64,000 nt of DNA, taken from contig SUXC01000007.1 of NCBI GenBank assembly GCA_015061165.1, positions 1-64,000 on the forward strand. The letters are read 5' to 3'. The stretch's first letter is position 1, and every line of letters starts with the position of its first letter. Positions 1 to 64,000 of the stretch are shown piece after piece. The notes beneath the pieces are model-generated. The model did no database searches. It was not told the origin of the DNA and saw only the letters and a list, made by a program, of their open reading frames with translations. This DNA is from Bacteroidales bacterium (lineage in GTDB: Bacteria; Bacteroidota; Bacteroidia; Bacteroidales; Paludibacteraceae). The position numbers and the translations under genes are program-made.

Positions 1-356
1 CCGAAGAGTCCCCACTCTGAGGAAATAGCGCAAGACATAGAATGGCGTGACCCACCGCGGTCGCGCAGCCGTATGGCTATAGGGTAGTGCCGTACAGGGT
101 AGGCACGACCGCCCATATTCTGTAATATTGTATTTGTTACAGAGTGTGTCACTTAATGCGAGCCCGCACAATTTTCCCCCTTCCCCAAAAAAGTAGCAAT
201 TTTTAAGATTCTTTCTCTTTTCGTTTCTTGATTCGTTGCCCGATTTCACCGAGAGACGACCCTGAGAACTCCGAGAGAACTCCCCGAGACCGCCAATTTG
301 AAAAAAGTGCTTTTTGTTAAGATTCCCTCTTGATTGGTTTGGGTTTCTTTGTGTTA

Positions 357-438
357 CCGCCATAGGTTTAGTGCTCGGCGTTAATTCGTCGAATATTCTC
401 GCCTTCTATGTTCATTGTCCCGAATGTCATTCGGGTAT
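357..438. repeat. 82 bp direct repeat, copy 1
   Basis: This segment is repeated almost exactly at 449-530, with only a few mismatches by eye. Each copy contains CTCGGCG...TTAATTCG-type and CCCGAATGTCATTCGGG palindromes, the same kinds of arms seen in the hairpin field at 17.6-18.1 kb and downstream of the gene at 43243. It is intergenic. Confidence 0.85.
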
Positions 439-448
439 CCTTGTATCC

Positions 449-530
449 CCGCCACAGGTTTAGTGCTCGGCGTTAATTCGCCGAGTATTCTCGCCTTCTA
501 TGTTCATTGCCCCGAATGTCATTCGGGTAT
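449..530. repeat. 82 bp direct repeat, copy 2
   Basis: Second copy of the repeat at 357-438, separated from it by 10 bases. In this copy the palindrome around 471-490 is complete (CTCGGCG, spacer, CGCCGAG); copy 1 has TCGTCGAAT on that side, so the left palindrome is broken there. Confidence 0.85.
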
Positions 531-718
531 TTTCGTCTTCCCTCCATCTGTCCTGCTCTGCGGGGTCCCCGAAATAATCGTTCGAGCGAATGCGAGATAA
601 GAAAACGCTCGTGGCGTTTTGGGGTGCACTTTGCGATTCCCATCGCGAGAAATCCCCGCCTTTACACCTTACACTTTCCACTCTACACCAGAAAAATTGC
701 CCTAAAACACGATTTTTC

Positions 719-749
719 TTGCATTTATGCAAAAAAAGTAGTAACTTTG
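719..749 (+). promoter_or_regulatory. Bacteroidota sigma-70 promoter P1 of the defence operon
   Basis: TTG at 719-721, 20 bases, then TAACTTTG at 742-749. This matches the phylum consensus and points at the gene starting at 960. It is followed 45 bases later by a second, atypical promoter. Confidence 0.65.
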
Positions 750-793
750 CGGGCTAAATAGGGGAAAACGAAAAAAAATAAACTTTTTTTGAG

Positions 794-831
794 ATACTGA
801 CAAGTTTTAGCAGTTTGATATACTACCTTTG
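794..831 (+). promoter_or_regulatory. Atypical promoter P2, shared with the ORF6N gene
   Basis: TACCTTTG at 824-831 is a good -7 box, but the expected TTTG at -33 is missing. Instead there is a 26 bp block (794-819) that recurs exactly at 15840-15865 in front of the ORF6N gene. The shared block may be a binding site for a common regulator; that is inference. Confidence 0.6.
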
Positions 832-959
832 CAGCCGAAATAGATGTATGAGCTATGAATTGATTAATTGCAAACAGATCATTTGCGTGCTGGAATAGTT
901 AACTGATGTACTAAAACGAGATTATATATATTGCATTAAAAGAGGAAAAATCATAAATT

Positions 960-2834
960 ATGGAAGTCAATGTCAAAAAAGCGGTGAAGATGTTTTTTTC
1001 TAGTTCTTCATTTGAAATGATTTACTTTGAGGCGATTGCTAATGCATTGGATGCAAACGCTGACGAAGTAAATATAATCATTCGTGGCACAAAAGACAAG
1101 AAGAATCTCATCCAGTTAGAAAATTTATCATTAGAAATCAGTGATAACGGTGTTGGTATAGATAATTCCAGATATGATAAATTCAGCAAACTTTTTAATG
1201 TAGAGTTAGCAGAACAAAGTCATAAGGGGCTTGGACGATTGGTATATCTATGTTATTTTGATAAAGTACAAGTTGATAGTATATTTGGCAATACGAATCG
1301 TCGCTCATTTATATTTTCCGATTCTTTTGAAAAGAAATCTGGTAGCCGTATTGAAACTTGTGAGCCACAAAACAATGGAACCACATTCAAAATGACCCAA
1401 TTTGCAGGGGAGAGATTGCATAGAAACGAGTATATTCAGCCAGCCTATCTCAAAAAGGCTATTCTAGAGTATTTTTATCCTCGTTTATATAAAGAGAAAA
1501 TAAGCGGAAGAGAAATTAGAATAAATATAACATCGATTATAGATGGTGTCACAAAATCAGAGTTAATTCAAACATCTGACATTCCTGACTTTAAAGAATA
1601 TCAGATAAATTATCCTATAGGACTTTTTAATTCTGTAGTCATGTATTATTCTATAAAAGAGGTACCGGTCAGTGAATCGCGTATTATCACGGGTATTGCT
1701 ATAGATGATAGAAACATGCCTATAGATGTAATTGATCCTGAAAATAGACCTGGTGATTATGAAATGATTTTTCTACTCATAGTAAAGTCACATAACATTA
1801 GTATAGTGAACGAATCACGCCAAGCAATAACTCTTTCTAATTCAGATTTGAATGCTATTAAAGTCACATTCCGTGATGCAATAGCTGAGGTTATTAATAC
1901 ATATGCTCCTAAAGTCGTGGCTGTGAATAGGGAAAGTCAAGAATATTTAACTAGAGTTTATCCACATTTACAAGGTTACTTTGATACGAAAGCTATTGGA
2001 TATGCATCTCGTAATGAAGTTCTAAGACGAGCACAGGAAAAGTTTTTTAATGATCAAAAAACTATTCTTGGAGCTACAGAACTAACTGATGAGCAATATC
2101 AAAAGACATTAGATTTGTCTGCTCGTTCTTTAGCTGAGTATATTCTTTTCCGTCAACGAATCATTGAGAAAATGAGGAGTTTGAACAAAGATAACACGGA
2201 ATATGACTTACATAATTTGATTGCACCAAGATTTTCCGAATTCAAAAGTGATAATTTTATCGAAGATGTTTATCGCAATAATGTATGGGTACTTGATGAT
2301 AAATTTATGAGTTACTCTACTGTGTTGAGTGATAAAGAGATGGGGAAAGTAATCTCAGTATTGACCAATGGTGAGACCACTGATGATAAGGACGATGACA
2401 GACCTGACATTACATTATTTTTCTCTGGAGACCCCAATGATGTAGATAAAAAAGTAGATGTAGTAGTCGTTGAATTAAAACGATTAGGTATATCTGCTGA
2501 GCAAAATTCGATTGTGGAATTCCAATTGGATACGCGTACAAGAAGACTAGCAGAATTTTATAACAATAGAATTCAGCGAATGTGGTTCTATGGTATAGTA
2601 GAAATAGATACGCGTTACAAGATGAATTTGATCAATAACGAGTTTACACCATTATACTCAAATGGAACTGTATATTATAAACCTAAAAAATTCTGGCTTG
2701 ATGAAGACAAAACTAAATGTATAATTCAAAATGTATACATCATGGACTTCAAAGCACTTGTGGAAGATGCGAATACACGCAACGAAACTTTCTTAAAAAT
2801 CCTGAAACAGAAATTTGCAGAACAACAAAGTTGA
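960..2834 (+). CDS. GHKL-family ATPase with C-terminal nuclease-like domain
   Basis: A 624-residue protein whose N-terminus carries the Bergerat ATP-binding fold of Hsp90/MutL/gyrase-type proteins. The motifs are EAIANALDA at 24-32 (Mg-binding Asn28), DNGVG at 62-66 and HKGLGR at 88-93. The middle is unassigned. Near the C-terminus, RPD (481-483) followed by a hydrophobic strand and ELK (505-507) fits the D...ExK pattern of PD-(D/E)XK nucleases. The gene is AT-rich, lies behind two promoters and ends 12 bases before hsdM, so it is probably co-transcribed with the type I system. A role as an accessory anti-phage ATPase/nuclease is inferred from domains and context; the ATPase part is near certain, the nuclease part is a motif reading only. 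I do not recognise it as a named defence gene. Confidence 0.8.
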   Translation: MEVNVKKAVKMFFSSSSFEMIYFEAIANALDANADEVNIIIRGTKDKKNLIQLENLSLEISDNGVGIDNSRYDKFSKLFNVELAEQSHKGLGRLVYLCYFDKVQVDSIFGNTNRRSFIFSDSFEKKSGSRIETCEPQNNGTTFKMTQFAGERLHRNEYIQPAYLKKAILEYFYPRLYKEKISGREIRINITSIIDGVTKSELIQTSDIPDFKEYQINYPIGLFNSVVMYYSIKEVPVSESRIITGIAIDDRNMPIDVIDPENRPGDYEMIFLLIVKSHNISIVNESRQAITLSNSDLNAIKVTFRDAIAEVINTYAPKVVAVNRESQEYLTRVYPHLQGYFDTKAIGYASRNEVLRRAQEKFFNDQKTILGATELTDEQYQKTLDLSARSLAEYILFRQRIIEKMRSLNKDNTEYDLHNLIAPRFSEFKSDNFIEDVYRNNVWVLDDKFMSYSTVLSDKEMGKVISVLTNGETTDDKDDDRPDITLFFSGDPNDVDKKVDVVVVELKRLGISAEQNSIVEFQLDTRTRRLAEFYNNRIQRMWFYGIVEIDTRYKMNLINNEFTPLYSNGTVYYKPKKFWLDEDKTKCIIQNVYIMDFKALVEDANTRNETFLKILKQKFAEQQS

Positions 2835-2846
2835 TAATATAATCAT

Positions 2847-5417
2847 ATGAATAAACAACAACTCGCAGCACGCATTTGGGCATCTGCCAATAAGATGCGT
2901 TCAAAGATTGAAGCAAGTGAATACAAAGACTACATCCTTGGCTTTATCTTCTATAAATACCTTTCTGATAAAGAGGAGCAATTCATGCTATCTGAAGGAG
3001 GAATGAAGCCTGAGGAACTGCTATATATCCAAGAGCAAGACCAAGAGATCGTACAATATTGTCAAACCAATATCGGCTATTTTATTGCATACGACAATTT
3101 GTTTTCTACATGGCTCAATATGGGCAGCGATTTTAGCGTGCAAAATGTTACCATGGCTTTGAGTGCATTTGAGCGCCTAATCAATGAGAACTACAAGAAG
3201 TTGTTTGAGGGTATCTTCTCGTCGCTTAGCGTGGGATTGAGCAAGTTGGGTTCTACGGCTGCACAACAGTCCAAAGCTATCTTGGATCTGTTAGCACTCA
3301 TCAAGGATATTCCTACCGATGGTCGTCAGGGATATGACATCTTGGGCTTTATCTACGAGTATCTGATTAGCCAATTTGCTGCTAATGCAGGCAAGAAAGC
3401 AGGCGAGTTCTATACTCCCCACGAGGTCAGCGTGCTGATGTCAGAGATTGTGGCTGGTCACTTGAAGAACCGCAAGAACATATCTATCTATGACCCTACG
3501 AGTGGCTCGGGTTCGCTCTTGCTGAATATTGGTCAAGCAGTCAGCAAACACACCAACGATAAGGATAATATCCGCTACTATGCGCAAGAGTTGAAGTCTG
3601 CCACATACAACCTTACTCGTATGAACCTCGTGATGCGTGGTATCAAACCAGGTAATATAGATGTGCGCAATGCAGATACCTTGGAGGAAGACTGGCCTCG
3701 TGACGAACGCACCTCTGCTCCTACGCTGTACTTGGATGCAGTCGTGAGCAATCCTCCATACTCGCAACCTTGGAATCCAAATGGCAAGGACCTTGATCCT
3801 CGCTATCGTTATGGTGTGGCTCCAAAGGGAAAAGCGGACTATGCGTTCTTGCTGCATGACTTGTACCACCTCAAACCAGATGGCATCATGACTATCGTAT
3901 TGCCTCATGGCGTATTGTTCCGTGGTGATGCTGCCAAAGATGAAGCAGAAGGTGTTATCCGCAAGAATCTGATAGAGAATAATCACCTTGACGCTGTGAT
4001 TGGTCTGCCTGCGGATATTTTCTTTGGAACGGGTATTGCTACTATTATCCTTGTGCTTTGTCAAAAGCGTGACCGTGATGATGTACTCTTTATCGATGCA
4101 AGCAAAGGTTTTATCAAATCGGGCAAGAAGAACAAACTTCGTGCTTCCGATATTCGTCGTATAGTAGATGCTTATGAGGAAAGATTGGATATTGATAAAT
4201 TCTCTCGCCGTGTTTCTCGTGAGGAGATTCGTGAGAATGGATATAACCTGAATATCCCTCGTTATGTAGATTCCAGCGATGCTGCTGAGACATGGGATCT
4301 ATATGCTACGATGTATGGCGCTATACCTAATCGTGAGATAGACAGTTTGCCTTATTGGTCATATCTGCCTACCTTGCGCAACTCTCTCTTTGAACCTATC
4401 AACGATACCCATTGCCGTCCTCGATTGGAAAATGGCACTCGCACGCTTATTGAAACAGACCAAAGCTATCATCAGCTCACGCAAGCGTATGACCAAACGA
4501 TGAGTGATTTGGTGCAATTCTTAGATAAAGAACTGCTTCAGTCTATCCAGACGGTTCCAGTCAATAGTGAGGAGGAAGTTATCTCTGAGGAGCTGTTCAG
4601 TCGTTTAGGCAAGCATCCAATCTTCAATCCTTACGACGTATATCAATTGTTGGATGATTCTTGGCAAGTGATTTCGGCAGACCTGGAGGTGTTGCAGAGT
4701 GAAGGATGGGACAAGGTGCGTGAGGTAGAGCCAAACATGGTGCTCAAGAAGAAGAAAGACAAAGACTCGGGTGTAGAAACCGAAATAGAGATACAAGAGG
4801 GATGGAAAGGTCGTATCATGCCGTTTGCATTAGTTCAGGAGAATTTCCTTGCAGATGAGTTATGCGAGATTCAGACAGCAGAGATAGAAGCTAGCGATTG
4901 CGCTTCTGATATTGAGGATATGATTCGTGAACTTAGTGATGAGAATCGTGAGAAATATATCGAGGAAGAAGAAGAGAAGCTCAAAACAAAGGAGCTGGCT
5001 GCTGCTGTAAAAGCGATGAAGAAAGACCCAGAGTTGAGAGAGGAAGAACTTATTGCTCTGCAAGGTAAATTAGACCAAGAGAAGGAACTAAAGAAACGTG
5101 TTAAGAAACTGCGTGATGAATTGGAGCAAAAGACACATGCTTGTATCGAATGTTTGACTGATGAGGATGCTTACAAATTGCTTGGTCAAAAATGGATTAT
5201 GCCATTGTGCAAGAAGATTTTCGCTTTGCCTGCTGAATTGTTAGATGCAATTGAAAGAGATGTTACTAAACTCACCAAGCGTTATGCTGACACATTGTTG
5301 AGCGTAGGAACAGAGATTGAAAAAGCAGAAAAAGAGTTAGCTGCAATGTTGGGTGAACTTACTGGCGGAGAGGCGGATATGCAAGCTATTCAAGAACTTC
5401 AAAAACTACTGATGTAA
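2847..5417 (+). CDS. hsdM: Type I restriction-modification DNA methyltransferase subunit
   Basis: N6-adenine methyltransferase subunit that, with HsdS, modifies the recognition sequence and, with HsdR, completes the restriction complex. It has the helical HsdM N-terminal domain (about 1-150). The SAM-binding motif DPTSGSGS is at 216-223, followed by the catalytic NPPY at 302-305. At 856 residues it is far longer than the roughly 530 of classical HsdM. The extra part, from about 480 on, ends in a lysine/glutamate-rich coiled coil (about 680-770) and another helical segment, perhaps for subunit contacts. Its TAA overlaps the ATG of hsdS by one base (5417), indicating translational coupling. Confidence 0.95.
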   Translation: MNKQQLAARIWASANKMRSKIEASEYKDYILGFIFYKYLSDKEEQFMLSEGGMKPEELLYIQEQDQEIVQYCQTNIGYFIAYDNLFSTWLNMGSDFSVQNVTMALSAFERLINENYKKLFEGIFSSLSVGLSKLGSTAAQQSKAILDLLALIKDIPTDGRQGYDILGFIYEYLISQFAANAGKKAGEFYTPHEVSVLMSEIVAGHLKNRKNISIYDPTSGSGSLLLNIGQAVSKHTNDKDNIRYYAQELKSATYNLTRMNLVMRGIKPGNIDVRNADTLEEDWPRDERTSAPTLYLDAVVSNPPYSQPWNPNGKDLDPRYRYGVAPKGKADYAFLLHDLYHLKPDGIMTIVLPHGVLFRGDAAKDEAEGVIRKNLIENNHLDAVIGLPADIFFGTGIATIILVLCQKRDRDDVLFIDASKGFIKSGKKNKLRASDIRRIVDAYEERLDIDKFSRRVSREEIRENGYNLNIPRYVDSSDAAETWDLYATMYGAIPNREIDSLPYWSYLPTLRNSLFEPINDTHCRPRLENGTRTLIETDQSYHQLTQAYDQTMSDLVQFLDKELLQSIQTVPVNSEEEVISEELFSRLGKHPIFNPYDVYQLLDDSWQVISADLEVLQSEGWDKVREVEPNMVLKKKKDKDSGVETEIEIQEGWKGRIMPFALVQENFLADELCEIQTAEIEASDCASDIEDMIRELSDENREKYIEEEEEKLKTKELAAAVKAMKKDPELREEELIALQGKLDQEKELKKRVKKLRDELEQKTHACIECLTDEDAYKLLGQKWIMPLCKKIFALPAELLDAIERDVTKLTKRYADTLLSVGTEIEKAEKELAAMLGELTGGEADMQAIQELQKLLM

Positions 5418-6631
5418 TGGCAAATAAACCGAACATACGATTCAAAGGTTTTACTGAAGAGTGGAGGAAGTCGCCGTTAAGCGATTATCTTGTTGTGTCA
5501 TCTGAACGGAATATTAACAACCAATACACAGCAGAAGATGTACAATCCGTTTCTGGCGAATATGGTGTTGTTAATCAAATTGAATTTCAAGGACGTTCAT
5601 TTGCAGGTGCTTCTTTATTAGGTTATCGTGTAATTCATCATGGGGAAATAGCATATACCAAATCTCCTCTGAAGCAAAGTCCTTATGGTATTATTAAGGC
5701 AAATAAAATAGAAACTGGAATAGTATCTTCTTTGTATGGAGTTTATAAAGTCAAAAACGGATATGCCAACTTCATACAAGATTACTTTGATTTATTATCA
5801 AGGTTAAATGGATATCTGCGTCCATTAGTAAACAAAGGTGCTAAGAATACTTTGCTTATTACAGATGATGGTGCTATCTCGGGTGATGTAATTTTCCCTA
5901 ATGAAGCAGAACAAAAGGAGGTTTCAAAAATTATAGAATCCATCTCAGCATCTATCACTCAACGTGAAAAGGAGTTGGAGAAGTTGAAGAATATCAAGCG
6001 AGCGTTGTTAGAAAAACTTTTCCCTCAAAACGGCTCAAAAGTACCTGCCCTAAGATTTAAAGAGTTTGCAGAGGAGTGGGAGGATAATGTTTTAGAAGAT
6101 GTCTATTATAGATGTATTGAAAAAAATGACCTTTCTTTTGGGCCAGATAAAATAATTTCAGTTGCTAATATGTTTTATCGATCTGAGGTATCAAATTCTT
6201 CGGATGATTATATGAAGACATATAATATCATGCGTTTAGGAGATATAGCTTATGAGGGTAATAAAAGTATTAATTATGCGTATGGTAGATGGGTTGAAAA
6301 TGATATAGGTGATGGCATAGTTTCGCATGTATTTGAAGTATTACGACCTAAATGTGTATATGACCTTTTATATTGGAAATATGCCATTAATAATGAATAT
6401 ATTATGCGCAAATTGTTGCTAAGAAGCACAAAGAAAGCAACTATGATGACAAATGTTGTTGTTGCAGATTTTCTCAGACAAAAGATCCTGATTCCAACAA
6501 TTTATGAACAAAATAAAATAGGTAAACTTTTAGCTAAATTTGATCATCTCCTATCTTTTCGTGAGAAGCAATTAACCTTATTGAAACACACCAAACAGGC
6601 GCTTTTGGAGCAAATGTTTGTAAATGAATAA
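5417..6631 (+). CDS. hsdS: Type I restriction-modification specificity subunit
   Basis: This 404-residue protein determines which DNA sequence the HsdM/HsdR complex recognises. It has the usual two-fold layout. Each half opens with a similar stretch (RFKGFTEEW near residue 9, RFKEFAEEW near 213), then has a target recognition domain, and closes with a conserved long helix (ASITQREKELEKLKNIK near 176-192; a similar helix at the C-terminus). Both halves are full size and no frameshift is seen, so the subunit appears intact. No inverted second hsdS fragment is present in the window, so there is no sign of specificity switching by inversion. It follows hsdM with a one-base overlap, and hsdR starts three bases after its stop. 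Confidence 0.94.
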   Translation: MANKPNIRFKGFTEEWRKSPLSDYLVVSSERNINNQYTAEDVQSVSGEYGVVNQIEFQGRSFAGASLLGYRVIHHGEIAYTKSPLKQSPYGIIKANKIETGIVSSLYGVYKVKNGYANFIQDYFDLLSRLNGYLRPLVNKGAKNTLLITDDGAISGDVIFPNEAEQKEVSKIIESISASITQREKELEKLKNIKRALLEKLFPQNGSKVPALRFKEFAEEWEDNVLEDVYYRCIEKNDLSFGPDKIISVANMFYRSEVSNSSDDYMKTYNIMRLGDIAYEGNKSINYAYGRWVENDIGDGIVSHVFEVLRPKCVYDLLYWKYAINNEYIMRKLLLRSTKKATMMTNVVVADFLRQKILIPTIYEQNKIGKLLAKFDHLLSFREKQLTLLKHTKQALLEQMFVNE

Positions 6632-6634
6632 AGC

Positions 6635-9600
6635 ATGTACGATAGCGAACCGAAATTTGAACACGACTTGGTTGCCTTTATGACGACCAAAGGATGGAGC
6701 GACAAGGTGCTGAAAAACTACACCGAGCAACAGTTAATTGACAACTGGGCAAGTATCCTATACCAAAACAATTCGGGTATTGACCAACTCAACGGTTGTC
6801 CGCTCACATCTACCGAGATGCAGCAAATCATCAATCAGGTGAACGAACTGCATACGCCTGTTGCGTTAAATGGCCTTATCAATGGCAAGACTGTCAATAT
6901 CGTTCGAGACAATCCTAACGACAAACTGCATTTGGGACAGATGATCAGTCTCTCCATCTACGACCGCAATCAGATCGCTTCAGGCAGTAGTGTGTATCAG
7001 ATAGCCGAACAACCACAATTCCCCACAGTACACCCATTAGCCAGCGACAGACGAGGAGACTTGATGTTGCTTATTAATGGTATGCCAGTCTTCCATATCG
7101 AGTTAAAGAAAACGGGTGTGGATGTATCACAAGCCGTATATCAAATTCGCAAATACTACAAAGAAGGCATCTTCTCACAAGGACTATTCTCGCTTGTACA
7201 AGTCTTTGTGGCAATGAATCCAGAGGAGACTGTTTATTTTGCTAACCCTGGCAGTTACGATGCATTCTCTCCACAGTTTCAGTTTCATTGGGCAGACTTC
7301 AACAACGAGCCTATCAACGATTGGAAGAGTGTAGCCACCCATCTCCTATCCATACCTATGGCTCATCAGATGATAGGATTCTATACCGTTCCTGACAAAT
7401 TGGCGGGCAACCTAAAGGTAATGCGCAGTTATCAATACTATGCAGCTTCTGCTATTGCAGACCGTGTAGCAACCTGTCGTTGGGATGAGCATGACCTGTT
7501 TGGTGGTTTTATATGGCATACTACAGGTTCTGGAAAGACGATGACTTCTTTCAAATCAGCTCAGTTGATAGCGGATTCTGGAAAGGCAGACAAAGTGGTA
7601 TTCCTAATGGACCGCATAGAATTGGGTACTCAAACCGCATTGGAGTATCGTGGATTCAAGACGGATTTGGAAGATGTACAGGAAACTGAGGATACGGCGG
7701 ATTTGATAGGCAAATTGGATAGTCCTGATGCACAAGATCGATTGATAGTTACTTCTATTCAGAAGATGAGCCGTATTGTGCCTGCTCACAATAATCGCCA
7801 TCAGATCAACCGAATCAACCAGAAGCGCCTTGTGATCATCATAGACGAGTGTCATCGCGATGTGTTTGGTGATATGCTGAGTACCATTCGTGCTACCTTT
7901 ACCCGTGCTATCTTCTTTGGATTTACTGGTACACCTATTCACGAGGAAAACAAAAAAATGATGCTCACTACCGCCGCTATTTTTGGTAATGAACTCCATC
8001 GTTATAGCATAGCAGACGGTATCCGTGATGAAAATGTGCTGAAGTTTGACCCAGTCATGAAAGAGGCTTATTCAGACATAGTTATCAGAAACGAAGTAGC
8101 TCTCCGTCGTGCTTGTGCTACAACTGAGAAAGAGGCGCTGGAAGACGAAAAGAAAAGAGAGGTCTATATGCATTATTTGCATCATGTGCCTATGGCTGGA
8201 GAAACGCTTCACGACGAGTGTATCGAGAATTATATTCCAGAGGAGCAATATAGAAGAGGCGACTATCGTCGTGCCGTAGTGAATGATATTATCAAGTACA
8301 ATACTATCTATAGTATGGGGCGCAAGTATCATGCTATATTTGCCACGTCCTCTATCCCAGAGGCATTTGAGTATTATGTGTTGCTACGGACTTTTGACTC
8401 AAGTCTAAAAATAACCTGCCTTGTAGATCCTTCTATTGACAATGATGGTAGAGGAGAAATCAAAGAGGAACTGCTGTTGAAGATTTTGGAAGATTACAAT
8501 GCGCAGTACAATACACATTTCACGATGCCTAAGTATGCTTCTTTCAAAAAAGATGTCGCACTCCGTTTGGCACACAAAGATTTGTACAAGGGCATAGAGA
8601 ACCACCCAGAACAATGTTTGGACATTCTGATTGTAGTCAATCAAATGCTGACAGGATATGATTCGAAATGGGTTAATACGCTATATCTTGACAAAATATT
8701 ATACAACGAGAACCTTATCCAAGCTTTCTCTCGAACCAATCGTCTTAACGGTCCTGAGAAACCACACGGCACTATTTGCTACTATCGTCGTCCACACACG
8801 ATGAAAGCGAATATTGAGCGAGCTATTCGCCTCTATTCAGGCGACAAACCGCTGGGTATCATGGCGGAACAACTAAGTATGCACATAGCTGCTATCAATG
8901 CCGCATACGCGCAAATACAACATCTGTTCCAAGTGTCGGGCGTAGAGGATTTCTCCAAACTGCCAGAGGACAAGGATATACAAGGACAATTTGCAAAACT
9001 ATTCAAAGAGTTGAACCGCCATCTCAATGCGGCTAAAGTACAGGGCTTTTCATGGGATAAACAGGAGATCTCAACACCTGAGGTGAAACTGCTGAACAAT
9101 GATAGTTGTGTAGAAGACGAATGTTGCGAAATGCTATTGGCTATTGATGAGACTTCGTATGGCGCTTTGCTCCAACGTTATAAAGAGATATATCACGTTC
9201 CAAAGGAAAAACCTACAGAGGAAATCACATTTGAGATTGATCCATATATCATCTCTATCAACACAGGTGCGATAGATACGGAATATATGAATGCACGATT
9301 CCGCAAGTATATGCGCACACTCACCAATTATGCGACAGACGAGGAGAAGACTTCTGCTTTGGATGAATTGCATCGTTCGTTCTCCACATTGACACAGGAC
9401 GAACAAGGGTTTGCAGAATTGTTCTTGCATGATGTCCAACGCGGTACGGTGCAAATAGATGAGGATAAGACCTTGCGCGATTATATTACAGAATATATGA
9501 CACGGGCGAAGAATGACCGTATTCATCGTTTTGCAGAAGCATTGGATATGAATGAAGATCTGTTGCGCGAGATAATGAACAACTATATGCCAGGTGATAT

Positions 9601-9766
9601 TATCCCTCCTGGCCCATTTGAACAACTGATGCTGAGTGTGGATAAGCAGAAAGCAAAATCATGGTTGGAAGAGCGCGAAGGAGTGACTATACAATCCTTC
9701 CGCGTGAACATGCGCATTGACCGTATCTTGCGTGATTTTATCGAGCACGGCGGATTTGAAGTATAA
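6635..9766 (+). CDS. hsdR: Type I restriction endonuclease/translocase subunit
   Basis: ATP-driven DNA translocase and nuclease of the type I complex, 1043 residues, normal for the family. The N-terminal PD-(D/E)XK nuclease shows Asp142 (RRGD) and Glu156-Leu-Lys158. The superfamily 2 helicase follows, with Walker A (GSGKT, about 298-302), the DECH box (404-407) and a FTGTP motif III. The C-terminal helical part binds HsdM in characterised relatives. All catalytic residues looked for are present, so the enzyme should be active. The start is three bases after the hsdS stop, and the next gene follows after 26 bases on the same strand. Confidence 0.95.
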   Translation: MYDSEPKFEHDLVAFMTTKGWSDKVLKNYTEQQLIDNWASILYQNNSGIDQLNGCPLTSTEMQQIINQVNELHTPVALNGLINGKTVNIVRDNPNDKLHLGQMISLSIYDRNQIASGSSVYQIAEQPQFPTVHPLASDRRGDLMLLINGMPVFHIELKKTGVDVSQAVYQIRKYYKEGIFSQGLFSLVQVFVAMNPEETVYFANPGSYDAFSPQFQFHWADFNNEPINDWKSVATHLLSIPMAHQMIGFYTVPDKLAGNLKVMRSYQYYAASAIADRVATCRWDEHDLFGGFIWHTTGSGKTMTSFKSAQLIADSGKADKVVFLMDRIELGTQTALEYRGFKTDLEDVQETEDTADLIGKLDSPDAQDRLIVTSIQKMSRIVPAHNNRHQINRINQKRLVIIIDECHRDVFGDMLSTIRATFTRAIFFGFTGTPIHEENKKMMLTTAAIFGNELHRYSIADGIRDENVLKFDPVMKEAYSDIVIRNEVALRRACATTEKEALEDEKKREVYMHYLHHVPMAGETLHDECIENYIPEEQYRRGDYRRAVVNDIIKYNTIYSMGRKYHAIFATSSIPEAFEYYVLLRTFDSSLKITCLVDPSIDNDGRGEIKEELLLKILEDYNAQYNTHFTMPKYASFKKDVALRLAHKDLYKGIENHPEQCLDILIVVNQMLTGYDSKWVNTLYLDKILYNENLIQAFSRTNRLNGPEKPHGTICYYRRPHTMKANIERAIRLYSGDKPLGIMAEQLSMHIAAINAAYAQIQHLFQVSGVEDFSKLPEDKDIQGQFAKLFKELNRHLNAAKVQGFSWDKQEISTPEVKLLNNDSCVEDECCEMLLAIDETSYGALLQRYKEIYHVPKEKPTEEITFEIDPYIISINTGAIDTEYMNARFRKYMRTLTNYATDEEKTSALDELHRSFSTLTQDEQGFAELFLHDVQRGTVQIDEDKTLRDYITEYMTRAKNDRIHRFAEALDMNEDLLREIMNNYMPGDIIPPGPFEQLMLSVDKQKAKSWLEEREGVTIQSFRVNMRIDRILRDFIEHGGFEV

Positions 9767-9792
9767 AAATAAACCCAAATATTAGTATAACT

Positions 9793-10437
9793 ATGAAAAA
9801 GAACATTAGTATTATCCTATCAATACTGGCGCTTGCAATAGCATCAGTATTGGCTGTATTATTAGTTTGTAGAAATGTTACACTATCATCCATTTCGCTT
9901 GATACCTTTGTTGGTGTTATGGTGGCAATGATAGGTATATTGGTCACTTTCGCTGTCGGTTGGCAGATTATCAATGCGTTGGAAATCAAAGGCAAATTGG
10001 CTGAAATAGAAAAACTGAAAGCAGACATCAATGACCAACGCGAACAGATGCACGAATTGGCAGAAAGTACCAAACATGATTCGATGCTTGTCCGTGCACA
10101 AGCCTTTTATCGAGATGGAGATTTTATCAACGCCACTATCTGCTCGATGGACTCTTTGTTGCATTGCCTTCCTCTGAAAGTTCCAAGCAATATCCATTTG
10201 GTATTGCATACAACCGCTAACTTTATGATGGGTATTAACAAGTTTGCAACAGTAGAAGAATACAATAAGATAGTAGAATTAGATGCTGCCATTCGCAAAG
10301 CCAAAAACTATACATTTATCAAACCGACATATGAGCAGATTTGGAAAGAGTTTGTGAAGGAGAAAAATCTATATTTTCAAAAAGCCGTGAAAGAATCAAA
10401 AGAAGCCACCACAGACACATCAAAATCTACCAAATGA
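9793..10437 (+). CDS. Two-helix membrane protein with coiled coil, unknown function
   Basis: A 214-residue protein I do not recognise. Two hydrophobic segments (about 5-29 and 37-60) place the N-terminus in the membrane. A charged, likely coiled-coil stretch follows (about 65-95), then a helical soluble domain with TPR-like spacing (about 95-200). The C-terminus is lysine/serine/threonine-rich. It begins 26 bases after hsdR without a visible promoter or terminator, so it is probably read through from the restriction operon. A membrane-anchored accessory role in defence is only a contextual guess. Confidence 0.75.
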   Translation: MKKNISIILSILALAIASVLAVLLVCRNVTLSSISLDTFVGVMVAMIGILVTFAVGWQIINALEIKGKLAEIEKLKADINDQREQMHELAESTKHDSMLVRAQAFYRDGDFINATICSMDSLLHCLPLKVPSNIHLVLHTTANFMMGINKFATVEEYNKIVELDAAIRKAKNYTFIKPTYEQIWKEFVKEKNLYFQKAVKESKEATTDTSKSTK

Positions 10438-10585
10438 GCGTAGATGAAAATGCGTTTAGACTAAAAGCGGAAGAAATAAAATAATATGTCTATCTTTCTT
10501 AAAATATTTAATGTAGTCATAAATTCACATTTTATAAATCTTTTCGTTGATTAAAAACAAAATTAGACACCATAAAAACAATACT

Positions 10586-12367
10586 ATGTCACAAACTAAA
10601 GATCAATACCAATTTGATTCACTTACAGTAGAGAAGTGTTTTGAGTCATTCTATGTTGTACCAGACTATCAGCGCGAATACGTATGGAAGGCGGAAAATC
10701 ATGTAACAAAACTCCTTCAAGATATATACGATGCATTTACAAATGATAGTTCTAAAGAATATTTTCTAGGAACGACAGTCGTTATTGAAGATAAAGGTAT
10801 ATATGAACTTATTGATGGTCAACAGCGCACAACGACTTTATACCTAATACTATGTGCTTTTAAAGAAATTTACAAACTGCATGGACTTTCTACACAGGTG
10901 TTAGATAGAAAGATAGCGGACATTATGTTAGACGAACAAGGTAATGAAGTACACCAATATCGTTTAGTATTGCAGTATGAGAATACTACCGATTACCTTC
11001 AGAAAATAGTAAAAAACGAAATAGGTCCTGAAGAAAATCTCACAAATAGCAATTTCCGCCTTTTTGAAGCTTACGAAACTGCTAAAACATTTATTAACGA
11101 TCAAACACATAACGACGTTAATGAACTAAAAAGTTTCTTTATGTACTTCTTTAAGAAACTGAAATTTATACAAATCCAGGCACCCTATATCAGCGAAGCA
11201 CTCAAGATATTTGAAACCATCAATGCTAGAGGAGCAGGATTAAACTCTGTTGACTTGCTCAAGAATCTTATTTTTAGACAAGTAAAGAGAGAAGAGTTCG
11301 ATAAACTAAAATCCAAGTGGAAAGAGTTTATTGCTATACTCGAAGATGCAGATGAAAAACCTCTTCGATTTCTAAGATATTTCATTGTGTCTAACTATCC
11401 TAGTTTGCATAACAACCCAACAAAACAGGAAAACACAATGCGAGAAGACGATATCTATAACTGGATATCACAAAATGCTGATAAATGTAAATATAATGAA
11501 AATCCATTCGCATTTATAGAACTACTAACTGAAAACGCAAAATGTTATGTCAACTTCACAAATGGAAGAGATGCACAAGGCAATAATAACCAACATTTGG
11601 TAAATATAATATATCTCGCAGGATCTGCATTTAGGCAACATATTATATTATTGTTGACTGCACGCAAGTTCCCTCAGGACATGTTTAATTATCTGGTAAA
11701 AAATCTGGAAACATATCTCTTCTATTTCTTATTTACAAAAGAGCAAGCCAAAATTTATGAGAAACAATTCGGTCTCTGGAATACATATTTGAAAGATGTA
11801 ACTAATATGGAGCAACTAACAGATTTTGTGCAAAATCGAATTAAACCTGAAATAGACAAGAAAGAAACCGAATTCAAAGCGCGGTTCTATAGTTTTAGTG
11901 AGTGCGATTTGCAACTATATAGGGTTCGCTATATACTTGCTAAATTATCTATGTATATTGATATGATGCATAATGGTAGCCAAATAACGCCTGATATTAG
12001 TAAGTATGCTAAGTATGAAATAGAACATATTTTACCAAAGACACCAACACCTCAAATACTTGCAACATTGCCAGAAGATGTTCAATATAGTCAACTGAAA
12101 TCCATGTTGGGTAATCTTACATTACTTGAACAACCCCTTAATGGTTCTATCCACAACAATCTTTTTGAAGAAAAGAAACCAGCATTTGCAAGCAGTAATT
12201 TGTATCTAACTCGCTCACTTGTCAAATTAGACAATGTCGGGGTAAATAATGCCGTCACTAGAACCAATCAATTATTACTCGAATTCGACCATTGGGATGA
12301 TAAAACTATTGCAGAACGACAAGAAATGCTTTACAAAATTGCTTTAAAAATCTGGAAGATTTCCTAA
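10586..12367 (+). CDS. DUF262/DUF1524 protein, GmrSD-like type IV restriction family
   Basis: Related to GmrSD-type modification-dependent restriction enzymes. The N-terminal DUF262 domain holds the signature DGQQR (77-81), part of a nucleotide-handling site in this family. The C-terminal DUF1524 domain holds the HNH-like YEIEHILPK (about 478-486) followed by LGNLTLLE. About 593 residues from the ATG at 10586; a TTG at 10547 in the same frame would add 13 residues with no family similarity that I can see, so I prefer the ATG. The gene is very AT-rich. It likely recognises modified or otherwise foreign DNA, but its target cannot be read from the sequence. It is separated from the upstream gene by about 150 bases and probably has its own promoter. 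Confidence 0.88.
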   Translation: MSQTKDQYQFDSLTVEKCFESFYVVPDYQREYVWKAENHVTKLLQDIYDAFTNDSSKEYFLGTTVVIEDKGIYELIDGQQRTTTLYLILCAFKEIYKLHGLSTQVLDRKIADIMLDEQGNEVHQYRLVLQYENTTDYLQKIVKNEIGPEENLTNSNFRLFEAYETAKTFINDQTHNDVNELKSFFMYFFKKLKFIQIQAPYISEALKIFETINARGAGLNSVDLLKNLIFRQVKREEFDKLKSKWKEFIAILEDADEKPLRFLRYFIVSNYPSLHNNPTKQENTMREDDIYNWISQNADKCKYNENPFAFIELLTENAKCYVNFTNGRDAQGNNNQHLVNIIYLAGSAFRQHIILLLTARKFPQDMFNYLVKNLETYLFYFLFTKEQAKIYEKQFGLWNTYLKDVTNMEQLTDFVQNRIKPEIDKKETEFKARFYSFSECDLQLYRVRYILAKLSMYIDMMHNGSQITPDISKYAKYEIEHILPKTPTPQILATLPEDVQYSQLKSMLGNLTLLEQPLNGSIHNNLFEEKKPAFASSNLYLTRSLVKLDNVGVNNAVTRTNQLLLEFDHWDDKTIAERQEMLYKIALKIWKIS

Positions 12368-12510
12368 TATATGTGGATATGTAATTGTAGAAGTAGCGGA
12401 ATGAAAGTAAGCCCAACGGTGAGAGGCGGGGAATATCTTGAGATAGGAATCTCAAGAGCTGGACAGCCAAAGGGGAGTGGAGACCAAAAAGACATATTAA
12501 CTAAAAGTCT
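12368..12510 (+). other. Structured-looking leader before the ADP-ribosylglycohydrolase
   Basis: This 143-base gap is G+A rich and contains a 9 bp inverted repeat (TCTTGAGAT ... ATCTCAAGA, about 12432-12453) plus GGGG and AGGCGGGG tracts, unlike the surrounding AT-rich DNA. It could be a 5' leader structure or a remnant of an RNA element. I cannot assign a class. Confidence 0.35.
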
Positions 12511-13884
12511 ATGTTAGGAGCAATAATCGGTGATATTGTAGGAAGTCGTTTCGAGTTTAATCCAACCAACGACCTTGATTTTGAACTGTTTACAGATGAG
12601 TGCAGTTTTACAGATGACACTATCTGCACTATCGCTGTAGCTGATGCTCTACTCAAAGGTATCGACTATGGCAAAAGCATACACACATGGTGCCGTCGCT
12701 ATCCCAATCCAATGGGCGGATATGGCATGTCCTTCCGTAAATGGGTAATGAGTAACAACCCTCAACCATACAATAGCTATGGCAACGGAGCCGCTATGCG
12801 CGTCAGCCCTATAGGAATGTGGTTTGACGATTGGAAAGAAATATATCCTGAAGCAGAGAAATGTGCTGCGTGCAGCCATAACCATCCAGAAGGCATCAAA
12901 GGAGCGCAAATAATAGCGTATGCTATACATAACGCCGTAGTTTCATTTGACTGCCCATTACCTCCTGATAAATTCAAGGATGAACTAATAGAACTAGTTG
13001 TTGCAGCTCTGTGCGATGGTGATTATGACACAGAAATCAATTTGGAGGATTACCGCAATAAGTTTGATGAGACATGCCAAGGCACAGTACCAGTAGCCAT
13101 AGAAATAATTTTTAATAGTGACAGTTTTGAAGATGCCATCCGTCGTGCCGTATCCCTTGGAGCAGATGCAGACACTCTCGGTGCTATTGTAGGTAGTATC
13201 GCAGAACATATTTGGGGTATACCTGATTGGATAAAAGAGAAAGCACTCTCCTATTTGCCCGATGAAATGCTGCAAGTGGTGGAGGCGTTTTATACTGCTT
13301 GCGAAAGCAGAGAAACATATAAGCCAAGAGCAAAACAAGCAAAAGCAGAGGAGAATGAAGGGGACAAACTAGAGGAGTTTATGGCTATCATGCATTGGAA
13401 GTTGGGACTTGGCAATCTGAATAATCTGCTTTCAGGACGCGACTTGATACCTGAAAAGACTAAAAAAGCCACAGCTCGTGATTGGGATATACATCCTATG
13501 CCTGACAATCTGGAAAATACAACCGATATGCCATTTTACATGGAACTATCCGACCGCCAGATGGATATTCTTCGCATGGGTCATATTCCAGAAGGAATGG
13601 AAGACCATTGGTTTATGTACTGCGACGATGAGTATATACGCTACTATCGCAGTTGGACGGGTATGTGTGCCTTCGAAGCGCATTATCGTGCTTGCGATAG
13701 AGGATTTATGATTGACCACTTGAAGATGAATCATGATTTGGCTCAGTTTGGAGTGAATGGTGATGAGGCTGGCAAGGCATTGTTCGAGTATCTAATAGTT
13801 GCCGAAACAGGAGGCGATGCTGCATCAGCCTGGGAGAATTATAGAGCGGCATGGTTAGCATTGCACCATAAATATAAGAAATAA
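12511..13884 (+). CDS. ADP-ribosylglycohydrolase with unknown C-terminal domain
   Basis: The N-terminal 270 residues form an ADP-ribosylglycohydrolase (DraG/ARH) domain. It starts with GAIIGDIVGSRFE and has the metal-binding SFTDDT at 32-37 and GADADTLGAIVG around 218-229, the second metal site. Such enzymes remove ADP-ribose from proteins or nucleic acids. A charged linker (about 275-290) leads to a C-terminal domain of about 165 residues, rich in Trp/Tyr/Met. I do not recognise this domain. Full length is 457 residues, against about 270-330 for stand-alone family members. Placed next to restriction genes, it may reverse ADP-ribosylation in a defence or counter-defence role; that is inference. 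Confidence 0.85.
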   Translation: MLGAIIGDIVGSRFEFNPTNDLDFELFTDECSFTDDTICTIAVADALLKGIDYGKSIHTWCRRYPNPMGGYGMSFRKWVMSNNPQPYNSYGNGAAMRVSPIGMWFDDWKEIYPEAEKCAACSHNHPEGIKGAQIIAYAIHNAVVSFDCPLPPDKFKDELIELVVAALCDGDYDTEINLEDYRNKFDETCQGTVPVAIEIIFNSDSFEDAIRRAVSLGADADTLGAIVGSIAEHIWGIPDWIKEKALSYLPDEMLQVVEAFYTACESRETYKPRAKQAKAEENEGDKLEEFMAIMHWKLGLGNLNNLLSGRDLIPEKTKKATARDWDIHPMPDNLENTTDMPFYMELSDRQMDILRMGHIPEGMEDHWFMYCDDEYIRYYRSWTGMCAFEAHYRACDRGFMIDHLKMNHDLAQFGVNGDEAGKALFEYLIVAETGGDAASAWENYRAAWLALHHKYKK

Positions 13885-14086
13885 TCCCTCAATACCCCAT
13901 AAAAACCAATTTATTTGCACTGTTCTAATGTATGAGTTGGTGACAAATTGTCACCAACTGAATCAATAAAATTGGTATTCCGATTTTTCTATCTCTCCCA
14001 ATCCTTCCTATTCTTTTCCATTCTCCTCTTTCCCCAACATCCATTTCACCTCTACCCTTGCTCCTTTCCCCTCTTTACTTACCCAT

Positions 14087-14143
14087 AGCTTGCTCCTTTT
14101 TTCTCACAAAAAGGCAGCGAAACTCAATAAAAAAGGAGCAAGT
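14087..14143 (+). repeat. ~57 bp hairpin repeat, copy 1 of 4
   Basis: Arms CTTGCTCCTTTTTT (14089-14102) and AAAAAAGGAGCAAG (14129-14142) pair perfectly over 14 bp around a 26-base loop containing AAAAAGGCAGCGAAACTCAA. The other copies are at 14738, 14887 and 15695, all in the same orientation and all preceded by a CATA(G/C)-like sequence. The element lacks the trailing T run of an intrinsic terminator and lacks the GTTRRRY ends of integron attC sites. Confidence 0.9.
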
Positions 14144-14236
14144 CAAAATAAATCATCATAAAAAACGAATCCACCACAGATAAAACCCCAGAAAATACAA
14201 TTAATTTGCACTTTTCTCTCCAATATAATAAGAAAC

Positions 14237-14302
14237 ATGCAACTCATCATCCAACCTATCACCCGAGAGCAGCTCAAGGAACTGCTCGTGGGGATGGTGT
14301 GA
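14237..14302 (+). CDS. Possible 21-residue peptide or gene fragment
   Basis: An ATG-started frame of 22 codons (begins MQLIIQPITREQL, ends GMV) lies between hairpin copy 1 and the next gene. It resembles the first residues of a larger protein more than a stand-alone peptide. No clear promoter precedes it. Weakly supported. Confidence 0.2.
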   Translation: MQLIIQPITREQLKELLVGMV

Positions 14303-14354
14303 CCACCTTTGCATAAATCCAATCGCATCCACTTGACAGTTAACAGTTAATTAT

Positions 14355-14690
14355 ATGTACCAACCCAAATCACGAGAAGAATATATTGCTCAATGTAGGT
14401 ATTACAAAGGTGAACCTATGGATGAGAAATCCCTGGGAGAAGATGCCCTACTGGCTAGCTATGAGAGATACTGGGTGGAGAGTCATTATACGGCAGATGG
14501 AATACATAACCTCAAGTGCTTGATTAAAGATTACAAAGAATTTGGACTCGGACACTTTAATCCACATGATGGCGCACCCATCGCGCTCAAAGCACTCATC
14601 TGAAGTCAATACATGCATTGGGGCAGCGGATACGAAACACCCGATACATTCAAACAATGGTGGAGAAGATATTATCTGAAAGAAGAATAA
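14355..14690 (+). pseudogene. Small unknown protein interrupted by in-frame TGA
   Basis: The frame from ATG 14355 runs 82 codons to a TGA at 14601-14603, then stays open in the same frame for 28 more codons (SQYMHWGSGYETPDTF onwards) to TAA at 14688-14690. The sequence across the stop reads like one continuous small protein (…ALKALI, stop, SQYMHWG…; the stop is one base away from TGG Trp). The most likely explanation is a recent nonsense mutation in a ~111-residue gene; readthrough or a sequencing error are alternatives. The protein is rich in Tyr/Trp and acidic residues, of unknown function. It lies between hairpin copies 1 and 2. Confidence 0.6.
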
Positions 14691-14737
14691 TCCCCATCCA
14701 TATTCATAATTACGTATCTCCTCACATGCTCATACAT

Positions 14738-14794
14738 AGCTTGCTCCTTTTTTCTCACAAAAAGCAGCAAACCAAATACAAAAAAGGAGCAAGT
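14738..14794 (+). repeat. ~57 bp hairpin repeat, copy 2 of 4
   Basis: Same arms (CTTGCTCCTTTTTT / AAAAAAGGAGCAAG) as copy 1, loop AAAAAGCAGCAAACCAAATA. It begins 48 bases after the end of the interrupted small gene. Confidence 0.9.
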
Positions 14795-14886
14795 CAAAAA
14801 GTGGTAGTTCGGAATTTCCAAACAAGCATGTAAGACTTAGTGGTTCCACACCACTTCCCTCTCCCCTCCCCATAAAGTTCATATAT

Positions 14887-14942
14887 AGCTTGCTCCTTTT
14901 TTTTACACAAAAGCAGCAAACTCAACAAAAAAAGGAGCAAGT
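14887..14942 (+). repeat. ~57 bp hairpin repeat, copy 3 of 4
   Basis: Same arms and orientation. Its right end (…GGAGCAAGT) stops four bases before the TTG box of the promoter at 14946, so the repeat directly abuts the promoter of the following gene. Confidence 0.9.
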
Positions 14943-14945
14943 ATG

Positions 14946-14976
14946 TTGTGTGTTTCAATAATTTTGTGTACCTTTG
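14946..14976 (+). promoter_or_regulatory. Promoter of the TIGR04076-like gene
   Basis: TTG 14946-14948, 20 bases, TACCTTTG 14969-14976. It fixes the translation start downstream at 14997 and excludes the upstream ATG at 14943. Confidence 0.75.
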
Positions 14977-14996
14977 CAGCAAATATCACACAGATT

Positions 14997-15614
14997 ATGG
15001 CAAAAGTTCGCATCACCGCTATTCGCCAAACGGTATATACTGATTTAATGGCGAAGTATGAAAATCCCATTGAACACGCATGCAGCGTGCAAGAAGGACA
15101 ACAATGGATATCCATAGATGGCAAATGCCCTGAAGGGTTATGCTTAACTGCATGGGAATCTATGCATCAGTTTGTGGAGCAACTATCTCAAGGAAAAGGC
15201 AATTTCTACGACGGATGGATGCAAAACCCTATGAGCGCCATGATTAGCTGCAACGATGGATTCAGACCATTCAGTTTCTATATTGAAGCGATAGAAGAGT
15301 CAACTCAAACGGTAGAACAACCATCGCAACCAATCCCTCCCACCCTGTCCACAGACAAGGCTGAAGGACGTATACAAAAACTAATACTGGCTATTGGCGC
15401 TCAAACCATGCCACGACGACAGATCATCGCATATTTGGGTCTGAAACAAAGAAGTCGCCGTAACTTCATGGATAACTATCTTCGTCCTGCTATTGCCCAA
15501 GGTTATGTTGTTTTGGCTTATCCTGACTCTCCAAACAAACCCGAACAAGCATACCGCCTTTCCGCCAACGGTCTACAACGCTGGGCTCAGTTAACTACTA
15601 CTAACATGCAATAA
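14997..15614 (+). CDS. TIGR04076-like protein with C-terminal winged-helix-like domain
   Basis: A 205-residue protein. Residues 1-100 match the small TIGR04076 family of unknown function: KVRITAIRQTVYTDL at the start, then a Cys near 29, EGQQWISIDG, a central tryptophan region and CNDGFRPFSFYIEAIE. After a Pro/Ser/Thr-rich linker (about 105-125), residues 130-205 resemble a winged helix (…PRRQIIAYLGLKQRSRRNF… and …YRLSANGLQRW) of the kind found behind Fic and RecG-like domains. The fusion suggests DNA or partner binding. It sits between hairpin copies 3 and 4. An in-frame ATG at 14943 lies upstream of the promoter -7 box, so the start at 14997 is preferred. Confidence 0.75.
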   Translation: MAKVRITAIRQTVYTDLMAKYENPIEHACSVQEGQQWISIDGKCPEGLCLTAWESMHQFVEQLSQGKGNFYDGWMQNPMSAMISCNDGFRPFSFYIEAIEESTQTVEQPSQPIPPTLSTDKAEGRIQKLILAIGAQTMPRRQIIAYLGLKQRSRRNFMDNYLRPAIAQGYVVLAYPDSPNKPEQAYRLSANGLQRWAQLTTTNMQ

Positions 15615-15694
15615 CCACATGCACATTGCACCCGCTCTCATCTCTATCATCCTCTTCTGTTTCACACTCCAATCCTCACCAATAGTTCACATAC

Positions 15695-15751
15695 AGCTTG
15701 CTCCTTTTTTCTCACTAAAAAGCAGCAAACTCAACAAAAAAAGGAGCAAGT
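15695..15751 (+). repeat. ~57 bp hairpin repeat, copy 4 of 4
   Basis: Same arms and loop type (AAAAAGCAGCAAACTCAACA) as copies 1-3, 80 bases after the stop of the TIGR04076-like gene. Last recognisable copy; none was noticed elsewhere in the window. Confidence 0.9.
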
Positions 15752-15839
15752 CCCAATAAAATCATCGTAAAAACCGAATCCATCCCCCATCAATCATATA
15801 AAAATGCAGAAAAAATCACTTTTCTGCATTTTCCTTTAC

Positions 15840-15877
15840 ATACTGACAAGTTTTAGCAGTTTGATGTAGTACCTTTG
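15840..15877 (+). promoter_or_regulatory. Atypical promoter, near-identical to that of the defence operon
   Basis: Bases 15840-15865 equal 794-819 exactly; TACCTTTG follows at 15870-15877. As at 794-831 there is no TTTG at -33. Transcription should start near 15884, which excludes the in-frame start at 15875. Confidence 0.6.
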
Positions 15878-15919
15878 CAGCAGATTTCAAAAAATAAGAA
15901 TGATTACTGCTTAAATCGA

Positions 15920-16843
15920 ATGAATATGACTGATACAAAGAAACAATTACTACCAACAGAGGGAGATATAATGCCCACTAATCACATTGAAAATCTCATT
16001 TTAGACATTCGTGGACAACAAGTGATGTTGGATCGAGATTTGGCTAATCTTTATGGAGTGGATACAAAAGTGTTAAATCAAGCAGTGAAACGTAATATTG
16101 AACGTTTTCCTGTTCGTTTTCGTTTCCAATTATCTGATTTAGAGAGAGATAAACTGGTCACAAATTGTGACCGGTTGCAAATGCTAAAGCACTCTAATGT
16201 AAATCCTTTTGTATTTACAGAGCAAGGAGTTGCAATGTTATCTACTGTTCTACGCAGTAAAACGGCAATTAATGTAAGTATTCAAATCATGGATGCGTTT
16301 ACCGCTATGCGCCAGTTCATCGCTTCAAATGCACAAATATTCCAACGCTTGGATGTGATGGAACAAAATCAATTAGCAATCGTAGCGCACCAAACAGAAA
16401 CTGACCACAAACTCGAAGAGGTCTTCCGTCGTTTGGATAGCGGTAATGTGCAACCACACCAAGGCATCTTCTACGACGGTCAAATCTTTGATGCTTACAC
16501 CTTCATCAACGATCGCATACGCGAAGCCTCCACGCGCATCATCCTCATTGACAACTACATCGATGATAGCGTGCTCACCATGCTCGCCAAACGAGCAGAC
16601 AAGGTGGCTGCTACCATTTACACCAAGAAACCATCCGCACAACTGCAACTGGACATCCAGAAGCACAATGCACAATATCCTCCGATAGGTATTATTACCT
16701 TCGACCGCTCTCACGACCGCTTCCTCTGCATCGACGAGACGGTCTATCATCTCGGTGCTAGCATCAAAGATCTCGGCAAAAGGTGGTTCGCTTTCAACCG
16801 CATGGAGATGCCCACCACCGAACTGTTGCAAAAAATGCAATAG
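15920..16843 (+). CDS. ORF6N-domain protein with PLD-like C-terminal domain
   Basis: Phage-antirepressor-type DNA-binding protein. From the ATG at 15920 it has 307 residues; ATGs at 15926 and 15971 are alternatives, and 15971 gives the best fit to the domain start. The ORF6N domain (about 20-115) shows ILDIRGQQVMLDRDLANLYGV, then VLNQAVKRN and FVFTEQGVAMLSTVLRS. A helical linker leads to a C-terminal domain (about 180-300) with IILIDNYIDDSVL and HDRFLCIDETVYHLGASIKDLG, the pattern of degenerate phospholipase D-like domains in this family. Such proteins are common on mobile elements. It shares its unusual promoter with the restriction operon, suggesting common control. Confidence 0.85.
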   Translation: MNMTDTKKQLLPTEGDIMPTNHIENLILDIRGQQVMLDRDLANLYGVDTKVLNQAVKRNIERFPVRFRFQLSDLERDKLVTNCDRLQMLKHSNVNPFVFTEQGVAMLSTVLRSKTAINVSIQIMDAFTAMRQFIASNAQIFQRLDVMEQNQLAIVAHQTETDHKLEEVFRRLDSGNVQPHQGIFYDGQIFDAYTFINDRIREASTRIILIDNYIDDSVLTMLAKRADKVAATIYTKKPSAQLQLDIQKHNAQYPPIGIITFDRSHDRFLCIDETVYHLGASIKDLGKRWFAFNRMEMPTTELLQKMQ

Positions 16844-16916
16844 TTGAATATAAGAATTTGATTTTTGGATCTTAATTAAAATGTTTTCGTATTACTTCTA
16901 ATTCAAAATTACTACT

Positions 16917-17111
16917 ATGGGACTATTTGATTTTCTATTTGGCTCTGATGAGAGCAGTTTTAATGTGGAAGATTACCGCAGTATGAGTGAAGATCGCCGT
17001 CATCGCGCGAGTGGTTCAGGTAACTGGACCTCTCGCGAAGATTGGGACTGTGGCGACTACGACAACGATGGCATGTCAGGATTTGATTCGTATGAGGATA
17101 ATGATTTTTAA
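16917..17111 (+). CDS. Small acidic protein, unknown function
   Basis: A 64-residue protein starting MGLFDFLFGSDE, rich in Ser, Asp, Glu and Gly, with a DxDxDG-like stretch (DYDNDGMSGFDSY near 47-59). I do not recognise it. It is followed after 9 bases by another small gene on the same strand; both may form a unit with the ORF6N gene, 73 bases upstream. Confidence 0.6.
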   Translation: MGLFDFLFGSDESSFNVEDYRSMSEDRRHRASGSGNWTSREDWDCGDYDNDGMSGFDSYEDNDF

Positions 17112-17120
17112 GGAAAATCT

Positions 17121-17357
17121 ATGAAAAATTATCAAGAAGTATCGCCTAAAAGGTTAGAGGAGTACAACTTCATTGTTGATGAGGTGGATAAACGCGCCAA
17201 GGCGCTTATGAGTGAGGAAATGGGCATGCCCGAGGACTGCTGCGTAATGGGGGGCTGTCATGTGTTTTGGAAACACAAGAAGCGTATTCTCCGCGAAGAA
17301 TACCATATGGTTTGGCGCAGCCCTCAGGATCTTAATCCTAATTGGCATTTTGATTGA
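17121..17357 (+). CDS. Small protein with Cys cluster, unknown function
   Basis: A 78-residue protein. The N-terminal half is helical and charged; the centre has MPEDCCVMGGCHVFWKHKK, a Cys-Cys...Cys-His arrangement that could bind metal; the C-terminus is Trp-rich. I do not recognise a family. It starts 9 bases after the preceding small gene and probably shares its transcript. Confidence 0.65.
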   Translation: MKNYQEVSPKRLEEYNFIVDEVDKRAKALMSEEMGMPEDCCVMGGCHVFWKHKKRILREEYHMVWRSPQDLNPNWHFD

Positions 17358-17570
17358 GAATAGTAAAATTTGCATTTTCAAAAAAATGCACTAAAAATAC
17401 CCATATTCCACCCCTATTCCATAGACACATAATGACCGCTTGAATGTTTAATGTTGCACCCGCTTTCACTAACATGCAAAAACGTTGACACTTTTTTGCA
17501 TGTGGTAAAGTGATGTGGTGGTGGGAGTAGGGTGTAAGGTGTAGGGTGTAAGGTGTAAAGGCAGAAGATA

Positions 17571-17876
17571 CCCGAATACCATTCGGGACAATAAACAAAG
17601 AAATAGTTTATAGGTTATAGGCGATGGGTACTCGAATATATTCGAGGCAATAAACAAACAAGAAAGCGGGGATTTACTCGGCGAATACGCCGAGGGTTTA
17701 ACCAATGACAGGAACTTGCTCGGCGGGAAAGCGCCGAGGTCTGAACAACACAGAAATCCCGAATGACATTCGGGGGAATAGACATAGAAGAACTCGCGGG
17801 GTAGCCGCGAACGGTGTAGAGCGTAGGGTGTAGAATGTGGAGAGTAGAGGCGGGGAGAACTCGAATGATATTCGAG
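17571..17876. repeat. Array of seven short palindromes with differing arms
   Basis: Palindromes at 17571-17587 (CCCGAAT/ATTCGGG), 17631-17646 (CTCGAAT/ATTCGAG), 17677-17694 (CTCGGCG/CGCCGAG), 17719-17738 (CTCGGCG/CGCCGAG), 17758-17774 (CCCGAATG/CATTCGGG), 17794-17810 (TCGCGG/CCGCGA) and 17860-17876 (CTCGAAT/ATTCGAG). Several are followed by (A/G)CAATAAACAAA. The arms differ between units yet always remain complementary. Confidence 0.8.
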
Positions 17877-18105
17877 ACAATAAACAAAGAAATAGGTTAG
17901 AGGTTAGAGGCGATTAGGCGAGGAGGCGATTAGGTATTGGCTATGGGCGATTGGCGAGAGAAAACCTCAGTCGCTTTGCGACAGCTCCTCTATTGAAAAC
18001 AGGGAGCAGATGCGTGACCTTAGCGTAACATCTGCGTAACATCTGCGCAACATCTGTGCAACATGTGCTGCGTCGGAAGTTGCTTGCAAGATTTTTCTCC
18101 GAATA

Positions 18106-18122
18106 CCCGAATAGCATTCGGG
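18106..18122. repeat. Outlying palindrome of the same family
   Basis: CCCGAATAGCATTCGGG followed by GGAATAAACAAACA, the same arm and downstream sequence as the units at 17571-17876. Other members occur at about 419-435, 511-527 and 42777-42793. Confidence 0.75.
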
Positions 18123-18807
18123 GGAATAAACAAACATATTGGCGATTGGATATTGGATATGGGGTATAGCGGCTCCGATGTGTAAAGTGTCAAGTGTAAA
18201 GTCGATAGAAATTGAAATTGAATAATGCGCGTGCGCGAAAATCAATATATAAATACTTCTTTACATTAGTCTCGAGAAAATAGTAGTTGATCTGTACAGA
18301 CAAAATAGTAGATGCGACTTGCTCATTGCAAATCGCATCGACTTGACACTTGACACTTCACGCATCATTAGTTACTGACGGTTTATTTTGGGCATTTGTT
18401 AAGGTTTGCTCCGTTTCTTTTACCTGCATTCGGCTCTGTATTTCTTCTCTGTTCAGTCCGTAGAAGCTTTCCAATTTTTCCCCCCCCCACACTCACTCAC
18501 GAAGTTCTTATCTCCCTTCGGTCGAACGATTATTTCGTGGGGACCCCGAAACCTTAAAGGCTTGCCGAACGCGAGCGTCAAGTGTGAAGTGTAAAGTGAA
18601 TGCGATTTGCAATCTGCAAGTCGCATTTATTTGTGTATTTGCCATTATATGTATAATATTGATAATTAGTAGATTATGAGGCGCGTTTTGCAAAATCCGA
18701 GAAAAACACCCCACAAGTCCGAGAAAATGCTTACCTTTTTGATACCTATCCAGTATATACATAGTGTATGGCGCCTTCAACCTTCACTCCTTCAACCTTA
18801 ACACATT

Positions 18808-18918
18808 ATGGCAAAAATCATTCCTATCGACCAAATGGCATTCAAGGCACAAAGCAAGTACACCACCCTCCGTCAGTACGTCTGGAACCAAGAGTGGAAC
18901 GCGTACACCCCTGCGTAA
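18808..18918 (+). CDS. Possible 36-residue peptide or gene fragment
   Basis: ATG at 18808, 36 codons (begins MAKIIPIDQMAFKAQSKY, ends NAYTPA), TAA at 18916-18918. The amino acid composition is protein-like and unlike the repeats around it. It may be the surviving N-terminus of a truncated gene. No matching promoter box was found. Confidence 0.3.
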   Translation: MAKIIPIDQMAFKAQSKYTTLRQYVWNQEWNAYTPA

Positions 18919-18944
18919 CGTGTAACATTACCAACCACTGACAT

Positions 18945-19093
18945 GGTGGGAAATATACCAACCACTGACAAGCACGGACAGACACGGAAACACGATATAT
19001 ATATATATCCTTAGTTCAGTGTAGTTCCGTGCAGTTCAGTGGTCAAATCATCACCGCGGAAAGATGTCTCTTGGTGGGAAATATACCAACCAC
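18945..19093. repeat. 22 bp direct repeat pair
   Basis: TGGTGGGAAATATACCAACC plus AC occurs at 18945-18966 and 19072-19093; each contains GGT...ACC arms around GGGAAATATACC. Both are followed by a (T/G)GAC(A/G)-AACACGG-like sequence. No gene is between them. Confidence 0.7.
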
Positions 19094-19235
19094 GGACGAA
19101 CACGGAAAACAGCACGCGGGAATTATGACGAATATTGATAAAAAGGTAGTACCTTCGAGGGCACCGACCTCGTTCGCTTGGCGAACTCGCCCACCTCGAA
19201 AGTACGTTCGCAAAATGCTGAACATACTACAGTTC

Positions 19236-19374
19236 GCTAGCAATATTTTTTGAAAATAAGGTTACACCTTTGCATCCAATCTCCAATACCGCAACTTCAA
19301 GCAGGCTTGAGTGAGGCATTGGAGATCGTATGCAGATAGATAAATCTATCCCATTTTCAAAAAATATTGCTAGC
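19236..19374. repeat. Nested 139 bp palindromic element
   Basis: Perfect 22 bp outer arms (19236-19257 and 19353-19374; GCTAGCAATA... inverted) enclose 95 bases. Inside, ATCTCCAAT at about 19279 pairs with ATTGGAGAT near 19320 and the pairing continues toward AAGC/GCTT, giving a second long hairpin. TTC borders both outer ends. It could be a miniature inverted-repeat element, an invertible segment or a hairpin RNA; it ends six bases before the promoter of the hexosaminidase gene. Confidence 0.75.
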
Positions 19375-19379
19375 TTCAC

Positions 19380-19410
19380 TTGCAAATGTGCATTATTTGT
19401 TGTACCTTTG
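19380..19410 (+). promoter_or_regulatory. Promoter of the GH20 hexosaminidase gene
   Basis: TTG 19380-19382, 20 bases, TACCTTTG 19403-19410. Nearly the same 36-base sequence serves trhP on the other strand at 23719-23753. Confidence 0.75.
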
Positions 19411-19430
19411 CAGGACTTTACAAATATAAA

Positions 19431-21605
19431 ATGACTAAAACCATGAAAAACGCAAGACTGATTAGTATTATTTTAGTCGCTATTGGACTAAGTGCTTGTA
19501 CACAAAATCCCCCTATATCTATTCACTGGGAAATGGGTAAAAACGATGTCAAGCCAGGTATCTGTGAACTGTATTACACGATTACCAATCATTCCAACCG
19601 TCCTATTACGAATGATGGTTGGACTTTGTATTTCAATTACATGTCGCTACACCCCATTTATACAGAGGGAGACCAACTCTTGCAAACAGAAATCCAAGCC
19701 AGTTATCATAGTCTTACACCAACGGCTGATTTTCAGCCACTGATGCCTAATGAGAGCCGAACATTCAAGTTGCTCTTCCGTGGCAATGTCATCCGCCAAA
19801 CTTCGCGTCCAGAGGGATTCTTCTTGGTGAAAGGCAACGAAAAGCCCATTTCTATTCCTTGCACCTACGCGCCTTTCACTCGCCCAGAGCAGATGAAACG
19901 TGGAATTGTTACATGGGAGAAAACACCATACGCCGACGGACCATACGTGTATGAGTATGTGCAGAAGGTGATTGGCGAAGAGGCGAACGATAAGGTAGTA
20001 CAACCTCTCTTGCCCCAACCTAAGCAAATCATCTACGGCGAAGGACATTGCGAGGTGGCAAAAGCCGAAATCCTTACTCGCACAGATGCCAACATGGTGG
20101 CAGAGGGCTATACCATGCGTATCACACCCACCACTATCACTATTGAAGCAAGCGACGATGCGGGTATTTTCTATGCCAAGCAGACACTCAAACAGTGGGG
20201 AGAGGTAGTGCCATGCGGAATAGTTACCGATTATCCCGACCTGCATCATCGTGGTATCATGTTGGATGTAGTACGCAACTACTATCCTGTGGACTCTATT
20301 TATCGCATACTGGACATGATGGCGTATCACAAACTGAATGTATTGCATTTCCACCTTTCGGATGATGAGGCATGGCGATTGGAGATTCCTGGATTGCCAC
20401 AACTGACCGATATAGCATCCAAGCGCGGTTATACTACGGATGAGAGCGAATGTCTGCTGCCTATGTATTGTGGTGGTTGGGATCCTAATGCGCCTACTAC
20501 TGCCAATGGCTATATCACACGCGAGAAATATATTGAACTACTGCGCTATGCAGGCGAACGCCACATACGCGTGATACCCGAGATTGACATGCCAGGGCAT
20601 ATGCGAGCATGCAAAAAGGCAATGGGCACATTGCTCACCGATAGCCTATTTGATACACGTGTATATCTGTCGGCACAAAACTATACCGACAACGTGATTG
20701 ATGTAACCAAGCCATACGCTGTAGAGTTTATAGACCATGTTATTACCGAGATTGTCAAGATGCACGAGGAGGCAGGATATCCACTAACTATTTTTAATAT
20801 CGGTGGCGATGAAGTGCCCAAAGGGGCTCTCACAAAAGAAGAACACCAAGCGTTTATTGATCAGGTGTTGGCTATTCTCAATCGCCATCATCTTCAGCCT
20901 ATGGGTTGGGAGGAGATCACGCATTTCTGCAAGCCCGAGAGCCGTGCTATTTGCTATTCATGGCTCAATAGCGATACCAAACCATTGGAGATGGCAGAGG
21001 CAGGTTATCCTGTTATTTTGGCAAATGCCAATCGCCTGTATTTCGATTTCGCATATTGCAATCACCACGAGGAGAAAGGACTCAATTGGGGTGGCTATAC
21101 CGATGAGTATCGTTCGTTTGATTGGGAGCCACTGATTCACCCTAATGTGGTGGGTATGAACGCACAGTTGTGGGCAGAGGTTATTCGTTCGTTCAGCCAA
21201 GTGGAATGGCAACTCTATCCTAAGATGTATGGTTTGGCGGAACGCGCATGGAATAATCGCAGTGCCCTTAGTCTGGCCGACTACAACCGCCTTGTATATG
21301 ATGTCTTTATGCCTCAATTGGCAGCCAGTGGGCGTAATTTCCATATCCAGCAACCAGGTATTCAGTCCATGCGACTGGCATCTATGCCACTGGAGGGATA
21401 CATAGAAACCGACACTGTGGCACCACACCTTGTAACAATGAACAAAGTGATGTCGGAGGGCAAAATACTATATCGTATAGATGAAGGCGAATGGCAGACA
21501 TATACGCAGCCATTCACGGTGCCAGAAGAGGCAAGTATTATTCAGGCAAAAGTGCAATACCTTGGCAAAGAGAGCAATACCACATGGCTGTGGCTAAGGC
21601 ACTAA
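19431..21605 (+). CDS. Lipoprotein beta-N-acetylhexosaminidase, GH20
   Basis: Exo-acting glycosidase that removes terminal N-acetylglucosamine or N-acetylgalactosamine, typically from host glycans. About 724 residues from the ATG at 19431 (19443 is an alternative). It has a lipoprotein signal with lipobox LSAC (Cys23), then an N-terminal GH20b-like domain. The catalytic barrel has GIMLDVVRNYYPVDSIY, HFHLSDDEAWRLEI and the catalytic Asp-Glu pair in GGDEVPKG (about 460-461). The C-terminus (about 650-724) looks like a small chitobiase C-terminal-type domain. The promoter at 19380-19410 fixes the start. Its last four bases overlap the end of the convergent 5'-nucleotidase-like gene. Confidence 0.93.
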   Translation: MTKTMKNARLISIILVAIGLSACTQNPPISIHWEMGKNDVKPGICELYYTITNHSNRPITNDGWTLYFNYMSLHPIYTEGDQLLQTEIQASYHSLTPTADFQPLMPNESRTFKLLFRGNVIRQTSRPEGFFLVKGNEKPISIPCTYAPFTRPEQMKRGIVTWEKTPYADGPYVYEYVQKVIGEEANDKVVQPLLPQPKQIIYGEGHCEVAKAEILTRTDANMVAEGYTMRITPTTITIEASDDAGIFYAKQTLKQWGEVVPCGIVTDYPDLHHRGIMLDVVRNYYPVDSIYRILDMMAYHKLNVLHFHLSDDEAWRLEIPGLPQLTDIASKRGYTTDESECLLPMYCGGWDPNAPTTANGYITREKYIELLRYAGERHIRVIPEIDMPGHMRACKKAMGTLLTDSLFDTRVYLSAQNYTDNVIDVTKPYAVEFIDHVITEIVKMHEEAGYPLTIFNIGGDEVPKGALTKEEHQAFIDQVLAILNRHHLQPMGWEEITHFCKPESRAICYSWLNSDTKPLEMAEAGYPVILANANRLYFDFAYCNHHEEKGLNWGGYTDEYRSFDWEPLIHPNVVGMNAQLWAEVIRSFSQVEWQLYPKMYGLAERAWNNRSALSLADYNRLVYDVFMPQLAASGRNFHIQQPGIQSMRLASMPLEGYIETDTVAPHLVTMNKVMSEGKILYRIDEGEWQTYTQPFTVPEEASIIQAKVQYLGKESNTTWLWLRH

Positions 21606-22330
21606 ATATCCATTCTGCCATCCACTTTGGCTGCTACTGTTTTCGTTTGCAGCACATATTCGATGTATAGGTCGCGGATTTTCTCTTCCGAGCGCCACAG
21701 TTCCTCGTGGTTCCTGAGAGGTGTCATACCATCGTTGCCCTGACTGAGATAGTCGCTGGTGGCCACTGTATAGTAGGCGGTAGGAACAATAGGTTTGCCA
21801 TCGATGGTGGCAGATATGCGTTGCCCATTGCGTGCTTTGAGGCGCAAACCAGCCACGCCTTCGCCACCTAAACGGATAAACACATCACACAGATTGAGTA
21901 TCTCTTCGCCCGTCATGGTTAGCACCACCAATTCGTTGTCAAAAGGCATTAGTTCGAAGATATGGCGACGCGTAATATCTCCTGCTGCCCAGTCGGTACG
22001 CATACCACCAATATTCACCACAGCCATATCCACCTTGTTGGGATAGCGTTGTTGCGCCATGGCGAACAGCGCATCGCTCGCCCAATTGAGCATAGTACAT
22101 TCGGGCTTATGCACGGTCATTGTCTCAGGCGCATAGCCAATAGGGATATTAAGTTCTTTTTCCAAATCCGCTTTGATAGGAGCAATATATGCCTGATAAT
22201 TGGTGTCTTGGATAGCATCCAACGTGCTATCTATCATCAGTATTTCGCTGGTTGCTTCTACCACGCGTACTGGACGGTGGCAAGCACAAACGCTGAATAC
22301 AAGCAGCAAGAGTAGTAATGCTTTTCTCAT
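21602..22330 (-). CDS. Lipoprotein of the 5'-nucleotidase C-terminal domain family
   Basis: A 242-residue protein with a lipoprotein signal (lipobox VCAC, Cys17). It matches the C-terminal, substrate-binding domain of UshA-type 5'-nucleotidases: LNWASDALF, AVVNIGGMRTDW, GDITRRHIFELMPFDNEL and the final YYTVATSDYLSQGNDGM. The N-terminal metallophosphatase domain is absent and I see no partner gene beside it, although in related genomes the two halves are often separate adjacent genes. It probably acts in the periplasm or at the membrane as half of a nucleotidase. Upstream on the same strand is trhP, 105 bases away across a repeat-filled gap. Confidence 0.85.
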   Translation of the reverse strand: MRKALLLLLLVFSVCACHRPVRVVEATSEILMIDSTLDAIQDTNYQAYIAPIKADLEKELNIPIGYAPETMTVHKPECTMLNWASDALFAMAQQRYPNKVDMAVVNIGGMRTDWAAGDITRRHIFELMPFDNELVVLTMTGEEILNLCDVFIRLGGEGVAGLRLKARNGQRISATIDGKPIVPTAYYTVATSDYLSQGNDGMTPLRNHEELWRSEEKIRDLYIEYVLQTKTVAAKVDGRMDI

Positions 22331-22435
22331 ATTGATTTTTGTTTTGTTCTATAGATTAAAGGTTAGAGGTTAAAGGCTGGTAATATGCGGCTACGCCGCT
22401 ACTTCTCGCCTCTCGCCTCATCGCCTCATCGCCTA
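22331..22435. repeat. Short tandem repeat cluster between genes
   Basis: Contains AAAGGTTAGAGGTTAAAGGC (about 22358-22377), a CGGCTACGCCG palindrome and CGCCTCTCGCCTCATCGCCTC-type tandem repeats. The same three repeat types recur across the window, in some cases inside genes. Confidence 0.65.
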
Positions 22436-23716
22436 TTATTCATCTATCTTAAGCAGGAATAAACGGTCGCCACGGCGGACGATTTTGTCTGTCTTGATGG
22501 CAAAGTACTCGCCTTTCTGAATATCGGTTCGCAGTTGTCCCTTGCCGTCGTGCAAGTCTTTTGCCACCAGTTCGTAGGCACCAGTTGTCTCGCCTGTGAT
22601 GAGCAACTCATCGCCCTCGCGAATCTCTTGGGTGGCTTCCAAATAAAACTCTGCTACGGAGATATTCTTAAAGAAATTGGTACATTTGCCTGCAAACACC
22701 TTCTTTCGTGTGGCTCGCGAGCCATATTTGTGGGTCCATTCGCCTAAACGCTGCCCTTGGTAGTAGCCGTCCCAGAAACCACGATTGAATACGCGAGCCA
22801 AACGGGTATTCCACTCCTCTATCTTCGCCTCTATATCCAATTGCCCATCGCCAATCGCCAATTGCCAATTGCCTCCTTCCCACAACTCCACCGCCTCGCG
22901 GTAGCACTCCACGACTGTTTTCACGTATTCCGCGCCACGTGCGCGTCCTTCTATCTTCAATACACGCACGCCTGCATCGAGCATCTTGTTAAGAAAATGA
23001 ATGGTTTTCAAGTCTTTAGGCGACATGATGTATTGGTTGTCCACCTCTAACTCGAGGTCGCTTTCTTTGTCTTTGACGATATAGCCACGTCGGCAAATTT
23101 GCATGCAGGCACCACGATTAGCACTGGCGCCCAAGTTGTTGAGACTAAGGTAGCACTTGCCACTCACCGCCATACATAGTGCACCGTGGCAGAACATTTC
23201 AATACGGATAAGTTCACCCTTAGGACCACGAATATCTTGCTCTTGTATATCACGATAGATACTGGCTACCTGCTCCATATTCAGTTCGCGTGCCAAAACC
23301 ACCACATCGGCATATTGAGCGTAGAACTTGAGTGCCTCGGTGTTGGCGATATTGAGTTGGGTAGAAAGGTGCACCTCTACGCCTTGGCTGTAGGCATATT
23401 GCAGTGCAGCAATATCAGAGGCGATGATAGCCGACACACCTGCTATTTTGGCGTGATTGACAATCTCGCGCATAAGAGGCAAGTCTTCGGGATACATCAC
23501 CGTATTCAATGTGAGATAGGTTTTCACACCTACCGCTTGACAGCGCTCCACGATGGTGTGTAGGTCTTGTGTGGTAAAGTTCGCCGAAGAACGCGAACGC
23601 ATATTGAGGTATTCTATGCCAAAATACACACTGGTCGCCCCTGCCTCAATGGCAGCAGCCAGACTCTCCCAGCAGCCCACGGGTGCCATGATTTCTATAT
23701 CGCAATTTCTTTTCAT
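22436..23716 (-). CDS. trhP: U32 peptidase-family protein, tRNA uridine-34 hydroxylase TrhP-like
   Basis: Member of the U32 family (YegQ/TrhP, RlhA). E. coli TrhP makes 5-hydroxyuridine at the tRNA wobble position using prephenate and an iron-sulfur cluster. It is 426 residues, close to YegQ. Signatures are IEIMAPVG at the start, SVYFGIEYLNMR, the core FCHGALCMAVSGKCYLS and RGACMQICRR with the conserved cysteines. The assignment to TrhP rather than RlhA rests on length. The ATG lies four bases after the promoter's TACCTTTG, so the mRNA should be leaderless. Residues about 295-311 (NWQLAIGDGQLDI) are encoded by a CCAATCGCCAATTGCC repeat expansion inside the gene. Confidence 0.85.
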   Translation of the reverse strand: MKRNCDIEIMAPVGCWESLAAAIEAGATSVYFGIEYLNMRSRSSANFTTQDLHTIVERCQAVGVKTYLTLNTVMYPEDLPLMREIVNHAKIAGVSAIIASDIAALQYAYSQGVEVHLSTQLNIANTEALKFYAQYADVVVLARELNMEQVASIYRDIQEQDIRGPKGELIRIEMFCHGALCMAVSGKCYLSLNNLGASANRGACMQICRRGYIVKDKESDLELEVDNQYIMSPKDLKTIHFLNKMLDAGVRVLKIEGRARGAEYVKTVVECYREAVELWEGGNWQLAIGDGQLDIEAKIEEWNTRLARVFNRGFWDGYYQGQRLGEWTHKYGSRATRKKVFAGKCTNFFKNISVAEFYLEATQEIREGDELLITGETTGAYELVAKDLHDGKGQLRTDIQKGEYFAIKTDKIVRRGDRLFLLKIDE

Positions 23717-23720
23717 GCTG

Positions 23721-23752
23721 CAAAGGTACAACAAAAGATGCACATTTGCAAA
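23721..23752 (-). promoter_or_regulatory. Promoter of trhP
   Basis: On the minus strand TTTG (23752-23749), 20 bases, TACCTTTG (23728-23721), then CAGC and the ATG. Almost identical over 36 bases to the promoter at 19380-19410. Confidence 0.75.
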
Positions 23753-23769
23753 CAAAATCGCACGAAAGG

Positions 23770-23800
23770 TTGCATATATGCGAAAAAAGTTGTAATTTTG
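23770..23800 (+). promoter_or_regulatory. Promoter of the uridine kinase-like gene
   Basis: TTG 23770-23772, 20 bases, TAATTTTG 23793-23800; divergent from the trhP promoter with 17 bases between the -33 boxes. Confidence 0.7.
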
Positions 23801-23844
23801 CAGCGAAAATTATATAAATAGCATCTGTGCAAAAGCAATCGCGT

Positions 23845-25530
23845 ATGGCAGCAAACTTAGTCACTATCTATTGCAAGAACAACAAACAGTATGTTCAAAT
23901 TCCGTGTGGAACTTCTATCAAGGAGTTGTACGACCAATTGTGTCCAACACTCAACATCCGATACCCCATTATCGCTGCACGAGTGAACTACAAAGTGCAA
24001 AATCTGAACTTCTTGATATACAAGCCCAAGGACATCGAGTTTATTGATGCCACTAGCGAAAGCGGTTCACGTTGCTATGTACGCACACTGAGCATGGTGA
24101 TGGCATGCGCCGTACGCGAACTATGGCCCGACTGCGACCTACGAATAGAACACCCTATTAGCAAAGGATTCTACTGCACTATACGCGAGTCAAGACATAC
24201 AGCCAAGATCATTACGCCTGAGATTGTCGAACAACTCAAAGAACGCATGCAAGCCATTATCGCTGAAGATCGACCTATCATCACCGAAGAACGACAGACC
24301 AAAGAAGTGATACGCCTATTCGGCGAGAGAAAAGAAGGCGAAGTGACCCTGTTTGAAACACTCGGCAACCCCTACTGTCGCTACTATCGCATGGGCGATT
24401 ACATAGACTACTATACCGGCGCGCTGATGCCATCTACAGGATATATCAACCTGTTTGACGTGGAAATGTATCACGACAATATCCTCCTACGTATCCCCAA
24501 CCGTCACGACCCTAATCGTCTGGAAGAACGATGCGTGCAAGACAAACGATTTGGGATATTCAAAGAGTTTAGAGGATGGAATAAATTGCTGCACATCAGC
24601 AACGTGGGCGAATTTAACCAAGCATGCAAGAACCAAAAGAGTTTTGAGATGATCAAACTATCGGAGGCTTTGCATGAGAAAAAAGTGGCGCAAATAGCCG
24701 ACCAAATAGCCCATCGCGAAGGAGGAATACCCAAATTCGTACTCATCTCTGGTCCCAGTTCATCGGGCAAAACGACCTTCTCCAAGCGTCTGACTATACA
24801 ACTAATGGTCAATGGTATTCGCCCAGTGGTCATTTCCATGGATAACTATTTTGTAAACCGCGAAGATACACCACGCGATGAGAACGGCGAATGGGACTTC
24901 GAGCACCTGCATACGCTCGACCTACCACTCTTCCGCCAACAGTTGGCTGACCTGTCGGAAGGTAAAACCGTATCACTACCATTCTACAATTTTGAAACAG
25001 GCAAAAGAGAATATCGAGGCGACACACTTCGCTTGGAACAAGATACTGTTGTGATACTAGAGGGACTACATGCTCTGAATCCTGAATTGATTCCGAATAT
25101 CCCACGCGAAACGACCTTCAAGATATACGTAAGTTCGCTCACCACGGTGAATTTGGACAATCACAACTGGATTCCTACCAGCGATGTACGCCTGATACGT
25201 CGTATCGTGCGCGACTACCGCTACCGTGGCTACTCGGCACGCGAGACCATAGCACGACTCGCCAGCGTGCAACGCGGTGAAGAACGATGGATAGCACCAT
25301 TCCAAGAAGAAGCCGATGTGATGTTTAATTCTGCACTGCTCTTTGAATTGGCAGTTCTGAAACGACATGCAGAACCCATTTTGGACGAAGTGCCCAAATA
25401 CTGCGACGAATACACCGTCGCACACCGATTGAAGAAATACCTCAGTTACTTCGAATCCATACCAGAACGCGAGATACCACCTACCTCGTTCTTGCGTGAG
25501 TTTGTGGGAGGTAGTTCGTTTAGGTATTAG
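23845..25530 (+). CDS. Uridine kinase-like nucleoside kinase with N-terminal TGS-type domains
   Basis: Cytoplasmic nucleoside kinase of a large Bacteroidota-type architecture, 561 residues. The N-terminal 60 residues look like a TGS domain (VTIYCKNNKQYVQIPCGTS). A threonyl-tRNA synthetase second-additional-domain-like region follows (about 60-240; HPISKGFYC). The C-terminal kinase has the P-loop GPSSSGKT at 303-310, the DNYF substrate motif and DFEHLHTLD. It probably phosphorylates uridine or cytidine in pyrimidine salvage; the role of the N-terminal domains is unknown. The ATG at 23845 is preferred over an in-frame GTG at 23827. The SPOR gene follows 36 bases later. Confidence 0.88.
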   Translation: MAANLVTIYCKNNKQYVQIPCGTSIKELYDQLCPTLNIRYPIIAARVNYKVQNLNFLIYKPKDIEFIDATSESGSRCYVRTLSMVMACAVRELWPDCDLRIEHPISKGFYCTIRESRHTAKIITPEIVEQLKERMQAIIAEDRPIITEERQTKEVIRLFGERKEGEVTLFETLGNPYCRYYRMGDYIDYYTGALMPSTGYINLFDVEMYHDNILLRIPNRHDPNRLEERCVQDKRFGIFKEFRGWNKLLHISNVGEFNQACKNQKSFEMIKLSEALHEKKVAQIADQIAHREGGIPKFVLISGPSSSGKTTFSKRLTIQLMVNGIRPVVISMDNYFVNREDTPRDENGEWDFEHLHTLDLPLFRQQLADLSEGKTVSLPFYNFETGKREYRGDTLRLEQDTVVILEGLHALNPELIPNIPRETTFKIYVSSLTTVNLDNHNWIPTSDVRLIRRIVRDYRYRGYSARETIARLASVQRGEERWIAPFQEEADVMFNSALLFELAVLKRHAEPILDEVPKYCDEYTVAHRLKKYLSYFESIPEREIPPTSFLREFVGGSSFRY

Positions 25531-25566
25531 TGTAGAGTGTAGAGTGTAAAGTGTAAAGGCAAGGAT

Positions 25567-26067
25567 ATGAGAAAAGGAATATTGATATTAAGCATGATAT
25601 GGGGGCTATTCGCAATGGGAATGGCACAAGAACATATAGGCAAAGTGGATACCATAGTGGCTATAGACTCCATAGTAACTATAGACATGGAAGACGTAAA
25701 GTTGATTACCGAAGAGATGGCACACGCAGTAGTACATCAGGACTCATTGGTAACACAACTCATGCGAGACAAACGATTGGGCTATACCCGCGGAGAACAA
25801 GTTATAGACGGTTTCAGAGTCCAAATATACGCCTCTAACGCTCAGCAAAGGGCTAAACAAGAAGCCTTTGAACTGCAACAACGCATAGAATCACAGATTG
25901 ATGTGCCAGTCTATATCCTCTCTGAACCACCTTTCTGGAAAGTGAGAATAGGCAACTTTCTTAATCGCGAAGCAGCAAATCAATATAAAACAACCTTTTT
26001 AGCGTTTTTTCCTGAATTGACGGGTAGCACATATATCGTACCCGATAAGATAATTGTAATACGATGA
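25567..26067 (+). CDS. SPOR-domain protein with signal peptide
   Basis: A 166-residue exported protein. A signal peptide ([20 protein letters not shown], about 1-20) is followed by a variable region and a C-terminal SPOR domain (about 78-160: [19 protein letters not shown] … WKVRIGNF …). SPOR domains bind peptidoglycan stripped of stem peptides at division sites, so a cell-wall or division role is likely. Its ATGA overlaps the folE start by four bases, so the two are translationally coupled. The 36 bases upstream consist of GTGTAGA/GTGTAAA heptamers. Confidence 0.85.
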
Positions 26068-26645
26068 ACGATTTATTTGTTCCCAATACAGCCACTACAG
26101 AGGCTATTGCGCAGCATGTGGTGGAACTGCTACAGCATCTTGGCGAAGATGCCCAACGCGAGGGATTGCAACGTACACCCGAACGCGTAGGCAAAGCCAT
26201 GCAATTTCTGACACAAGGTTATCAACAAGATCCCGAGGCGATACTACGCTCTGCGTTATTTGAAGAAGATTACCGCCAAATGGTGGTGGTGAAAGATATC
26301 CCTTTCTACTCGTTATGTGAACACCATCTCTTGCCCTTTTTTGGCAAGGCACACGTGGCATATATCCCCAACGGCAAAATCACAGGTCTGAGCAAAGTGG
26401 CTCGCGTGGTAGATGTGTTTGCACGACGTTTGCAGGTGCAAGAGCGTATGACTACACAAATCAAAGAGTGTATCCAAAATACACTCAACCCATTGGGCGT
26501 GATGGTGGTTATAGAAGCCGAACACCTATGTATGCAGATGCGAGGTGTGCAGAAACCTCATGCTGTAACTACCACCAGCGACTTCACAGGCGCATTCAAC
26601 CGCCCTGAGACGCGCGAGGAGTTTATGAACCTGATTCGTGGGTAA
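26064..26645 (+). CDS. folE: GTP cyclohydrolase I
   Basis: Converts GTP to 7,8-dihydroneopterin triphosphate, the first step toward tetrahydrofolate (or queuosine). It has 193 residues, typical. The zinc ligands are present: Cys85 and His88 in CEHHLLPF, and Cys156 in [33 protein letters not shown] is the family signature. It starts within the last codons of the SPOR gene (ATGA overlap). It ends 28 bases before the convergent porZ; a small GGACAG/CTGTCC inverted repeat (about 26653-26665) lies between them. Confidence 0.96.
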
Positions 26646-26673
26646 ATTGGCGTTGGACAGTCTGTCCATCGTA

Positions 26674-29004
26674 TCAATTCATAATTAATATTTTGGTACT
26701 ACCATGTCCAGTGCCATCTGTGGTGTTGCATAAGGCTGTATATACGCCAGATGCCACTCGTTGTCCTTGTGTATTGGTCATGTCCCATACCGCTTCTCCA
26801 CCATTGCTCAATACTGTAGCAACAAGATTTCCACTGGCATCCACGATACGAACTTGCGTGTCTGCCATGAGGCCTCGGATTGTGATTATACCATGATAGG
26901 TAGGATGTACGGGATTAGGATAAGCATAGATTTCAGCCAAATTTTCGGCAGGTTCGATGGCATCACTCATATAGGATACTAATCCTTGATTGGTGCCAAA
27001 AAAGACTTCACCTGTAGATTCCATAATGGCTATTGATAGTACATTATTGCTCGGAAGAGGGGAGTTTTCAACTGTAAAATGCTGTATTGTTTCTTTGCCA
27101 TCAGGAGAGAGCAAAAATACACCCGAACTGGCAGTAGCAATCCATTTGCGATTACCGCCGTCCACTACAATGTGATTAATCTGTTCGTTATCAAGTAAGT
27201 AGTCGCCCAACTGTGTGCCATCATTTCTACTGATAATCACTCTTTCACATTGGTTGGAGGTGGTGAAATCAATAGTGGATGGAATCAAGAAAAGTCCCTT
27301 ATTGGTTCCTACCCACATCGTGTTGTCATGGTCTTGCGCCAATGAATAAATGAACTCTGGTAGAATTGGTTTTCCATCTTGGTCGTACCATTCATTGTGG
27401 TATGTTACTTTATCATCTTTAGAATTCAAGGGTGTACCATTATCTTGTAGTAGCACTAATCCTGTATTGTAGCGACATAGAGGAATCCACTTCCATTGTG
27501 GATTACGTCTATCTACAATAATCTCTCCCGGTGTGTACAATGGAACACGAACACTATTGCTGTACAGACTATATGTGGCCAATTTATTACCTTGGGCATC
27601 CATAATTAGTATGTTGTTTTCAACCTCGGTATTTAAAACCCACAAGTATCCCTTGTCATCAAACATAGCCCCGTCCGTACGGGTATATCTATTGGGTGCA
27701 TTAGGTGCTGCAGATACAAGAGCACTATTACTGGGCGTATATAATTTGATAACATCTTCACCATACATCTCCAACATTCCCGAACCGTAACTGGTAACAA
27801 AGTAGTGGTCCTTATCGTTGGGGTCTTGTGCCACATTCATTAGGTCGAGGATAGTCGCATCACATGCTTCATTGATTTTTTCATTTGAGACATTTACCCA
27901 TGTGCCATTCTCGTAGAACATTATTTCACCTGGCGTTTCGTTTTGGGTTGCCCACCTGCCACCAGGTACTACATATAGTCTATCTCCGAAGAAGCGCATA
28001 CGATAAGCGGTATTATTAATGGGACCATCGGGGTAGAACGATTGTCTATCGCTTCCACGCACCAATCCTAATTCGGTAGAGGCGAACCATAGCGACTTAC
28101 CATCTTCTGCAATATCTGATATTTCTCCCATCTCTTGCCATTGCAACGACAAATCGGTACCAACCATTGCAGCACCTTTGTTATCTTTGGGTAATAGGAA
28201 AAGTTGTTGTTCGGTCTTACAAAGTTTTTTGATAGGATATGTGGTGATTTGTTTTTGCCATTGCGTTGCGTTGCGAGACCATAGGATATTATCACGTACT
28301 ATATATAATTGTTGATCGTATGCACATAGACCTGTTACCTGTTTGCCTTTAGGCAACGAATAAGAATGCCAATAAGCGTAGTCCGATAGTGGATCTGACA
28401 ACGATGCAGCATATAATAGTTGAGGTGAGACAGCATAGATACTATCGCCCATAGTAGTAATATATTTTACACTAACTTCAGATGCATCTTGACCAATGAT
28501 ATAAGTGTCTTTTATCTCACGTTTCTTCATATCCAACACAAGAATACCAAAATCCATTGCAAGATAAGCTGTATGACCGTGCATACAAATATCATTAACA
28601 ACCTTAGAGGAATTGGTTTGTTTCAAATATAAATCTGGAACATTCTCTATTTCCTCTTTAGCATTAATCACATCCAGCTGACCATTGTCATAACATACTA
28701 ATAGCAAATTGAGTGCCTCATTATACCCAATAGTGGAAATCACTGCGCCGTTCAGACCTGTCAAACGACTATAGTAGGATAGTTCTTCCGACTGCTTATC
28801 CACAGCAAACAACGAATGATTGGACAAAGCAAATACCTTATCACGAGTTACTGCCATAGCATCTATATTAGAAAAGGCAGAGTGCGCACGCCATTGGTGC
28901 ATATTGCCGTATGTCCAATTATCTTCGGAAGTATCAATGTGAGTGTTGGCAAGTATGCCAGAGGTTACAAATATGAGTAAACCGAGAATCAATGATTTTT
29001 TCAT
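26674..29004 (-). CDS. porZ: Type IX secretion system attachment-complex protein PorZ
   Basis: Surface component of the type IX secretion attachment complex (PorU-PorV-PorQ-PorZ), which anchors secreted cargo. At 776 residues it matches the length I recall for Porphyromonas PorZ. After a signal peptide (about 1-19) come beta-propeller repeats of the two-component-regulator type; visible blades include WVGTNKGLFLIP, RKWIATASSGVFLLSPDGK and VFFGTNQGLVSY. A C-terminal sorting-type domain follows (YAYPNPVHPTYHG … VRIVDASGNLVATVL … ILIMN). Other propeller proteins share this build, but the N-terminal WRAHSAFSNIDAMA region and the length favour PorZ. It is 9 bases downstream of rdgB, likely one transcript. 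Confidence 0.85.
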   Translation of the reverse strand: MKKSLILGLLIFVTSGILANTHIDTSEDNWTYGNMHQWRAHSAFSNIDAMAVTRDKVFALSNHSLFAVDKQSEELSYYSRLTGLNGAVISTIGYNEALNLLLVCYDNGQLDVINAKEEIENVPDLYLKQTNSSKVVNDICMHGHTAYLAMDFGILVLDMKKREIKDTYIIGQDASEVSVKYITTMGDSIYAVSPQLLYAASLSDPLSDYAYWHSYSLPKGKQVTGLCAYDQQLYIVRDNILWSRNATQWQKQITTYPIKKLCKTEQQLFLLPKDNKGAAMVGTDLSLQWQEMGEISDIAEDGKSLWFASTELGLVRGSDRQSFYPDGPINNTAYRMRFFGDRLYVVPGGRWATQNETPGEIMFYENGTWVNVSNEKINEACDATILDLMNVAQDPNDKDHYFVTSYGSGMLEMYGEDVIKLYTPSNSALVSAAPNAPNRYTRTDGAMFDDKGYLWVLNTEVENNILIMDAQGNKLATYSLYSNSVRVPLYTPGEIIVDRRNPQWKWIPLCRYNTGLVLLQDNGTPLNSKDDKVTYHNEWYDQDGKPILPEFIYSLAQDHDNTMWVGTNKGLFLIPSTIDFTTSNQCERVIISRNDGTQLGDYLLDNEQINHIVVDGGNRKWIATASSGVFLLSPDGKETIQHFTVENSPLPSNNVLSIAIMESTGEVFFGTNQGLVSYMSDAIEPAENLAEIYAYPNPVHPTYHGIITIRGLMADTQVRIVDASGNLVATVLSNGGEAVWDMTNTQGQRVASGVYTALCNTTDGTGHGSTKILIMN

Positions 29005-29013
29005 AGCGATACC

Positions 29014-29604
29014 TTAATTTATGATTGCGCGTAGCGCGTGCAATGCGCGTGCGCGGTGACTGATAGCATTCTTTTGTTCTGCCGACAACGTGGCGAATGT
29101 GCACGAATGTCCCTCAGGAATAAACAGCGAGTCGTAGCCAAATCCCATATCGCCACTTTCCTCAATGGCTATTTGTCCCTTGATGATTCCCGCTACTTGC
29201 TGCTCCTGCCCTTTTCCCACCAATGTAATGACCGTGCGAAATTGTGCATCTCGATGGGATATTCCACTCAGTAGTTGCAATGCTTTTGCTCGATTATTAG
29301 CATCATTAGATGGTTCACCTGCCCAACGTGCCGAATATACACCTGGAGCTCCGCCAAGGGCTTGTATTTCCAAACCTGTGTCATCTGCGAAGACGCCATT
29401 GTATTCACTATCTAAGTGATTACTGATGAGCCATTGCCAGACGGTAATAGCTTTTAGGCGAGAGTTTTCTTCCAGCGTTTGCCCTGTTTCATCTATTTCT
29501 TGTAGAAAACCTATGTCGCGCAGACTCACCACCTCTATCTGTGAGAGGATATGGCGTACTTCTGCCAACTTGTGGGCATTATTAGATGCAAAAACGAGTT
29601 TCAT
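29014..29604 (-). CDS. rdgB: XTP/dITP diphosphatase (RdgB/HAM1)
   Basis: House-cleaning nucleotide pyrophosphatase that hydrolyses dITP, ITP and XTP to prevent incorporation of deaminated purines. It has 196 residues, typical. Motifs: LVFASNNAHKLAEV at the start, VFADDTGLEI (catalytic Asp region, about 71-80), APGVYSARWAG and the late GFGYDSLF. SHRARALHAL at the C-terminus is the usual purine-contact region. It is first in a two-gene minus-strand unit with porZ. Confidence 0.95.
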   Translation of the reverse strand: MKLVFASNNAHKLAEVRHILSQIEVVSLRDIGFLQEIDETGQTLEENSRLKAITVWQWLISNHLDSEYNGVFADDTGLEIQALGGAPGVYSARWAGEPSNDANNRAKALQLLSGISHRDAQFRTVITLVGKGQEQQVAGIIKGQIAIEESGDMGFGYDSLFIPEGHSCTFATLSAEQKNAISHRARALHALRAIIN

Positions 29605-29755
29605 TGTTTAGAATAATCAAATCTTGCGTGCAAAATTACTATTTTTTATGCAAATATCAAAATTATTTGCTTTGGATTTGGCATATTCCATCTTTTTTTT
29701 GTACTTTTGCGGGCGATAATGAATATAATGTTTCATTTTTAATAATAAAAAAGAT

Positions 29756-30187
29756 ATGAAAAAGACAAAATTCTTGTTGGCGGCAATGTTGTTTGTAGCC
29801 GTTCAGATGGTAGGTCAAACACCTATTTTGGGTGATTGGATCACGGTAGATGATGCCAGTGGCGAACAAAAATCAGTAGTGCGTATTTACCAAGCTGAGA
29901 ATGGAAAGTACTATGGCACGATTGTAGAACTATTTGAAGAGAATCCTACGGCTGCTGTATGCCAAGCTTGTACAGGCGAAGACCACAATCAGCCTATTGT
30001 AGGTTTGACTATTATCCGTGACATGCAGTTGAAAGACGGAGAGTTGCGTGGTGGAAAAGTCTTGGACCCCGATAATGGCAAATTCTATTACGCTAAAGTG
30101 TATTTAAAAGACGGCAAACTGATATTGCGCGGATCGTTGGATAAAGCAGGTTTGTTGGGTAGAAGCCAAACATGGTTGCCAAAATAA
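29756..30187 (+). CDS. DUF2147 exported protein
   Basis: A 143-residue protein with a signal peptide (MKKTKFLLAAMLFVAVQMVG, about 1-20) and a DUF2147 domain: ILGDWITVDDASGEQKSVVRIY, GKYYGTIVELFE, CQACTGEDHNQPIVGLTII, DPDNGKFYYAKVYL and a final LGRSQTW. This is a small periplasmic beta-barrel family of unknown function. TACTTTTG at about 29700-29707 is a likely promoter -7 box. A perfect 11 bp-stem terminator follows at 30211-30237. Confidence 0.88.
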   Translation: MKKTKFLLAAMLFVAVQMVGQTPILGDWITVDDASGEQKSVVRIYQAENGKYYGTIVELFEENPTAAVCQACTGEDHNQPIVGLTIIRDMQLKDGELRGGKVLDPDNGKFYYAKVYLKDGKLILRGSLDKAGLLGRSQTWLPK

Positions 30188-30210
30188 AAAAACTATTTTA
30201 TTTATTAAAA

Positions 30211-30237
30211 CAAAAGACCGCTACTCGCGGTCTTTTG
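30211..30237. terminator. Bidirectional terminator
   Basis: CAAAAGACCGC, loop TACTC, GCGGTCTTTTG: an 11 bp perfect stem with A/T runs on both sides, between convergent genes. Confidence 0.85.
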
Positions 30238-30258
30238 CACACCTAATTTATATACGAA

Positions 30259-32820
30259 TTAAATCCAACGAACGTAGCAGAAATCCATGCGGTGAGGCAG
30301 GAGAGCGTTGTTAGGATACATACGCAAACCAAACTTCATACCACCTGCATACGCTAACTGATACTCTGTCTCGAAGAAGAGGTGTGATCCGTTGGTCTTC
30401 ACCAATTCCAATGGCTTAACCTCGTACAACTTCTCGTTGTTGTGAGTAGAAGTGCGAAGTGCTACCAACTCTACGCCAATACCTTTGTCGTTCAAGCCCT
30501 TAACGTCCAACTCAACTGCGATAGTGCATTTGTTACCTACGTTAAGTTCTGCACTCTCAGCATTGAGAGTAGAATTAACTACCTCAATCTCATTCCAGTG
30601 AGCTACGATGTTTTGCTTCCAAGCAACAATCTCTTTAGCTACCTTATAATTATCAGCCAACAAGAGCGCGTGACGCTTAGCGAGTTTGTTGTAGAACTTC
30701 TCGAAGTAGTCATCCATCATACGCTTGGTAGTGAAACGTGGAGTAATCTTTGTTACACTATTCTTGATAGTTTGAATCCACTCTGGAGAATAACCCTTGC
30801 TGTTCTTTGCATAGTACATTGGGATAATTTCTTTCTCAAGCATTTGGTAGATAGTAGCAGCATCCAATTGGTCTTGGTGTGCTTGGTTCTCGTAGGTACG
30901 AACATCAGTCAAAGCCCAACCTGCACCTTCTACATAACCTTCTTTCCACCAACCGTCAAGCACGGAGAAGTTCAATACACCGTTCATTTGTGCTTTCTCG
31001 CCAGAAGTACCACTGGCCTCCAATGGACGAGTAGGAGTGTTCAACCAAATATCCACACCTGAGATAAGGCGTTTAGCCAAGCGCATATCGTAGTTCTCGA
31101 GGAAGATAATCTTACCAAGGAACTGTGGCATACGACTGATTTCAATAATTCGCTTGATGAGTCCTTGACCACCACCATCAGCTGGGTGAGCCTTACCAGT
31201 AAAGAGGAATTGTACTGGACGGTTAGGGTTGTTTACGAGTTTATCAAGACGCTCCAAGTCAGTAAAGAGCAAGTGTGCACGTTTGTAGGTAGCAAAACGA
31301 CGTCCGAAACCGATGATAAGGTTGTCTGGGTTCATCTCTTGCAATGCACGAACGATACGAGCAGGATCACCTTGGCTCTTCATCCAGTTGTCGCGGAATT
31401 GCTCTTTCAAGTATGCTATCAATTTGCACTTCAATTTCATACGAGTTGCCCAAATCTTCTCTTCTGGCAAATCGTTGTATGGAGCCCACATAGCGAGGTT
31501 GGATTGGTCGTTAAACCACTCTTTTGGGAAAGTCTCTTTGTAGATTGTCTTCCACTCGCTGGCAGCCCATGTAGGCATGTGCACACCGTTGGTTACATAA
31601 TCCACGTGCAACTCTTCTGGGAAATAGCCTTTCCATACTGGAGCAAACATCTTCTTGCTCACTTCGCCATGCAACCAGCTCACACCGTTGGCCTCTTGGC
31701 AGGTGTTGAGTGCAAACACAGACATTGAGAAACGTTCTGTGTTATCCTCTGGGTTTTGACGACCCATACCAATGAGGTCATGCCACTCGATGCCCAAACG
31801 TGCTGGGAAAGCGTTCATATATTTGTAGAACAAGCCCTCTTCGAAGTAGTCATGTCCAGCTGGCACTGGAGTGTGGCAAGTATAAAGACCGCTTGCGCGA
31901 ACCACCTCCAACGCTTGTTGGTAGTTCAAACCCTCTTTCTCTACGAGGTCAAGCATACGTTGCAAGCCCATGAAGGCAGCATGACCCTCGTTGCAGTGAT
32001 ATACGTCTTTCTTTATACCCAGTTTGCTGAGGGCGATAGTACCACCCATACCGAGCATAATCTCTTGTTTAATACGGTTTTCAATATCACCACCATACAA
32101 TTGGTGAGTAATCTGACGATCCCACTCAGAGTTCATCTCGTTGTCGGTATCAAGCAAATACAGGTTGATACGACCTACAGCCACTTTCCACAAGTACGCC
32201 TTTACAATGCGCTCTGGATAAGGTACCTCAATAATCATTGGTGTACCGTCCTCGTTCAACACTTGTGTGATAGGCAGGTTGGAGAAGTTCTGTGCCTCGT
32301 ACTTAGCAATCTGTTGTCCTTCTGGAGAGAGCGTTTGAGTGAAATAGCCATAGCGATAGAGGAAACCGATAGCGGTCATATCCACGTTGCAGTCAGATGC
32401 CTCTTTGAGGTAGTCGCCTGCGAGTACGCCTAAACCACCTGAGTAGATTTTCAGCACGTGGGTCAAGCCATATTCCATTGAGAAATATGCTACACTTGGT
32501 TTCTTTGCATCTTTTGGCTCATCCATATATGCACGGAAATCAGCATAGATAGCATCGAGTTCTTTCATGAACTTCTTGTCCTTGCTGAGTTCCACCATGC
32601 GCTCATAACTGATGATATTCAGTAGCACGATAGGGTTGGATTGTGCTTTGTGCCATGCATCGTTGTCGATGTAGCGGAAGATATTCTTAGCTTCCGAATT
32701 CCATACCCACCAAAGGTTGTATGCAATTTCTTGTAGTTTGTGGAGGTTCTTTGGAAGATTAGCATTAACCTTAACCTCCGTCCAATTGGGTTGATTGGTG
32801 TTACTTACTTTAATTACCAT
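30259..32820 (-). CDS. glgP: Alpha-glucan (glycogen) phosphorylase
   Basis: Phosphorolyses alpha-1,4-glucans to glucose-1-phosphate (GT35), in glycogen or maltodextrin breakdown. The protein has 853 residues. It is the compact bacterial/archaeal alpha-glucan phosphorylase type, with an N-terminal DUF3417-like segment (LHKLQEIAYNLWWVWN). The catalytic core has EYGLTHVLKIYSGGLGVLAGD and, around residue 609, EASGTSGEKAQMNGVLNFS with the PLP-binding Lys. A C-terminal addition (about 745-853) differs from muscle-type enzymes. It has its own promoter (32892-32923). The partner enzyme 4-alpha-glucanotransferase is at 38474. Confidence 0.93.
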   Translation of the reverse strand: MVIKVSNTNQPNWTEVKVNANLPKNLHKLQEIAYNLWWVWNSEAKNIFRYIDNDAWHKAQSNPIVLLNIISYERMVELSKDKKFMKELDAIYADFRAYMDEPKDAKKPSVAYFSMEYGLTHVLKIYSGGLGVLAGDYLKEASDCNVDMTAIGFLYRYGYFTQTLSPEGQQIAKYEAQNFSNLPITQVLNEDGTPMIIEVPYPERIVKAYLWKVAVGRINLYLLDTDNEMNSEWDRQITHQLYGGDIENRIKQEIMLGMGGTIALSKLGIKKDVYHCNEGHAAFMGLQRMLDLVEKEGLNYQQALEVVRASGLYTCHTPVPAGHDYFEEGLFYKYMNAFPARLGIEWHDLIGMGRQNPEDNTERFSMSVFALNTCQEANGVSWLHGEVSKKMFAPVWKGYFPEELHVDYVTNGVHMPTWAASEWKTIYKETFPKEWFNDQSNLAMWAPYNDLPEEKIWATRMKLKCKLIAYLKEQFRDNWMKSQGDPARIVRALQEMNPDNLIIGFGRRFATYKRAHLLFTDLERLDKLVNNPNRPVQFLFTGKAHPADGGGQGLIKRIIEISRMPQFLGKIIFLENYDMRLAKRLISGVDIWLNTPTRPLEASGTSGEKAQMNGVLNFSVLDGWWKEGYVEGAGWALTDVRTYENQAHQDQLDAATIYQMLEKEIIPMYYAKNSKGYSPEWIQTIKNSVTKITPRFTTKRMMDDYFEKFYNKLAKRHALLLADNYKVAKEIVAWKQNIVAHWNEIEVVNSTLNAESAELNVGNKCTIAVELDVKGLNDKGIGVELVALRTSTHNNEKLYEVKPLELVKTNGSHLFFETEYQLAYAGGMKFGLRMYPNNALLPHRMDFCYVRWI

Positions 32821-32891
32821 AATGTTTTTATTTATTCTTTTTTGTACTTATTCTAAAACAATAACGCGCGCAATGCGCGCAAAAAGCGGGG

Positions 32892-32923
32892 CAAAGGTAC
32901 TGCTTTTTTTTCAATTATGCAAA
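32892..32923 (-). promoter_or_regulatory. Promoter of glgP
   Basis: Minus strand: TTTG (32923-32920), 20 bases, TACCTTTG (32899-32892). A leader of about 65 bases follows, containing a GCGCGC palindrome. Confidence 0.75.
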
Positions 32924-33130
32924 TTTATTGCCCATAATCGTGCAATATCTCTCCGCAAACGGTTGCAATTTCATATACAACCTAACTCAAAACGAACAAA
33001 CTATCTCCCTTAAAAAATAAAAGTAGAATTAATTAAAGACTCCTTTATTATTATTGGTTGGGGAAAATGTGGAAAACCTGCGTATTTATCTTTCTATTAA
33101 TAGATTATAAGGATTTTTATTAAAAAATAG

Positions 33131-33178
33131 ATTGTTGATAAGATTGATAAGTTTGGGTTATCAAATCTCATCAACAAT
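33131..33178 (-). terminator. Likely corA terminator
   Basis: A stem of about 20 bp (ATTGTTGATAAGATTGATAA against TTATCAAATCTCATCAACAAT) with a 7-base loop; on the minus strand it is followed by CTATTTTTTA. It lies 28 bases beyond the corA stop. Confidence 0.6.
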
Positions 33179-33205
33179 ATAAATTAGCCGTGGTTGAAAA
33201 CTTGT

Positions 33206-34159
33206 TTACAACCACTTCTTCAACTTGAAAATGAGCAAGATAGCCAGTGTAAAAATAACCATTAAACCAAAAGCAAATGGATAACCTAATTTCCAATGAA
33301 GTTCTGGCATAAAGTCGAAGTTCATACCGTACATACTGGCAATCAATGTAGGTGGCAGGAATACCACATTCACTACGGTGAATATCTTGATAATTTTGTT
33401 CTGCTCGATATTAACAAGACCGAGGAAAGTATCTTGGAGGTAGTCCAGACGGTCAAAACCAAAACGAGTGTAATCGAACAGAGAATTGATATCCTTGATA
33501 ATCATTGTGAGGCGAGGTTGCAATTCTGTTGGGAAGAAATCGCACTTCAGGAAGTTGCTAATCACACGTTGTTTATCCATGATGTTTTGACGGATAATGG
33601 TGACTTTTTCCTGAAGGTCCTTGATTTGGATAAGTACCTCTTCATCTACATGATCTTTGGCATTGATTTCACCAGAAAGTTTGGTGATAAGGTCAGTAGT
33701 ATCCTCAATCATATCCGCATCTTTTTCTACACGTGTTTCCATGAGCGAAACAAGTACGTGGTATCCCGTTGGGAAGTTGCGTGTGTTTACAAGCATCTTT
33801 TTGACCGTCTCGTTGAAACTGGCGAGTTCAACATCACGCGTAGTGACAAGAATGCTGTTTTTGAGGATAAAATTGACGGGTTCTACCTCGAAATTATCGC
33901 GGAGGAAGTTAGAGTTAGCCACTATGGAATCGTCGGTTTGGATATAACGAGATGACATCTCAATCTCTTCCATCTCTTCATCCTCTTGAATATCGATTTT
34001 GAGGAAGTCCTCGAGCACGCCCTCTGTTCGGTCGCTTACGTCCAATAGGTCAATCCAGATGATATCCGATTTATCAAGACTGGTGAGAATGTTTACACTG
34101 CGTCCTACTTTTATTTTATCTTTGTCTTTGTCCTTGTAGAATATTTTGAGTTCAGCCAT
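33206..34159 (-). CDS. corA: CorA-family magnesium/cobalt transporter
   Basis: Inner-membrane divalent cation channel of the CorA family, 317 residues. It has a large cytoplasmic N-terminal domain, a long stalk helix and two C-terminal membrane helices separated by the selectivity motif YGMNF (GMN about 281-283) and a short acidic loop (MPELHW). The last residues KLKKWL are the basic tail typical of the family. It starts 21 bases after the rsmA stop and is probably transcribed with it. Confidence 0.94.
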   Translation of the reverse strand: MAELKIFYKDKDKDKIKVGRSVNILTSLDKSDIIWIDLLDVSDRTEGVLEDFLKIDIQEDEEMEEIEMSSRYIQTDDSIVANSNFLRDNFEVEPVNFILKNSILVTTRDVELASFNETVKKMLVNTRNFPTGYHVLVSLMETRVEKDADMIEDTTDLITKLSGEINAKDHVDEEVLIQIKDLQEKVTIIRQNIMDKQRVISNFLKCDFFPTELQPRLTMIIKDINSLFDYTRFGFDRLDYLQDTFLGLVNIEQNKIIKIFTVVNVVFLPPTLIASMYGMNFDFMPELHWKLGYPFAFGLMVIFTLAILLIFKLKKWL

Positions 34160-34180
34160 GGCTACACTAATTTTGAATGG

Positions 34181-34969
34181 TTACTTTGAATTTTGAATTA
34201 GTTGGGTGAGTGCGATAAATTCTTCTACACTCAGTTGTTCGGGGCGCTTCGTGAAGATTGACTCGTTGAGGATAGGATTCTCTTTTCCTACGAGCTGCAT
34301 CAACGAATTGCGCATCTGCTTTCGGCGCTGGTTGAATGCTGTTTTTACTACGTTCTTAAACAGTGCTTCATCGCAGTCCAATCCCTGGCGGTTGTTTCTG
34401 GTCATTCGGATAACCGCCGACTTGACTTTCGGCGGAGGGTTGAACACGTGCTCATCCACGGTGAACAGATATTCTATATCATAATATGCTTGGAGCAGTA
34501 CGCTGAGAATACCGTATGCTTTTTTGCCTGGTTTGCTGGCTATACGCTCTGCTACTTCCTTCTGAATCATACCTGAGCAAATAGGAATACGGTCCTTATA
34601 GTCAAGTACTTTGAAGAAAATTTGACTGCTTATATTATACGGATAGTTGCCTATCACGCAGAACTCTCCGTCGGGGTAGATTATATTGAGGTCGAGTTTG
34701 AGAAAGTCGCCCTCAATGAGGTGTAACTCGGGGTACCACTCTTTGAGGTATGCCACACTCTCCCTATCTATTTCGATAGCGGTAGTCTGCAGATTAGGAT
34801 TTTTGAGGAGATACTGCGTGAGCACACCCATGCCAGGTCCAATTTCTAAAACACGAACCTTATCCCCACTATTTTGGGGTGCTTGGATGGTTTCAGCAAT
34901 CCGTTGGGCGACACTCAGATCCTTCAAGAAGTGCTGCCCCAAAAACTTCTTGGCGCGTACTTGTTGCAT
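34181..34969 (-). CDS. rsmA: 16S rRNA dimethyladenosine transferase
   Basis: Dimethylates two adjacent adenines in helix 45 of 16S rRNA (RsmA/KsgA), late in 30S assembly. It has 262 residues, typical. Motifs are KKFLGQHFL at the start, the SAM motif VLEIGPGMGVLT, and the catalytic GNYPYNISSQI (NLPY-type, here NYPY), followed by PPKVKSAVIRM. First gene of a pair with corA; its promoter lies at 35084-35115 and overlaps the first codons of the divergent GtrA gene. Confidence 0.96.
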   Translation of the reverse strand: MQQVRAKKFLGQHFLKDLSVAQRIAETIQAPQNSGDKVRVLEIGPGMGVLTQYLLKNPNLQTTAIEIDRESVAYLKEWYPELHLIEGDFLKLDLNIIYPDGEFCVIGNYPYNISSQIFFKVLDYKDRIPICSGMIQKEVAERIASKPGKKAYGILSVLLQAYYDIEYLFTVDEHVFNPPPKVKSAVIRMTRNNRQGLDCDEALFKNVVKTAFNQRRKQMRNSLMQLVGKENPILNESIFTKRPEQLSVEEFIALTQLIQNSK

Positions 34970-35026
34970 TTTGTTGGTGATAGTCGTCCATAAATGTTAC
35001 AATTCGGTTAATAATCTTCGGCAAAA

Positions 35027-35058
35027 TTTGCATAGTCGCAAATTTTTCAGTACCTTTG
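35027..35058 (+). promoter_or_regulatory. Promoter of the GtrA-family gene
   Basis: TTTG 35027-35030, 20 bases, TACCTTTG 35051-35058. Confidence 0.75.
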
Positions 35059-35083
35059 CACGCCGATTTGTTTAATTCGGCTG

Positions 35084-35115
35084 CAAAATTAGTGTTTTTT
35101 TTTCAAAAATGCAAA
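35084..35115 (-). promoter_or_regulatory. Promoter of rsmA, overlapping the GtrA start codon
   Basis: Minus strand: TTTG (35115-35112), 20 bases, TAATTTTG (35091-35084). Its -33 box lies inside codons 2-3 of the divergent gene at 35109, so the two divergent transcripts overlap. Confidence 0.7.
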
Positions 35116-35600
35116 CTTTATCGCAAATAATCACCAAAATAGTCGATTTTTTCTATCGACCATTTCGTAAATATGTTCCGCAGCAGCTATTTCGGTATGC
35201 GGCTTGCGGTGGCGGAAACATGGTGTTGGATTGGGTGTTGTATTTTGTCTTGTATAATTTTGTAGTGGGGCATGAGTTAGTTTATATAAGTTTACCTTTT
35301 ACCTTTGAAATATGTCTTACTCCTCACGTGATGACACTGCTGATAGTATTTCCAATTACGTTGTTTACGGGTTTTTGGCTGAATAAGTATGTTACTTTCA
35401 CACAATCTTCGCTGCGCGGATATAAGCAGCTTTGGCGATATATTTTGATTGTGATAGTCAATTTGTTGGTAAACTATTTCGGCTTGAAACTTTTTGTAGA
35501 GGTATGTGGTATCTATCCTACCCCATCTAAGATGATTATCACTCTTATCACAGTGGGCATCAGTTTCTTCGGACAAAAATACTTTTCGTTTAAGAGATAA
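35109..35600 (+). CDS. GtrA-family membrane protein
   Basis: A 163-residue protein with four predicted membrane helices (about 30-50, 68-90, 105-125, 137-155). The GtrA pattern is visible: RYAACGGGNMVLDWVLYF, TLFTGFWLNKYVTFT and FFGQKYFSFKR. Family members help move lipid-linked sugars across the inner membrane for glycosylation of surface polysaccharides. Its TAA is directly followed by the stop of the convergent beta-barrel gene, with no spacer. The promoter at 35027-35058 gives a leader of about 45 bases. Confidence 0.88.
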   Translation: MQTLSQIITKIVDFFYRPFRKYVPQQLFRYAACGGGNMVLDWVLYFVLYNFVVGHELVYISLPFTFEICLTPHVMTLLIVFPITLFTGFWLNKYVTFTQSSLRGYKQLWRYILIVIVNLLVNYFGLKLFVEVCGIYPTPSKMIITLITVGISFFGQKYFSFKR

Positions 35601-37412
35601 TTATAGTTTCACTCTTAGTAGTGCGTGCACGTCTGTGCGTGTATATTTTTTGTTATGTTCCATTGCCCATGCTTGTTGATATATAGTTTCGCTCACACGC
35701 AGATACACCGAAAATGTATTGTTAATCTTATACCGTGCATTCAACCATAACCGTCCACCCATACCATATACAAATGGGATGGCATACGCATATAACACAT
35801 CATTCTCATAGATATACACACGATTATCCCATTTCCGTGCATCAAACGCTTGCGCCCGCAGTTGCAACACGATGGGCACGTCAGCAAACCTATATTCCAC
35901 ATCCTGCAATACCGACCAACCATAACTCAGCCTGCTATTGACATATACCAAATTCCCATCTGCTTGTGTTTTCATTTTCCACTGACCCACTTTATATACC
36001 ATATTCCACCGCAGCGAATAAGTGTCTTTATCATCTTTCCTTTTTATTCGAAAGCGCGTATGTATACGATAGTCTTTTTGAGGTACAAAATCCGTTTGTA
36101 TCATAGTTTCAAACCCACTCTTCCATACATCTCCAAATGCTGATAATTGCCAATTGCTCAATCTATTATATTCTATTCCTAAATACCCTCCATGTTCATC
36201 TTTCATTCTTGTCCACGAGCATAGAGCATTGGCATATGCATTGTCAAATTCGGGGGAATAATACCGATAAATTGCTCTTAAATTCAAATCCGAAATAGGG
36301 GTATATCTTATGCCTGCTATACCACCTATTCCCCATTGTTCTCCTTTACTACCCGCCACTTCGCCCCAAATATCCACTTTTCCCCAATTCCATCGAGCAT
36401 TCATACCCATTACCGCGTGTGTACTTAGTAACTCCCCTCCTTTGAGGGAGGGGTCGGGGGTAGGCTGTCTTATTTCCTCCACTGCTGTAACTCCCACTTT
36501 CAGTTGCTTCCACCTGCCTGTCGCATTCACTCCCACTACATGTTTCCATTCTTCTTTACCCTCACGCAACGAATAAAACGCACTCACATCTGCCCATTTG
36601 CTCACTTGTGCAGTAGCACCTATGCCATGAAAATAATTATAACTATCGCCTACCGAACCAAACTTTTTCAATCCTTCCTCTGTGGTCGAAGTGGACTGAA
36701 TATACGCTGTTTTTCCTCGTTTGAACGGACTGCCAACTACCAAACCATAGCCAAAACTTGCTTGATAATTACCTGCTACCACTCGTTTCATTGGACCCAT
36801 ATCGCGCAATTCTACAAATCCGCCGTAGTCTATATTTTCCCATGTTGTGCCTTGTGTGCGACCTATCGTTACACCTGCCATCACTCTGTTTTGATAATTA
36901 AACCGATAGCGCAGTTTGCCATACATCGGATCGCCTTCATAGTCCTCTATGTTTCGTGCATCTGTCCGCAGCGTTATCTCATGATTAGCATAGTGAAACA
37001 CCTCCCTAAAATATAAATTATTGCCTTTAACCTCTAACCTTTCGCCTTTCGCCTCTACCTTTACAAACGGCAACAGATTCCTGATTTCATAATCCTTTAG
37101 ACAATCAATCAGTTGCAATTCATATATATCATTAAAAGGGTGTTTGTATTGATATAGCAAGATTGCATCTATCTGTTCATCGCTCAAGAAGTATAATCTA
37201 CTCAATTCATCGGCTGTTGTATGATTCAGGTCAATAGGATTTTCTGCTATTTCCATCAGTTCTTCCTGTATATCTTCCATGGGTACTTCCCCATCTTCCG
37301 AAAGTTGGTTGTAAATATCTTCCAGAATTTCATCCAGAGAAAACGACTCAGCGTGTATGGGCAACACCATACACAATGCAAAAACGATTATTACTATCCC
37401 TACACGCTTCAT
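35601..37412 (-). CDS. Helix-hairpin-helix protein with outer-membrane-like beta-barrel
   Basis: A 603-residue exported protein. A signal peptide (MKRVGIVIIVFALCMVLPIHA) is followed by an acidic segment and a ComEA-like helix-hairpin-helix (about 50-105: ENPIDLNHTTADELSRLYFLSD … NDIYELQLIDCL). The remaining 490 residues alternate short amphipathic strands and end in a strand-like VHALLRVKL, as in an outer membrane beta-barrel. The function is unknown; the combination recurs in Bacteroidota. Start 37412 is set by the promoter -7 box eight bases upstream. Two segments look like repeat insertions: KGERLEVKGN (about 37023-37060) and QPTPDPSLKGGEL (about 36430-36470). Confidence 0.8.
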   Translation of the reverse strand: MKRVGIVIIVFALCMVLPIHAESFSLDEILEDIYNQLSEDGEVPMEDIQEELMEIAENPIDLNHTTADELSRLYFLSDEQIDAILLYQYKHPFNDIYELQLIDCLKDYEIRNLLPFVKVEAKGERLEVKGNNLYFREVFHYANHEITLRTDARNIEDYEGDPMYGKLRYRFNYQNRVMAGVTIGRTQGTTWENIDYGGFVELRDMGPMKRVVAGNYQASFGYGLVVGSPFKRGKTAYIQSTSTTEEGLKKFGSVGDSYNYFHGIGATAQVSKWADVSAFYSLREGKEEWKHVVGVNATGRWKQLKVGVTAVEEIRQPTPDPSLKGGELLSTHAVMGMNARWNWGKVDIWGEVAGSKGEQWGIGGIAGIRYTPISDLNLRAIYRYYSPEFDNAYANALCSWTRMKDEHGGYLGIEYNRLSNWQLSAFGDVWKSGFETMIQTDFVPQKDYRIHTRFRIKRKDDKDTYSLRWNMVYKVGQWKMKTQADGNLVYVNSRLSYGWSVLQDVEYRFADVPIVLQLRAQAFDARKWDNRVYIYENDVLYAYAIPFVYGMGGRLWLNARYKINNTFSVYLRVSETIYQQAWAMEHNKKYTRTDVHALLRVKL

Positions 37413-37420
37413 TTCACCCG

Positions 37421-37452
37421 CAAAAGTACTAAAAATAACTGAAATATGCCAA
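37421..37452 (-). promoter_or_regulatory. Promoter of the helix-hairpin-helix barrel gene
   Basis: Minus strand TTG (37452-37450), 21 bases, TACTTTTG (37428-37421), then eight bases to the ATG; predicts a leaderless or nearly leaderless mRNA. Confidence 0.7.
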
Positions 37453-37467
37453 CTATTGCAAAAAAAT

Positions 37468-37498
37468 TTTGTGTTTACACAAATTTTTACTATCTTTG
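37468..37498 (+). promoter_or_regulatory. Promoter of the YbhN-like gene
   Basis: TTTG 37468-37471, 19 bases, TATCTTTG 37491-37498, nine bases before the ATG at 37508. Confidence 0.7.
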
Positions 37499-37507
37499 CA
37501 GCCCGAA

Positions 37508-38443
37508 ATGAAGCAAAACAAACCATATCTTCGGATTTTTAACACGCTGCTTATTCTTGTGGCGTATGGTTATTTGGCATATCGTTTGATTATTTTCGAC
37601 GATTATGCTTCTTTTCTTGCTGCTTTTCAGAGTATGGATGTATGGCATGCTCTTGTGCTTGTTACTGTGCTTTTGCTTATGCCTATCAATGTGCTTTGCG
37701 AAGCGGGCAAGTGGCGTCTTCTTTTGCGTGATGTCGAGCCAATGACTTTTTGGGGAGCGCAGCGCCAGGTCTATTATGGCTATGTAGGTGCTTTTATCAC
37801 TCCTTACCATGCTGGCGATTACCCTGCCCGTGCCATGTTGCTCAAGGATAAGGGCAATTTCTCTGCTGCGGTCGGACTTGGACTTGTGGGCACCGTAGCC
37901 CTCTTGCTTGTCGAACTCATCATTGGTGTACCTGCCACGTGGCTTTTTGCTTCATACGACCAGTCTATTCCTATGCAGTCGTTCGCCATTGCTTTTATTG
38001 TAGTTGTGTTGCTAATGAGTTTTCTGCCTCATTTGGTGCGTTATCTTACCAAGCGCCAATGGCAGTCCACCCAGATGCAGCAACTCGTGATGGCACTATC
38101 CAAAATATCCTACACTCGTTTTATGCAAACGGTCGGTTGGTCATTCTTGCGTTATATGGTGTGGGCAATCCAGTTGGCACTAACTTTGCATTTCTGCGGA
38201 GTGGAGATGTTACCGATGGAATATATGATTGCCATTCCGTTCTATTATATGGTGATTGCTATTTTCCCATCTATGCCAGCTTTGAATATTGCTATTCGTG
38301 GTAGTTGGTCATTGATTATTTTCAGTGCTTTCAGCGATAATGCAGCAGGTATTGCTTTTGCTGTGCTACTAATTTGGATTATCAATACGGTTTTGCCTAT
38401 GCTTATTGGCTCCATCCTCTACCGCAATGGCAAAACCAAATAA
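37508..38443 (+). CDS. Lysylphosphatidylglycerol synthase TM-region-like membrane protein
   Basis: A 311-residue integral membrane protein with about eight hydrophobic helices, of the YbhN/LPG-synthase transmembrane-region family (UPF0104). Visible segments: TLLILVAYGYLAYRLI near the start, FITPYHAGDYPARAMLLK (the family's conserved Thr-Pro...Gly…Ala-Arg region) and a late IPFYYMVIAIFPSMPALNIAIRGSWS. It lacks the cytosolic aminoacyl-transfer domain of MprF, so it is likely a lipid-handling transporter of unknown substrate. The start is set by the promoter; the in-frame upstream GTG at 37469 lies inside it. malQ begins 30 bases downstream. Confidence 0.85.
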   Translation: MKQNKPYLRIFNTLLILVAYGYLAYRLIIFDDYASFLAAFQSMDVWHALVLVTVLLLMPINVLCEAGKWRLLLRDVEPMTFWGAQRQVYYGYVGAFITPYHAGDYPARAMLLKDKGNFSAAVGLGLVGTVALLLVELIIGVPATWLFASYDQSIPMQSFAIAFIVVVLLMSFLPHLVRYLTKRQWQSTQMQQLVMALSKISYTRFMQTVGWSFLRYMVWAIQLALTLHFCGVEMLPMEYMIAIPFYYMVIAIFPSMPALNIAIRGSWSLIIFSAFSDNAAGIAFAVLLIWIINTVLPMLIGSILYRNGKTK

Positions 38444-38473
38444 ATTATGAACTTCTAAATAAATTACAAGAAT

Positions 38474-41080
38474 ATGACATTATCTTTTTCAATCAATTAC
38501 CAAGCGCAGTGGGGACAGCACATAGCCGTTCTCTATGCTGCGGATGCAGATGTGCAACAGGCTTCACCTCTGCAACTCGACCTTGAGTGCCATGGCTCTG
38601 CCGAATGGGCTGCACAACTAACACTTAGTGATATCCACAAGTATATTTCTTATGTCTATGTTGTCATGGATGAGAATGGCAATATCCTCCGTCGCGAGTC
38701 TATGCCTCATCTCCTCGAGTGCCAACCTGGCAATATTATCCTCCGCGACCTTTGGCAAGATAAAGACCGTTCTCTCTTCGGTTCTAAGGTCTTCAGCCAA
38801 GTGCTTTTCGCGCACCGCAAACCTTCTGCTGCGGCTAAGGCAACAGGCAATATCTGCCTTAAGGTCAGCGTACCTCGCCTCGAGCGCCATCAAGGTGTAG
38901 CCATCATGGGTAATATCCCTGCCCTCGGCGCATGGGACAAGAAGAAAATGCTCCCAATGACCAATAGCCAATCGCCTATTGCCAATAGCCACAACTACAA
39001 CCCCACTTGGACCGCCACTTTCCACGCCAAACTCGGCACTGTGGTTGAGTACAAGTATGTCATCTATGACCTCCAATCGGGCGACATCGTGGACATGGAG
39101 TGGGGCGAGAACCGCAAGATTTGGGACGTTCAACGTGCTAAGCACTATGTCCTCACCGATGCTCCTTTCCGCTATACACAAGCCAACTGGAAGGGCGCAG
39201 GCGTAGCGGTACCTGTCTTCTCTCTCCGTTCGGAGAACGGCTTTGGTATTGGTGAGTACCAAGACCTCAAACTCCTCGCTGACTGGGCTGTCGCTACAGG
39301 TCAAAAGATGATCCAGACCCTCCCAATCAACGACACTACTCTCCGTCACAACAACCTCGACTCTTATCCATACAACGCAGTCAGTGTCTTTGCCCTCCAC
39401 CCTATCTATCTTAATATCGAGAAGATGGGCACCCTCACTCCTACCCAACTGAAAAGGTATCGCAAGACACAGGAGGAGTTCAATGCCAAGACTATCGCTG
39501 ACTACCAATGCGTTTACGACGAGAAGATGAAGTACTTCAAAGCGCTCTACAAGGCCGACAAAGCCGAGCTCTTTGCTTCTGATGAATACAATGCTTTCCT
39601 CGCTGCCAACGAGGGATGGCTCCTTCCATATGCGCAGTTCATGTCCAAACGCGACAAGCAACCTAAGGACTTCTACTGCTACCTCCAGTTCCACGCCGAC
39701 AAGCAGCTCCGCGACGCTGTGGATTATGCGCACTCCGTAGGAGTGGCTATCAAGGGCGATATACCTATCGGTATCTCTCCTGATTCTGTGGATGCTTCCA
39801 CCGACCCACAACTCTTCAATCTCTCTGCTTCGGCAGGTGCACCACCCGATGACTTCGACGCACGTGGCCAGAACTGGGGCTTCCCAACCTACAACTGGGA
39901 TGTCATGTCGCAAGACGACTACCACTGGTGGAAGTTCCGTTTCACCAAGATGGCGGACTACTTCGATGCTTATCGTATCGACCATATCCTTGGCTTCTTC
40001 CGTATCTGGCAGATGCGCAAATCGGATGTTTGGGGACTCTGCGGACACTTCTCTCCTGCTATGCCATACTCCCTCCAAGACCTGTGGAACATGGGTGTGA
40101 AGCTCGATGAGGACCGCCTCACTCGTCCTTACCTCCGTGCTCACTTCCTCGGCGAAGTCTTTGGCTATGATACCGAGTTTGTGAAGCAAAACTTCCTCCT
40201 CACCAACGACGGCAATATCTACTACTTCCCTGAGCACCTTGACACCCAACGCAAGGTTCAGCAGTACTTCCTCGACCCTGAGCACCGTGCTGCGCTGGAG
40301 GGCAAGTGCAATATCGATAATGTCCTTAATGGCTTGCTCTATCTCCATTGCGAGATTCTCTTCGTGCGTGACCAGAAGAACCCTTCTATGCTCCACCCAC
40401 GTATTGCCATGTATCAGTCGCATAACTTCAGCGAGTTGTATGCCGACCAACGCCAACTCCTCATGGATATCCACAACGACTATTTCTACCACCGCCACAC
40501 GGCTTTCTGGCGTGATTCTGCGATGAAGAAACTCCCTACGCTCATCGCTGCTACCGACATGCTCTGCTGCGGCGAGGACCTTGGTATGGTGCCTACTTGC
40601 GTGCCTGAGGTAATGAGTCAATTGGAGATCCTCTCGCTTGAGATTCAACGTATGCCTAAGGATCCAACTCGTGCTTTTGCACACCCTGCTGATGCACCAT
40701 ATTTGAGCGTTTGTACCATTGGAACCCACGATATGAACCCTATGCGTGCATGGTGGGAGGAAGACCGCCAAGTTACTCAGAAGTTCTACAACGAGCAAAT
40801 GGGCTGGTGGGGTGAAGCGCCACAAGAGATGTCGCCAGAGATTGCTGAGTTTATCGTTAATCAACACATGTATAGCCCTGCAATGTGGGTGATTCTGCCA
40901 TTGCAAGACTGGTTGGCAATTGATGGTAATTTGCGTTTGCCTGACCAACATGCAGAGCGTATCAACTTGCCAAGTAACCCAGAACACTTCTGGAACTACC
41001 GCATGCACCTCACATTGGAGAACTTGTTGAAGCAAGACGCTTTCAACGCCCACGTGAAATCCCTCACCCAAGTGAGATAA
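38474..41080 (+). CDS. malQ: 4-alpha-glucanotransferase (GH77) with N-terminal starch-binding domains
   Basis: Transfers alpha-1,4-glucan segments between maltodextrins, working with the phosphorylase encoded at 30259. The 868 residues follow the plant DPE2-like plan: two N-terminal CBM20-like domains (about 1-105 and 118-245), then the GH77 barrel. The nucleophile is Asp503 in YRIDH, the acid/base Glu701 in CGEDLG and the transition-state Asp753 in GTHDMN. Residues about 162-173 (TNSQSPIANSHN) between the starch-binding domains are encoded by a CCAATAGCCAATCGCC repeat. Codon use leaves the opposite strand open for 855 codons, which is a shadow. A terminator-like stem follows at 41103-41132. 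Confidence 0.95.
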   Translation: MTLSFSINYQAQWGQHIAVLYAADADVQQASPLQLDLECHGSAEWAAQLTLSDIHKYISYVYVVMDENGNILRRESMPHLLECQPGNIILRDLWQDKDRSLFGSKVFSQVLFAHRKPSAAAKATGNICLKVSVPRLERHQGVAIMGNIPALGAWDKKKMLPMTNSQSPIANSHNYNPTWTATFHAKLGTVVEYKYVIYDLQSGDIVDMEWGENRKIWDVQRAKHYVLTDAPFRYTQANWKGAGVAVPVFSLRSENGFGIGEYQDLKLLADWAVATGQKMIQTLPINDTTLRHNNLDSYPYNAVSVFALHPIYLNIEKMGTLTPTQLKRYRKTQEEFNAKTIADYQCVYDEKMKYFKALYKADKAELFASDEYNAFLAANEGWLLPYAQFMSKRDKQPKDFYCYLQFHADKQLRDAVDYAHSVGVAIKGDIPIGISPDSVDASTDPQLFNLSASAGAPPDDFDARGQNWGFPTYNWDVMSQDDYHWWKFRFTKMADYFDAYRIDHILGFFRIWQMRKSDVWGLCGHFSPAMPYSLQDLWNMGVKLDEDRLTRPYLRAHFLGEVFGYDTEFVKQNFLLTNDGNIYYFPEHLDTQRKVQQYFLDPEHRAALEGKCNIDNVLNGLLYLHCEILFVRDQKNPSMLHPRIAMYQSHNFSELYADQRQLLMDIHNDYFYHRHTAFWRDSAMKKLPTLIAATDMLCCGEDLGMVPTCVPEVMSQLEILSLEIQRMPKDPTRAFAHPADAPYLSVCTIGTHDMNPMRAWWEEDRQVTQKFYNEQMGWWGEAPQEMSPEIAEFIVNQHMYSPAMWVILPLQDWLAIDGNLRLPDQHAERINLPSNPEHFWNYRMHLTLENLLKQDAFNAHVKSLTQVR

Positions 41081-41102
41081 TAGTTCTATATCATAATGCA
41101 TC

Positions 41103-41132
41103 AATCGCCAGTGCCCTTCAGCGCTGGCGATT
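41103..41132. terminator. Terminator-like hairpin after malQ
   Basis: AATCGCCAG pairs with CTGGCGATT around a 12-base loop, ending in TTTGC, 22 bases beyond the stop. Confidence 0.6.
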
Positions 41133-41366
41133 TGCTTATCACCCATACCTTCGATAAAAGTCCAATGAAGCCTAATAACGCCCAATTCTCAGATGTGCTA
41201 TTCTATATAATTTCCATAAAATAGTGTAAGTATGAGCTTATTCACATCTCCGGTGGCTCCTGCGGACGTGCCTGCAGGTTTGCATCTATACCATCAACGG
41301 CATGGAGGTATTTTTGTAGCGAAAAGCTTACAAAATACACTTTTTAAGTGGAATATCTCAAAAAAA

Positions 41367-41397
41367 TTGCTCAATCCAAATTTTTTGAGTAATTTTG
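41367..41397 (+). promoter_or_regulatory. Promoter of the secreted unknown at 41418
   Basis: TTG 41367-41369, 20 bases, TAATTTTG 41390-41397; sets the start at 41418 rather than the upstream in-frame ATG at 41232. Confidence 0.7.
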
Positions 41398-41417
41398 CAG
41401 CGCAAAATTGTTTTGTT

Positions 41418-42635
41418 ATGAAAAAGTTCGCATTACTTCTTGTCGCTCTATTTTTAACGCATTTAATGTATGCCGAAGAGCTTATAACAGTAAAAGGTTA
41501 TCACTTGCAAAATGCTTATTTTGCAGATACTATTAAACAGATTGGGTTTAAAGTACCTAATACTGACAAACTTTACAATAAAATAACTGAGACGAAGAAA
41601 TGTGGAGAGTGTTATATGAATGATAAAATCTTCTTTGCTTTCTCTGAAGGAGAGTTTTACTTGGAGGCTGTAATTGAAGATTTGAATTCATATATTTATG
41701 AAGAACCGCCTGTAGGTGGTGTCACAATTAAGTATAACGCTCGAATTATCTTTAGGAATAATAAAGAGGTTAAAGGAAGTTTAGGTTTCTTATATGAGAA
41801 AGGAAAATTTGCTTCGCCATATGCAATAATGGTCGTAGCAACAGCCGCTGATAAGAACTTCTATACATTGACTAAATCTGAAGCCATTTCTTATTCTTAT
41901 CATGGCTTGTCTGTGAATGAAAATCCAACTCGTTTAAAGACGATTGATGACGAGATGTGGGAATGGCAGATGTATGACTTAGGCAAGCAAGGTGGTTATT
42001 CACTTGGTAAACAGACCGGAGGAATCCACTTTATGGACATCTCCAGGTTGGCAATAGAGAAACAACGACATGGCTATCTGGATACAATAGCAGAACAAGT
42101 TAAAATAGGCATAGCGGATAATGGTCAGGCTATACAATGGGAAGATTCCAAGATGAAATCATTTAACATAGATAAACGAAATCTTTACTTAAATGGTTTT
42201 ATTGAAGGTAATGATAGATTTAACCCGAGAATTAAGTATAAAGCAGACATTAAGTACAAAGAATTTAACTTGATAAACAAAACACTCCCTGCTTTCTACT
42301 ATTCTGAGTTTAAGTACAAGGAAACCATCATTGAAGAGTATCCTCCAATGAAAGCTGTATTCTATTATAATGAGGACGTTAAGTTTTTCTATGCTAGTGG
42401 AACAGTAAAAAAAGTCCTAAAGAAAAATCCGTTTACTACCTTGGAAGAACTTGTGAAGGACTTTAACAAATGCGCCTACTACCATAATTGGAGCAGATCG
42501 GCATACAAGTCATACAAGGTGGAGTTATATTACGTTAAGGTTAAGTTAAGACTGCAGGAAATAGATAATCCTGAAAATTTTATCGAAACAGAGTACTTGA
42601 AACCCATTATCACGAGTATTAAGATTGAAAACTAA
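41418..42635 (+). CDS. Secreted protein of unknown function
   Basis: A 405-residue exported protein. The signal peptide is MKKFALLLVALFLTHLMYA (about 1-19). The mature part is rich in Lys, Tyr and Glu and reads as a mostly beta, soluble domain. KCGECYMNDKIFFAFSEGEF near 60-80 has two close cysteines. Repeated YK-containing strands (IKYKADIKYKEFNL near 275-288; SEFKYKETIIEEY near 297-309) suggest a layered beta structure. I do not recognise a family. The gene is AT-rich compared with malQ. The promoter at 41367-41397 sets the start. Confidence 0.75.
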   Translation: MKKFALLLVALFLTHLMYAEELITVKGYHLQNAYFADTIKQIGFKVPNTDKLYNKITETKKCGECYMNDKIFFAFSEGEFYLEAVIEDLNSYIYEEPPVGGVTIKYNARIIFRNNKEVKGSLGFLYEKGKFASPYAIMVVATAADKNFYTLTKSEAISYSYHGLSVNENPTRLKTIDDEMWEWQMYDLGKQGGYSLGKQTGGIHFMDISRLAIEKQRHGYLDTIAEQVKIGIADNGQAIQWEDSKMKSFNIDKRNLYLNGFIEGNDRFNPRIKYKADIKYKEFNLINKTLPAFYYSEFKYKETIIEEYPPMKAVFYYNEDVKFFYASGTVKKVLKKNPFTTLEELVKDFNKCAYYHNWSRSAYKSYKVELYYVKVKLRLQEIDNPENFIETEYLKPIITSIKIEN

Positions 42636-42893
42636 TTAAGTCATAGGTTCTTTTGACAAGTCGCGTCTTTTCGCGCACGCAAATAAATCCATATCTTTGC
42701 ACAAAAATTGCAAGGTATGGATTTTTCTTTTGATTCTATTGCTATTGTCCCCGAGCTGATTTGTTTGTTCATTATTCCCGAATACTATTCGGGTTTTCTT
42801 GCCTTTACACCTTACACTTTACACCATATAGGGCGGTCTTTGGCGTTCTAAAAGTCCTTCCCTTTAGGGGAGGATTTAGGAGAGGCTCCCCCT

Positions 42894-42983
42894 CCGCTAC
42901 CAACCCGCTACCAACCCGCTATCAACTACGTTACATATACGATAGATACACGATAGATATACGTTAGATACACGATAGATAAC
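42894..42983. repeat. Tandem GCTACCAACCC and ACGATAGATA repeats
   Basis: Three CCGCTA(C/T)CAAC units are followed by about four imperfect copies of a 12-base unit, ATA(C/T)ACGATAGAT with one ACGTTAGAT variant. Confidence 0.7.
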
Positions 42984-43064
42984 TATATTCTTACCGTAGG
43001 AATAGCGTATTTATCAAATACTTGTACTATTTCACTAAAAAATCACAAATTTTCCCTCCAAAAC

Positions 43065-43095
43065 TTGCAAATCTGTAAATATTGTTGTACCTTTG
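43065..43095 (+). promoter_or_regulatory. Promoter of the conserved small gene at 43243
   Basis: TTG 43065-43067, 20 bases, TACCTTTG 43088-43095. The ~140-base leader contains GCGCGGAC...GTCCGCGC, a palindrome of 8 bp arms near 43125-43147. Confidence 0.7.
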
Positions 43096-43242
43096 CCTTC
43101 TCATTTCACTATCAATTCGCCGAGCGCGGACGATGTTGGTCCGCGCAATGTTGTTGATTAAAGTTGTTTAGGTTGTTGAAAATACATCTACTTTGATATA
43201 TTGGATAATTTTGTATAATAAACTATAATTTTTGTTTTATAT

Positions 43243-43590
43243 ATGGCACGCACCACTCTCTCTCATCCCTTCGACTCCATGTCGGGCAAACTCGGCTCTA
43301 CCGATAAGATTATCATGCGCACGCGCAACGGTCGCACGCATGCTTATGTAGTCAAACACCCGTATAAAGGTCCTCTGGCGCCCTCTCGCCAGAAGGCTGT
43401 TTCTACTTTCTCAGAGGCAGTCAAACAGACCTCTGTCATCATGAACACCCCCGAACTCCGTTCCGAGTGGGAGGAGAAATACGCAGACTACCGTAAAAAA
43501 GCCGACCGCTATCCCAACACTCACCCTAATCCTTATACCACTTTCCGTGGTTTTATCATCGGCTCATTGATCCACACCTCGAAATCCTAA
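43243..43590 (+). CDS. Small basic protein, unknown function
   Basis: A 115-residue, Lys/Arg-rich protein starting MARTTLSHPFDSMSGKLG, with RTRNGRTHAYVVKHPYKG and a helical C-terminal half ending in FRGFIIGSLI. Its basic N-terminus and composition resemble small phage-structural or nucleic-acid-associated proteins, but I recognise no family. It has its own promoter and a long leader containing an 8 bp-arm palindrome. It stands just outside the left copy of the 150 bp repeat. Confidence 0.65.
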   Translation: MARTTLSHPFDSMSGKLGSTDKIIMRTRNGRTHAYVVKHPYKGPLAPSRQKAVSTFSEAVKQTSVIMNTPELRSEWEEKYADYRKKADRYPNTHPNPYTTFRGFIIGSLIHTSKS

Positions 43591-43951
43591 ATCACCTTAT
43601 CTGTTATACCCTCTGCGTACACACCGAGTAAACTTCCCGTTACTTGTTTAGCCTTGCGCTTCCGCCCGCAAGTGTTTCTCGTATTCCCACCACCTGTCTA
43701 GTGCTTGGCGCTAACTCGCTGAGTAAATATTCCTCCACCCTGCTCGACGGTGTCCCGTCTCATGTTTCCCGATTCCCTAATCTCCAAACTCTAAACAGTA
43801 GGCGCATACGGGGTCCCCGAAAACGCTCGTGGCGTTTTGGGGTGCTTGACGAATGCTATTCGGGTATCTAGTGCGACTATCTAACCCGCCACTTGTTTTG
43901 TTCTCGGCGATGGTTCGCCGAGCAAAAATACACACAAAATCACCATTATAC
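43591..43951. other. Repeat-filled spacer left of the accessory island
   Basis: No gene seen. It holds the left 150 bp repeat (43649-43798), a GGGGTCCCCGAAAACGC hairpin also found near 547-620, a CGAATGCTATTCGGG palindrome (about 43853) and a CTCGGCG/CGCCGAG palindrome (about 43904-43922). Confidence 0.6.
43649..43798. repeat. 150 bp direct repeat, left copy
   Basis: Same length as 48763-48912, with about 11 mismatches by eye (about 93% identity), same orientation. The two copies bracket a 5 kb island of unknown genes. Many mismatches fall in palindrome arms (for example CGCTGAG versus CGCCGAG). Confidence 0.85.
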
Positions 43952-43982
43952 TTGCATATATCAATAAAAAACACTACCTTTG
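43952..43982 (+). promoter_or_regulatory. Promoter of the candidate structured RNA
   Basis: TTG 43952-43954, 20 bases, TACCTTTG 43975-43982: a full consensus. No open frame of any size begins within the next 300 bases. Confidence 0.8.
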
Positions 43983-43988
43983 CACCCG

Positions 43989-44281
43989 TAATTAGCCCAC
44001 GCCTTGGGATTATGTCTTTCGGGTGGGGTGGTTGCAGACATAATAAGGCGTCATAGGCGCTTTGTGCTTGGCTACATGGAATCTGGTAAATTCAACGTAA
44101 ATCCAACACATTGCAGCATTTTGATGTCCTCGGGATATGTATATCTATCTCCGTACACCTAAAATAGATAGGTGTGCGCGTGCGTACATATCGGCGTGGG
44201 CTTCGGTGTTGCTAGTTCGGATTTACAGGCAATACCAGAGCCTCATGTAGCGGAACAGCAACAGTGCAGTCCCGCTTTTTT
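43989..44281 (+). ncRNA. Candidate structured non-coding RNA, class unknown
   Basis: Transcription from the promoter at 43952-43982 should start near 43989. The sequence then shows an ordered set of pairings: P1 AGCCCACGCC (43994-44003) with GGCGTGGGCT (44193-44202); a hairpin ATTATGTCT/AGACATAAT (44009-44017, 44036-44044); and a hairpin GATATGTA/TACATATC (44134-44141, 44185-44192) with inner ACACCT/AGGTGT. GTAAATCC-AACAC (44097-44109) can pair with GTGTT (44206-44210) and GGATTTAC (44219-44226), which crosses P1 and so forms a pseudoknot. AGGC/GCCT and AGCGG/CCGCT stems follow, the last ahead of six Ts. I found no tmRNA, RNase P or SRP signatures. It could also be a long leader of the gene at 44422. 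Confidence 0.65.
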
Positions 44282-44299
44282 GTATGCCTACTATTATCC

Positions 44300-44366
44300 A
44301 TGAGTAACTTCTCTTTGGACGTACAGGGTATTCTCAGGACCTCAAGGTATGGGGAGAAGTTACTCA
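44300..44366. repeat. Inverted repeat with 14 bp perfect arms
   Basis: ATGAGTAACTTCTC (44300-44313) and GAGAAGTTACTCAT (about 44353-44366) around a ~39-base spacer. The left arm begins a 25-codon open frame (MSNFSLDVQG..., stop TAA near 44377), so a short leader peptide is possible. Confidence 0.7.
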
Positions 44367-44421
44367 TTTATATATAATTTGGACAAATTCACATAACAAT
44401 AATCTTAAAACTAATAAACTT

Positions 44422-44805
44422 ATGGCAAAAAAATCAGCAATTTCGGGTGAATACCTCATCCAAGTAGAAGACAGCGGTAGTGTTGTTGTTTGGAGAATTT
44501 TTGATAATGTAAAAGCATCGCTCCGCGAGATAGCAGCATTAAAAGAGTTTGAATACAATCCTGACTGGACTACGCGACAATTTGGTAGTCATATCTGCAA
44601 AGAGTTTGGTGATGGCAAAACAGCTACTGTAGGTGGTTATGTAATTCAAGTGAGAGAGAATGGCAGTATTGAATCTTATCGCCACTTTGAAAATACCAAA
44701 GCCGCGCTTCGTGAGATCGCTGAAAAAATAGGCTTTGAGTATAGCACAGATTGGACTACACGACAATTCGGAAGCAAACTTGTAGATGCACTTGAGGGTA
44801 AGTGA
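44422..44805 (+). CDS. Protein with two copies of an LREIA/DWTTRQFG domain
   Basis: A 127-residue protein made of two repeats of about 60 residues. Each repeat reads Y-x-IQV-x-(D/E)-x-GS, then F-(D/E)-N-x-KA-x-LREIA, then FEY-x-x-DWTTRQFGS (first about 9-70, second about 72-125). The same module appears once at the N-terminus of the protein at 45510. The fold would be a small alpha/beta domain ending in a helical DWTTRQFG segment; a nucleic-acid or protein-binding role is possible, but no function is known to me. It follows the candidate RNA and the 14 bp inverted repeat. Confidence 0.75.
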   Translation: MAKKSAISGEYLIQVEDSGSVVVWRIFDNVKASLREIAALKEFEYNPDWTTRQFGSHICKEFGDGKTATVGGYVIQVRENGSIESYRHFENTKAALREIAEKIGFEYSTDWTTRQFGSKLVDALEGK

Positions 44806-44878
44806 TAAAAAATCATACGAGAGGTTAATTTTTGATAATAATTTGCTATATTGTAATAGACAAACTAATTTAATCAAA

Positions 44879-45430
44879 ATGAACTACACAGAACTACAAT
44901 GGAAACAATGCCATATAACCGATGTGATTGATAATAGAATATCACCACATACTGGATCTATTATATATCGGTGGTGGTTTCACGAAGATTCAGAAATAAT
45001 GAATGTACTTCGTGAACATGCTGGCGATGTTCAATTTGAAAAGATCAAAAGGAAATTCCCAGAAGATAACGCAGTTGCAAGTGGCACTTATTATGCTCTC
45101 TATTTGGGTAAAGGAGTTAATGGCAGAAGACGCCTGAAAAATCATTTAAGTCCACGCAAACGCACATCCACGCTGCGCAGAACAATTGGTGCATTGCTGA
45201 ATATGAATGATGAAAAAGAAATAACCGATGCACTATCAACCTGCTATTACGAATGGTGTGAACTGGATTGTAACAAAAAGGAATTAGAAACAATAGAAAA
45301 AGGTCTAATTAAAGACGGATACTTCCCTCTCAACCTCAAAGACAATCCGAATATTGGCGATTGCTGGAAAGAGGTCATTCAGAAAAAACGCAAAGCATTG
45401 ATGTGCCATAGAGAGCTTCAATGGATATAG
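44879..45430 (+). CDS. GIY-YIG-like nuclease-domain protein
   Basis: A 183-residue protein. The central part reads like a divergent GIY-YIG nuclease: YYALYLGKGVNGRRRLKNHL (about 76-95, with the Tyr...Tyr-x-Gly-Lys strand and an Arg in the following helix), STLRRTIGALL (about 102-112), then an acidic late helix (ELETIEKGLIKDGYFPLN) that could supply the metal-binding Glu. The ATG at 44879 is preferred; the in-frame ATG at 44786 lies inside the upstream gene. The first 12 residues (MNYTELQWKQCH) and the upstream DNA resemble those of the gene at 46633. Moderately sure of the fold; the target is unknown. Confidence 0.65.
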   Translation: MNYTELQWKQCHITDVIDNRISPHTGSIIYRWWFHEDSEIMNVLREHAGDVQFEKIKRKFPEDNAVASGTYYALYLGKGVNGRRRLKNHLSPRKRTSTLRRTIGALLNMNDEKEITDALSTCYYEWCELDCNKKELETIEKGLIKDGYFPLNLKDNPNIGDCWKEVIQKKRKALMCHRELQWI

Positions 45431-45509
45431 TTATTCTAAGACAAATAATAAAAGGAGAAAGCCGAAAATCCGAGAAAGAGTAGGCGACTTATTTAATAAA
45501 TCTAACATT

Positions 45510-46514
45510 ATGATTAAGAAAGATGTAACTTATGGCGATTGGAGAATTGTTCGCCATGATGACTCCAAAATGGAGGTGTACAAAAACGGAGAGTTGTGCC
45601 CAAAATCTGCTCCTGCATTGCGTGAGATTGCAGAAGAAGTAGGATTAGAAGTTAATCCAGATTGGCGTACATCACAATTGGGAAGGAATGTAATTAAGGC
45701 TGTTGAGGCAAAACTTAACAACCAGAACAGTAATACTAACAAAGTGAAACTGTCTTTAAATCCACAAACCGCAATTCGCCTTTCATTGTTCCCTATTGTA
45801 GGAGAAGAATCAATTCGAATGGTTGAAGATAATTGTTTTGATATAGATCTTTTATATGACCTCGAGAGTTTATATATTGAGAACACAGAAAGAATGTATG
45901 ACATTATCGTTGACTTTTATGTATCGAATCACGGAGTTGAAATTTGCATTGATGACGAAGATTCTGAAGAATTGGAGGAGAATGCTCTCGTTGTTGACTA
46001 TGGTATGGCTGATGAAGCTGATGCAGACGAACCAAGTGAGGATTTTGCTCTAGTAGATACAATGAAACTAGCTGGGGAGCAAAGTGGCATTAGCAAAGAG
46101 ATTTTCCAAGACATTATCGATCGTCATAACGAAGGCGAGGAAGATGATCATGTACATATTATCGTTGATGCTATTCGCCGCCGAATGAAACAAGTAGCAG
46201 AGCAATTGGTAAATGACGGATTAGCAGACGACGCTGACTCTGTGCAGTTTGCATTACAATACGGTCATATTTACGATTATGTATATTCTTGTGAAATAGA
46301 AGCTGATGAATTTGACATTGAAAAGTTGCGTCCTATCGACTGTTGCGACTGGAACGATAGTAATGTTTCGGAAGTATTACAAGAGCAATGGCCAGACCGA
46401 TTGCTGAACAGTATAGTATATGATGGCAAATTCTATGAAGTTGAATGTGAACAGATTGATACCTTTGAGTTCAATGTTGACTTAGTTGATAGCGATTTGC
46501 ACAGTCTGTTGTAA
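45510..46514 (+). CDS. Acidic protein with N-terminal LREIA domain, unknown function
   Basis: A 334-residue protein. Residues 1-65 carry one copy of the module found twice in the protein at 44422 (YKNGELCPKSAPALREIAEEVG … DWRTSQLGRNV). The rest (about 75-334) is very acidic, with DDEDSEELEEN near 150 and repeated Asp/Glu runs. A helical section (about 195-245) and a cysteine pair (DCCDW near 285) precede a DRLLNSIVYDGKFYEVECEQ stretch. No family recognised. A perfect terminator follows 14 bases after the stop, so this ends a transcript that may begin at the RNA promoter. Confidence 0.7.
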   Translation: MIKKDVTYGDWRIVRHDDSKMEVYKNGELCPKSAPALREIAEEVGLEVNPDWRTSQLGRNVIKAVEAKLNNQNSNTNKVKLSLNPQTAIRLSLFPIVGEESIRMVEDNCFDIDLLYDLESLYIENTERMYDIIVDFYVSNHGVEICIDDEDSEELEENALVVDYGMADEADADEPSEDFALVDTMKLAGEQSGISKEIFQDIIDRHNEGEEDDHVHIIVDAIRRRMKQVAEQLVNDGLADDADSVQFALQYGHIYDYVYSCEIEADEFDIEKLRPIDCCDWNDSNVSEVLQEQWPDRLLNSIVYDGKFYEVECEQIDTFEFNVDLVDSDLHSLL

Positions 46515-46528
46515 TTCATAACTAAAAA

Positions 46529-46556
46529 TAAGAGGAGTGGAGCTCCACTCCTCTTA
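46529..46556. terminator. Strong intrinsic terminator
   Basis: TAAGAGGAGTGGAG directly followed by its complement CTCCACTCCTCTTA (14 bp, no extra loop) and a run of seven Ts. Confidence 0.88.
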
Positions 46557-46632
46557 TTTTTTTCTATTTCCATATTAATTTTCCTAAACCATTTGCTATG
46601 TTATATTGTAAGGACAATAAAACATAAATATT

Positions 46633-46884
46633 ATGACCTACCAACAAACACAATGGCAACAATGCCACGAAGAGGCGAATCGCCTGCGCCGCGAACTGAA
46701 AGCACTCAATGCTAATCGCGCTACGCTTACCGACCCCGCAGAAATTGAAGAAAAGAAGAAAGAAGCACACCTGTTGCAAACACAATATAACACGGCACTT
46801 GAGAAAATCAAAGAGATGAAGGATGAATATGAGTGGGAAAAGAGTGTAAACCGCGAATTCGATTGTATAGAGCAAACAGATTGA
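46633..46884 (+). CDS. Small coiled-coil protein, unknown function
   Basis: An 83-residue protein, almost entirely alpha-helical and charged (ANRLRRELKALNANRATL, EEKKKEAHLLQTQYNTALEK), a likely short coiled coil. Its first 12 residues MTYQQTQWQQCH, and about 40 bases upstream, resemble the start of the GIY-YIG-like gene at 44879, suggesting a duplicated gene start. It follows a strong terminator, so it has its own promoter; the gene at 46898 begins 13 bases after its stop. Confidence 0.65.
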   Translation: MTYQQTQWQQCHEEANRLRRELKALNANRATLTDPAEIEEKKKEAHLLQTQYNTALEKIKEMKDEYEWEKSVNREFDCIEQTD

Positions 46885-46897
46885 ACTAACAACAACT

Positions 46898-47533
46898 ATG
46901 AAAGTACTATTCATAAAAGAGAGAACGCACAAACTCGATGTGATGGAGAATGCAGTTCTAAAAACATTCTCGCAATGTGAAGATGTAGTGACTATCGCTA
47001 CTATCAAAGTAGGCGGTGTTCTAAATACTGTGAGTCAAATCAAGAAATTAATAAAGCAATATCAACCCGATGTGATTGTTGCCAAACATTTATTAGCATC
47101 GGTACTTCTCTTTGAATTGCCAAAAACAATAAAGAAAATTCTCATTGACCCATTCCTGGTTTTTGAAGATAGCGAAGATGGGATTAAATTAACTTTGGCA
47201 TTCAACTATGGAAGCGTAAAACTGTTTAATTGGTTGCTCAAGAATAGTATCGAATATGCGAACAATCCCGATAACGCTCGTGTCAGAAACTCATACTGCA
47301 TATTGCACAATGCGGACACAAGTTCTTCTCAATATGCTAAATGGGTATCGGCTTTTGAAGAAGCAAATAATCTTGGTGTTGTTACAGTATCTAAAGCGGA
47401 TAACATAATGACCCAATTAAGTACATGTCATCGCAGCATGAATCAAGCACGAGCATATCTTGATTCGGAATATGAATTGATCAATATAAGTGAATTAATA
47501 AACGGAGAAAGTCGAAAATCCGATGAAGAGTAG
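46898..47533 (+). CDS. Alpha/beta-hydrolase-like protein, unknown function
   Basis: A 211-residue protein. The pattern MKVLFIKE…, QIKKLIKQYQPDVIVAKHLLASVLLFEL and KKILIDPFLVFED resembles the front half of small serine-hydrolase-fold proteins such as YqiA/RBBP9, where DVIVGxSxGG is usual. Here that position reads AKHLLAS, so the nucleophile Ser motif is not obvious and activity is doubtful. The tail GESRKSDEE is shared, at the DNA level, with a short fragment at 45453-45483. The fold assignment is tentative. Confidence 0.6.
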   Translation: MKVLFIKERTHKLDVMENAVLKTFSQCEDVVTIATIKVGGVLNTVSQIKKLIKQYQPDVIVAKHLLASVLLFELPKTIKKILIDPFLVFEDSEDGIKLTLAFNYGSVKLFNWLLKNSIEYANNPDNARVRNSYCILHNADTSSSQYAKWVSAFEEANNLGVVTVSKADNIMTQLSTCHRSMNQARAYLDSEYELINISELINGESRKSDEE

Positions 47534-47554
47534 ACAATAATTTAAAAACTATCT

Positions 47555-47992
47555 ATGAGTATTTTAGATTCAACCAAATCAGGTAAGGCATTTTTCAAAG
47601 CAGAAATAGAAGAGTGGATTAAGCAGGAATTAAACATCTCAGAATATGATTATGAACTGAGATGGATTTCAGATAATGGTAAACCATACTATGCTATTGA
47701 TGTCCACAATCAAGATGTAAACCTCAATGACTATCCTAATGAGCAATTGCCTGACTATATTCAGTTTGGAGAGATAGTTGGAGGTAATTTCCTTTGTGCT
47801 TATAGCAAACTTACAAGTGCAAAAGGATTTCCACGCATGGTAGGTCGTACCTTTGATTGCAGTTTCTCGCTACTCACTTCATTGGATGGAATGCCAGAAA
47901 CTGTAGATCGCGATTTTATCTGCTTGGGTATGCCCTTCACTGAAGAGCAAATTCGAACAGCCACAAAGGTAACATGTAAGGTATATTTGTAG
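47555..47992 (+). CDS. Protein with short Cys-Ser-Leu-Thr-Ser beta repeats
   Basis: A 145-residue protein. After a helical N-terminus (about 1-35) and a linker, residues 70-130 contain about three turns of a repeat of the type (N/D)FxCxxSxLTSxxGxPxxV (GGNFLCAYSKLTSAKGFP, RTFDCSFSLLTSLDGMP, RDFICLGMPF). Such repeats form small right-handed beta/leucine-rich-like solenoids and are common in phage- and island-encoded proteins of unknown role. It starts 22 bases after the previous gene and is 8 bases before the next, so it is probably in one operon with both. Confidence 0.7.
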   Translation: MSILDSTKSGKAFFKAEIEEWIKQELNISEYDYELRWISDNGKPYYAIDVHNQDVNLNDYPNEQLPDYIQFGEIVGGNFLCAYSKLTSAKGFPRMVGRTFDCSFSLLTSLDGMPETVDRDFICLGMPFTEEQIRTATKVTCKVYL

Positions 47993-48000
47993 CAAAAAGG

Positions 48001-48660
48001 ATGAACGAAATCTTAAAACATAGAGTAGTGTCATTTGAACATCGATTTCTCTTGCATGGCGAGAGAAGCACTATCGCGTGCTTTGCCGTCGTTCAGCCTG
48101 ACCATTTTTATCCATTTACTCCTTCGAATCGTGTGGAGTATCGCCGTGAAGCAAAAAGCAAACGCACTCCACAACTCGTAGCAGAAGGACTGATGCGTAT
48201 GAGTCCTTTGGGTATAGATTTGCAAAGCAATACTACATCTCATACCGCGAGGGTGGTAGTCAATCGCTCAAAACATTGCTTACTTAACTGGGCTAAACAT
48301 TCGCATATTCATTCGATGGTGTATGTTTATCCAACTGCTGATGATATTATACTGGAATATTGGGTGCATCAGTCAACGATACAAAATGAACCTACTCCAA
48401 CCATAATGGAAGAGTATGTACTGAAGCAAACCGTAACAGTAGGAATGGATAGCCTACAACAAGAAACGATAAGCATACCATTTGAGGGATATAATTACGA
48501 TATTGCCATAGAAGAACTCTATGCTATCCATCAAAAGATAGAAAATAATATCCAAGAGATAGTTGCTAAAAAAGGTTGGGATAAAGAATTTACATTGGAT
48601 ATGGCAACCAACCATACTGGCATGCATGCCGCATATTTTCGTAGTCAAGTTTATAAATAG
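48001..48660 (+). CDS. Protein of unknown function
   Basis: A 219-residue protein without motifs that I recognise. It is rich in His and Tyr (HCLLNWAKHSHIHSMVYVYP near 90-109) and has a beta-rich first half, an acidic middle and a helical tail (LYAIHQKIENNIQEIVAKKG, about 177-196). No signal peptide or membrane segment. Last gene of the island's second transcript; the right copy of the 150 bp repeat begins 103 bases beyond its stop. Confidence 0.65.
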   Translation: MNEILKHRVVSFEHRFLLHGERSTIACFAVVQPDHFYPFTPSNRVEYRREAKSKRTPQLVAEGLMRMSPLGIDLQSNTTSHTARVVVNRSKHCLLNWAKHSHIHSMVYVYPTADDIILEYWVHQSTIQNEPTPTIMEEYVLKQTVTVGMDSLQQETISIPFEGYNYDIAIEELYAIHQKIENNIQEIVAKKGWDKEFTLDMATNHTGMHAAYFRSQVYK

Positions 48661-48762
48661 CGACTATAACTACAAATAATTCATCCCTTCCTCTCAAATC
48701 TCATTCGAGCCTCTAGTGCTGCTAGTACTCATAGTTCGACTATCTACCCACCACCACCTGTC

Positions 48763-48912
48763 TAGCCTTGCGCTTCCGCCCGCGAGTGTTTCTTGTATTC
48801 CCACCACCTGTCTAGTTCTCGGCACTAACTCGCCGAGCAAATATTCTTCCACCCTGCTCGACGGTGTCCCGTCTCGTGTTTCCCGATTCCCTAATCTCCA
48901 AACCTTAAACAG
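48763..48912. repeat. 150 bp direct repeat, right copy
   Basis: Matches 43649-43798 in length and order. Contains an intact CTCGGCACTAACTCGCCGAG palindrome that is partly broken in the left copy. Confidence 0.85.
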
Positions 48913-48975
48913 CAGCACCAAAGGCACCTCACAGAGTCTTCAATCTATAAACTTGTAATTATAGACTATAATCAT

Positions 48976-49006
48976 TTGGATATCTGCAAATTTTTCCGTA
49001 CCTTTG
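48976..49006 (+). promoter_or_regulatory. Promoter of the sirtuin-CPBP pair
   Basis: TTG 48976-48978, 20 bases, TACCTTTG 48999-49006; leader of about 35 bases. Confidence 0.72.
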
Positions 49007-49047
49007 CACTCGATAATCATACAAAACTAACATAACCCCTATTTATT

Positions 49048-49752
49048 ATGACTAAGAAAATCGTTGTTTTTACAGGAGCAGGTGTATCCGCTGAGAGCGG
49101 ATTAGGCACATTTCGTGGCTCCGACGGCATGTGGGACCGCTACCGCATAGAGGATGTGTGCACACACGAAGCATGGCTCAATAATCCGCAACTCTGCGTT
49201 GAGTTCTACAACATGCGCCGTCGCGAAGCCCTCGCTGCTCAACCCAACGCTGCGCATTATGCCATCGCGCGCCTGCAGGAGGCTATTCCTAACACTCAGG
49301 TTATCACCCAAAACATTGACAACCTCCACGAGCGAGCAGGTAGCCACGATGTCATTCACCTGCATGGTGAATTGACCAAACTGCGTTCTGAGACCAACGA
49401 ACTATCAACCATCGACATCGACGGGTGGGAGCAGCATTATGGCGACCGCCATCCCGATGGCTCGCTACTGCGCCCATATGTGGTATTCTTCGGAGAAGGA
49501 GTGCCTTATTTCCCATTGGCTTGCGAGGTCGCCAGTCAAGCAGATATTCTTATCGTGGTGGGCACATCGCTCAATGTCTATCCCGCAGCATCCTTGTTGC
49601 AATATGCGCCCTCTTCGGCAGAGATTTATGTGCTTGATCCCAACACTCCCGAACTCGGCATCTACCGCCACCGTGCACACCATATCCAGAAAAATGCCTC
49701 TATCGGTGTCCCCGAACTCGTAGAAAAACTAATACAGGATATAATCATCTAA
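49048..49752 (+). CDS. NAD-dependent protein deacylase (sirtuin)
   Basis: A 234-residue sirtuin that removes acyl groups from lysines using NAD. Motifs are FTGAGVSAESGLGTFRG (about 8-24), QNIDNLHERAG with the catalytic HLHGEL (His106), and VVGTSLNVYPAASLL. The zinc-ribbon cysteines usual in CobB-type enzymes are missing: the segment after His106 up to FFGEGVPYF has no Cys. That makes it a zinc-free branch; related sequences in Bacteroidota also seem to lack them. It is 14 bases upstream of the CPBP gene and probably co-transcribed. Confidence 0.92.
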   Translation: MTKKIVVFTGAGVSAESGLGTFRGSDGMWDRYRIEDVCTHEAWLNNPQLCVEFYNMRRREALAAQPNAAHYAIARLQEAIPNTQVITQNIDNLHERAGSHDVIHLHGELTKLRSETNELSTIDIDGWEQHYGDRHPDGSLLRPYVVFFGEGVPYFPLACEVASQADILIVVGTSLNVYPAASLLQYAPSSAEIYVLDPNTPELGIYRHRAHHIQKNASIGVPELVEKLIQDIII

Positions 49753-49766
49753 AATCTATACTAATT

Positions 49767-50711
49767 ATGGCAGTAAAAGGAAAATATGAACAAGTACACT
49801 GGGTTATCAAAGTCATTCAATGGTTGGGATGTATATTCCTATTGAGCATTCTTGCGATGGGAAGTATCTTTCTATTCAAACAACCATTGTCAGTCAATGC
49901 ATTAAAATGGGTGCAGTTCATTCAAACGACCGCTATATTCTTGCTCCCCCCCTTGTGCATGGCATATCTGTGGAGCAAACAACCATTGGAGTGGTTGCGG
50001 ATGAAAGGCAATGGGCGATGCACAATAGGCGATAAGCGATGGATGATGGGCAATGGGATATGGGCTATAATCCTGATGTTAGTGGCATTGCCCGCAATAA
50101 ACCTATTGGGCTATTGGAATCAACAAATGACCCTCCCTGCCTTCCTCGAACCACTGGAGCAATGGATGAAAACATCTGAAGAAAATGCAAAAGTACTAAC
50201 AGAGCAGTTTCTGAATGTAACTACCTTCGGTGGACTGATTATCAACCTGCTACTGATGGCATTATTGCCCGCTATGGCAGAAGAATTGACCTTCCGCGGC
50301 GTGTTGCAACGACTGTTTCAGGCGAAAGGCGAGAAGCAAGAGGAGAAAGGCGAGAGGATACCACACCTGGCGATTTGGTGCAGCGCCATACTATTCTCAG
50401 CGATACACTTGCAGTTCTACGGCTTTGTGCCTCGTATGCTGATGGGTGCGCTGTTTGGCTATATGTTAGCATGGACGGGCAGCCTGTGGATACCTATATT
50501 GATGCACTTCACCAACAACGCCATGGCAGTACTGCTCTACTTTGTTGCCCTGCGACAAGGTTGGGACATGGAAAAAGTAGATGCCATAGGTACAAACGAC
50601 ACCCTATGGTTGGGTGTCGTCAGTATGGTGATAACCGTTGTGGGGATTTATGCTTTTCGTCGTTCTATCACGATGAGCAATGCTTCCTCGCGAATGTCCA
50701 AGGGCAACTGA
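49767..50711 (+). CDS. CPBP-family intramembrane metalloprotease
   Basis: A 314-residue membrane protein with about eight helices. The CPBP (Abi/CAAX-protease-like) motifs are AEELTFRG with Glu172-Glu173 and Arg177, the second motif around SAIHLQFYGFVPRMLMG and the third in HFTNNAM. Family members are putative intramembrane proteases, some linked to bacteriocin immunity. Two stretches look like repeat expansions inside the gene: NGRCTIGDKRWMMGNGIW (about 82-99) and AKGEKQEEKGER (about 186-197). The last 64 bases overlap the convergent gene at 50648. Confidence 0.85.
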   Translation: MAVKGKYEQVHWVIKVIQWLGCIFLLSILAMGSIFLFKQPLSVNALKWVQFIQTTAIFLLPPLCMAYLWSKQPLEWLRMKGNGRCTIGDKRWMMGNGIWAIILMLVALPAINLLGYWNQQMTLPAFLEPLEQWMKTSEENAKVLTEQFLNVTTFGGLIINLLLMALLPAMAEELTFRGVLQRLFQAKGEKQEEKGERIPHLAIWCSAILFSAIHLQFYGFVPRMLMGALFGYMLAWTGSLWIPILMHFTNNAMAVLLYFVALRQGWDMEKVDAIGTNDTLWLGVVSMVITVVGIYAFRRSITMSNASSRMSKGN

Positions 50712-51097
50712 ATGTTGCGTAGTTGAATACTGCGCACCCAACCTGGTACATCCTTGCTTTGCAGCGTATCAAAGACATCTCGAATCATTTGATATTGCTC
50801 TGCCGTGTAGTCTTCCGCAGGGATACCAATGAGCGCATCCAACTCCTCGTCATCGTAATACTCCACCTTGGCATTGGTCTGCAAAAGTGTCTCACGTTCG
50901 CAAACCAAGTGCTCACCGCAGCAGCCATCGTCCGCGCTTTGCGTAGAGAGGTTTGGTGTCTGCTCCGCAGACTGTTCAGCATTGTTCAGAAGTTCAGTAT
51001 TGTTTTTCTGCTGCTGGCGGGCACGAACCTCGAAGACAATCAGCACAGCAATGCCGAGAGCCACGAAAAGTATCAAAGGTAATAGACTACTCCACAT
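50648..51097 (-). CDS. Small membrane-anchored protein with Cys motif, unknown function
   Basis: A 149-residue protein with an N-terminal membrane helix (about 4-25), a variable Gln/Asn/Glu linker, then a conserved block: [17 protein letters not shown] (about 57-73), [13 protein letters not shown] and [15 protein letters not shown] recognise this arrangement from Bacteroidales genomes, where it is a conserved hypothetical; the CC…C cluster may bind metal. Its start overlaps the end of parE by 11 bases, and its end overlaps the convergent CPBP gene by 64 bases. Confidence 0.72.
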
Positions 51098-53009
51098 CTT
51101 CTTCTATAACAAGGTTGTTGATTATGAAGTTTTGACGCTCGGTCGTATTTTTACCCATATAGAAATTGAGCAAGTCTTTGACGGCATCTTCCTTGCGCAG
51201 TGTAACTTGGTCGAGGCGTATCTCCTTACCAATAAAGCCCTTAAACTCATCGGGACTGATCTCACCAAGACCTTTGAATCGCGTAATCTCGGGATTAGGT
51301 TTCAGTTCTTCAATAGCACGCAGGCGTTCTTCATCGGAATAGCAATAGCGTGTCTCCTTCTTGTTCTTCACGCGGAAAAGAGGGGTTTGGAGAATATAGA
51401 CATGCCCCTTCTTGACTAAATCAGGGAAGAACTGCAAGAAGAAAGTTAGCATGAGCAGACGGATGTGCATACCATCCACATCGGCATCGGTCGCGATAAT
51501 GACCTTATTATAACGCAGTTCATCCAGACCGTCCTCAATATTCAACGCCGATTGCAAGCAATTGAACTCTTCGTTTTCATACACGACCGACTTGCTTAGT
51601 CCAAAACTATTCAGCGGTTTACCACGCAATGAGAAGACTGCTTGGGTGCGCACATCGCGGCTCTTGGTAATGGAACCCGAAGCCGAAAGACCCTCCGTGA
51701 TAAAGATACTACTCTCTTGGCGCAAATCGTCATCAGCATCTTTGGCAGACTTGGTGGGTTTAGCATCGTTGTAGTGCACTTGGCAATCGCGCAGTTTGGG
51801 GTTGTTCAAGAGGTTCTTCTTGGCTCTCTCTCGTGCAGCCTTGGTGACACCCGCAATGGCTTTGCGCTCCTTCTCTGATTCCTGAATCTTTTGAAGCATA
51901 ACCTCCACCAATTCAGGATTCTTGTGCAAGTGATTATCCAACTGCTGTTTGATAAAATCACCCACGAACTTATTAACCGACAATCCACCTTCAGGCGACA
52001 TGTCTTTGGAGCCCAATTTCACTTTGGTTTGGCTCTCAAAAACAGGTTCTGACACATTAATGGCAATAGCGCCAACTACGCCATTACGAATATCGCTATA
52101 CTCCTGATTCTTGCTAAAGAACTCTTTGATAGTACGCGCAATTGCCTCTCGGAAAGCTACTTGGTGTGTACCACCTTGAATGGTGTGCTGACCATTCACG
52201 AATGAATGGTATTCTTCGCCACTCTGGTTGGTATGTGTAAGCGCAATCTCAATATCCTCGCCCTTCAAGTGAATGATAGGATACAGGGGTTCAACCGTCA
52301 TATTATCCGTGAGAAGGTCGAACAAACCATTCTTAGAGGTATATTTCTTACCATTATACACAAGAGTGAGACCCGTATTGAGGTAGGCATAATTGCGCAT
52401 CATGGTCTCAATAAACTCATCGCGGAAATGATAGTTCTCGAACAAGCCTTTGCTATTATCTGGCACAAACTCTATACGTGTTCCGCGTTTTTCGCTGCCC
52501 GTATAGTCTTGCACCTCGGTGTCCGAAATAAGGTGTCCCTGTCGGAACTCAGCACGACGTGTTTTGCCATCGCGGAAACTCTGAACCACAAACTTCCAAC
52601 TGAGTGCATTGACGGCCTTGGTACCTACACCATTCAAGCCGACGGACTTTTTGAATGCTTTGGTATCGTATTTACCACCCGTATTGAGCAACGACACCGC
52701 TTCCACCATCTTGCCCAATGGTATGCCACGGCCATAGTCGCGCACACAGACAATTTCACCCGTATAGCCCGACTCATCGGTATAAGGACGCACACTGACC
52801 TCTACCACCTTACCCTCATTCATGCGGAACTCATCGATAGAGTTGTCAATCGTCTCTTTGATAAGCACGTAGATACCATCATCGTCGTGCTTACCGTCAC
52901 CTAATTTACCGATATACATACCCGGACGACGGCGAATATGCTCGCGGTCATCTAAGTGGACGATATTATCGTCGTTGTACGAACTAGTTGGTATGATTTC
53001 TTCAGCCAT
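51087..53009 (-). CDS. parE: DNA topoisomerase IV subunit B
   Basis: ATPase/TOPRIM subunit of a type II topoisomerase (ParE/GyrB family), 640 residues. GHKL ATPase motifs are [24 protein letters not shown] and [14 protein letters not shown]. The transducer follows (about 230-390), then the TOPRIM motifs [11 protein letters not shown] and [14 protein letters not shown]. The C-terminal [15 protein letters not shown] ends as in ParE. Its length, and the absence of the extra GyrB insertion, favour ParE. It is preceded on the same strand by the zinc-ribbon gene (46-base gap with a CCACTTCT/AGAAGTGG hairpin near 53019-53039). Confidence 0.92.
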
Positions 53010-53055
53010 AAATCAGACCACTTCTTTGTTAGAAGTGGGAAGTTAGGGGATGGGA

Positions 53056-53814
53056 TTATTTCTTCTTAGCATCAATCTCAGTGTCCACCAAGATACGTCC
53101 GCAGAACTCGCAAACAATGATTTTCTTGCGCAGACGGATATCCAATTGGCGTTGTGCTGGAATCTTGCTGTGGCAACCACCGCAGCTATCACGCTCTACC
53201 TTCACAACTGCCAAACCGTTGTGCGCATTCTTGCGAATACGGTGGAATGCAGTGATAAGACGTGGCTCAATATGCTTCTCCAAATCGGTAGCGCGTACCA
53301 TCAGTTTCTCGGTTTGCTCTTTGGTTTCTGCCAAGATAGAGTCCAACTCATTGCGCTTTTGATTGAGATCCACAGTCTTGTCTTCGATTTCGGACACAGT
53401 CTTCTGCTTATCTGCTTGACGCTCCTCCAGTTCGGTTTTGAACTTAGCGATTTTGCGTTGTGAAGCCTCAATCTCCAACTCTTGGTACTCAATCTCTTTG
53501 GTGAGGTTGTCGTACTCGCGGTTGTTGCGAACATTGTTTTGTTGCTCTTTGTAGCGAGAAATAGCTGCATTAGCATTCTCAATACGTACACGATGGTCCG
53601 AAATACCCGTTTCGTACTCCTTGATACTATTCTCAATATTGGTCAAACGTGTTTTCAAACCTTCGATTTCATCGCCCATATCCTTTACCTCTTGAGGCAA
53701 CTCACCTGCCAAGATACGCAGGTTATCAATCTTGGAGTTTACAGTTTGCAATTCATACAGAGCGCGTAGTTTCTCTTCTACAGTCAACTCTTGTTCTACT
53801 TTTTCTTTAGCCAT
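53056..53814 (-). CDS. Coiled-coil protein with C-terminal C4 zinc ribbon
   Basis: A 252-residue protein. A long coiled coil (about 10-185) precedes a C4-type zinc ribbon (zf-RING_7-like): SCGGCHSKIPAQ … CEFCGRILVD (about 204-245). It is a conserved bacterial family of uncertain function that may act on nucleic acids; it commonly sits beside Nif3-type genes, as here. It is 59 bases downstream of the Nif3 gene, a gap filled by AGGTTAAAGGTTAGAGG repeats. Confidence 0.88.
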   Translation of the reverse strand: MAKEKVEQELTVEEKLRALYELQTVNSKIDNLRILAGELPQEVKDMGDEIEGLKTRLTNIENSIKEYETGISDHRVRIENANAAISRYKEQQNNVRNNREYDNLTKEIEYQELEIEASQRKIAKFKTELEERQADKQKTVSEIEDKTVDLNQKRNELDSILAETKEQTEKLMVRATDLEKHIEPRLITAFHRIRKNAHNGLAVVKVERDSCGGCHSKIPAQRQLDIRLRKKIIVCEFCGRILVDTEIDAKKK

Positions 53815-53873
53815 AATTGTATGTTGTTTTAATGTTAATATTCGTTTGGAGTGTACAGGCGAGAGGTTAAAGG

Positions 53874-54665
53874 TTAGAGGTTAAAGGCATGGTATTTAAT
53901 GGGGCTCTCGTCCGCACGTGCGATGCGCGTGGAAATATAAGGAGAGAGCAATTGCTCAAAAATCTCCCGCGTGAAATGCTCACTCACCCAATGGTCCATA
54001 TCCACTACGGTGATACGTTGATACGCATTTTGCAATTCATGATACTTGAAATCTGCCGAAACGAACGCATCTGCCCCCTGCGCAATCGCTTGCTCCACGA
54101 ACTCGGCTCCTGCACCACCACAAATAGCTACTTTACGCACCTGTTTGCGACTACCTTCTACCCATCTCAAGGAGGTATTAGGTGTGGCAAACACGCGAGC
54201 AACAAATGCTACAAACTCCTCATTGTCCATCGGTTGCGGTAAATCACCTATAACCCCAAGACCTGCCTCTGCATGCGATACGGACGGAATCAATATACGA
54301 TAATCACGAATACCTAACTTTTCCGCCATGCGTCCGCTGACACCATGCAGATAACTATCCATGGAGGTATGTGCCGAATAAATGGCGATATTGTGGCGTA
54401 GTGCTTGCATCACGCAACGTTCTTGCGGAGTGGCACCAGTGAGTTGCTTTAATCCTCTAAAAATCAATGGGTGGTGCGATATAATCAAATCGCAACCTAT
54501 AGAAATAGCCTCATTGACCACAGATTCTGTCACATCTACGGTCAACAATGCCTCATGAACCTCTGCATTGCGGTCACCCACCTGTAGTCCCGAATTATCC
54601 CAAGCCTCTTGGTAACTCAAGGGTGCTACAGATTCTATGATATTAATGATATCCTGAAGGATCAA
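53874..54665 (-). CDS. Nif3-like dinuclear metal-centre protein
   Basis: A 263-residue member of the Nif3/YbgI family (hexameric, two metals per subunit, function uncertain). Motifs: PLSYQEAWDNSGLQVGD, IGCDLIISHHPLIFRGLK (metal-binding histidines), YSAHTSMDS and the late VVDMDHWVSEHFTREIFEQLL. The start is a TTG (54665) overlapping the upstream TGA in TTGA, an ATGA-like coupling, so I accept it. The final codons (…AFNL, stop) lie inside a TTTAACCTC repeat, meaning the repeat supplies the stop codon. Confidence 0.88.
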   Translation of the reverse strand: MILQDIINIIESVAPLSYQEAWDNSGLQVGDRNAEVHEALLTVDVTESVVNEAISIGCDLIISHHPLIFRGLKQLTGATPQERCVMQALRHNIAIYSAHTSMDSYLHGVSGRMAEKLGIRDYRILIPSVSHAEAGLGVIGDLPQPMDNEEFVAFVARVFATPNTSLRWVEGSRKQVRKVAICGGAGAEFVEQAIAQGADAFVSADFKYHELQNAYQRITVVDMDHWVSEHFTREIFEQLLSPYISTRIARADESPIKYHAFNL

Positions 54666-55189
54666 CCTTTTTTAGCCCCAACTCCAGTACGTGCAGATGA
54701 AGCCGCAGCTTTCTGGGTCTTCACTTGAGCCTTAGGAGCAGGTTTCTTAGTTTCCATCTTCTTCTCCTCTACAGCAGCAAGCTCCTCACCCTCCTCATCG
54801 ATGGTAAAATCGGTGATGCCAGCATTGATGAGAATATTGTACCACTGTATGAGTTTGCGAATATCGCTTGGATATACGCGGTCACGGTCAAAGTCAGGCA
54901 ACACCTCGCCGAAGAAGTCACGCAACTCGTCGTTGTCCGCCTTCTTAGGGTCAATAGATGCCACCTTCAAGCCTTCTTTCTCGCCCAACTTGGTCAGCAC
55001 TTCGCTCAGCGCAATATCCTCGCCCATAGTGTACATCGAAATCTCGCCCAAAGACACAATCTTATCGCGAGCGTAAGTAGGTACACGCTTGCCATCAAGC
55101 AACGATTCAACGATGAGCATATTATTTCCACGACTAACCAATTTGTAAAGTCCTGGTTTACCTGTGATTGACAAAATATCTCTTAACAT
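54662..55189 (-). CDS. DUF5606 protein
   Basis: A 175-residue cytoplasmic protein. The N-terminal 140 residues match DUF5606, a Bacteroidota-specific family of unknown function: LRDILSITGKPGLYKLVSRG, MLIVESLLDGKRVPTYA, VSLGEISMYT and IRKLIQWYNILINAG. The C-terminus is a Lys/Ala/Pro-rich tail (KKPAPKAQVKTQKAA), low complexity and basic, perhaps nucleic-acid-binding. The start at 55189 follows a promoter at 55282-55313. It heads a minus-strand run with nif3, zinc ribbon, parE and the small membrane protein. Confidence 0.85.
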   Translation of the reverse strand: MLRDILSITGKPGLYKLVSRGNNMLIVESLLDGKRVPTYARDKIVSLGEISMYTMGEDIALSEVLTKLGEKEGLKVASIDPKKADNDELRDFFGEVLPDFDRDRVYPSDIRKLIQWYNILINAGITDFTIDEEGEELAAVEEKKMETKKPAPKAQVKTQKAAASSARTGVGAKKG

Positions 55190-55281
55190 AATCCTATAAT
55201 TTAATCGGCTTACTATTGTATTTAGTCCCCTATTCGGGAATTTCTTATCTCGCCCGAATGACCCGAACGATAAATTCGCTG

Positions 55282-55313
55282 CAAAATTACAACTTTTTTT
55301 GCATACTTGCAAA
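55282..55313 (-). promoter_or_regulatory. Promoter of the DUF5606 operon
   Basis: Minus strand TTTG (55313-55310), 20 bases, TAATTTTG (55289-55282). Interleaved with the smpB promoter on the other strand. Confidence 0.7.
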
Positions 55314-55329
55314 TTTTTTTGTACCTTTG
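55299..55329 (+). promoter_or_regulatory. Promoter of smpB
   Basis: TTG 55299-55301, 20 bases, TACCTTTG 55322-55329; the ATG is nine bases further, so the mRNA has almost no leader. Confidence 0.75.
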
Positions 55330-55338
55330 CGCGATTTT

Positions 55339-55800
55339 ATGCGATTAAAGAGCAATGTAAATATCAAAAACCGCCGTGCGACCTTCGATTATGAGGTGCT
55401 GGAGCGATATACAGCAGGCATTCAACTCTTCGGTACAGAGATCAAATCCATCCGTGAGAGTAAGGCCTCGTTGGTGGATACCTATTGCCAGTTTGTGGGC
55501 AACGAACTATGGGTAAAACAGATGCACATAGCGGAGTACCGCTTCGGCAGTTATGCCAACCATGAGGCGAAGCGCGACCGCAAACTGTTGCTCAATCGCA
55601 AGGAACTCAACAAACTCGCCAAGCAAGTAAAGGATACAGGTAAAACGATTATCCCCTTGCGATTGTTTATCAACGAAAACGGCTTTGCCAAGATGGAGAT
55701 TGCCCTATGTCAAGGTAAGCATACCTACGACAAGCGCCAAGCCCTGCGAGCCGCAGATGACAAACGCGAACTGCAACGCACAATGCGCAATCACCAATAA
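55339..55800 (+). CDS. smpB: SsrA-binding protein
   Basis: Partner of tmRNA in rescuing stalled ribosomes. It has 153 residues, typical. Motifs: [17 protein letters not shown] at the start, [30 protein letters not shown] and [16 protein letters not shown]; the tail has the KREL-type basic end that inserts in the mRNA channel. In-frame ATGs upstream (55216) lie before the promoter, so 55339 is the start. Its TAA is part of a perfect 14 bp terminator stem. Confidence 0.96.
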
Positions 55801-55829
55801 CAAAGCCATGTCGGGGACATGGCTTTGTT
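55799..55829. terminator. Bidirectional terminator after smpB
   Basis: AACAAAGCCATGTC, loop GGG, GACATGGCTTTGTT: 14 bp perfect stem that includes the last two bases of the smpB stop codon; serves both convergent genes. Confidence 0.85.
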
Positions 55830-55832
55830 GCT

Positions 55833-56198
55833 TTATTCGTGTTGGTGATTGTGGTTATGTTCGTGATGATGCTCATGTTCGTGATTGCTATGCTCGGGCT
55901 TGGTAGTAGTAGCAGGCTTACCAATCTTGGCAAATGCTTTTTGCAGCGCAGGCACATCGGTCTTGTTGGCATCGTAGGTGACAGTCACCGTTTGTGCTGC
56001 TATGTCAAACTCCAGATCCTTCACCCCATTCTTCAGTTCCTTGTCAAAAGGAATATTCTTCAGAATCTTGTCGCAGCAGTCTTGGCAGTGGAGATAGACA
56101 TACAACACTACTTTTTGTTTGTTCGGTTTGGCCTCTGCTGTACTCAGTACATAGGCCATTGGCAGGATTGCCAGTAAAAAAAGAATGATTCGTTTCAT
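55833..56198 (-). CDS. Exported heavy-metal-binding (HMA) protein with His-rich tail
   Basis: A 121-residue exported protein. A signal peptide (MKRIILFLLAILPMAYVLS) is followed by one HMA-type ferredoxin-like domain (about 28-95) with CQDCCDK as the metal site, in place of the usual MxCxxC. The tail alternates His with Glu, Asn and Gln over about 18 residues. It probably binds copper, zinc or nickel in the periplasm. Third gene of the operon with the FeoB-like transporter and the TonB receptor, which supports metal transport. The gap before it holds AAGGTCCTTAAGGTCATTAA-type tandem repeats (about 56214-56250). Confidence 0.85.
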   Translation of the reverse strand: MKRIILFLLAILPMAYVLSTAEAKPNKQKVVLYVYLHCQDCCDKILKNIPFDKELKNGVKDLEFDIAAQTVTVTYDANKTDVPALQKAFAKIGKPATTTKPEHSNHEHEHHHEHNHNHQHE

Positions 56199-56213
56199 AA
56201 TGTTATTTGTTGG

Positions 56214-56252
56214 TAAGGTCCTTAAGGTCATTAAAGTCCTTAAGGTCGTTAA
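56214..56252. repeat. AAGGTCNTTAA tandem repeat
   Basis: Four imperfect copies of a 9-base unit (AAGGTCCTT, AAGGTCATT, AAAGTCCTT, AAGGTCGTT) between the TonB receptor and HMA genes. Confidence 0.7.
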
Positions 56253-56258
56253 TAGGAT

Positions 56259-58658
56259 TTATTCTTCTCGTTCGAGTGCCCAGCGGAATCCGAGGTAGAG
56301 TTTCCAACCATGGATAGGTGCCCAAATCATCGATGCATCATAGTTGCTGGAGTATGGATTGACAAAGCCTGCACTTGTTCCTCCGTGCCTCATCGCCTTA
56401 TCGCCTACCGACAACCTCTCGCCTAGAATCGGATTATCCTGCGTGAAGTTGGTCATATTCTCTGCCCCCAGGTAGATAGACCATGTGCGGAAGAACTTGG
56501 TCACTTGTCCCAAGAGTTGTGGGTACCATTTGTGGTAAATTTGTCCATTATGCACAGTATATTGTTGGCTACCCGTTGGCACAACAAAACCATCGGGCAT
56601 ACGCCCCTCGCCATTGAACTGAGCTGTCAGGTCAAACTGCCAGGTCTTGAGCGGTGTCTGGTAACTGGTTGTGATGATACCCTTGAACTTGTTTTGCAGC
56701 GGTTTGTCGCGGAGTTGCCACGCATTGGCTGAGGTATTGAACGATGTGTGTTTCACATCCGTGTAACGGAAAGCCGCCGTCAAGGTCCATCCGCGCAGAA
56801 TCTCCATATTGGCTTCCACCTGCCAGTTGTGCGAGAAATACTTAGCTCCTTCTACATCGCTCAGATTGTAGAGATAGACGTGGTGCAAATCGCTATCAAT
56901 ATCGGCTATCACACCGTCCAAGAAATTGGTATAGTAATATTCGCCCGATAGTTGCAATTCACGTTTGCCAATAGGGATATAGAAAACAGTAGAAATGCCC
57001 GTATTCATCGAGCGTTCTTGTGCGAGTGTGACGTTGTGTATGGTGGTGTTGAATGGTGTAGCGTTGTGTAGGGGGGCGTAGAGTTGATACACACGGTTGC
57101 TGGCCAAATAGGCAGCATTATCCGCAATCGCATTAGGCGAACGATAGCCCAAACCAACCGACCCACGCAACGTCCACCACTCGAAAGGTGCGTAGCGCAG
57201 ATTCATACGAGGAGTGGTAAAGAAGCCATATTGCGAAGAATAATCCTCGCGGACACCTGCCAATAGCGTTACTTTATCTTGATAGGTATAAGTATATTCA
57301 GCGAATATGCCTGAGGTAACTTCCCCATAGATATAGTTAGGGGAAGGAGTGTTTGTTCCGAAGGATAAATACTCATTATATCGATCGTAGTTTACGCTTA
57401 ATCCCGCGGAGAGTTTATGCTCGTGGTCATCCCACATGTCGGTGGCAGAATCATCGAACAAGGTTTGGAAGATAGCGTTGAGGTAAGCATTGGTTTGAGA
57501 GGCATTCCATTGGCGAGGGCCGTAGGTGTTCTGTTGGTTATGATACGAAGCAGAAGCGATAATACCAATAGATGTACCCAAGTCGGCATCAAACACATAA
57601 CCATTCTTCACAAATCCGTCCACGCGCCACGTGTTGAGGTCGATATGATAAGGCGATTGGCTATTGGCAATTGGCAATTGGGCAATGGCCTCTTGGGTTT
57701 GTCCGCCTTGGCGACGGTCATAGAGTCCGCGCACGAGGAACTGCCCCGTATAATCGCCCGTCTTGACATACCAACGATTGAGCAGATTCACATTGGTATT
57801 CTTGGGCATATCCAGAAATCCATCGTGGTTATGGTCGAGTTCGAGCGACATGTTTTGCGCATGGAAAAGTATGCCCGTAGAGACTTTGTCGTTGATATTC
57901 CAACCGCCAGTAGCATTTACCTCGGCATGCGTTTCGGTACTAATCATCGCATTGAGTGCGATGGGGTCTTGTGTTTGCGGTTTGAGATACTCCACATTGA
58001 TTTGTCCCGCGATGGCTTCGTAACCATTGAGCACGGAGGATGTGCCTTTGCTAATTTGAATAGCCTCCATCCAAGGACCGGGGATATACTCCATACCAAA
58101 GGCTTGTGCTAATCCTCGTATATTGGGTGTGTTTTCGGTCAGCATTTGCACGTATGTGCCACTCAGTCCCAGCAATCGTATCTGCTTGGCACCTGTGGCA
58201 GCATCGGAGTACGCCACGTCCACACTGGCGCTGGTCTCAAAACTCTCGCTCAGGTTGCAACATGCTGCCATACAGAGCGCTTCGCCTGTGAGCGTCTCGG
58301 TGGTCATAGGGGTCAAACGCGAACGAAGTACTGCCATCTTGCGCTCCACTATATCCACCTCTGCCAACAGCAAATCACTTACCAACACGATAGTTAGTTC
58401 ACCATGTTGGGTTACTGATGTGGTGTCATTGTGAAAACCCATAAAACTGGAGACCAACAGATTAGTACTTGCAACAGGTTCCAATTGGAAGCGACCATCC
58501 AAGTCGGTGGCTACACCCACCGTCGTACCAGCCCAATACACATTGGCGCCGACAAGTGGTTCGCCCTTGTCATCCAGCACCGTTCCCCATACATGGGGAT
58601 AAACCATTATTGGCAAGAACGCCAACAATAAACATAATATTAGTCGTATATTTTTCAT
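56259..58658 (-). CDS. TonB-dependent outer-membrane receptor, likely metal-related
   Basis: A 799-residue outer membrane receptor. After a signal peptide comes a CarboxypepD_reg-like domain (about 22-105: GTVLDDKGEPLVGANVYWAGTTVG), then the plug (about 130-250: IRLLGLSGTYVQMLTENTPNIRGLAQ … IQISKGTSSVLNGYEAIAGQINV) and the barrel. The ATG at 58658 is two bases after the feoB-like stop, so the genes are coupled. An adjacent HMA protein suggests metal or metal-chelate uptake. PIANSQSPYHID near residues 333-344 is encoded by a CCAATTGCCAATAGCC repeat inside the gene, likely in an extracellular loop. Confidence 0.9.
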   Translation of the reverse strand: MKNIRLILCLLLAFLPIMVYPHVWGTVLDDKGEPLVGANVYWAGTTVGVATDLDGRFQLEPVASTNLLVSSFMGFHNDTTSVTQHGELTIVLVSDLLLAEVDIVERKMAVLRSRLTPMTTETLTGEALCMAACCNLSESFETSASVDVAYSDAATGAKQIRLLGLSGTYVQMLTENTPNIRGLAQAFGMEYIPGPWMEAIQISKGTSSVLNGYEAIAGQINVEYLKPQTQDPIALNAMISTETHAEVNATGGWNINDKVSTGILFHAQNMSLELDHNHDGFLDMPKNTNVNLLNRWYVKTGDYTGQFLVRGLYDRRQGGQTQEAIAQLPIANSQSPYHIDLNTWRVDGFVKNGYVFDADLGTSIGIIASASYHNQQNTYGPRQWNASQTNAYLNAIFQTLFDDSATDMWDDHEHKLSAGLSVNYDRYNEYLSFGTNTPSPNYIYGEVTSGIFAEYTYTYQDKVTLLAGVREDYSSQYGFFTTPRMNLRYAPFEWWTLRGSVGLGYRSPNAIADNAAYLASNRVYQLYAPLHNATPFNTTIHNVTLAQERSMNTGISTVFYIPIGKRELQLSGEYYYTNFLDGVIADIDSDLHHVYLYNLSDVEGAKYFSHNWQVEANMEILRGWTLTAAFRYTDVKHTSFNTSANAWQLRDKPLQNKFKGIITTSYQTPLKTWQFDLTAQFNGEGRMPDGFVVPTGSQQYTVHNGQIYHKWYPQLLGQVTKFFRTWSIYLGAENMTNFTQDNPILGERLSVGDKAMRHGGTSAGFVNPYSSNYDASMIWAPIHGWKLYLGFRWALEREE

Positions 58659-58660
58659 AA

Positions 58661-60382
58661 TCAAACAAACAACATTCCTATTTGGTGTATCAGAAAACTC
58701 ATCACCCATGCTAATAGCAATGAATGTACCACACTAAACCATGCCCATTTGGCACCAATCTCCTTGCGCAGGGTGGAGATAGTCGCCACACATGGGAAAT
58801 ACAGCAGCACAAACACCATGAACGCATATGCCGTCACAGGTGTAAACGCCGACAATGCCGTATTGCTTGGATAGAGGATACCCATCGTGGAGACTATCGC
58901 CTCTTTGGCAGGCAGACCCGTCAGGAGGCAGACCGACATCTTCCAGTCAAAGCCCAAAGGACGCATCACAGGTTCCATCCAATGGCCTACCATTGCCAGA
59001 TAGCTATGTTCCATATCCGCCATATTGCCCGTGGGGAAATAGGTCAATGCCCAAATAATCACACTTGCCCAAATAATCACCGCAGGTATCTTCTGCAAGT
59101 AATCCGCCACACGCTCCCATATATGCAAACCCGTATTGCGCAATGTGGGACGGCGGTAGGGCGGCAACTCACTCACATAGTCATGCTTAGGCTGGCGGAA
59201 GGATGGCATGCGCTGCATTACCCACGCAAAGGCGATACTCAACAATATGCCTAATATATATAGCGACAACATCACTACCGCTTTCTGCTCTGCGAAAAAC
59301 GCGCCTATAAACAGCATATAAACAGGCAGTCGTGCCGAACAACTCATAAAAGGCACCATCATCATGGTGATAGCGCGGTCCTTCTTGTTAGTAATGTCGC
59401 GCGCTGCCATGATAGCAGGCACATTGCAACCAAAACCCATCAGCATTGGTATGAACGAACTGCCGTGCAATCCTATGCGGTGCATAATCTTATCCATCGT
59501 ATATGCCGCACGCGCCATGTAGCCCGAGTCCTCCATCAGACTCAGGAAGAAGAACATGATAATGATATTCGGCAGGAACGCCAATACCGCACCTATACCC
59601 ATCAGCACACCGTCTATCAGCAGACTACTCCACCACACTTGTGGCAAGAGCGTGCGTATCCATTCCGCCAGTGCCTCTACCCCCATCGCTATCCACTCTT
59701 GTGGGTAACTGCCTAAGGTAAAAGTGCACTCAAACACCCCATACAATAGCAACATCAGCAGCGGCAGACCTATCCATCTGTTGGTCAGTACCTTGTCTAT
59801 CTTATCCGCTATGGAATGCCCTGTATCATGTTGCGCGTGGGTGAGCGTCTCCTCCAGTGCACCATGCACGAAGCCGCGACGTGCTTGAGCAATCACCTCT
59901 TTGGCGGTCTTGCCGTATCTGTATAGCAATCTGGCACGTTGCTCTGCAGCCACGCGAATCAACTCATCGCTATGGGGCAACAACGCCAACATCTCGTCGG
60001 GTCGCTCCAATAGGCGAATGGCCATATAGCGCTTGGAGTATTTCTCACGCACACTGGGCAGGGTAACTATCACATCTATAACCTTAGCGATGGCTTCCTC
60101 TATGTCCTTACCGTAGGTGACGTGTATGTGACGAAAATCATTCACATGGGCAATAGTCTGCTCTTTGTCTTCCAGCAGTCCCACACGCACACCTATCAGG
60201 TTGCTAAGCCTGAGATAATCCAGCCTGTGTTCGGTAGCCAGCAAGTCCTCGTAGTGCGTCAGTAGCACCACGAAAGCCTGGTGACGGTCTATCAATTCGG
60301 CTGTTCTCACCAACTCTCGCTCCAAGTAGCGTGCATCCACCTCTTGGACAATCACATTATTCTCTGCGTATTCCTTCGACAT
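58661..60382 (-). CDS. feoB: FeoB-like ferrous iron transporter lacking the first half of the G domain
   Basis: A 573-residue protein, against 700-850 for complete FeoB. The membrane part is intact, with GFGCNVPAIMAARDI, SCSARLPVYMLFIGAFF, SGYMARAAY and about nine helices. The N-terminus begins in the middle of the GTPase domain. VDARYLERELVRTAELIDRHQ matches FeoB after the G3 motif, while the P-loop (GxxxxGKS/T) and DxPG are absent. The G4 NxxD is replaced by THYED. A consensus promoter ends 11 bases before this ATG, so the short form is not an artefact of start choice. GTP-independent transport or a structural role is possible. First gene of an operon with the receptor and HMA genes. Confidence 0.85.
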   Translation of the reverse strand: MSKEYAENNVIVQEVDARYLERELVRTAELIDRHQAFVVLLTHYEDLLATEHRLDYLRLSNLIGVRVGLLEDKEQTIAHVNDFRHIHVTYGKDIEEAIAKVIDVIVTLPSVREKYSKRYMAIRLLERPDEMLALLPHSDELIRVAAEQRARLLYRYGKTAKEVIAQARRGFVHGALEETLTHAQHDTGHSIADKIDKVLTNRWIGLPLLMLLLYGVFECTFTLGSYPQEWIAMGVEALAEWIRTLLPQVWWSSLLIDGVLMGIGAVLAFLPNIIIMFFFLSLMEDSGYMARAAYTMDKIMHRIGLHGSSFIPMLMGFGCNVPAIMAARDITNKKDRAITMMMVPFMSCSARLPVYMLFIGAFFAEQKAVVMLSLYILGILLSIAFAWVMQRMPSFRQPKHDYVSELPPYRRPTLRNTGLHIWERVADYLQKIPAVIIWASVIIWALTYFPTGNMADMEHSYLAMVGHWMEPVMRPLGFDWKMSVCLLTGLPAKEAIVSTMGILYPSNTALSAFTPVTAYAFMVFVLLYFPCVATISTLRKEIGAKWAWFSVVHSLLLAWVMSFLIHQIGMLFV

Positions 60383-60393
60383 AAAAGACGCTG

Positions 60394-60424
60394 CAAAGGT
60401 ACTGCTTTTTCGCCACATACGCAA
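60394..60424 (-). promoter_or_regulatory. Promoter of the feoB-like operon
   Basis: Minus strand TTG (60424-60422), 20 bases, TACCTTTG (60401-60394). It ends just upstream of the ATG at 60382 and therefore fixes the shortened N-terminus. Confidence 0.78.
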
Positions 60425-60463
60425 TACCCAATTGTAATGATTTGCGTATTTATATCTAAAAAT

Positions 60464-60495
60464 TTTGTGTATTTGCAAAAATATTACTACCTTTG
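60464..60495 (+). promoter_or_regulatory. Promoter of the MATE gene
   Basis: TTTG 60464-60467, 20 bases, TACCTTTG 60488-60495; sets the start at 60518. Confidence 0.75.
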
Positions 60496-60517
60496 CAGCC
60501 GTTTTTACAATAGTCTG

Positions 60518-61912
60518 ATGTACTCTTTTAAGAAATACCTACCCTACTACAAGCGCAACCTTCGTGTTGCGCTTCCTGTGATGCTTACTCAGTTGGGTGC
60601 ATCATTAGTGGGGTTCTTCGACTCAATGATGGTGGGACACTATGCCACTGTGGACTTAGCAGCGGTAAGTTTCGCCAATGCCATCTTCTTCACCGTCATG
60701 GTCTTTGCTATGGGCGCACTGATGGGCATCACCCCACTTGTTGGTATCCAAGTGGGTGCCCAACACACCTCATCGCCAATAGCCAATAGCCCATCGCCAA
60801 TAGCCAATAACCAATCGCCCATCGCCAATAGCCAAATATCCTCCCTCTTCCAGAATGGTGTGCTCTTCACGGTGCTATTGAGTGCTGTCATGCTCATCCT
60901 ATTGGGTGCATGTACCCCCTTCTTAGACCGCTTTGGTCAAGACCCAGCGGTGATAGAGGTCGCACGACCTTATTATATTTTAATAGTTGTGTCGTTGGTG
61001 CCGTTTTTGTTCTTCTCGTTCTTCAAGCAGTTTCTTGAGGGTTTGGGTAATACGATGGTGGCAATGGTTATCACGCTACTGATGAACGGACTCAATATCC
61101 TACTCAATTGGGTATTTATCTATGGCAACTGGGGTTTTGAGCCGATGGGTGCTACGGGTGCTGGTATCGGTTCGCTGATTTCGCGCATAGGTATGCCGTT
61201 GTGTTTTTGGGCAGTTATGGCTTGGCGCAAGGAGTGGAAGCAGTATCTGCGCATGGCTTGGCAACGTTTCTCATGGCAGCGTATCCGCGAACTGGCAAAG
61301 ATAGGTTTCCCTATCGGTGGTCAGACTTTGTTGGAGACGTTTCTCTTCACCGCTTCGTTTGTGATTATCGGATGGATTAGTAAGGAGGCGTTGGCAGCAC
61401 ACCAGATTTCCAATCAGATCGCGGATATGACGTTTATGCTGGCGTTGGGTATTGGCTCGGCTACTACTATCCGTGTGTCGCACCAGTTGGGTGAGGGCAA
61501 TATCCACGGTGTGCGTATGGCCAGTACAGCCAGTGTGCATTTGGTATTGCTGATGAACACGATTGGCGCTGCGCTGATGATCAGTTTGCGCAATTATATC
61601 CCGATGCTTTTCACAGAGGACCAAGAGGTGATTGCTATTGCCTCTCAACTGATTGTGTTAGCAGGATTGTTCCAGTACGCCGACGGCTTGCAGGCGGTAG
61701 GTGCAGCCATGTTGCGTGGAATAACGGACGTGAAGGTGCCAATGGTGATTGCTTTTGTATCGTATATCTTGATTGGTCTGTCGGTTGGGTTGGTGTGTGC
61801 ATTCCCACTGAAGATGGGTGCTGCGGGTATTTGGATAGGATTTATCTTTGCTCTGGCAGTAGCAGCCATCTGCTTCCATATTCGCTTTAATAGAAAATTG
61901 AAGAAGTTGTGA
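60518..61912 (+). CDS. MATE-family multidrug exporter
   Basis: A 464-residue inner-membrane antiporter with twelve predicted helices, exporting cationic drugs or metabolites with Na+ or H+. MATE hallmarks: LPVMLTQLGASLVGFFDSMMVGHY, LMGITPLVGIQVGAQ, FLEGLGNTMVAM, GFPIGGQTLLETF and ALGIGSATTIRVSHQLGEG. Residues about 84-108 (repeats of SPIANS) are encoded by tandem CCAATAGCCAATCGCC repeats in the loop after helix 2; related proteins have only a short linker there. The promoter excludes longer in-frame starts. Confidence 0.92.
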   Translation: MYSFKKYLPYYKRNLRVALPVMLTQLGASLVGFFDSMMVGHYATVDLAAVSFANAIFFTVMVFAMGALMGITPLVGIQVGAQHTSSPIANSPSPIANNQSPIANSQISSLFQNGVLFTVLLSAVMLILLGACTPFLDRFGQDPAVIEVARPYYILIVVSLVPFLFFSFFKQFLEGLGNTMVAMVITLLMNGLNILLNWVFIYGNWGFEPMGATGAGIGSLISRIGMPLCFWAVMAWRKEWKQYLRMAWQRFSWQRIRELAKIGFPIGGQTLLETFLFTASFVIIGWISKEALAAHQISNQIADMTFMLALGIGSATTIRVSHQLGEGNIHGVRMASTASVHLVLLMNTIGAALMISLRNYIPMLFTEDQEVIAIASQLIVLAGLFQYADGLQAVGAAMLRGITDVKVPMVIAFVSYILIGLSVGLVCAFPLKMGAAGIWIGFIFALAVAAICFHIRFNRKLKKL

Positions 61913-61924
61913 TACTTCCTGATG

Positions 61925-62563
61925 CTATGGATTATTAACGAATACCTTATCGCAATTGTGCACCATATCATTTAGACGTTTAGCATAATGTTTCCAATCA
62001 AACTTTTTGGTAGTCATAATGACAGACTCATTAAAATCTATTTCATCAAAGTACGTTAATGCTTTGATTGGCATAATCACATTAGCATGTGGAAATTTTG
62101 TGCTGTAAAAACTCAACATCTCATTCAAAGAATACTGAGTAGATAATGTGGCGATATCAATAAAATCCTTGATACGTGTTCCATTTTGTGCTATAGCAGA
62201 TAACTTCATAGCTATTATATCAGGAACGCTCTCTAAGCGAATACCATCAATAATATCAGGATTTTGCAGATGTGGATAATCAAATCTGATACAATCTATC
62301 ATTACACCATTGATAAAACCTTTGAGTGTGTGATTTCGTTCGTAAGAGACTTTTAGTCCATAGCGCTGAACCAACATGAATTTCAGTTCCTCTATATCAA
62401 AATCTTCACGAGTAAACAAATCAAGGTCAATACTCTTTCTGTGTCCTAAACGCAAAGCAAGCGCAGTGCCCCCTACCAGATTAAAGGTTTGCAATAGAGG
62501 TTCGGCTTGCAACTGCTTTAATAATTCCAATGTTGTGGGTTCGACAGTTTCTTTGTATAACAT
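61925..62563 (-). CDS. AbiEii/AbiGii-type nucleotidyltransferase toxin
   Basis: A 212-residue nucleotidyltransferase of the AbiEii toxin family, which in characterised cases modifies RNA (for MenA-type members, the tRNA 3' end) to stop growth. The catalytic motif is GGTALALRLGHRKSIDLDLF (GG…DxD, about 29-48), and a late DFIDIATL matches the family. It overlaps the upstream gene by 46 bases on the same strand, the usual toxin-after-antitoxin layout. It probably serves abortive infection or stabilisation. It ends 12 bases from the convergent MATE gene. Confidence 0.88.
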   Translation of the reverse strand: MLYKETVEPTTLELLKQLQAEPLLQTFNLVGGTALALRLGHRKSIDLDLFTREDFDIEELKFMLVQRYGLKVSYERNHTLKGFINGVMIDCIRFDYPHLQNPDIIDGIRLESVPDIIAMKLSAIAQNGTRIKDFIDIATLSTQYSLNEMLSFYSTKFPHANVIMPIKALTYFDEIDFNESVIMTTKKFDWKHYAKRLNDMVHNCDKVFVNNP

Positions 62564-62838
62564 CTCAGTTCCTCCTTTCTAAGATTAAATAGGGTACATA
62601 CGAAATGCATATCCAAGTCATTGAAATGAGGTACCAACTTCAGTATTTCACGAAATCCCTCTATACCTCCATACAAATCAAATGCTGCAAAAAAATCTTC
62701 TGGTTCACCCATCTCTACAACCCGCTGAACAACCAATACTTTTGATTTCTGCCAGTCAAAAGTATCCATATCATATTCCCATAATAGAGCGTGATTAGGT
62801 GTACGGCTCCCAACATTATATGTATCCAACAGAACCAT
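62518..62838 (-). CDS. Putative antitoxin partner of the AbiEii-type toxin
   Basis: A 106-residue protein beginning MVLLDTYNVGSRTPNHALLWEYDMDTFDWQK; WEYDMDTFDWQKSKVLVVQRVVEMGEPEDF and the C-terminal LRCYTKKLSNPQHWNY match a small family (I believe DUF6922) that often precedes AbiEii-type genes in Bacteroidota. It replaces the classical AbiEi antitoxin. The pair share a promoter at 62880-62911. Confidence 0.75.
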   Translation of the reverse strand: MVLLDTYNVGSRTPNHALLWEYDMDTFDWQKSKVLVVQRVVEMGEPEDFFAAFDLYGGIEGFREILKLVPHFNDLDMHFVCTLFNLRKEELRCYTKKLSNPQHWNY

Positions 62839-62879
62839 TTACAATGTATTATTTAAAGTATTGACATACAATTATTGTG

Positions 62880-62911
62880 CAAAGGTACTGCATTTTATTG
62901 AATTATGCAAA
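62880..62911 (-). promoter_or_regulatory. Promoter of the toxin-antitoxin pair
   Basis: Minus strand TTTG (62911-62908), 20 bases, TACCTTTG (62887-62880). Confidence 0.75.
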
Positions 62912-63208
62912 TAATTGGGTTGTTTTTTAGGGCAAGGGTATCAATTTTTTGTTCAGCATATCTATTTTCTCCTGTTCTTAACGGGTTCTTATCTCCTTTT
63001 GGTCGAACGATTTTTTCTTGACGGGTTGATAGTGGCACATCGTAAGCCTATCGGTAGCACATCTATATCCCGTTATTATGCTATGGTATCCATTTTTCTA
63101 TTTATTCAACCGCCTGCCAATGCTATTTTTTGAAGACTTATCTCATCTTCCAGCAGTCTTACCCGTTACTACTCCGATACTATATCGTTAGTGTCCTGTA
63201 CTTTCCCT

Positions 63209-63285
63209 GAAGTTTGCTTGTATTCCCGTCAGAAGTTTGCCTATTTGCCCGTCAAAAGTTTACCTGTTTTTCCGTCAGGAGTGTC
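63209..63285. repeat. 23-base tandem repeat, about 3.5 copies
   Basis: Units of the form TCA(G/A)AAGTTT(G/A)CCT(A/G)TTT(G/T)CCCG follow one another directly, with the first and last copies incomplete. Confidence 0.75.
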
Positions 63286-63319
63286 AAGAAGGGTTCCTCT
63301 GTTTAGAGGGCCCTTTATC

Positions 63320-63350
63320 GGGTGGATAAGCGGTGGATAAGCGGTGGATA
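63320..63350. repeat. Three GGTGGATAAGC repeats resembling DnaA boxes
   Basis: GGTGGATAA, GGTGGATAA and GGTGGATAG at 11-base spacing; the reverse complement TTATCCACC differs from the DnaA box TTATCCACA at the last base. Confidence 0.7.
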
Positions 63351-63374
63351 GCCTTTCGTTTTAGTTGAGTTTTT

Positions 63375-63492
63375 GTGTACAAGTGAACATGTGAACAGGT
63401 AATTTATAATATATATATCATAATATATTATTTATCCTACATATACATATATTATTTTATAGAAGATACTGTTCACATGTTCACATGTACAC
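63375..63492. repeat. 24 bp inverted repeat around an AT-rich core
   Basis: Arm 63375-63398 (GTGTACAAGTGAACATGTGA...) and arm 63469-63492 pair with one mismatch. Each arm itself holds GTGAACATGTGAAC-type repeats. The 70-base core is almost entirely A and T. Confidence 0.85.
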
Positions 63493-63845
63493 CTTTTTAT
63501 TTGGCAAACTTCATTTTTCTTTTTGAAGTATCACTGCTACCCTTTTGCTCCACCCATCGGTTCCGATTTCTCCGACTACCTCTTGTGTCCCCTATTGGCT
63601 GTCTTGTGCTCGCGGTTTCCCCGCGAGCATATTCCAGCCTTTACCCAACTTCCACACTACCACACTACCACACTACCACATAAAATAATGTGTCGAATAT
63701 TAGAAAAACGCTTTTTTAGGGCGATTTTTCTAGTGTAGAGTGTAAAGTGTAAGGTGTAAAGGCAGGAGTATAAGCCAAAATCAGTGATTAGAACATTCGG
63801 TATAGCCACAAAGGTCATAAAAATTACGTTTTTTTTATTATACGC

Positions 63846-63876
63846 TTGCATATTTGCTTTTTTTGTTGTACCTTTG
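63846..63876 (+). promoter_or_regulatory. Promoter of the gene at the right edge
   Basis: TTG 63846-63848, 20 bases, TACCTTTG 63869-63876; leader of about 95 bases. Confidence 0.75.
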
Positions 63877-63977
63877 CGCGAATTTATGGATTTTGGGTAA
63901 GTGGGGCGGAATATTTAGCGCAAAAGAAGAAATAAAGCAGAAAATAATAATACCTATAACAATAAAAAAAGAACAAA

Positions 63978-64000
63978 ATGGGACTTTTTTCGTTTACACA
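63978..64000 (+). CDS. mreB: Partial gene, probably rod-shape protein MreB
   Basis: Only seven whole codons are inside the window: Met-Gly-Leu-Phe-Ser-Phe-Thr. Bacteroidales MreB proteins that I recall begin MGLFSFTQEIA, which fits exactly. A full consensus promoter lies upstream with a leader of about 95 bases. MreB is the actin-like filament protein that organises cell-wall synthesis. The call rests on seven residues plus a plausible promoter, so it is tentative; other short-leader genes could start the same way. Confidence 0.5.

Follow-up and report, generated by a model that had tools for sequence, protein, structure and literature searches.

A Bacteroidales bacterium of the Paludibacteraceae (GenBank assembly GCA_015061165.1, contig SUXC01000007.1) carries, as the first gene of a type I restriction (hsd) operon, one whose 624-residue product is probably a paraMORC3-type, Shedu-like, ATP-gated anti-phage nuclease that serves as a self-contained second layer of defence within the operon. 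The gene lies at 960-2834 (+) of the window, the stretch of 64,000 nucleotides that was analysed, and it encodes a GHKL ATPase with an S5 domain, a helical middle and a Shedu-like PD-(D/E)XK nuclease. Established here are its domains, invariant catalytic residues and predicted folds, the arrangement of the operon, the homology to VcSduA-like proteins, and the repeated recruitment of such genes to hsd operons.

The frame at 960-2834 starts with ATG and runs for 624 codons without an internal stop, and 12 bp separate its end at 2834 from hsdM, which begins at 2847; the position 12 bases ahead of hsdM, first noted in a sequence-only reading of this DNA, was confirmed. The type I set downstream is complete, with all three genes intact, contiguous and on the + strand: hsdM (2847-5417; methyltransferase, 856 aa; TIGR00497, E = 1e-97), hsdS (5417-6631; specificity subunit, 404 aa, with the expected domains) and hsdR (6635-9766; restriction subunit, 1043 aa; TIGR00348, E = 6e-96). 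The nuclease gene is very probably co-transcribed with hsdM-hsdS-hsdR. An exact Bacteroidetes-type motif, TTGCAT...TAACTTTG, at 719-750 (+) is the likely operon promoter; its class, TTTG-N17-22-TANNTTTG, was counted 15 times in the window where 2 would be expected, and a similar element is found upstream of the hsd operons in L102 and L103. The gene had been credited with two promoters of its own, and this claim stands in part, since the second possible -7 element, TACCTTTG at 824-831 (+), read from the sequence, has no clear -33 box. A tandem 92-bp repeat with copies 89% identical occupies 338-521, and the region upstream of the operon consists of dispersed intergenic repeats, because the 400 bp around the tandem repeat (360-760) have 48 partial matches across the genome. 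A 214-aa TM-like protein is encoded 3' of hsdR (9793-10437), and its homologue (27%) in another genome of the same genus (L112, 5815-6498) lies directly upstream of a VcSduA-like gene. Also 3' of the hsd operon is a GmrSD-type gene (10547-12367; DUF262 + GmrSD_C), so 960-12367 forms a small defence island.

One scan of species genomes returned 80 loci, distributed over Bacteroidota, Pseudomonadota, Lentisphaerota, Verrucomicrobiota, Acidobacteriota, Spirochaetota and other phyla. The taxonomic family of the window supplied two more relatives, and removal of duplicates and broken copies left an alignment (A2) of 77 full-length proteins. Distribution within the taxonomic family is patchy, with a full-length relative in the window and in two other genomes of 300; no homologues were found in phage records, and plasmids carry distant homologues only. 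The GHKL residues E24, N28, D62, G64, G66, G90, G92 and R93 are invariant (77/77) and D31 (76/77) and N63 (75/77) nearly so, while R251 in the S5 region is invariant across the 77-member family. In the C-terminal part E414, H418, N441, W443, L445, D446, D483, E505, K507, Q522 and R526 are likewise present in every member; of these, E414, D483 and E505-x-K507 make up the E-D-ExK signature of the restriction endonuclease fold. Chance motifs are ruled out, because the four residues named in the sequence-only reading (N28, D483, E505 and K507), together with E24, D62, G64, G66, E414 and Q522, are conserved without exception in homologues from many phyla. HATPase_c (PF02518) matched the first 98 residues (E = 5e-6, above the gathering score), and a profile of the 77 homologues matched MutL structures in the PDB (E = 4e-5). 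The C-terminal 224 aa had no match in Pfam, NCBIfam, PADLOC or PDB sequence searches, and the whole protein had none in PADLOC and, as a single sequence, none in the PDB.

The AlphaFold2 model built on A2 has a mean pLDDT of 88.6. Residues 1-320 (960-1919, +) are assigned to a GHKL + S5 ATPase module by fold match and invariant residues, and in VIA-align they matched Morc3 (Z = 18.9), MORC4 (17.9), MORC2 (17.5), Hsp90 (17.5) and MutL (16.6). A helical middle or arm of residues about 321-409 (1920-2186, +), with helices predicted at 317-333, 351-370 and 377-406, is followed by the PD-(D/E)XK nuclease of residues 414-624 (2199-2831, +), recognised by its fold and by invariant E414, D483, E505, K507 and Q522. 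Modelled alone, the C-terminal 222 residues reached a pLDDT of 84.3, with D483 and E505/K507 placed on strands and Q522 on the helix that follows. Foldseek gave weak matches to this model, none with E < 0.1; in VIA-align the best of 998 chains was the Bacillus cereus Shedu nuclease 8ti9_B (Z = 9.4, rmsd 3.4, 141 residues aligned), followed by McrC (Z = 7.2), EndoMS (6.4) and FokI (6.3). Structure prediction, which had been proposed as a check on the C-terminal part, thus returned a nuclease-like PD-(D/E)XK fold with Shedu ranked first, and the reading of the protein as a GHKL ATPase joined to a PD-(D/E)XK nuclease is borne out by the predicted folds as well as by conservation in the 77 homologues.

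A sequence route to Shedu runs through a more distant second clade with the same architecture as the window protein. This clade, A4, comprises L110-L112 from the same taxonomic family and the plasmid proteins L089-L091, and it stands in for VcSduA, the GHKL Shedu (type I-D) of V. cholerae; the catalytic lysine of its first member is K557, the number published for VcSduA. Using hhalign, A2 aligned with this proxy end to end (E = 5e-38, 556 columns), with E24, D483, E505, K507 and Q522 opposite E25, D529, E555, K557 and Q573, respectively, and the nuclease parts alone aligned with E = 2e-16. The A4 nuclease in turn matched 22 canonical SduA_C domains (E = 1.2e-6, probability 91%). Direct hhalign of the window-clade nuclease against the same 22 sequences gave no link (probability 1.5%), and Pfam detected no DUF4263/SduA_C domain in the window protein. 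Because A4 links to both A2 and SduA_C while the direct link fails, the window nuclease is, on its modelled fold and by transitivity via the VcSduA-like group, not by the DUF4263 model, a diverged Shedu-like nuclease. Canonical SduA of B. cereus (8ti9) shares the nuclease fold as the best structural match but is without a GHKL domain, and no direct sequence similarity between it and the window protein was detected. VcSduA likewise combines a GHKL ATPase and a PD-(D/E)XK nuclease in one protein of similar length, but it belongs to the separate clade (for the proxy group, BLAST alignments cover 130-190 N-terminal residues at 25-30% identity) and adjoins GrwAB, whereas the window gene sits in an hsd operon. 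Expressed in E. coli, VcSduA blocks Drexlerviridae, and in its native host it blocks phage X29; E27A and K557A each abolish activity, so both ATPase and nuclease are needed for defence (PMC12137116). Infected cultures survive, the phage being restricted without host death, and the protein protects alone, from one gene inserted in the E. coli chromosome (PMC12137116). A Vibrio fluvialis plasmid (L090, 1-7953) carries in a row hsdR, an AAA ATPase, hsdM, hsdS, a canonical Shedu nuclease and a VcSduA-like GHKL nuclease.

The architecture itself was named paraMORC3 in 2008 by Iyer, Abhiman and Aravind, in whose main text it is predicted to act with restriction systems and is described as an N-terminal GHKL + S5 module with a C-terminal restriction endonuclease-fold nuclease bearing E-D-ExK, common in Bacteroidetes and proteobacteria and found in restriction-modification neighbourhoods or, in some cases, standalone (PMC2292703). 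The window protein has the conserved GHKL motifs, the S5 domain after GHKL and the C-terminal E-D-ExK fold, and its family is sporadically distributed, in restriction-modification neighbourhoods or standalone. The operons named in that main text are those with type III systems, SWI2/SNF2 and other helicases, whereas the window gene is in a type I operon; embedding in type I hsd operons goes unmentioned there, the supplement aside (PMC2292703). None of the 77 family members has the MORC-specific motif GhXhhpXXRhl in its S5 region, so the window protein is a paraMORC, and MORC proper is ruled out. The sequence-only reading named no described type I accessory of this sort, but the kind of protein is a described one: the architecture is that of paraMORC3 as the main text gives it (PMC2292703), and phage tests exist for VcSduA, a GHKL-Shedu protein (PMC12137116).

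Neighbourhoods of the 77 loci were surveyed using the HsdM/S/R profiles of the window and simple gene calls. Seventeen homologues lie in hsd operons and 60 outside them, and 13 of the 17 have an hsd gene on either side. Their positions vary: before hsdM (the window), between hsdM and hsdS (L003, L022, L029, L039), between hsdR and hsdS (L031, L035, L036, L038, L047, L048, L060), between hsdS and hsdR (L024, L053 and, with a wider gap, L059) and after hsdR (L046, L051). Homologues thus do not always precede hsdM, the point that a survey had been suggested to check, and the scatter away from hsdM that was to count against any coupling was found in part, yet 17 of 77 is far above the roughly 0.2 expected by chance, a figure based on 56 hsdM-like matches in 174 Mb (41 of the genomes), rough assumptions and non-independent loci. 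Because of those assumptions the tree gives the safer statement: type I context needs nine changes, eight of them forced by strongly supported branches, hence at least eight gains or losses. The clade of the window gene (n=9) has no other type I member, and its closest relatives (57-58%; L008, L009, L012) follow an AAA + DUF4276 pair. Coupling to type I restriction, as first read from the sequence, therefore holds for this operon but not for most of the family, and the survey and the tree rule out obligate pairing with hsdM. Defence-island clustering is unlikely to be the entire cause of the type I link, because 13 of the 17 lie between hsd genes.

Outside hsd operons, homologues occur with BREX, type II or type III systems or by themselves. 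L073 is a BREX type 3-like operon with BrxC, a Schlafen-AlbA/HATPase protein, the GHKL nuclease, PglXI, BrxH, PglZ and BrxA, and similar loci have PglXI, BrxH or BrxC among the neighbours; a link between Shedu nucleases and BREX was noted earlier (PMC12839542). The Schlafen-AlbA_2 + HATPase_c_4 protein of L073 (8146-10011) lies directly before the GHKL nuclease, between BrxC and PglXI, and L068, L075 and L084 have such a protein at similar positions. L045 has type III context, L049 and L050 adjoin C5-methylases, and L079 adjoins a SNF2 helicase, an Eco57I-type enzyme and an AAA protein. No co-directional neighbour was found at 29 of the 77 loci, some of them cut by contig ends, and these homologues keep all catalytic residues. 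In both clades an AAA_21 ATPase with a DUF4276, DUF4435 or unassigned 202-aa gene adjoins GHKL-nuclease genes (L008, L009, L012; L110, 7672-9733; L111, 5199-7008), and this pair and the nuclease possibly form a recurrent three-gene module. The AAA + DUF4435 pair resembles PARIS, which senses anti-restriction proteins.

Comparison with genomes of the same genus shows how the gene is placed. Seven have an hsdM 77-84% identical to that of the window, and an eighth (L109) has a 48-51% relative. The same hsdM is preceded by a GmrSD-like gene (L103, L104), a GmrSD_N gene and a TM-like protein (L108), a 316-aa gene and a small TM-like protein (L105, L107) or no recognised gene (L102, L106), and the more distant hsdM by a methylase-HATPase protein and a further gene. 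DNA similarity between the window and the sister genomes starts no more than 7 bp ahead of the hsdM ATG, or at the ATG itself. Because the upstream genes differ while similarity starts at this ATG, the head of the hsd operon is a cargo slot with exchangeable defence genes, similar to the rlo/mlo inserts in Campylobacter hsd loci (PMC2610378, PMC5183652). The L109 genes (1979-5496) are an N6-methylase fused to HATPase_c (855 aa) and then a 316-aa gene, a pair that recalls the two-component-like elements of PMC8011034. A gene of about 370-420 aa (MSSEHDIWQPQEPGKAWKGAGLYHITLTIPSREPLLG...) also precedes hsdR in sister genomes, where it follows hsdS or a fused M/S frame (L103, 9646-10824; L105, 6310-7524; L106, 8270-9373; L107, 8634-9890); by eye it is like REP-type tyrosine transposases, and a Pfam search gave no match. 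L104 (7502-10702), L106 (5052-8273) and L107 (5400-8633) have an hsdM frame of about 1070 aa, as if fused with part of hsdS.

As a mechanism for the ATP-gated nuclease, two subunits would bind ATP and their N-terminal GHKL heads would close as a putative dimer, while the S5 domain and helical arms may act as a clamp holding DNA. Closure driven by ATP would position the C-terminal PD-(D/E)XK domains, which would cut invading DNA, presumably that of phages, in a metal-dependent reaction. Expressed with hsdM-hsdS-hsdR, the protein would supply a second, largely autonomous layer beside type I restriction, probably working independently of HsdMSR, and the type I operon would act as its vehicle, with a slot for variable cargo, not as an obligate partner. 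Autonomy is argued from the standalone homologues that keep their catalytic residues, from nearest relatives outside hsd operons and from the varying slot genes. The word may underplay a functional tie of some kind with type I systems, for which the recurrent placement between hsd genes (13/17) argues. A bolder proposal, which we consider tentative and rather doubtful, is that type I, BREX type 3-like, type III and type II modification systems employ the GHKL nucleases of this clade as functional subunits or effectors, with the host methylation mark or the translocating enzyme discriminating self from non-self.

The 13 homologues between hsd genes, and the AAA + DUF4276/DUF4435 pairs adjoining some members, would also suit a PrrC-style guard or back-up effector, kept silent by HsdMSR until a phage anti-restriction protein frees it and the cell or the phage dies. 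PrrC itself is linked to a type Ic enzyme that silences and then releases it, and hsd loci also harbour inserted Rlo/Mlo genes (PMC2610378, PMC5183652). Such inserts share with the window gene a strain-variable accessory defence nuclease in a type I locus, but PrrC and RloC are ABC-ATPase tRNA nucleases whereas the window protein is a GHKL protein and predicted DNA nuclease. PrrC is invariably linked to type Ic, whereas 60 of 77 members of this family are outside hsd operons, and VcSduA restricts without host death (PMC12137116), which makes a guard unlikely. A PrrC-type hsd accessory as such (ABC ATPase, tRNA-nuclease triad) was rejected on the different ATPase class and nuclease and the 17/77 linkage.

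Recurrence with translocating or methylating machines (type I, type III, BREX, helicase/Eco57I-type) favours a processing partner of HsdR, whose clamp would recognise DNA ends, loops or stalled translocation complexes from the type I enzyme and degrade or nick them. DNA-end sensing by Shedu, reportedly the subject of a 2025 Cell paper, to go by its title, points the same way. So does the looping model in the main text of Iyer et al., where DNA processing is proposed for MORC-linked restriction systems (PMC2292703). A processing partner of this kind is nonetheless improbable, as standalone homologues retain all catalytic residues and VcSduA works as a single gene from an E. coli chromosomal insertion (PMC12137116). 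A DNA repair or mismatch-repair-like enzyme related to MutL, without a role in defence, would agree with MutL among the nearest solved relatives by sequence and EndoMS among the nuclease fold matches; the patchy distribution, the defence-operon context and the anti-phage activity of the tested relative, VcSduA, make this very improbable indeed.

With this analysis the GHKL-nuclease defence proteins gain a large clade (77 aligned members, with a nuclease for which there is no Pfam model), whose nuclease is connected with Shedu by its fold and by way of an intermediate family. If the clade's members do act as subunits or effectors, their repeated, independent insertion between hsd genes would point to a shared interface, and ATP-gated accessory nucleases of type I systems would be a class of their own. 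The hsd operons offer a fixed position to defence genes that can be exchanged, and one type of nuclease entered type I operons many times, so that cooperation between passenger and restriction enzyme can be tested in a single operon.

Follow-up and report, generated by a model that had tools for sequence, protein, structure and literature searches.

We propose, with a probability of roughly three in four, that the hairpin field at positions 17571–18122 of the window (the whole 64,000-nucleotide stretch analysed here, from contig SUXC01000007.1 of a Bacteroidales bacterium of the Paludibacteraceae) represents accumulated orphan elements of REP type, single-strand hairpins belonging to two RAYT-like lineages. 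Relatives appear to possess, for each of these lineages, a Y1/HUH enzyme whose C-terminal domain resembles DprA, together with a matched hairpin in the flanks of its gene and inside it. Such an enzyme would bind its hairpin while the DNA is transiently single-stranded, as on the lagging-strand template, and would cut and rejoin beside it, spreading copies. Copies unable to fold would be neither recognised nor copied, the enzyme would diverge in step with its hairpin, and the arms would therefore change in pairs. The hairpins are presumably cleaved and mobile, and the enzyme was presumably lost from the window genome or missed by its assembly.

Two hairpin families in the field and in the window genome

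A scan for perfect hairpins (arm of at least 6 bp, loop of 0–9) found eight in the 552-bp field, whereas 1000 dinucleotide shuffles averaged 0.475 and never exceeded 4; seven had arms of at least 7 bp (shuffled mean 0.138, maximum 3). The cluster of at least eight palindromes in about 550 bases announced by a preliminary description of this DNA was thus recovered. The same description saw a single set of co-varying arms. Each arm does pair, in excess over control, but the hairpins are not one family, and much of the difference between them is that between two repeat families. All eight hairpins of the field are on the forward strand. Type A (five of the eight) has the arm C[C/T]CGAAT (CYCGAAT) and a loop of at most 3 nt, followed by 2–3 bases and an AATRRACAWA tail. 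It was detected by the perfect-hairpin scan and the type A model at 17571–17587 (CCCGAAT-acc-ATTCGGG, tail AATAAACAAA at 17590–17599), 17631–17646 (CTCGAAT, tail AATAAACAAA at 17649–17658), 17758–17774 (CCCGAAT-gac-ATTCGGG, tail GGAATAGACATAG), 17860–17876 (CTCGAAT-gat-ATTCGAG, tail AATAAACAAA at 17879–17888) and 18106–18122 (CCCGAAT-agc-ATTCGGG, tail AATAAACAAA at 18125–18134). Type B (three of the eight) has CTCGGCG or CTCGCGG arms and a loop of 4–6 nt, and its intact copies are followed by CACTAAAC. The hairpin scan and the type B pattern place it at 17677–17694 (CTCGGCG-aata-CGCCGAG) and 17719–17738 (CTCGGCG-ggaaag-CGCCGAG), and the scan adds a type B-like hairpin that has lost its outer pair at 17794–17810 (TCGCGG-ggtag-CCGCGA). 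The statement that several hairpins are followed by AATAAACAAA is accurate for four of the eight, and a fifth has the variant AATAGACATA on its 3′ side, but the type B tail is a different one. What the description took for variable inserts in an array are spacers and short G-rich repeats, joined in places by a second palindromic element within the 3′ arm.

The G-rich short repeats, of the GTGTAGGGTGTAAGGTGTAAAGGC type, lie 5′ of many type A copies, and in the window they occupy 17524–17567 and 17813–17850. A GAATA flank 5′ of type A was considered as a hairpin foot and rejected, its conservation being loose. Directly downstream of the field lies a 55-bp inverted repeat, 85% identical (18309–18363 and 18575–18629), and repeats of about 270 bp at approximately 18821–19416 recur on seven or more further contigs of this genome, several of them near contig ends. 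PADLOC gave no match. The sole Rfam match in the window, the DUF805b RNA motif (RF02914; 45452–45486, 42.9 bits), is unrelated to the field.

Related copies had been claimed at 0.4, 42.8, 43.9 and 48.8 kb. The first three places hold them, as type A at 419, 511 and 42777 and type B at 466 and 43903; at 48.8 kb there is a type B copy, albeit an imperfect one with a single mismatch (48818–48837, reverse strand). Elsewhere in the genome, types A and B are often adjacent and form a composite, for example at 0.4 kb, where the reverse strand carries the type A (511–527) and type B (466–485) hairpins of one composite, the type A hairpin of the next (419–435) and an imperfect type B copy (TTCGACG..CGCCGAG, 365–418). 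Further along, the hairpin scan and the type A model gave a type A hairpin at 42777–42793 (reverse strand), and the type B pattern gave hairpins at 43903–43922 (also by hairpin scan) and 63609–63627 (CTCGCGG..CCGCGAG), both with no strand assigned. At 43850–43864 (reverse strand), a type A hairpin has its 3′ arm interrupted by the second palindromic element (43809–43843, reverse strand).

This second element reads GCACCCC, a hairpin with varying arms, then CGGGGACCCCG; it also occurs at 561–625 of the window (reverse strand) and at loci L006, L133, L033 and L042. Among 13 distinct copies in the loci examined, reading of the flanks places six within a 3′ arm belonging to a hairpin of type A or B. 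An automatic test of the arms picked out part of these six and some further copies; the REP hairpins look as if they were a target of this element. The motif AATCTTAACAAAA..GCACTTTTTT recurs in numerous intergenic regions, where it follows the B hairpin (L116, L120, L126 and others).

The window genome comprises 2.47 Mb in 32 contigs and is 98% complete. A covariance model built from six type A copies (threshold E <1e-4) detected 23 copies on 13 contigs, of which 21 lie outside ORFs of at least 120 aa. All 23 stems are perfect over 7 bp, a figure that leans on the model, which rewards pairing. A mixed-type alignment (A1), in which type B stems were misaligned, was not used for the model. Type B was counted at 15 sites by its pattern, against none with a backward-pattern control.

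Arm covariation held up against a control. Outer CYCG..CGRG pairs 8–14 nt apart were located in 96 loci and the next three bases scored; the AAT class was excluded because loci L015–L110 had been selected by the CCCGAAT pattern. The inner triplet was fully paired in 50 of 146 places, some of which are tandem or orthologous copies and hence not independent, compared with 864 of 24557 (3.5%) when the outer 4-mer was any other. The paired triplets were GCG, CGG, ACT, CAT, GCA, ACA and two singletons, and within the window, again outside the AAT class, five of eight were paired. In 40 loci, perfect hairpins numbered 170, against 34 after block shuffling. By both the shuffles and the control 4-mers, the pairing excess is not due to composition.

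A Y1/HUH gene adjoining the hairpins in relatives

The pattern CCCGAAT..ATTCGGG plus tail matched 96 stretches outside the window genome, 95 of them labelled Paludibacteraceae or other Bacteroidales, many of these being MAGs from ruminant guts; the remaining stretch comes from a KSB1 MAG. The window genome is accordingly most likely that of a gut Paludibacteraceae. BLAST among the loci fetched by the hairpin revealed one gene of about 1 kb adjoining the hairpins in distant genomes. Its product carries an HUH motif (M-P-D-H-x-H) and a tyrosine (Y...NPxRL) that are invariant in all 14 aligned members (alignment A4 omits L065, which has a stop codon, and the partial L109; A3 omits L169, which has one stop). 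Against the NCBIfam REP-transposase model NF047646, six proteins scored 17, 32.7, 41.8, 38.8, 30.3 and 42.9 bits, all below the curated cut-off of 80. With Pfam Y1_Tnp, 12 of the 14 members gave a match of E ≤1, led by L168 with 25.3 bits and L156 with 22.8 (cut-off 23), the others scoring lower or not at all. Used alone, this Pfam model missed the system in the window genome; the gene came from BLAST. A phmmer search of one protein against the PDB returned chance matches only, and a profile of the family reached ISDra2 weakly (E 0.008).

The model of the L067 protein (pLDDT 85.1) has a Y1 fold at residues 6–171, predicted to resemble IS608 and ISDra2 TnpA and 4er8, a RAYT bound to a REP hairpin, followed by a predicted second domain of about 150 aa (residues ~173–324). 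The linker containing the hairpin is a low-confidence stretch (residues 123–131 below 50). When the C domain was predicted alone (pLDDT 89.6), only ShosA/DprA entries were retrieved at Z 8.5–11.5 over 130–139 residues, the next unrelated structure standing at Z 5.5; Foldseek also gave DprA/ShosA. By sequence, no DprA family was among the Pfam matches of 14 members. On the model of this one type A enzyme, the protein is predicted to be a Y1/HUH domain fused to a DprA-like C-terminal domain.

Full-length relatives occur in a few other Bacteroidales families. ORFs of about 150–230 aa that match only the C-terminal DprA-like part were also noted (L211–L213, in genomes G145, G050 and G173, and in G136); these are perhaps stand-alone versions. 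At L156 (269–3855, reverse strand), a transposase with type B hairpins is placed between an HsdM-like gene, for an N6-methylase, and an HsdS-like gene, for a type I specificity protein, on the same strand as both neighbours and overlapping the HsdS-like one.

The Y1/HUH gene is present in 16 of 24 other genomes of the same genus, often in multiple copies with paralogues; presence of hairpin and transposase across these 24 gave counts of 14/2/4/4, a non-significant association (p = 0.13). In the window genome itself, neither the Pfam model (Y1_Tnp) nor two protein queries detected a transposase. The suspicion that a REP-associated or IS200/IS605-type transposase accompanies the hairpins is therefore borne out by a REP-type Y1 gene in relatives, but not by any gene detected in the window genome. 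One variant compatible with our preferred reading is that the system is still active in the window species, its RAYT-like gene sitting in a gap of the draft assembly, as it may because five of the 23 type A copies lie less than 1.5 kb from a contig end, where 0.9 would be expected. This genome also ranks first among the 25 of the genus in type A copy number (23, against 0–14 in the others, a lead partly inflated by the derivation of the model from this very genome), and their stems are perfect. Set against this are the completeness of the assembly and three negative transposase searches, and we consider a hidden gene possible but doubtful.

Matched hairpins inside and around the gene

The hairpins recur within the gene of their putative enzyme. 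ORFs were retained if they had MPDHxH and Y...NPxRL and no stop, broken copies not being counted, and 40 of the 47 distinct stop-free ORFs have an in-frame hairpin of at least 6 bp in the linker that joins the HUH motif to the tyrosine. Hairpin density is 4.77 per kb in this linker and 1.41 per kb in the remaining ORF. The set fetched by protein (L141 and above, including the query's own gene, L141) was tested apart from the loci fetched by pattern, and shows a linker hairpin in 26 of 31 ORFs, of at least 7 bp in 25. Three fusion genes from other Bacteroidales families (L205, L206, L208) have a linker devoid of hairpins, and hairpins in their flanks. In five of the 47 ORFs, the stop codon falls within a hairpin.

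Linker and flanking hairpins have an arm 6-mer in common in 12 of 20 ORFs, against a mean of 2.2 and a maximum of 7 in 2000 shuffles; the arms are without match in the other 8. The arms are lineage-specific and include CCCGAAT, CCCGCAT, CCCGACT, TTCGCTCA, TCAGCCA, CGGCGAT and others, TTCGCTCA being arranged as five copies upstream of the gene, one inside it and one after. On a protein tree built without the linker (a quick tree, with 16 of 44 inner branches starred), the hairpin class changes 15 times, compared with a mean of 23.1 and a minimum of 20 in 1000 shuffles of the 31 rows. Hairpin class thus follows the protein tree. Type B-like linker hairpins occur in two genes, L171 (the same gene as the paralogue L156; CTCGCGG, CTCGGCG) and L178 (CTTGCGG). 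Because these form one supported clade, the two hairpin types of the window probably correspond to two enzyme lineages, the link for type B being carried by these two genes.

That hairpin class tracks the transposase tree bears on a purely mechanical origin, in which recombination or replication slippage, by template switching at quasi-palindromes, would make and perfect hairpins with no dedicated enzyme. Perfect stems with variable loop lengths would suit such a process, as would tandem arrays like that at L102, where seven hairpins spaced at a 40-bp period come after the gene, whose stop codon is provided by the first of them. Slippage predicts neither the conserved tails nor dispersal over 13 contigs nor the agreement with the tree, and of the explanations considered we regard it as the least probable.

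The elements could instead act at the RNA level, as terminators, mRNA stability elements or protein-binding sites in transcripts, with selection on the RNA keeping the arms paired. The mostly intergenic position of the copies agrees with this idea, and so does the L131 locus, where the hairpin stands at the same spot in six of seven species, its stem unchanged and its loop variable in length; it is absent in L041. Four of these species were chosen by the hairpin pattern, which makes the comparison something other than an unbiased empty-site test; no clean unbiased empty site was obtained, and none was found in relatives for the window's own field, where synteny is broken. At L122, one copy lies directly after an intrinsic-terminator-like hairpin. 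A role in transcripts is nevertheless improbable in our view: there is no T-run beyond the 3′ arm in either direction, the Rfam scan of the window gave no family in the field, and each class goes with one transposase lineage, in whose gene and flanks it lies. The pairing excess and the REP-type Y1 transposase in relatives fit the earlier suggestion of a copying mechanism that preserves hairpins.

Relation to known REP/RAYT systems

The closest parallel is the REP/RAYT system (REPtron) known, for example, from Escherichia coli and Stenotrophomonas maltophilia, in which short intergenic hairpins are likewise tied, class by class, to the Y1/HUH gene that they flank. The S. maltophilia REP is described as having an 8-bp stem and a 3-nt loop, as here, and its RAYT as recognising a perfect stem with a 3-nt loop (PMC8266576). 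Compensatory changes are reported for REPIN hairpins (PMC3116915). As in REP/RAYT systems, a linked transposase with HUH and a single tyrosine is found in relatives, with no match in the window genome; the gene is flanked by hairpins of its own class, as arm sharing in 12 of 20 ORFs and the tree test indicate; and there are many extragenic copies (23 of type A and 15 of type B), fewer than the more than 100 per genome given as usual for REPs (PMC2817692). The present system differs in its predicted DprA-like C domain, its sub-cut-off scores, the failure to find an enzyme in the window genome and the lack of the GT[AG]G (GTAG) foot of REPs, seen in none of 23 type A copies, although TnpAREP subclasses 2.6 and 3 are also described without this foot (PMC6006769).

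In-frame REPs inside RAYT genes have already been published. In TnpAREP subclass 2.4, which is present in Bacteroidetes, REPs are reported inside tnpAREP between HuH and Y (PMC6006769), the very position of the in-frame hairpin in 40 of 47 ORFs here. In its description, that subclass has NH[IFV]H, lacks a C-terminal extension and carries REPs with GT[AG]G or a double foot (PMC6006769), in contrast to MPDHxH, a C domain of about 150 aa and no GTAG in our system. Subclass 2.6 is similar in being mostly from Bacteroidetes and in having atypical hairpins without GT[AG]G elsewhere in the genome, but it is characterised by NH[LIV]H and a mean length of 179 aa, and its description in PMC6006769 reports no large C domain. 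The IS200/IS605 transposases (IS608 and ISDra2 TnpA) have, according to the model, the same Y1/HUH fold as the N-terminal half, the Y1_Tnp sequence match being near the cut-off at best, and DprA and ShosA resemble the C-terminal half in predicted fold, with no sequence match to the DprA family. REPs and Rickettsia palindromic elements are also described as inserted in frame in coding sequences (PMC3733652), in unrelated and varied genes, whereas the host gene in our system encodes the putative transposase of the element itself.

Relative to known REP/RAYT systems, this one is set apart by MPDHxH, the predicted DprA-like fusion and the GTAG-less hairpins. Among the papers searched, a set without the Bertels et al. 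RAYT classification of 2017, none joins DprA with RAYT/TnpAREP, which does not establish absence from print. By analogy, the system would work like REP/RAYT without being a canonical member.

How REPs spread is an open question, and many enzyme/hairpin pairs within one genus have diverged in parallel (CCCGAAT, CCCGCAT, CCCGACT, TTCGCTCA, TCAGCCA and others), so that the rules of recognition should be readable from these natural pairs. We offer one speculative and rather unlikely scenario, in which the REP enzyme, as a Y1 nuclease with a DprA-like domain, would cut beside the hairpin and pass the freed strand to RecA. Hairpins would then spread by strand invasion or DNA uptake, not by transposition alone, the in-gene hairpin would be a permanent template or a self-regulating binding site, and the arms would co-evolve with the enzyme. 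Coupling of the enzyme to recombination is a guess prompted by the predicted structure; as such, the DprA-like domain on this enzyme offers a tangible way of connecting single-strand cleavage with recombination.

Follow-up and report, generated by a model that had tools for sequence, protein, structure and literature searches.

The window analysed here, a stretch of 64,000 nucleotides, carries a structured leader RNA on the + strand at positions 43984-44281, delimited by its predicted start and the T-run of its terminator and recognised by covariance model, copy number and folding energy. All features below are on the + strand unless noted. A Bacteroidota-type promoter (43952-43982) precedes the RNA, with TTGC at 43952 (-33) and TACCTTTG at 43975-43982 (-7), and an intrinsic terminator, GCGGAAC...GTCCCGC followed by TTTTTT, ends it at 44250-44281. 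Behind the terminator lie a second hairpin (44300-44367) and a gene for a protein of 127 aa (44422-44805) that has no Pfam or NCBIfam match; the second gene after the RNA (44879-45427) encodes a GIY-YIG nuclease-like protein (PF20815).

A sequence-only reading of this DNA had described a promoter and about 290 gene-free bases with ordered pairings, ending in a short stem and six Ts, and a check of the sequence recovered each of these elements, the terminator included, in the same place. The MFE of the window region was -115.9 kcal/mol versus -84.9 ± 4.8 kcal/mol in 200 dinucleotide shuffles (z = -6.5), in agreement with the earlier judgement that so many pairings were unlikely by chance. The covariance model matched 44058-44256 with 181 bits (E 2.4e-52), the window copy itself being part of the model. 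Among 139 copies, a motif scan found TAnnTTTG within 200 nt upstream of the RNA in 128.

The closing stem P1 joins 43994-44003 to 44193-44202, and its 3' strand lies within a near-invariant GGCGTGGGCTTC block. Hairpin H1 (44009-44044) has 9 bp, formed by ATTATGTCT (44009-44017) and AGACATAAT (44036-44044); it is a variable domain, and some copies have other sequence in its place. Hairpin H4 and the extended arm span 44108-44192 (H4, 44108-44127; arm base, 44134-44141/44185-44192), with the arm differing strongly in length and sequence among copies. The 9-bp stem of H1 and the 8-bp stem at the base of the arm are the two internal hairpins of the earlier description.

Long-range helices and the terminator overlap

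In the window copy, three nested, long-range helices comprise up to 23 bp. Helix b pairs 44071-44078 with b' (44244-44251), helix c pairs 44082-44088 with c' (44233-44239), and helix a pairs 44097-44104 with a' (44219-44226); the 3' strands together occupy 44219-44251, and the sequences of a and b are hypervariable. We examined these helices in three alignments: A1, with 15 copies from several genomes, which was the source of the covariance model (R1), A2, with 78 sequences, and A3, whose 82 sequences were retrieved independently, through an exact conserved motif in place of a structural search. Helices b, c and a were paired in 100% of cells in A1, 99-100% in A2 and 98-99% in A3. Covariation was 0.651 for the whole model in A1 (0.220 when shuffled), 0.715 in A2 (0.198) and 0.652 in A3 (0.208); relatedness inflates such scores, and A2 and A3 were aligned to the model, yet slid-partner controls, which keep the relatedness, collapse to 24-43% of cells paired (28-43% on A1). 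Double-sided changes in the three helices number in the hundreds. Helix b was paired in 98-100% of cells, with double changes at all 8 pairs in A2 and A3; helix c was paired in 99-100% and alternates between GGT/ACC, CGC/GCG and AGC/GCT; helix a was paired in 98-100% over its 4 modelled pairs, with double changes in all 4. G-U pairs were tolerated in the helices on the + strand (A2, A3).

P1 was present where the sequence-only reading had placed it. In other copies it is weaker and its register shifts, the shift having been read by eye in some distant copies. Across 151 copies, the RNA's own 5' region paired with the 3' strand of P1 at -17.5 kcal/mol versus -13.4 kcal/mol for shuffles. The bases flanking the P1 anchor paired in 75-84% of cases versus about 40% at random (30 copies), and swapping partners changed little. 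Few compensatory changes occur in P1 because its sequence is nearly invariant. P1 crosses the b-c-a helix, and therefore the pseudoknot stands. Covariation, on which the earlier proposal of a pseudoknotted RNA had been made to depend, was overwhelming in A1, A2 and A3. That proposal had an 8+5 bp helix crossing the closing stem. Its 8 bp (44097-44104/44219-44226) are helix a, which forms the tip of a longer coaxial helix; b and c, further down that helix, were missing from the proposal. Its additional 5 bp (44105-44109/44206-44210) are not a conserved pairing, and their 3' stretch belongs mostly to a further helix, d.

Helix d pairs GTTGCTAGTTC at 44208-44218 (family consensus GTTGCTCGTTC) with 44253-44262, at the start of the terminator. 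In both the genus set and the order set, its own partner beat all 2000 permutations (0/2000 as good); the test was uninformative, as expected, on a set selected for an invariant 5' strand of d. The terminator and the alternative helix that competes with it are both conserved, and the two have at least 3 nt in common in 99% of 150 copies. Besides the 3' strand of d, b' too overlaps the terminator's 5' arm, with which it has its last bases in common. With helix d and terminator overlapping in this way, the RNA is built like a terminator/antiterminator switch. A partial helix d could nonetheless pair with bases of the terminator loop without opening the lower stem, which makes the exclusivity of the two structures a thermodynamic prediction.

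Copies of the RNA and their hypervariable helices

A first DNA search of the same genome returned about ten partly similar places. On reading, these proved to be paralogous RNAs with a promoter before and a terminator behind each of them. The covariance model made 22 matches in this 2.47 Mb genome, the lowest-ranked with E = 0.9, which puts the number of copies at about 20. Of 61 genomes sampled from the genus, 57 have the RNA by this model, with up to 25 matches per genome, as do 51 of 81 genomes of the family sample and 44 of 295 genomes (29 of 183 genera) sampled from the order Bacteroidales; among 247 genomes of a phylum sample, the model matched only the genome under study and one other. 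A pattern scan of named genomes gave at least 119 stretches with the RNA. Among the matches listed, titles were almost all Bacteroidales (Bacteroides, Parabacteroides, Phocaeicola, Prevotella, Paraprevotella, Alistipes, Hallella and Xylanibacter), and the few other labels, by record title alone, were a Clostridiales MAG and a Pseudoflavonifractor MAG. Further carriers of the RNA are a viral contig, three plasmids and a record labelled as phage. In the genome under study, some copies or fragments coincide with contig ends or lie close to them (G000:C10:5, G000:C16:61369 and G000:C1:1-25), as expected if repeats break assembly, so more copies may exist. One copy, at G000:C31:32094-32180 (L006/L013), is truncated: the promoter and the first ~90 nt are followed by unrelated sequence.

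Comparison of closely similar copies revealed an unusual pattern, in which helices are wholly changed while the rest of the RNA is near-identical, and which is directly testable. Two copies that share a genome, C23:95850 and C12:36759, have changes at 11 of 23 a/b sites versus 8 of 207 of the remaining core positions (Fisher p = 4e-8). The window copy and the C19 copy, which precede unrelated DNA, differ at 12 of 22 a/b sites versus 9 of 163 other core sites, and two copies from different genomes (L055/L046) at 8 of 22 versus 2 of 145. The a/b pairing is preserved in each of these divergent pairs. The pair L049/L048 is a counter-example, with 0 of 21 a/b sites different versus 21 of 142 others. 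Recombination that swaps nested helix modules is one possible cause of the hypervariability, and selection for distinctness is another. We also considered the hypervariable segments as guides to their own flanking DNA and rejected this idea; they matched their own flanks no better than those of other loci. Altogether, 35 pairs of RNAs that are at least 86% identical are followed by unrelated DNA, the similarity dropping to background within 5-10 nt of the terminator's end. The RNAs have therefore spread, or been homogenised, independently of the genes.

The hairpin at 44300-44367 appears related to a divergent subfamily of the RNA. Its loop is an exact repeat of 21 nt, TTCTCAGGACCTCAAGGTATG, from the c'-b' strand that a divergent family member has at C32:82006-82026, and an RNA of this type and a copy of the hairpin type occur together likewise in several related genomes. 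The divergent subfamily is represented at G000:C32:~82000-82300 (L016/L286, - strand) and by L274-L281, and has fixed b and c sequences (CATACCTTG, CCTGAGAA); its b' could itself serve as the 5' arm of the terminator. After these RNAs come a conserved AAAAGAACCAACAAGAACCAA stretch and another promoter-like sequence. One locus, L283 (G074:C26:~2254), is a chimera of a canonical 5' part joined at GGAATCT to a divergent-subfamily 3' end, which suggests that second hairpins may descend from tandem RNAs by deletion. We did not retain the hairpin as a clear trans regulator, as its copies seem, in the light of this chimera, to be in part at least what is left of a second, divergent RNA; the conserved second hairpin leaves a slim chance of a role in trans. 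It seems doubtful that helices a and b are address labels, selected to differ within a genome and thereby to match each leader only with itself or with a single partner RNA, the 44300-44367 hairpin being such a partner by strand exchange.

Downstream genes and a candidate attenuation mechanism

The first downstream open reading frame is on the same strand as the RNA at 78 of 86 loci and, in a second set, at 71 of 76, or about 92%. The motif TAnnTTTG occurs between terminator and start codon in 8 of 139 copies versus 4.25 expected from shuffled spacers, which is about chance level. The typical arrangement is accordingly a close, co-oriented gene with no detectable promoter of its own. The downstream proteins are diverse and include BspA-type LRR proteins, BACON lipoproteins, outer-membrane barrels, CsgG-like proteins, kinases, sigma-factor-like proteins, an UpxY antiterminator and DndC. 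A common downstream family or defence system was sought and discarded, since none dominates; LRR_5, the commonest Pfam family, accounts for 8 of 113. The set has the look of a regulon made up of accessory and surface genes, not of a metabolic pathway.

Individual loci add to this picture of the neighbourhoods. The RNA stands directly before a gene for an UpxY-family antiterminator in Hallella mizrahii (L158), before an EF-Tu-like gene on a viral contig from IMG/VR (L260), and before a DndC-like gene at L217. At L146, L180, L182, L188 and L209 (also L099 and L111), it is followed by a small MIHIGQLIERTLREQGRTVTWFARQLCCTRPNVYKIF-type protein that appears helix-turn-helix-like by eye, in Parabacteroides, Paraprevotella and Rikenellaceae hosts; the one copy tested, that of L182, had no Pfam or NCBIfam match.

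On balance, and with modest confidence, we consider the RNA to be a large cis-acting leader that controls the downstream operon by transcription attenuation. Transcription would begin at the Bacteroidota promoter, and the nascent RNA would fold into a knot, with the long b-c-a helix crossing P1. The 5' strand of d, immediately downstream of P1, could then capture the 5' arm of the terminator. With the knot and helix d formed, the terminator could not close and RNA polymerase would run into the gene; with either absent or remodelled, the terminator would close and only the ~290-nt RNA would be made. The signal would be a ligand, protein or RNA bound by the conserved unpaired core. Both the regulation of the switch and the direction in which it works are inferred. 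Several features count against attenuation, among them the scarcity of compensatory changes in P1 and the possible coexistence of part of helix d with a closed lower terminator stem. At nearly 300 nt, the RNA is also longer than attenuation requires; a regulon whose genes are unrelated and share no pathway gives no pointer to a ligand; and in the subfamily of the C32:~82005 type, what looks by eye like a separate promoter lies between RNA and gene.

In a different reading, possible if rather unlikely, the RNA is a stand-alone ~290 nt ncRNA that acts in trans or has a structural or protein-binding role, the genes being expressed by read-through or from promoters missed by the scan. Such an RNA would fit a self-contained unit from promoter to terminator, a terminator whose loop bases are part of the conserved fold through helix d, near-identical RNAs before unrelated genes, and the promoter-like sequence after the divergent C32 subfamily. 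It would not lead us to expect about 92% co-orientation with a close downstream gene or spacers devoid of promoter motifs. Orientation also weighs on the idea, which we regard as improbable, of a selfish or dispersing RNA element that is copied by DNA recombination or through an RNA intermediate, with the transcript as its unit, and lands before genes: strict orientation towards genes needs selection. This idea draws on the 35 pairs of at least 86% identity with unrelated downstream sequence, on the window and C19 copies with their 9 of 163 core differences and unrelated downstream DNA, and on the truncated copy at C31:32094 (first ~90 nt) and one chimeric copy. Gene conversion between existing copies would look alike, however, and a search of the flanks gave no usable orthologous empty site; neither a target-site duplication nor an encoded enzyme was shown. 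Inverted repeats and shuffled neighbours would be compatible with a DNA-level structure, a recombination or protein site that is not an RNA at all, yet a promoter before it and an intrinsic terminator after it on the same strand, together with the G-U pairs tolerated in the + strand helices, make this very improbable.

Interpreted as an attenuating leader, the RNA would be among the most widespread regulatory leaders in gut Bacteroidales and would control surface proteins, sigma factors, the UpxY antiterminator and phosphorothioation or defence-related genes.

Comparison with known RNA classes

The sequence-only reading could name no class for this RNA, and the Rfam match that would have spoken against novelty did not emerge. 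That the RNA is a multicopy family, that it leads into co-oriented genes and that the terminator belongs to its fold lay beyond the reach of that reading. In Rfam 15, no family reached its gathering score for the region or for 20 related loci, and the region had no match above chance at E <= 10; the families not encountered include 6S, RNase P, tmRNA, group I/II introns, riboswitches and Bacteroidales-1. ARAGORN found no tRNA or tmRNA in the window. A structured RNA this large and complex, of which a genome of gut Bacteroidales can carry as many as 25 copies, thus appears to be absent from Rfam. The RNA appears new as a class and, as a kind, an attenuation leader. It resembles transcription-attenuating riboswitches and leaders in its 5' leader position, complex conserved fold, several copies per genome, co-oriented genes and a terminator that competes with an alternative helix; it is unlike them in its size of about 290 nt, double pseudoknot, unrelated downstream genes, hypervariable but complementary helices and lack of an Rfam match.

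Among large RNAs, OLE, GOLLD and ROOL are ornate bacterial ncRNAs whose biochemical role is unknown. The leader RNA is likewise large and structured, but is multicopy, tied to downstream genes and without an Rfam match. It falls in the size class of 6S RNA, which is a long bubbled hairpin, whereas the leader RNA is a multicopy pseudoknot with no Rfam match. FopS and GibS are paralogous sRNAs of Bacteroides; FopS RNAs act in trans and are 65-70 nt long, with a single-stranded 5' seed part and one hairpin, that of the terminator (PMC11697453). Both these sRNAs and the leader RNA are multicopy in Bacteroidaceae and have a terminator, but the latter is ~290 nt long, pseudoknotted and located in leaders. 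We therefore rejected membership in the FopS family, from whose description the leader RNA differs in length and structure (PMC11697453). The FopS literature and Bacteroides transcriptome maps held no recognisable published description of the leader RNA. The main text of a human-microbiome motif survey (PMC8040213) likewise contains no recognisable match, and its supplementary lists may hold an unnamed entry.

The only Rfam family matched near the locus was DUF805b, at 45452-45486 of the window (42.9 bits); 23 nt separate it from the gene at 45510. DUF805b RNA (RF02914) and the leader RNA are both found in Bacteroidota before genes, and DUF805b is cis-regulatory; it is a 35-nt hairpin and a separate module. 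It also occurs between the leader terminator and the gene in L048, L080 and L083, with L046 just below the cut-off. In the spacers of distant copies, such as L093, L096, L101, L102, L103, L108 and L209, the start codon is repeatedly preceded by a short hairpin whose loop resembles GGGGAGUC; it lies after the terminator and may be a DUF805-like or protein-binding element.
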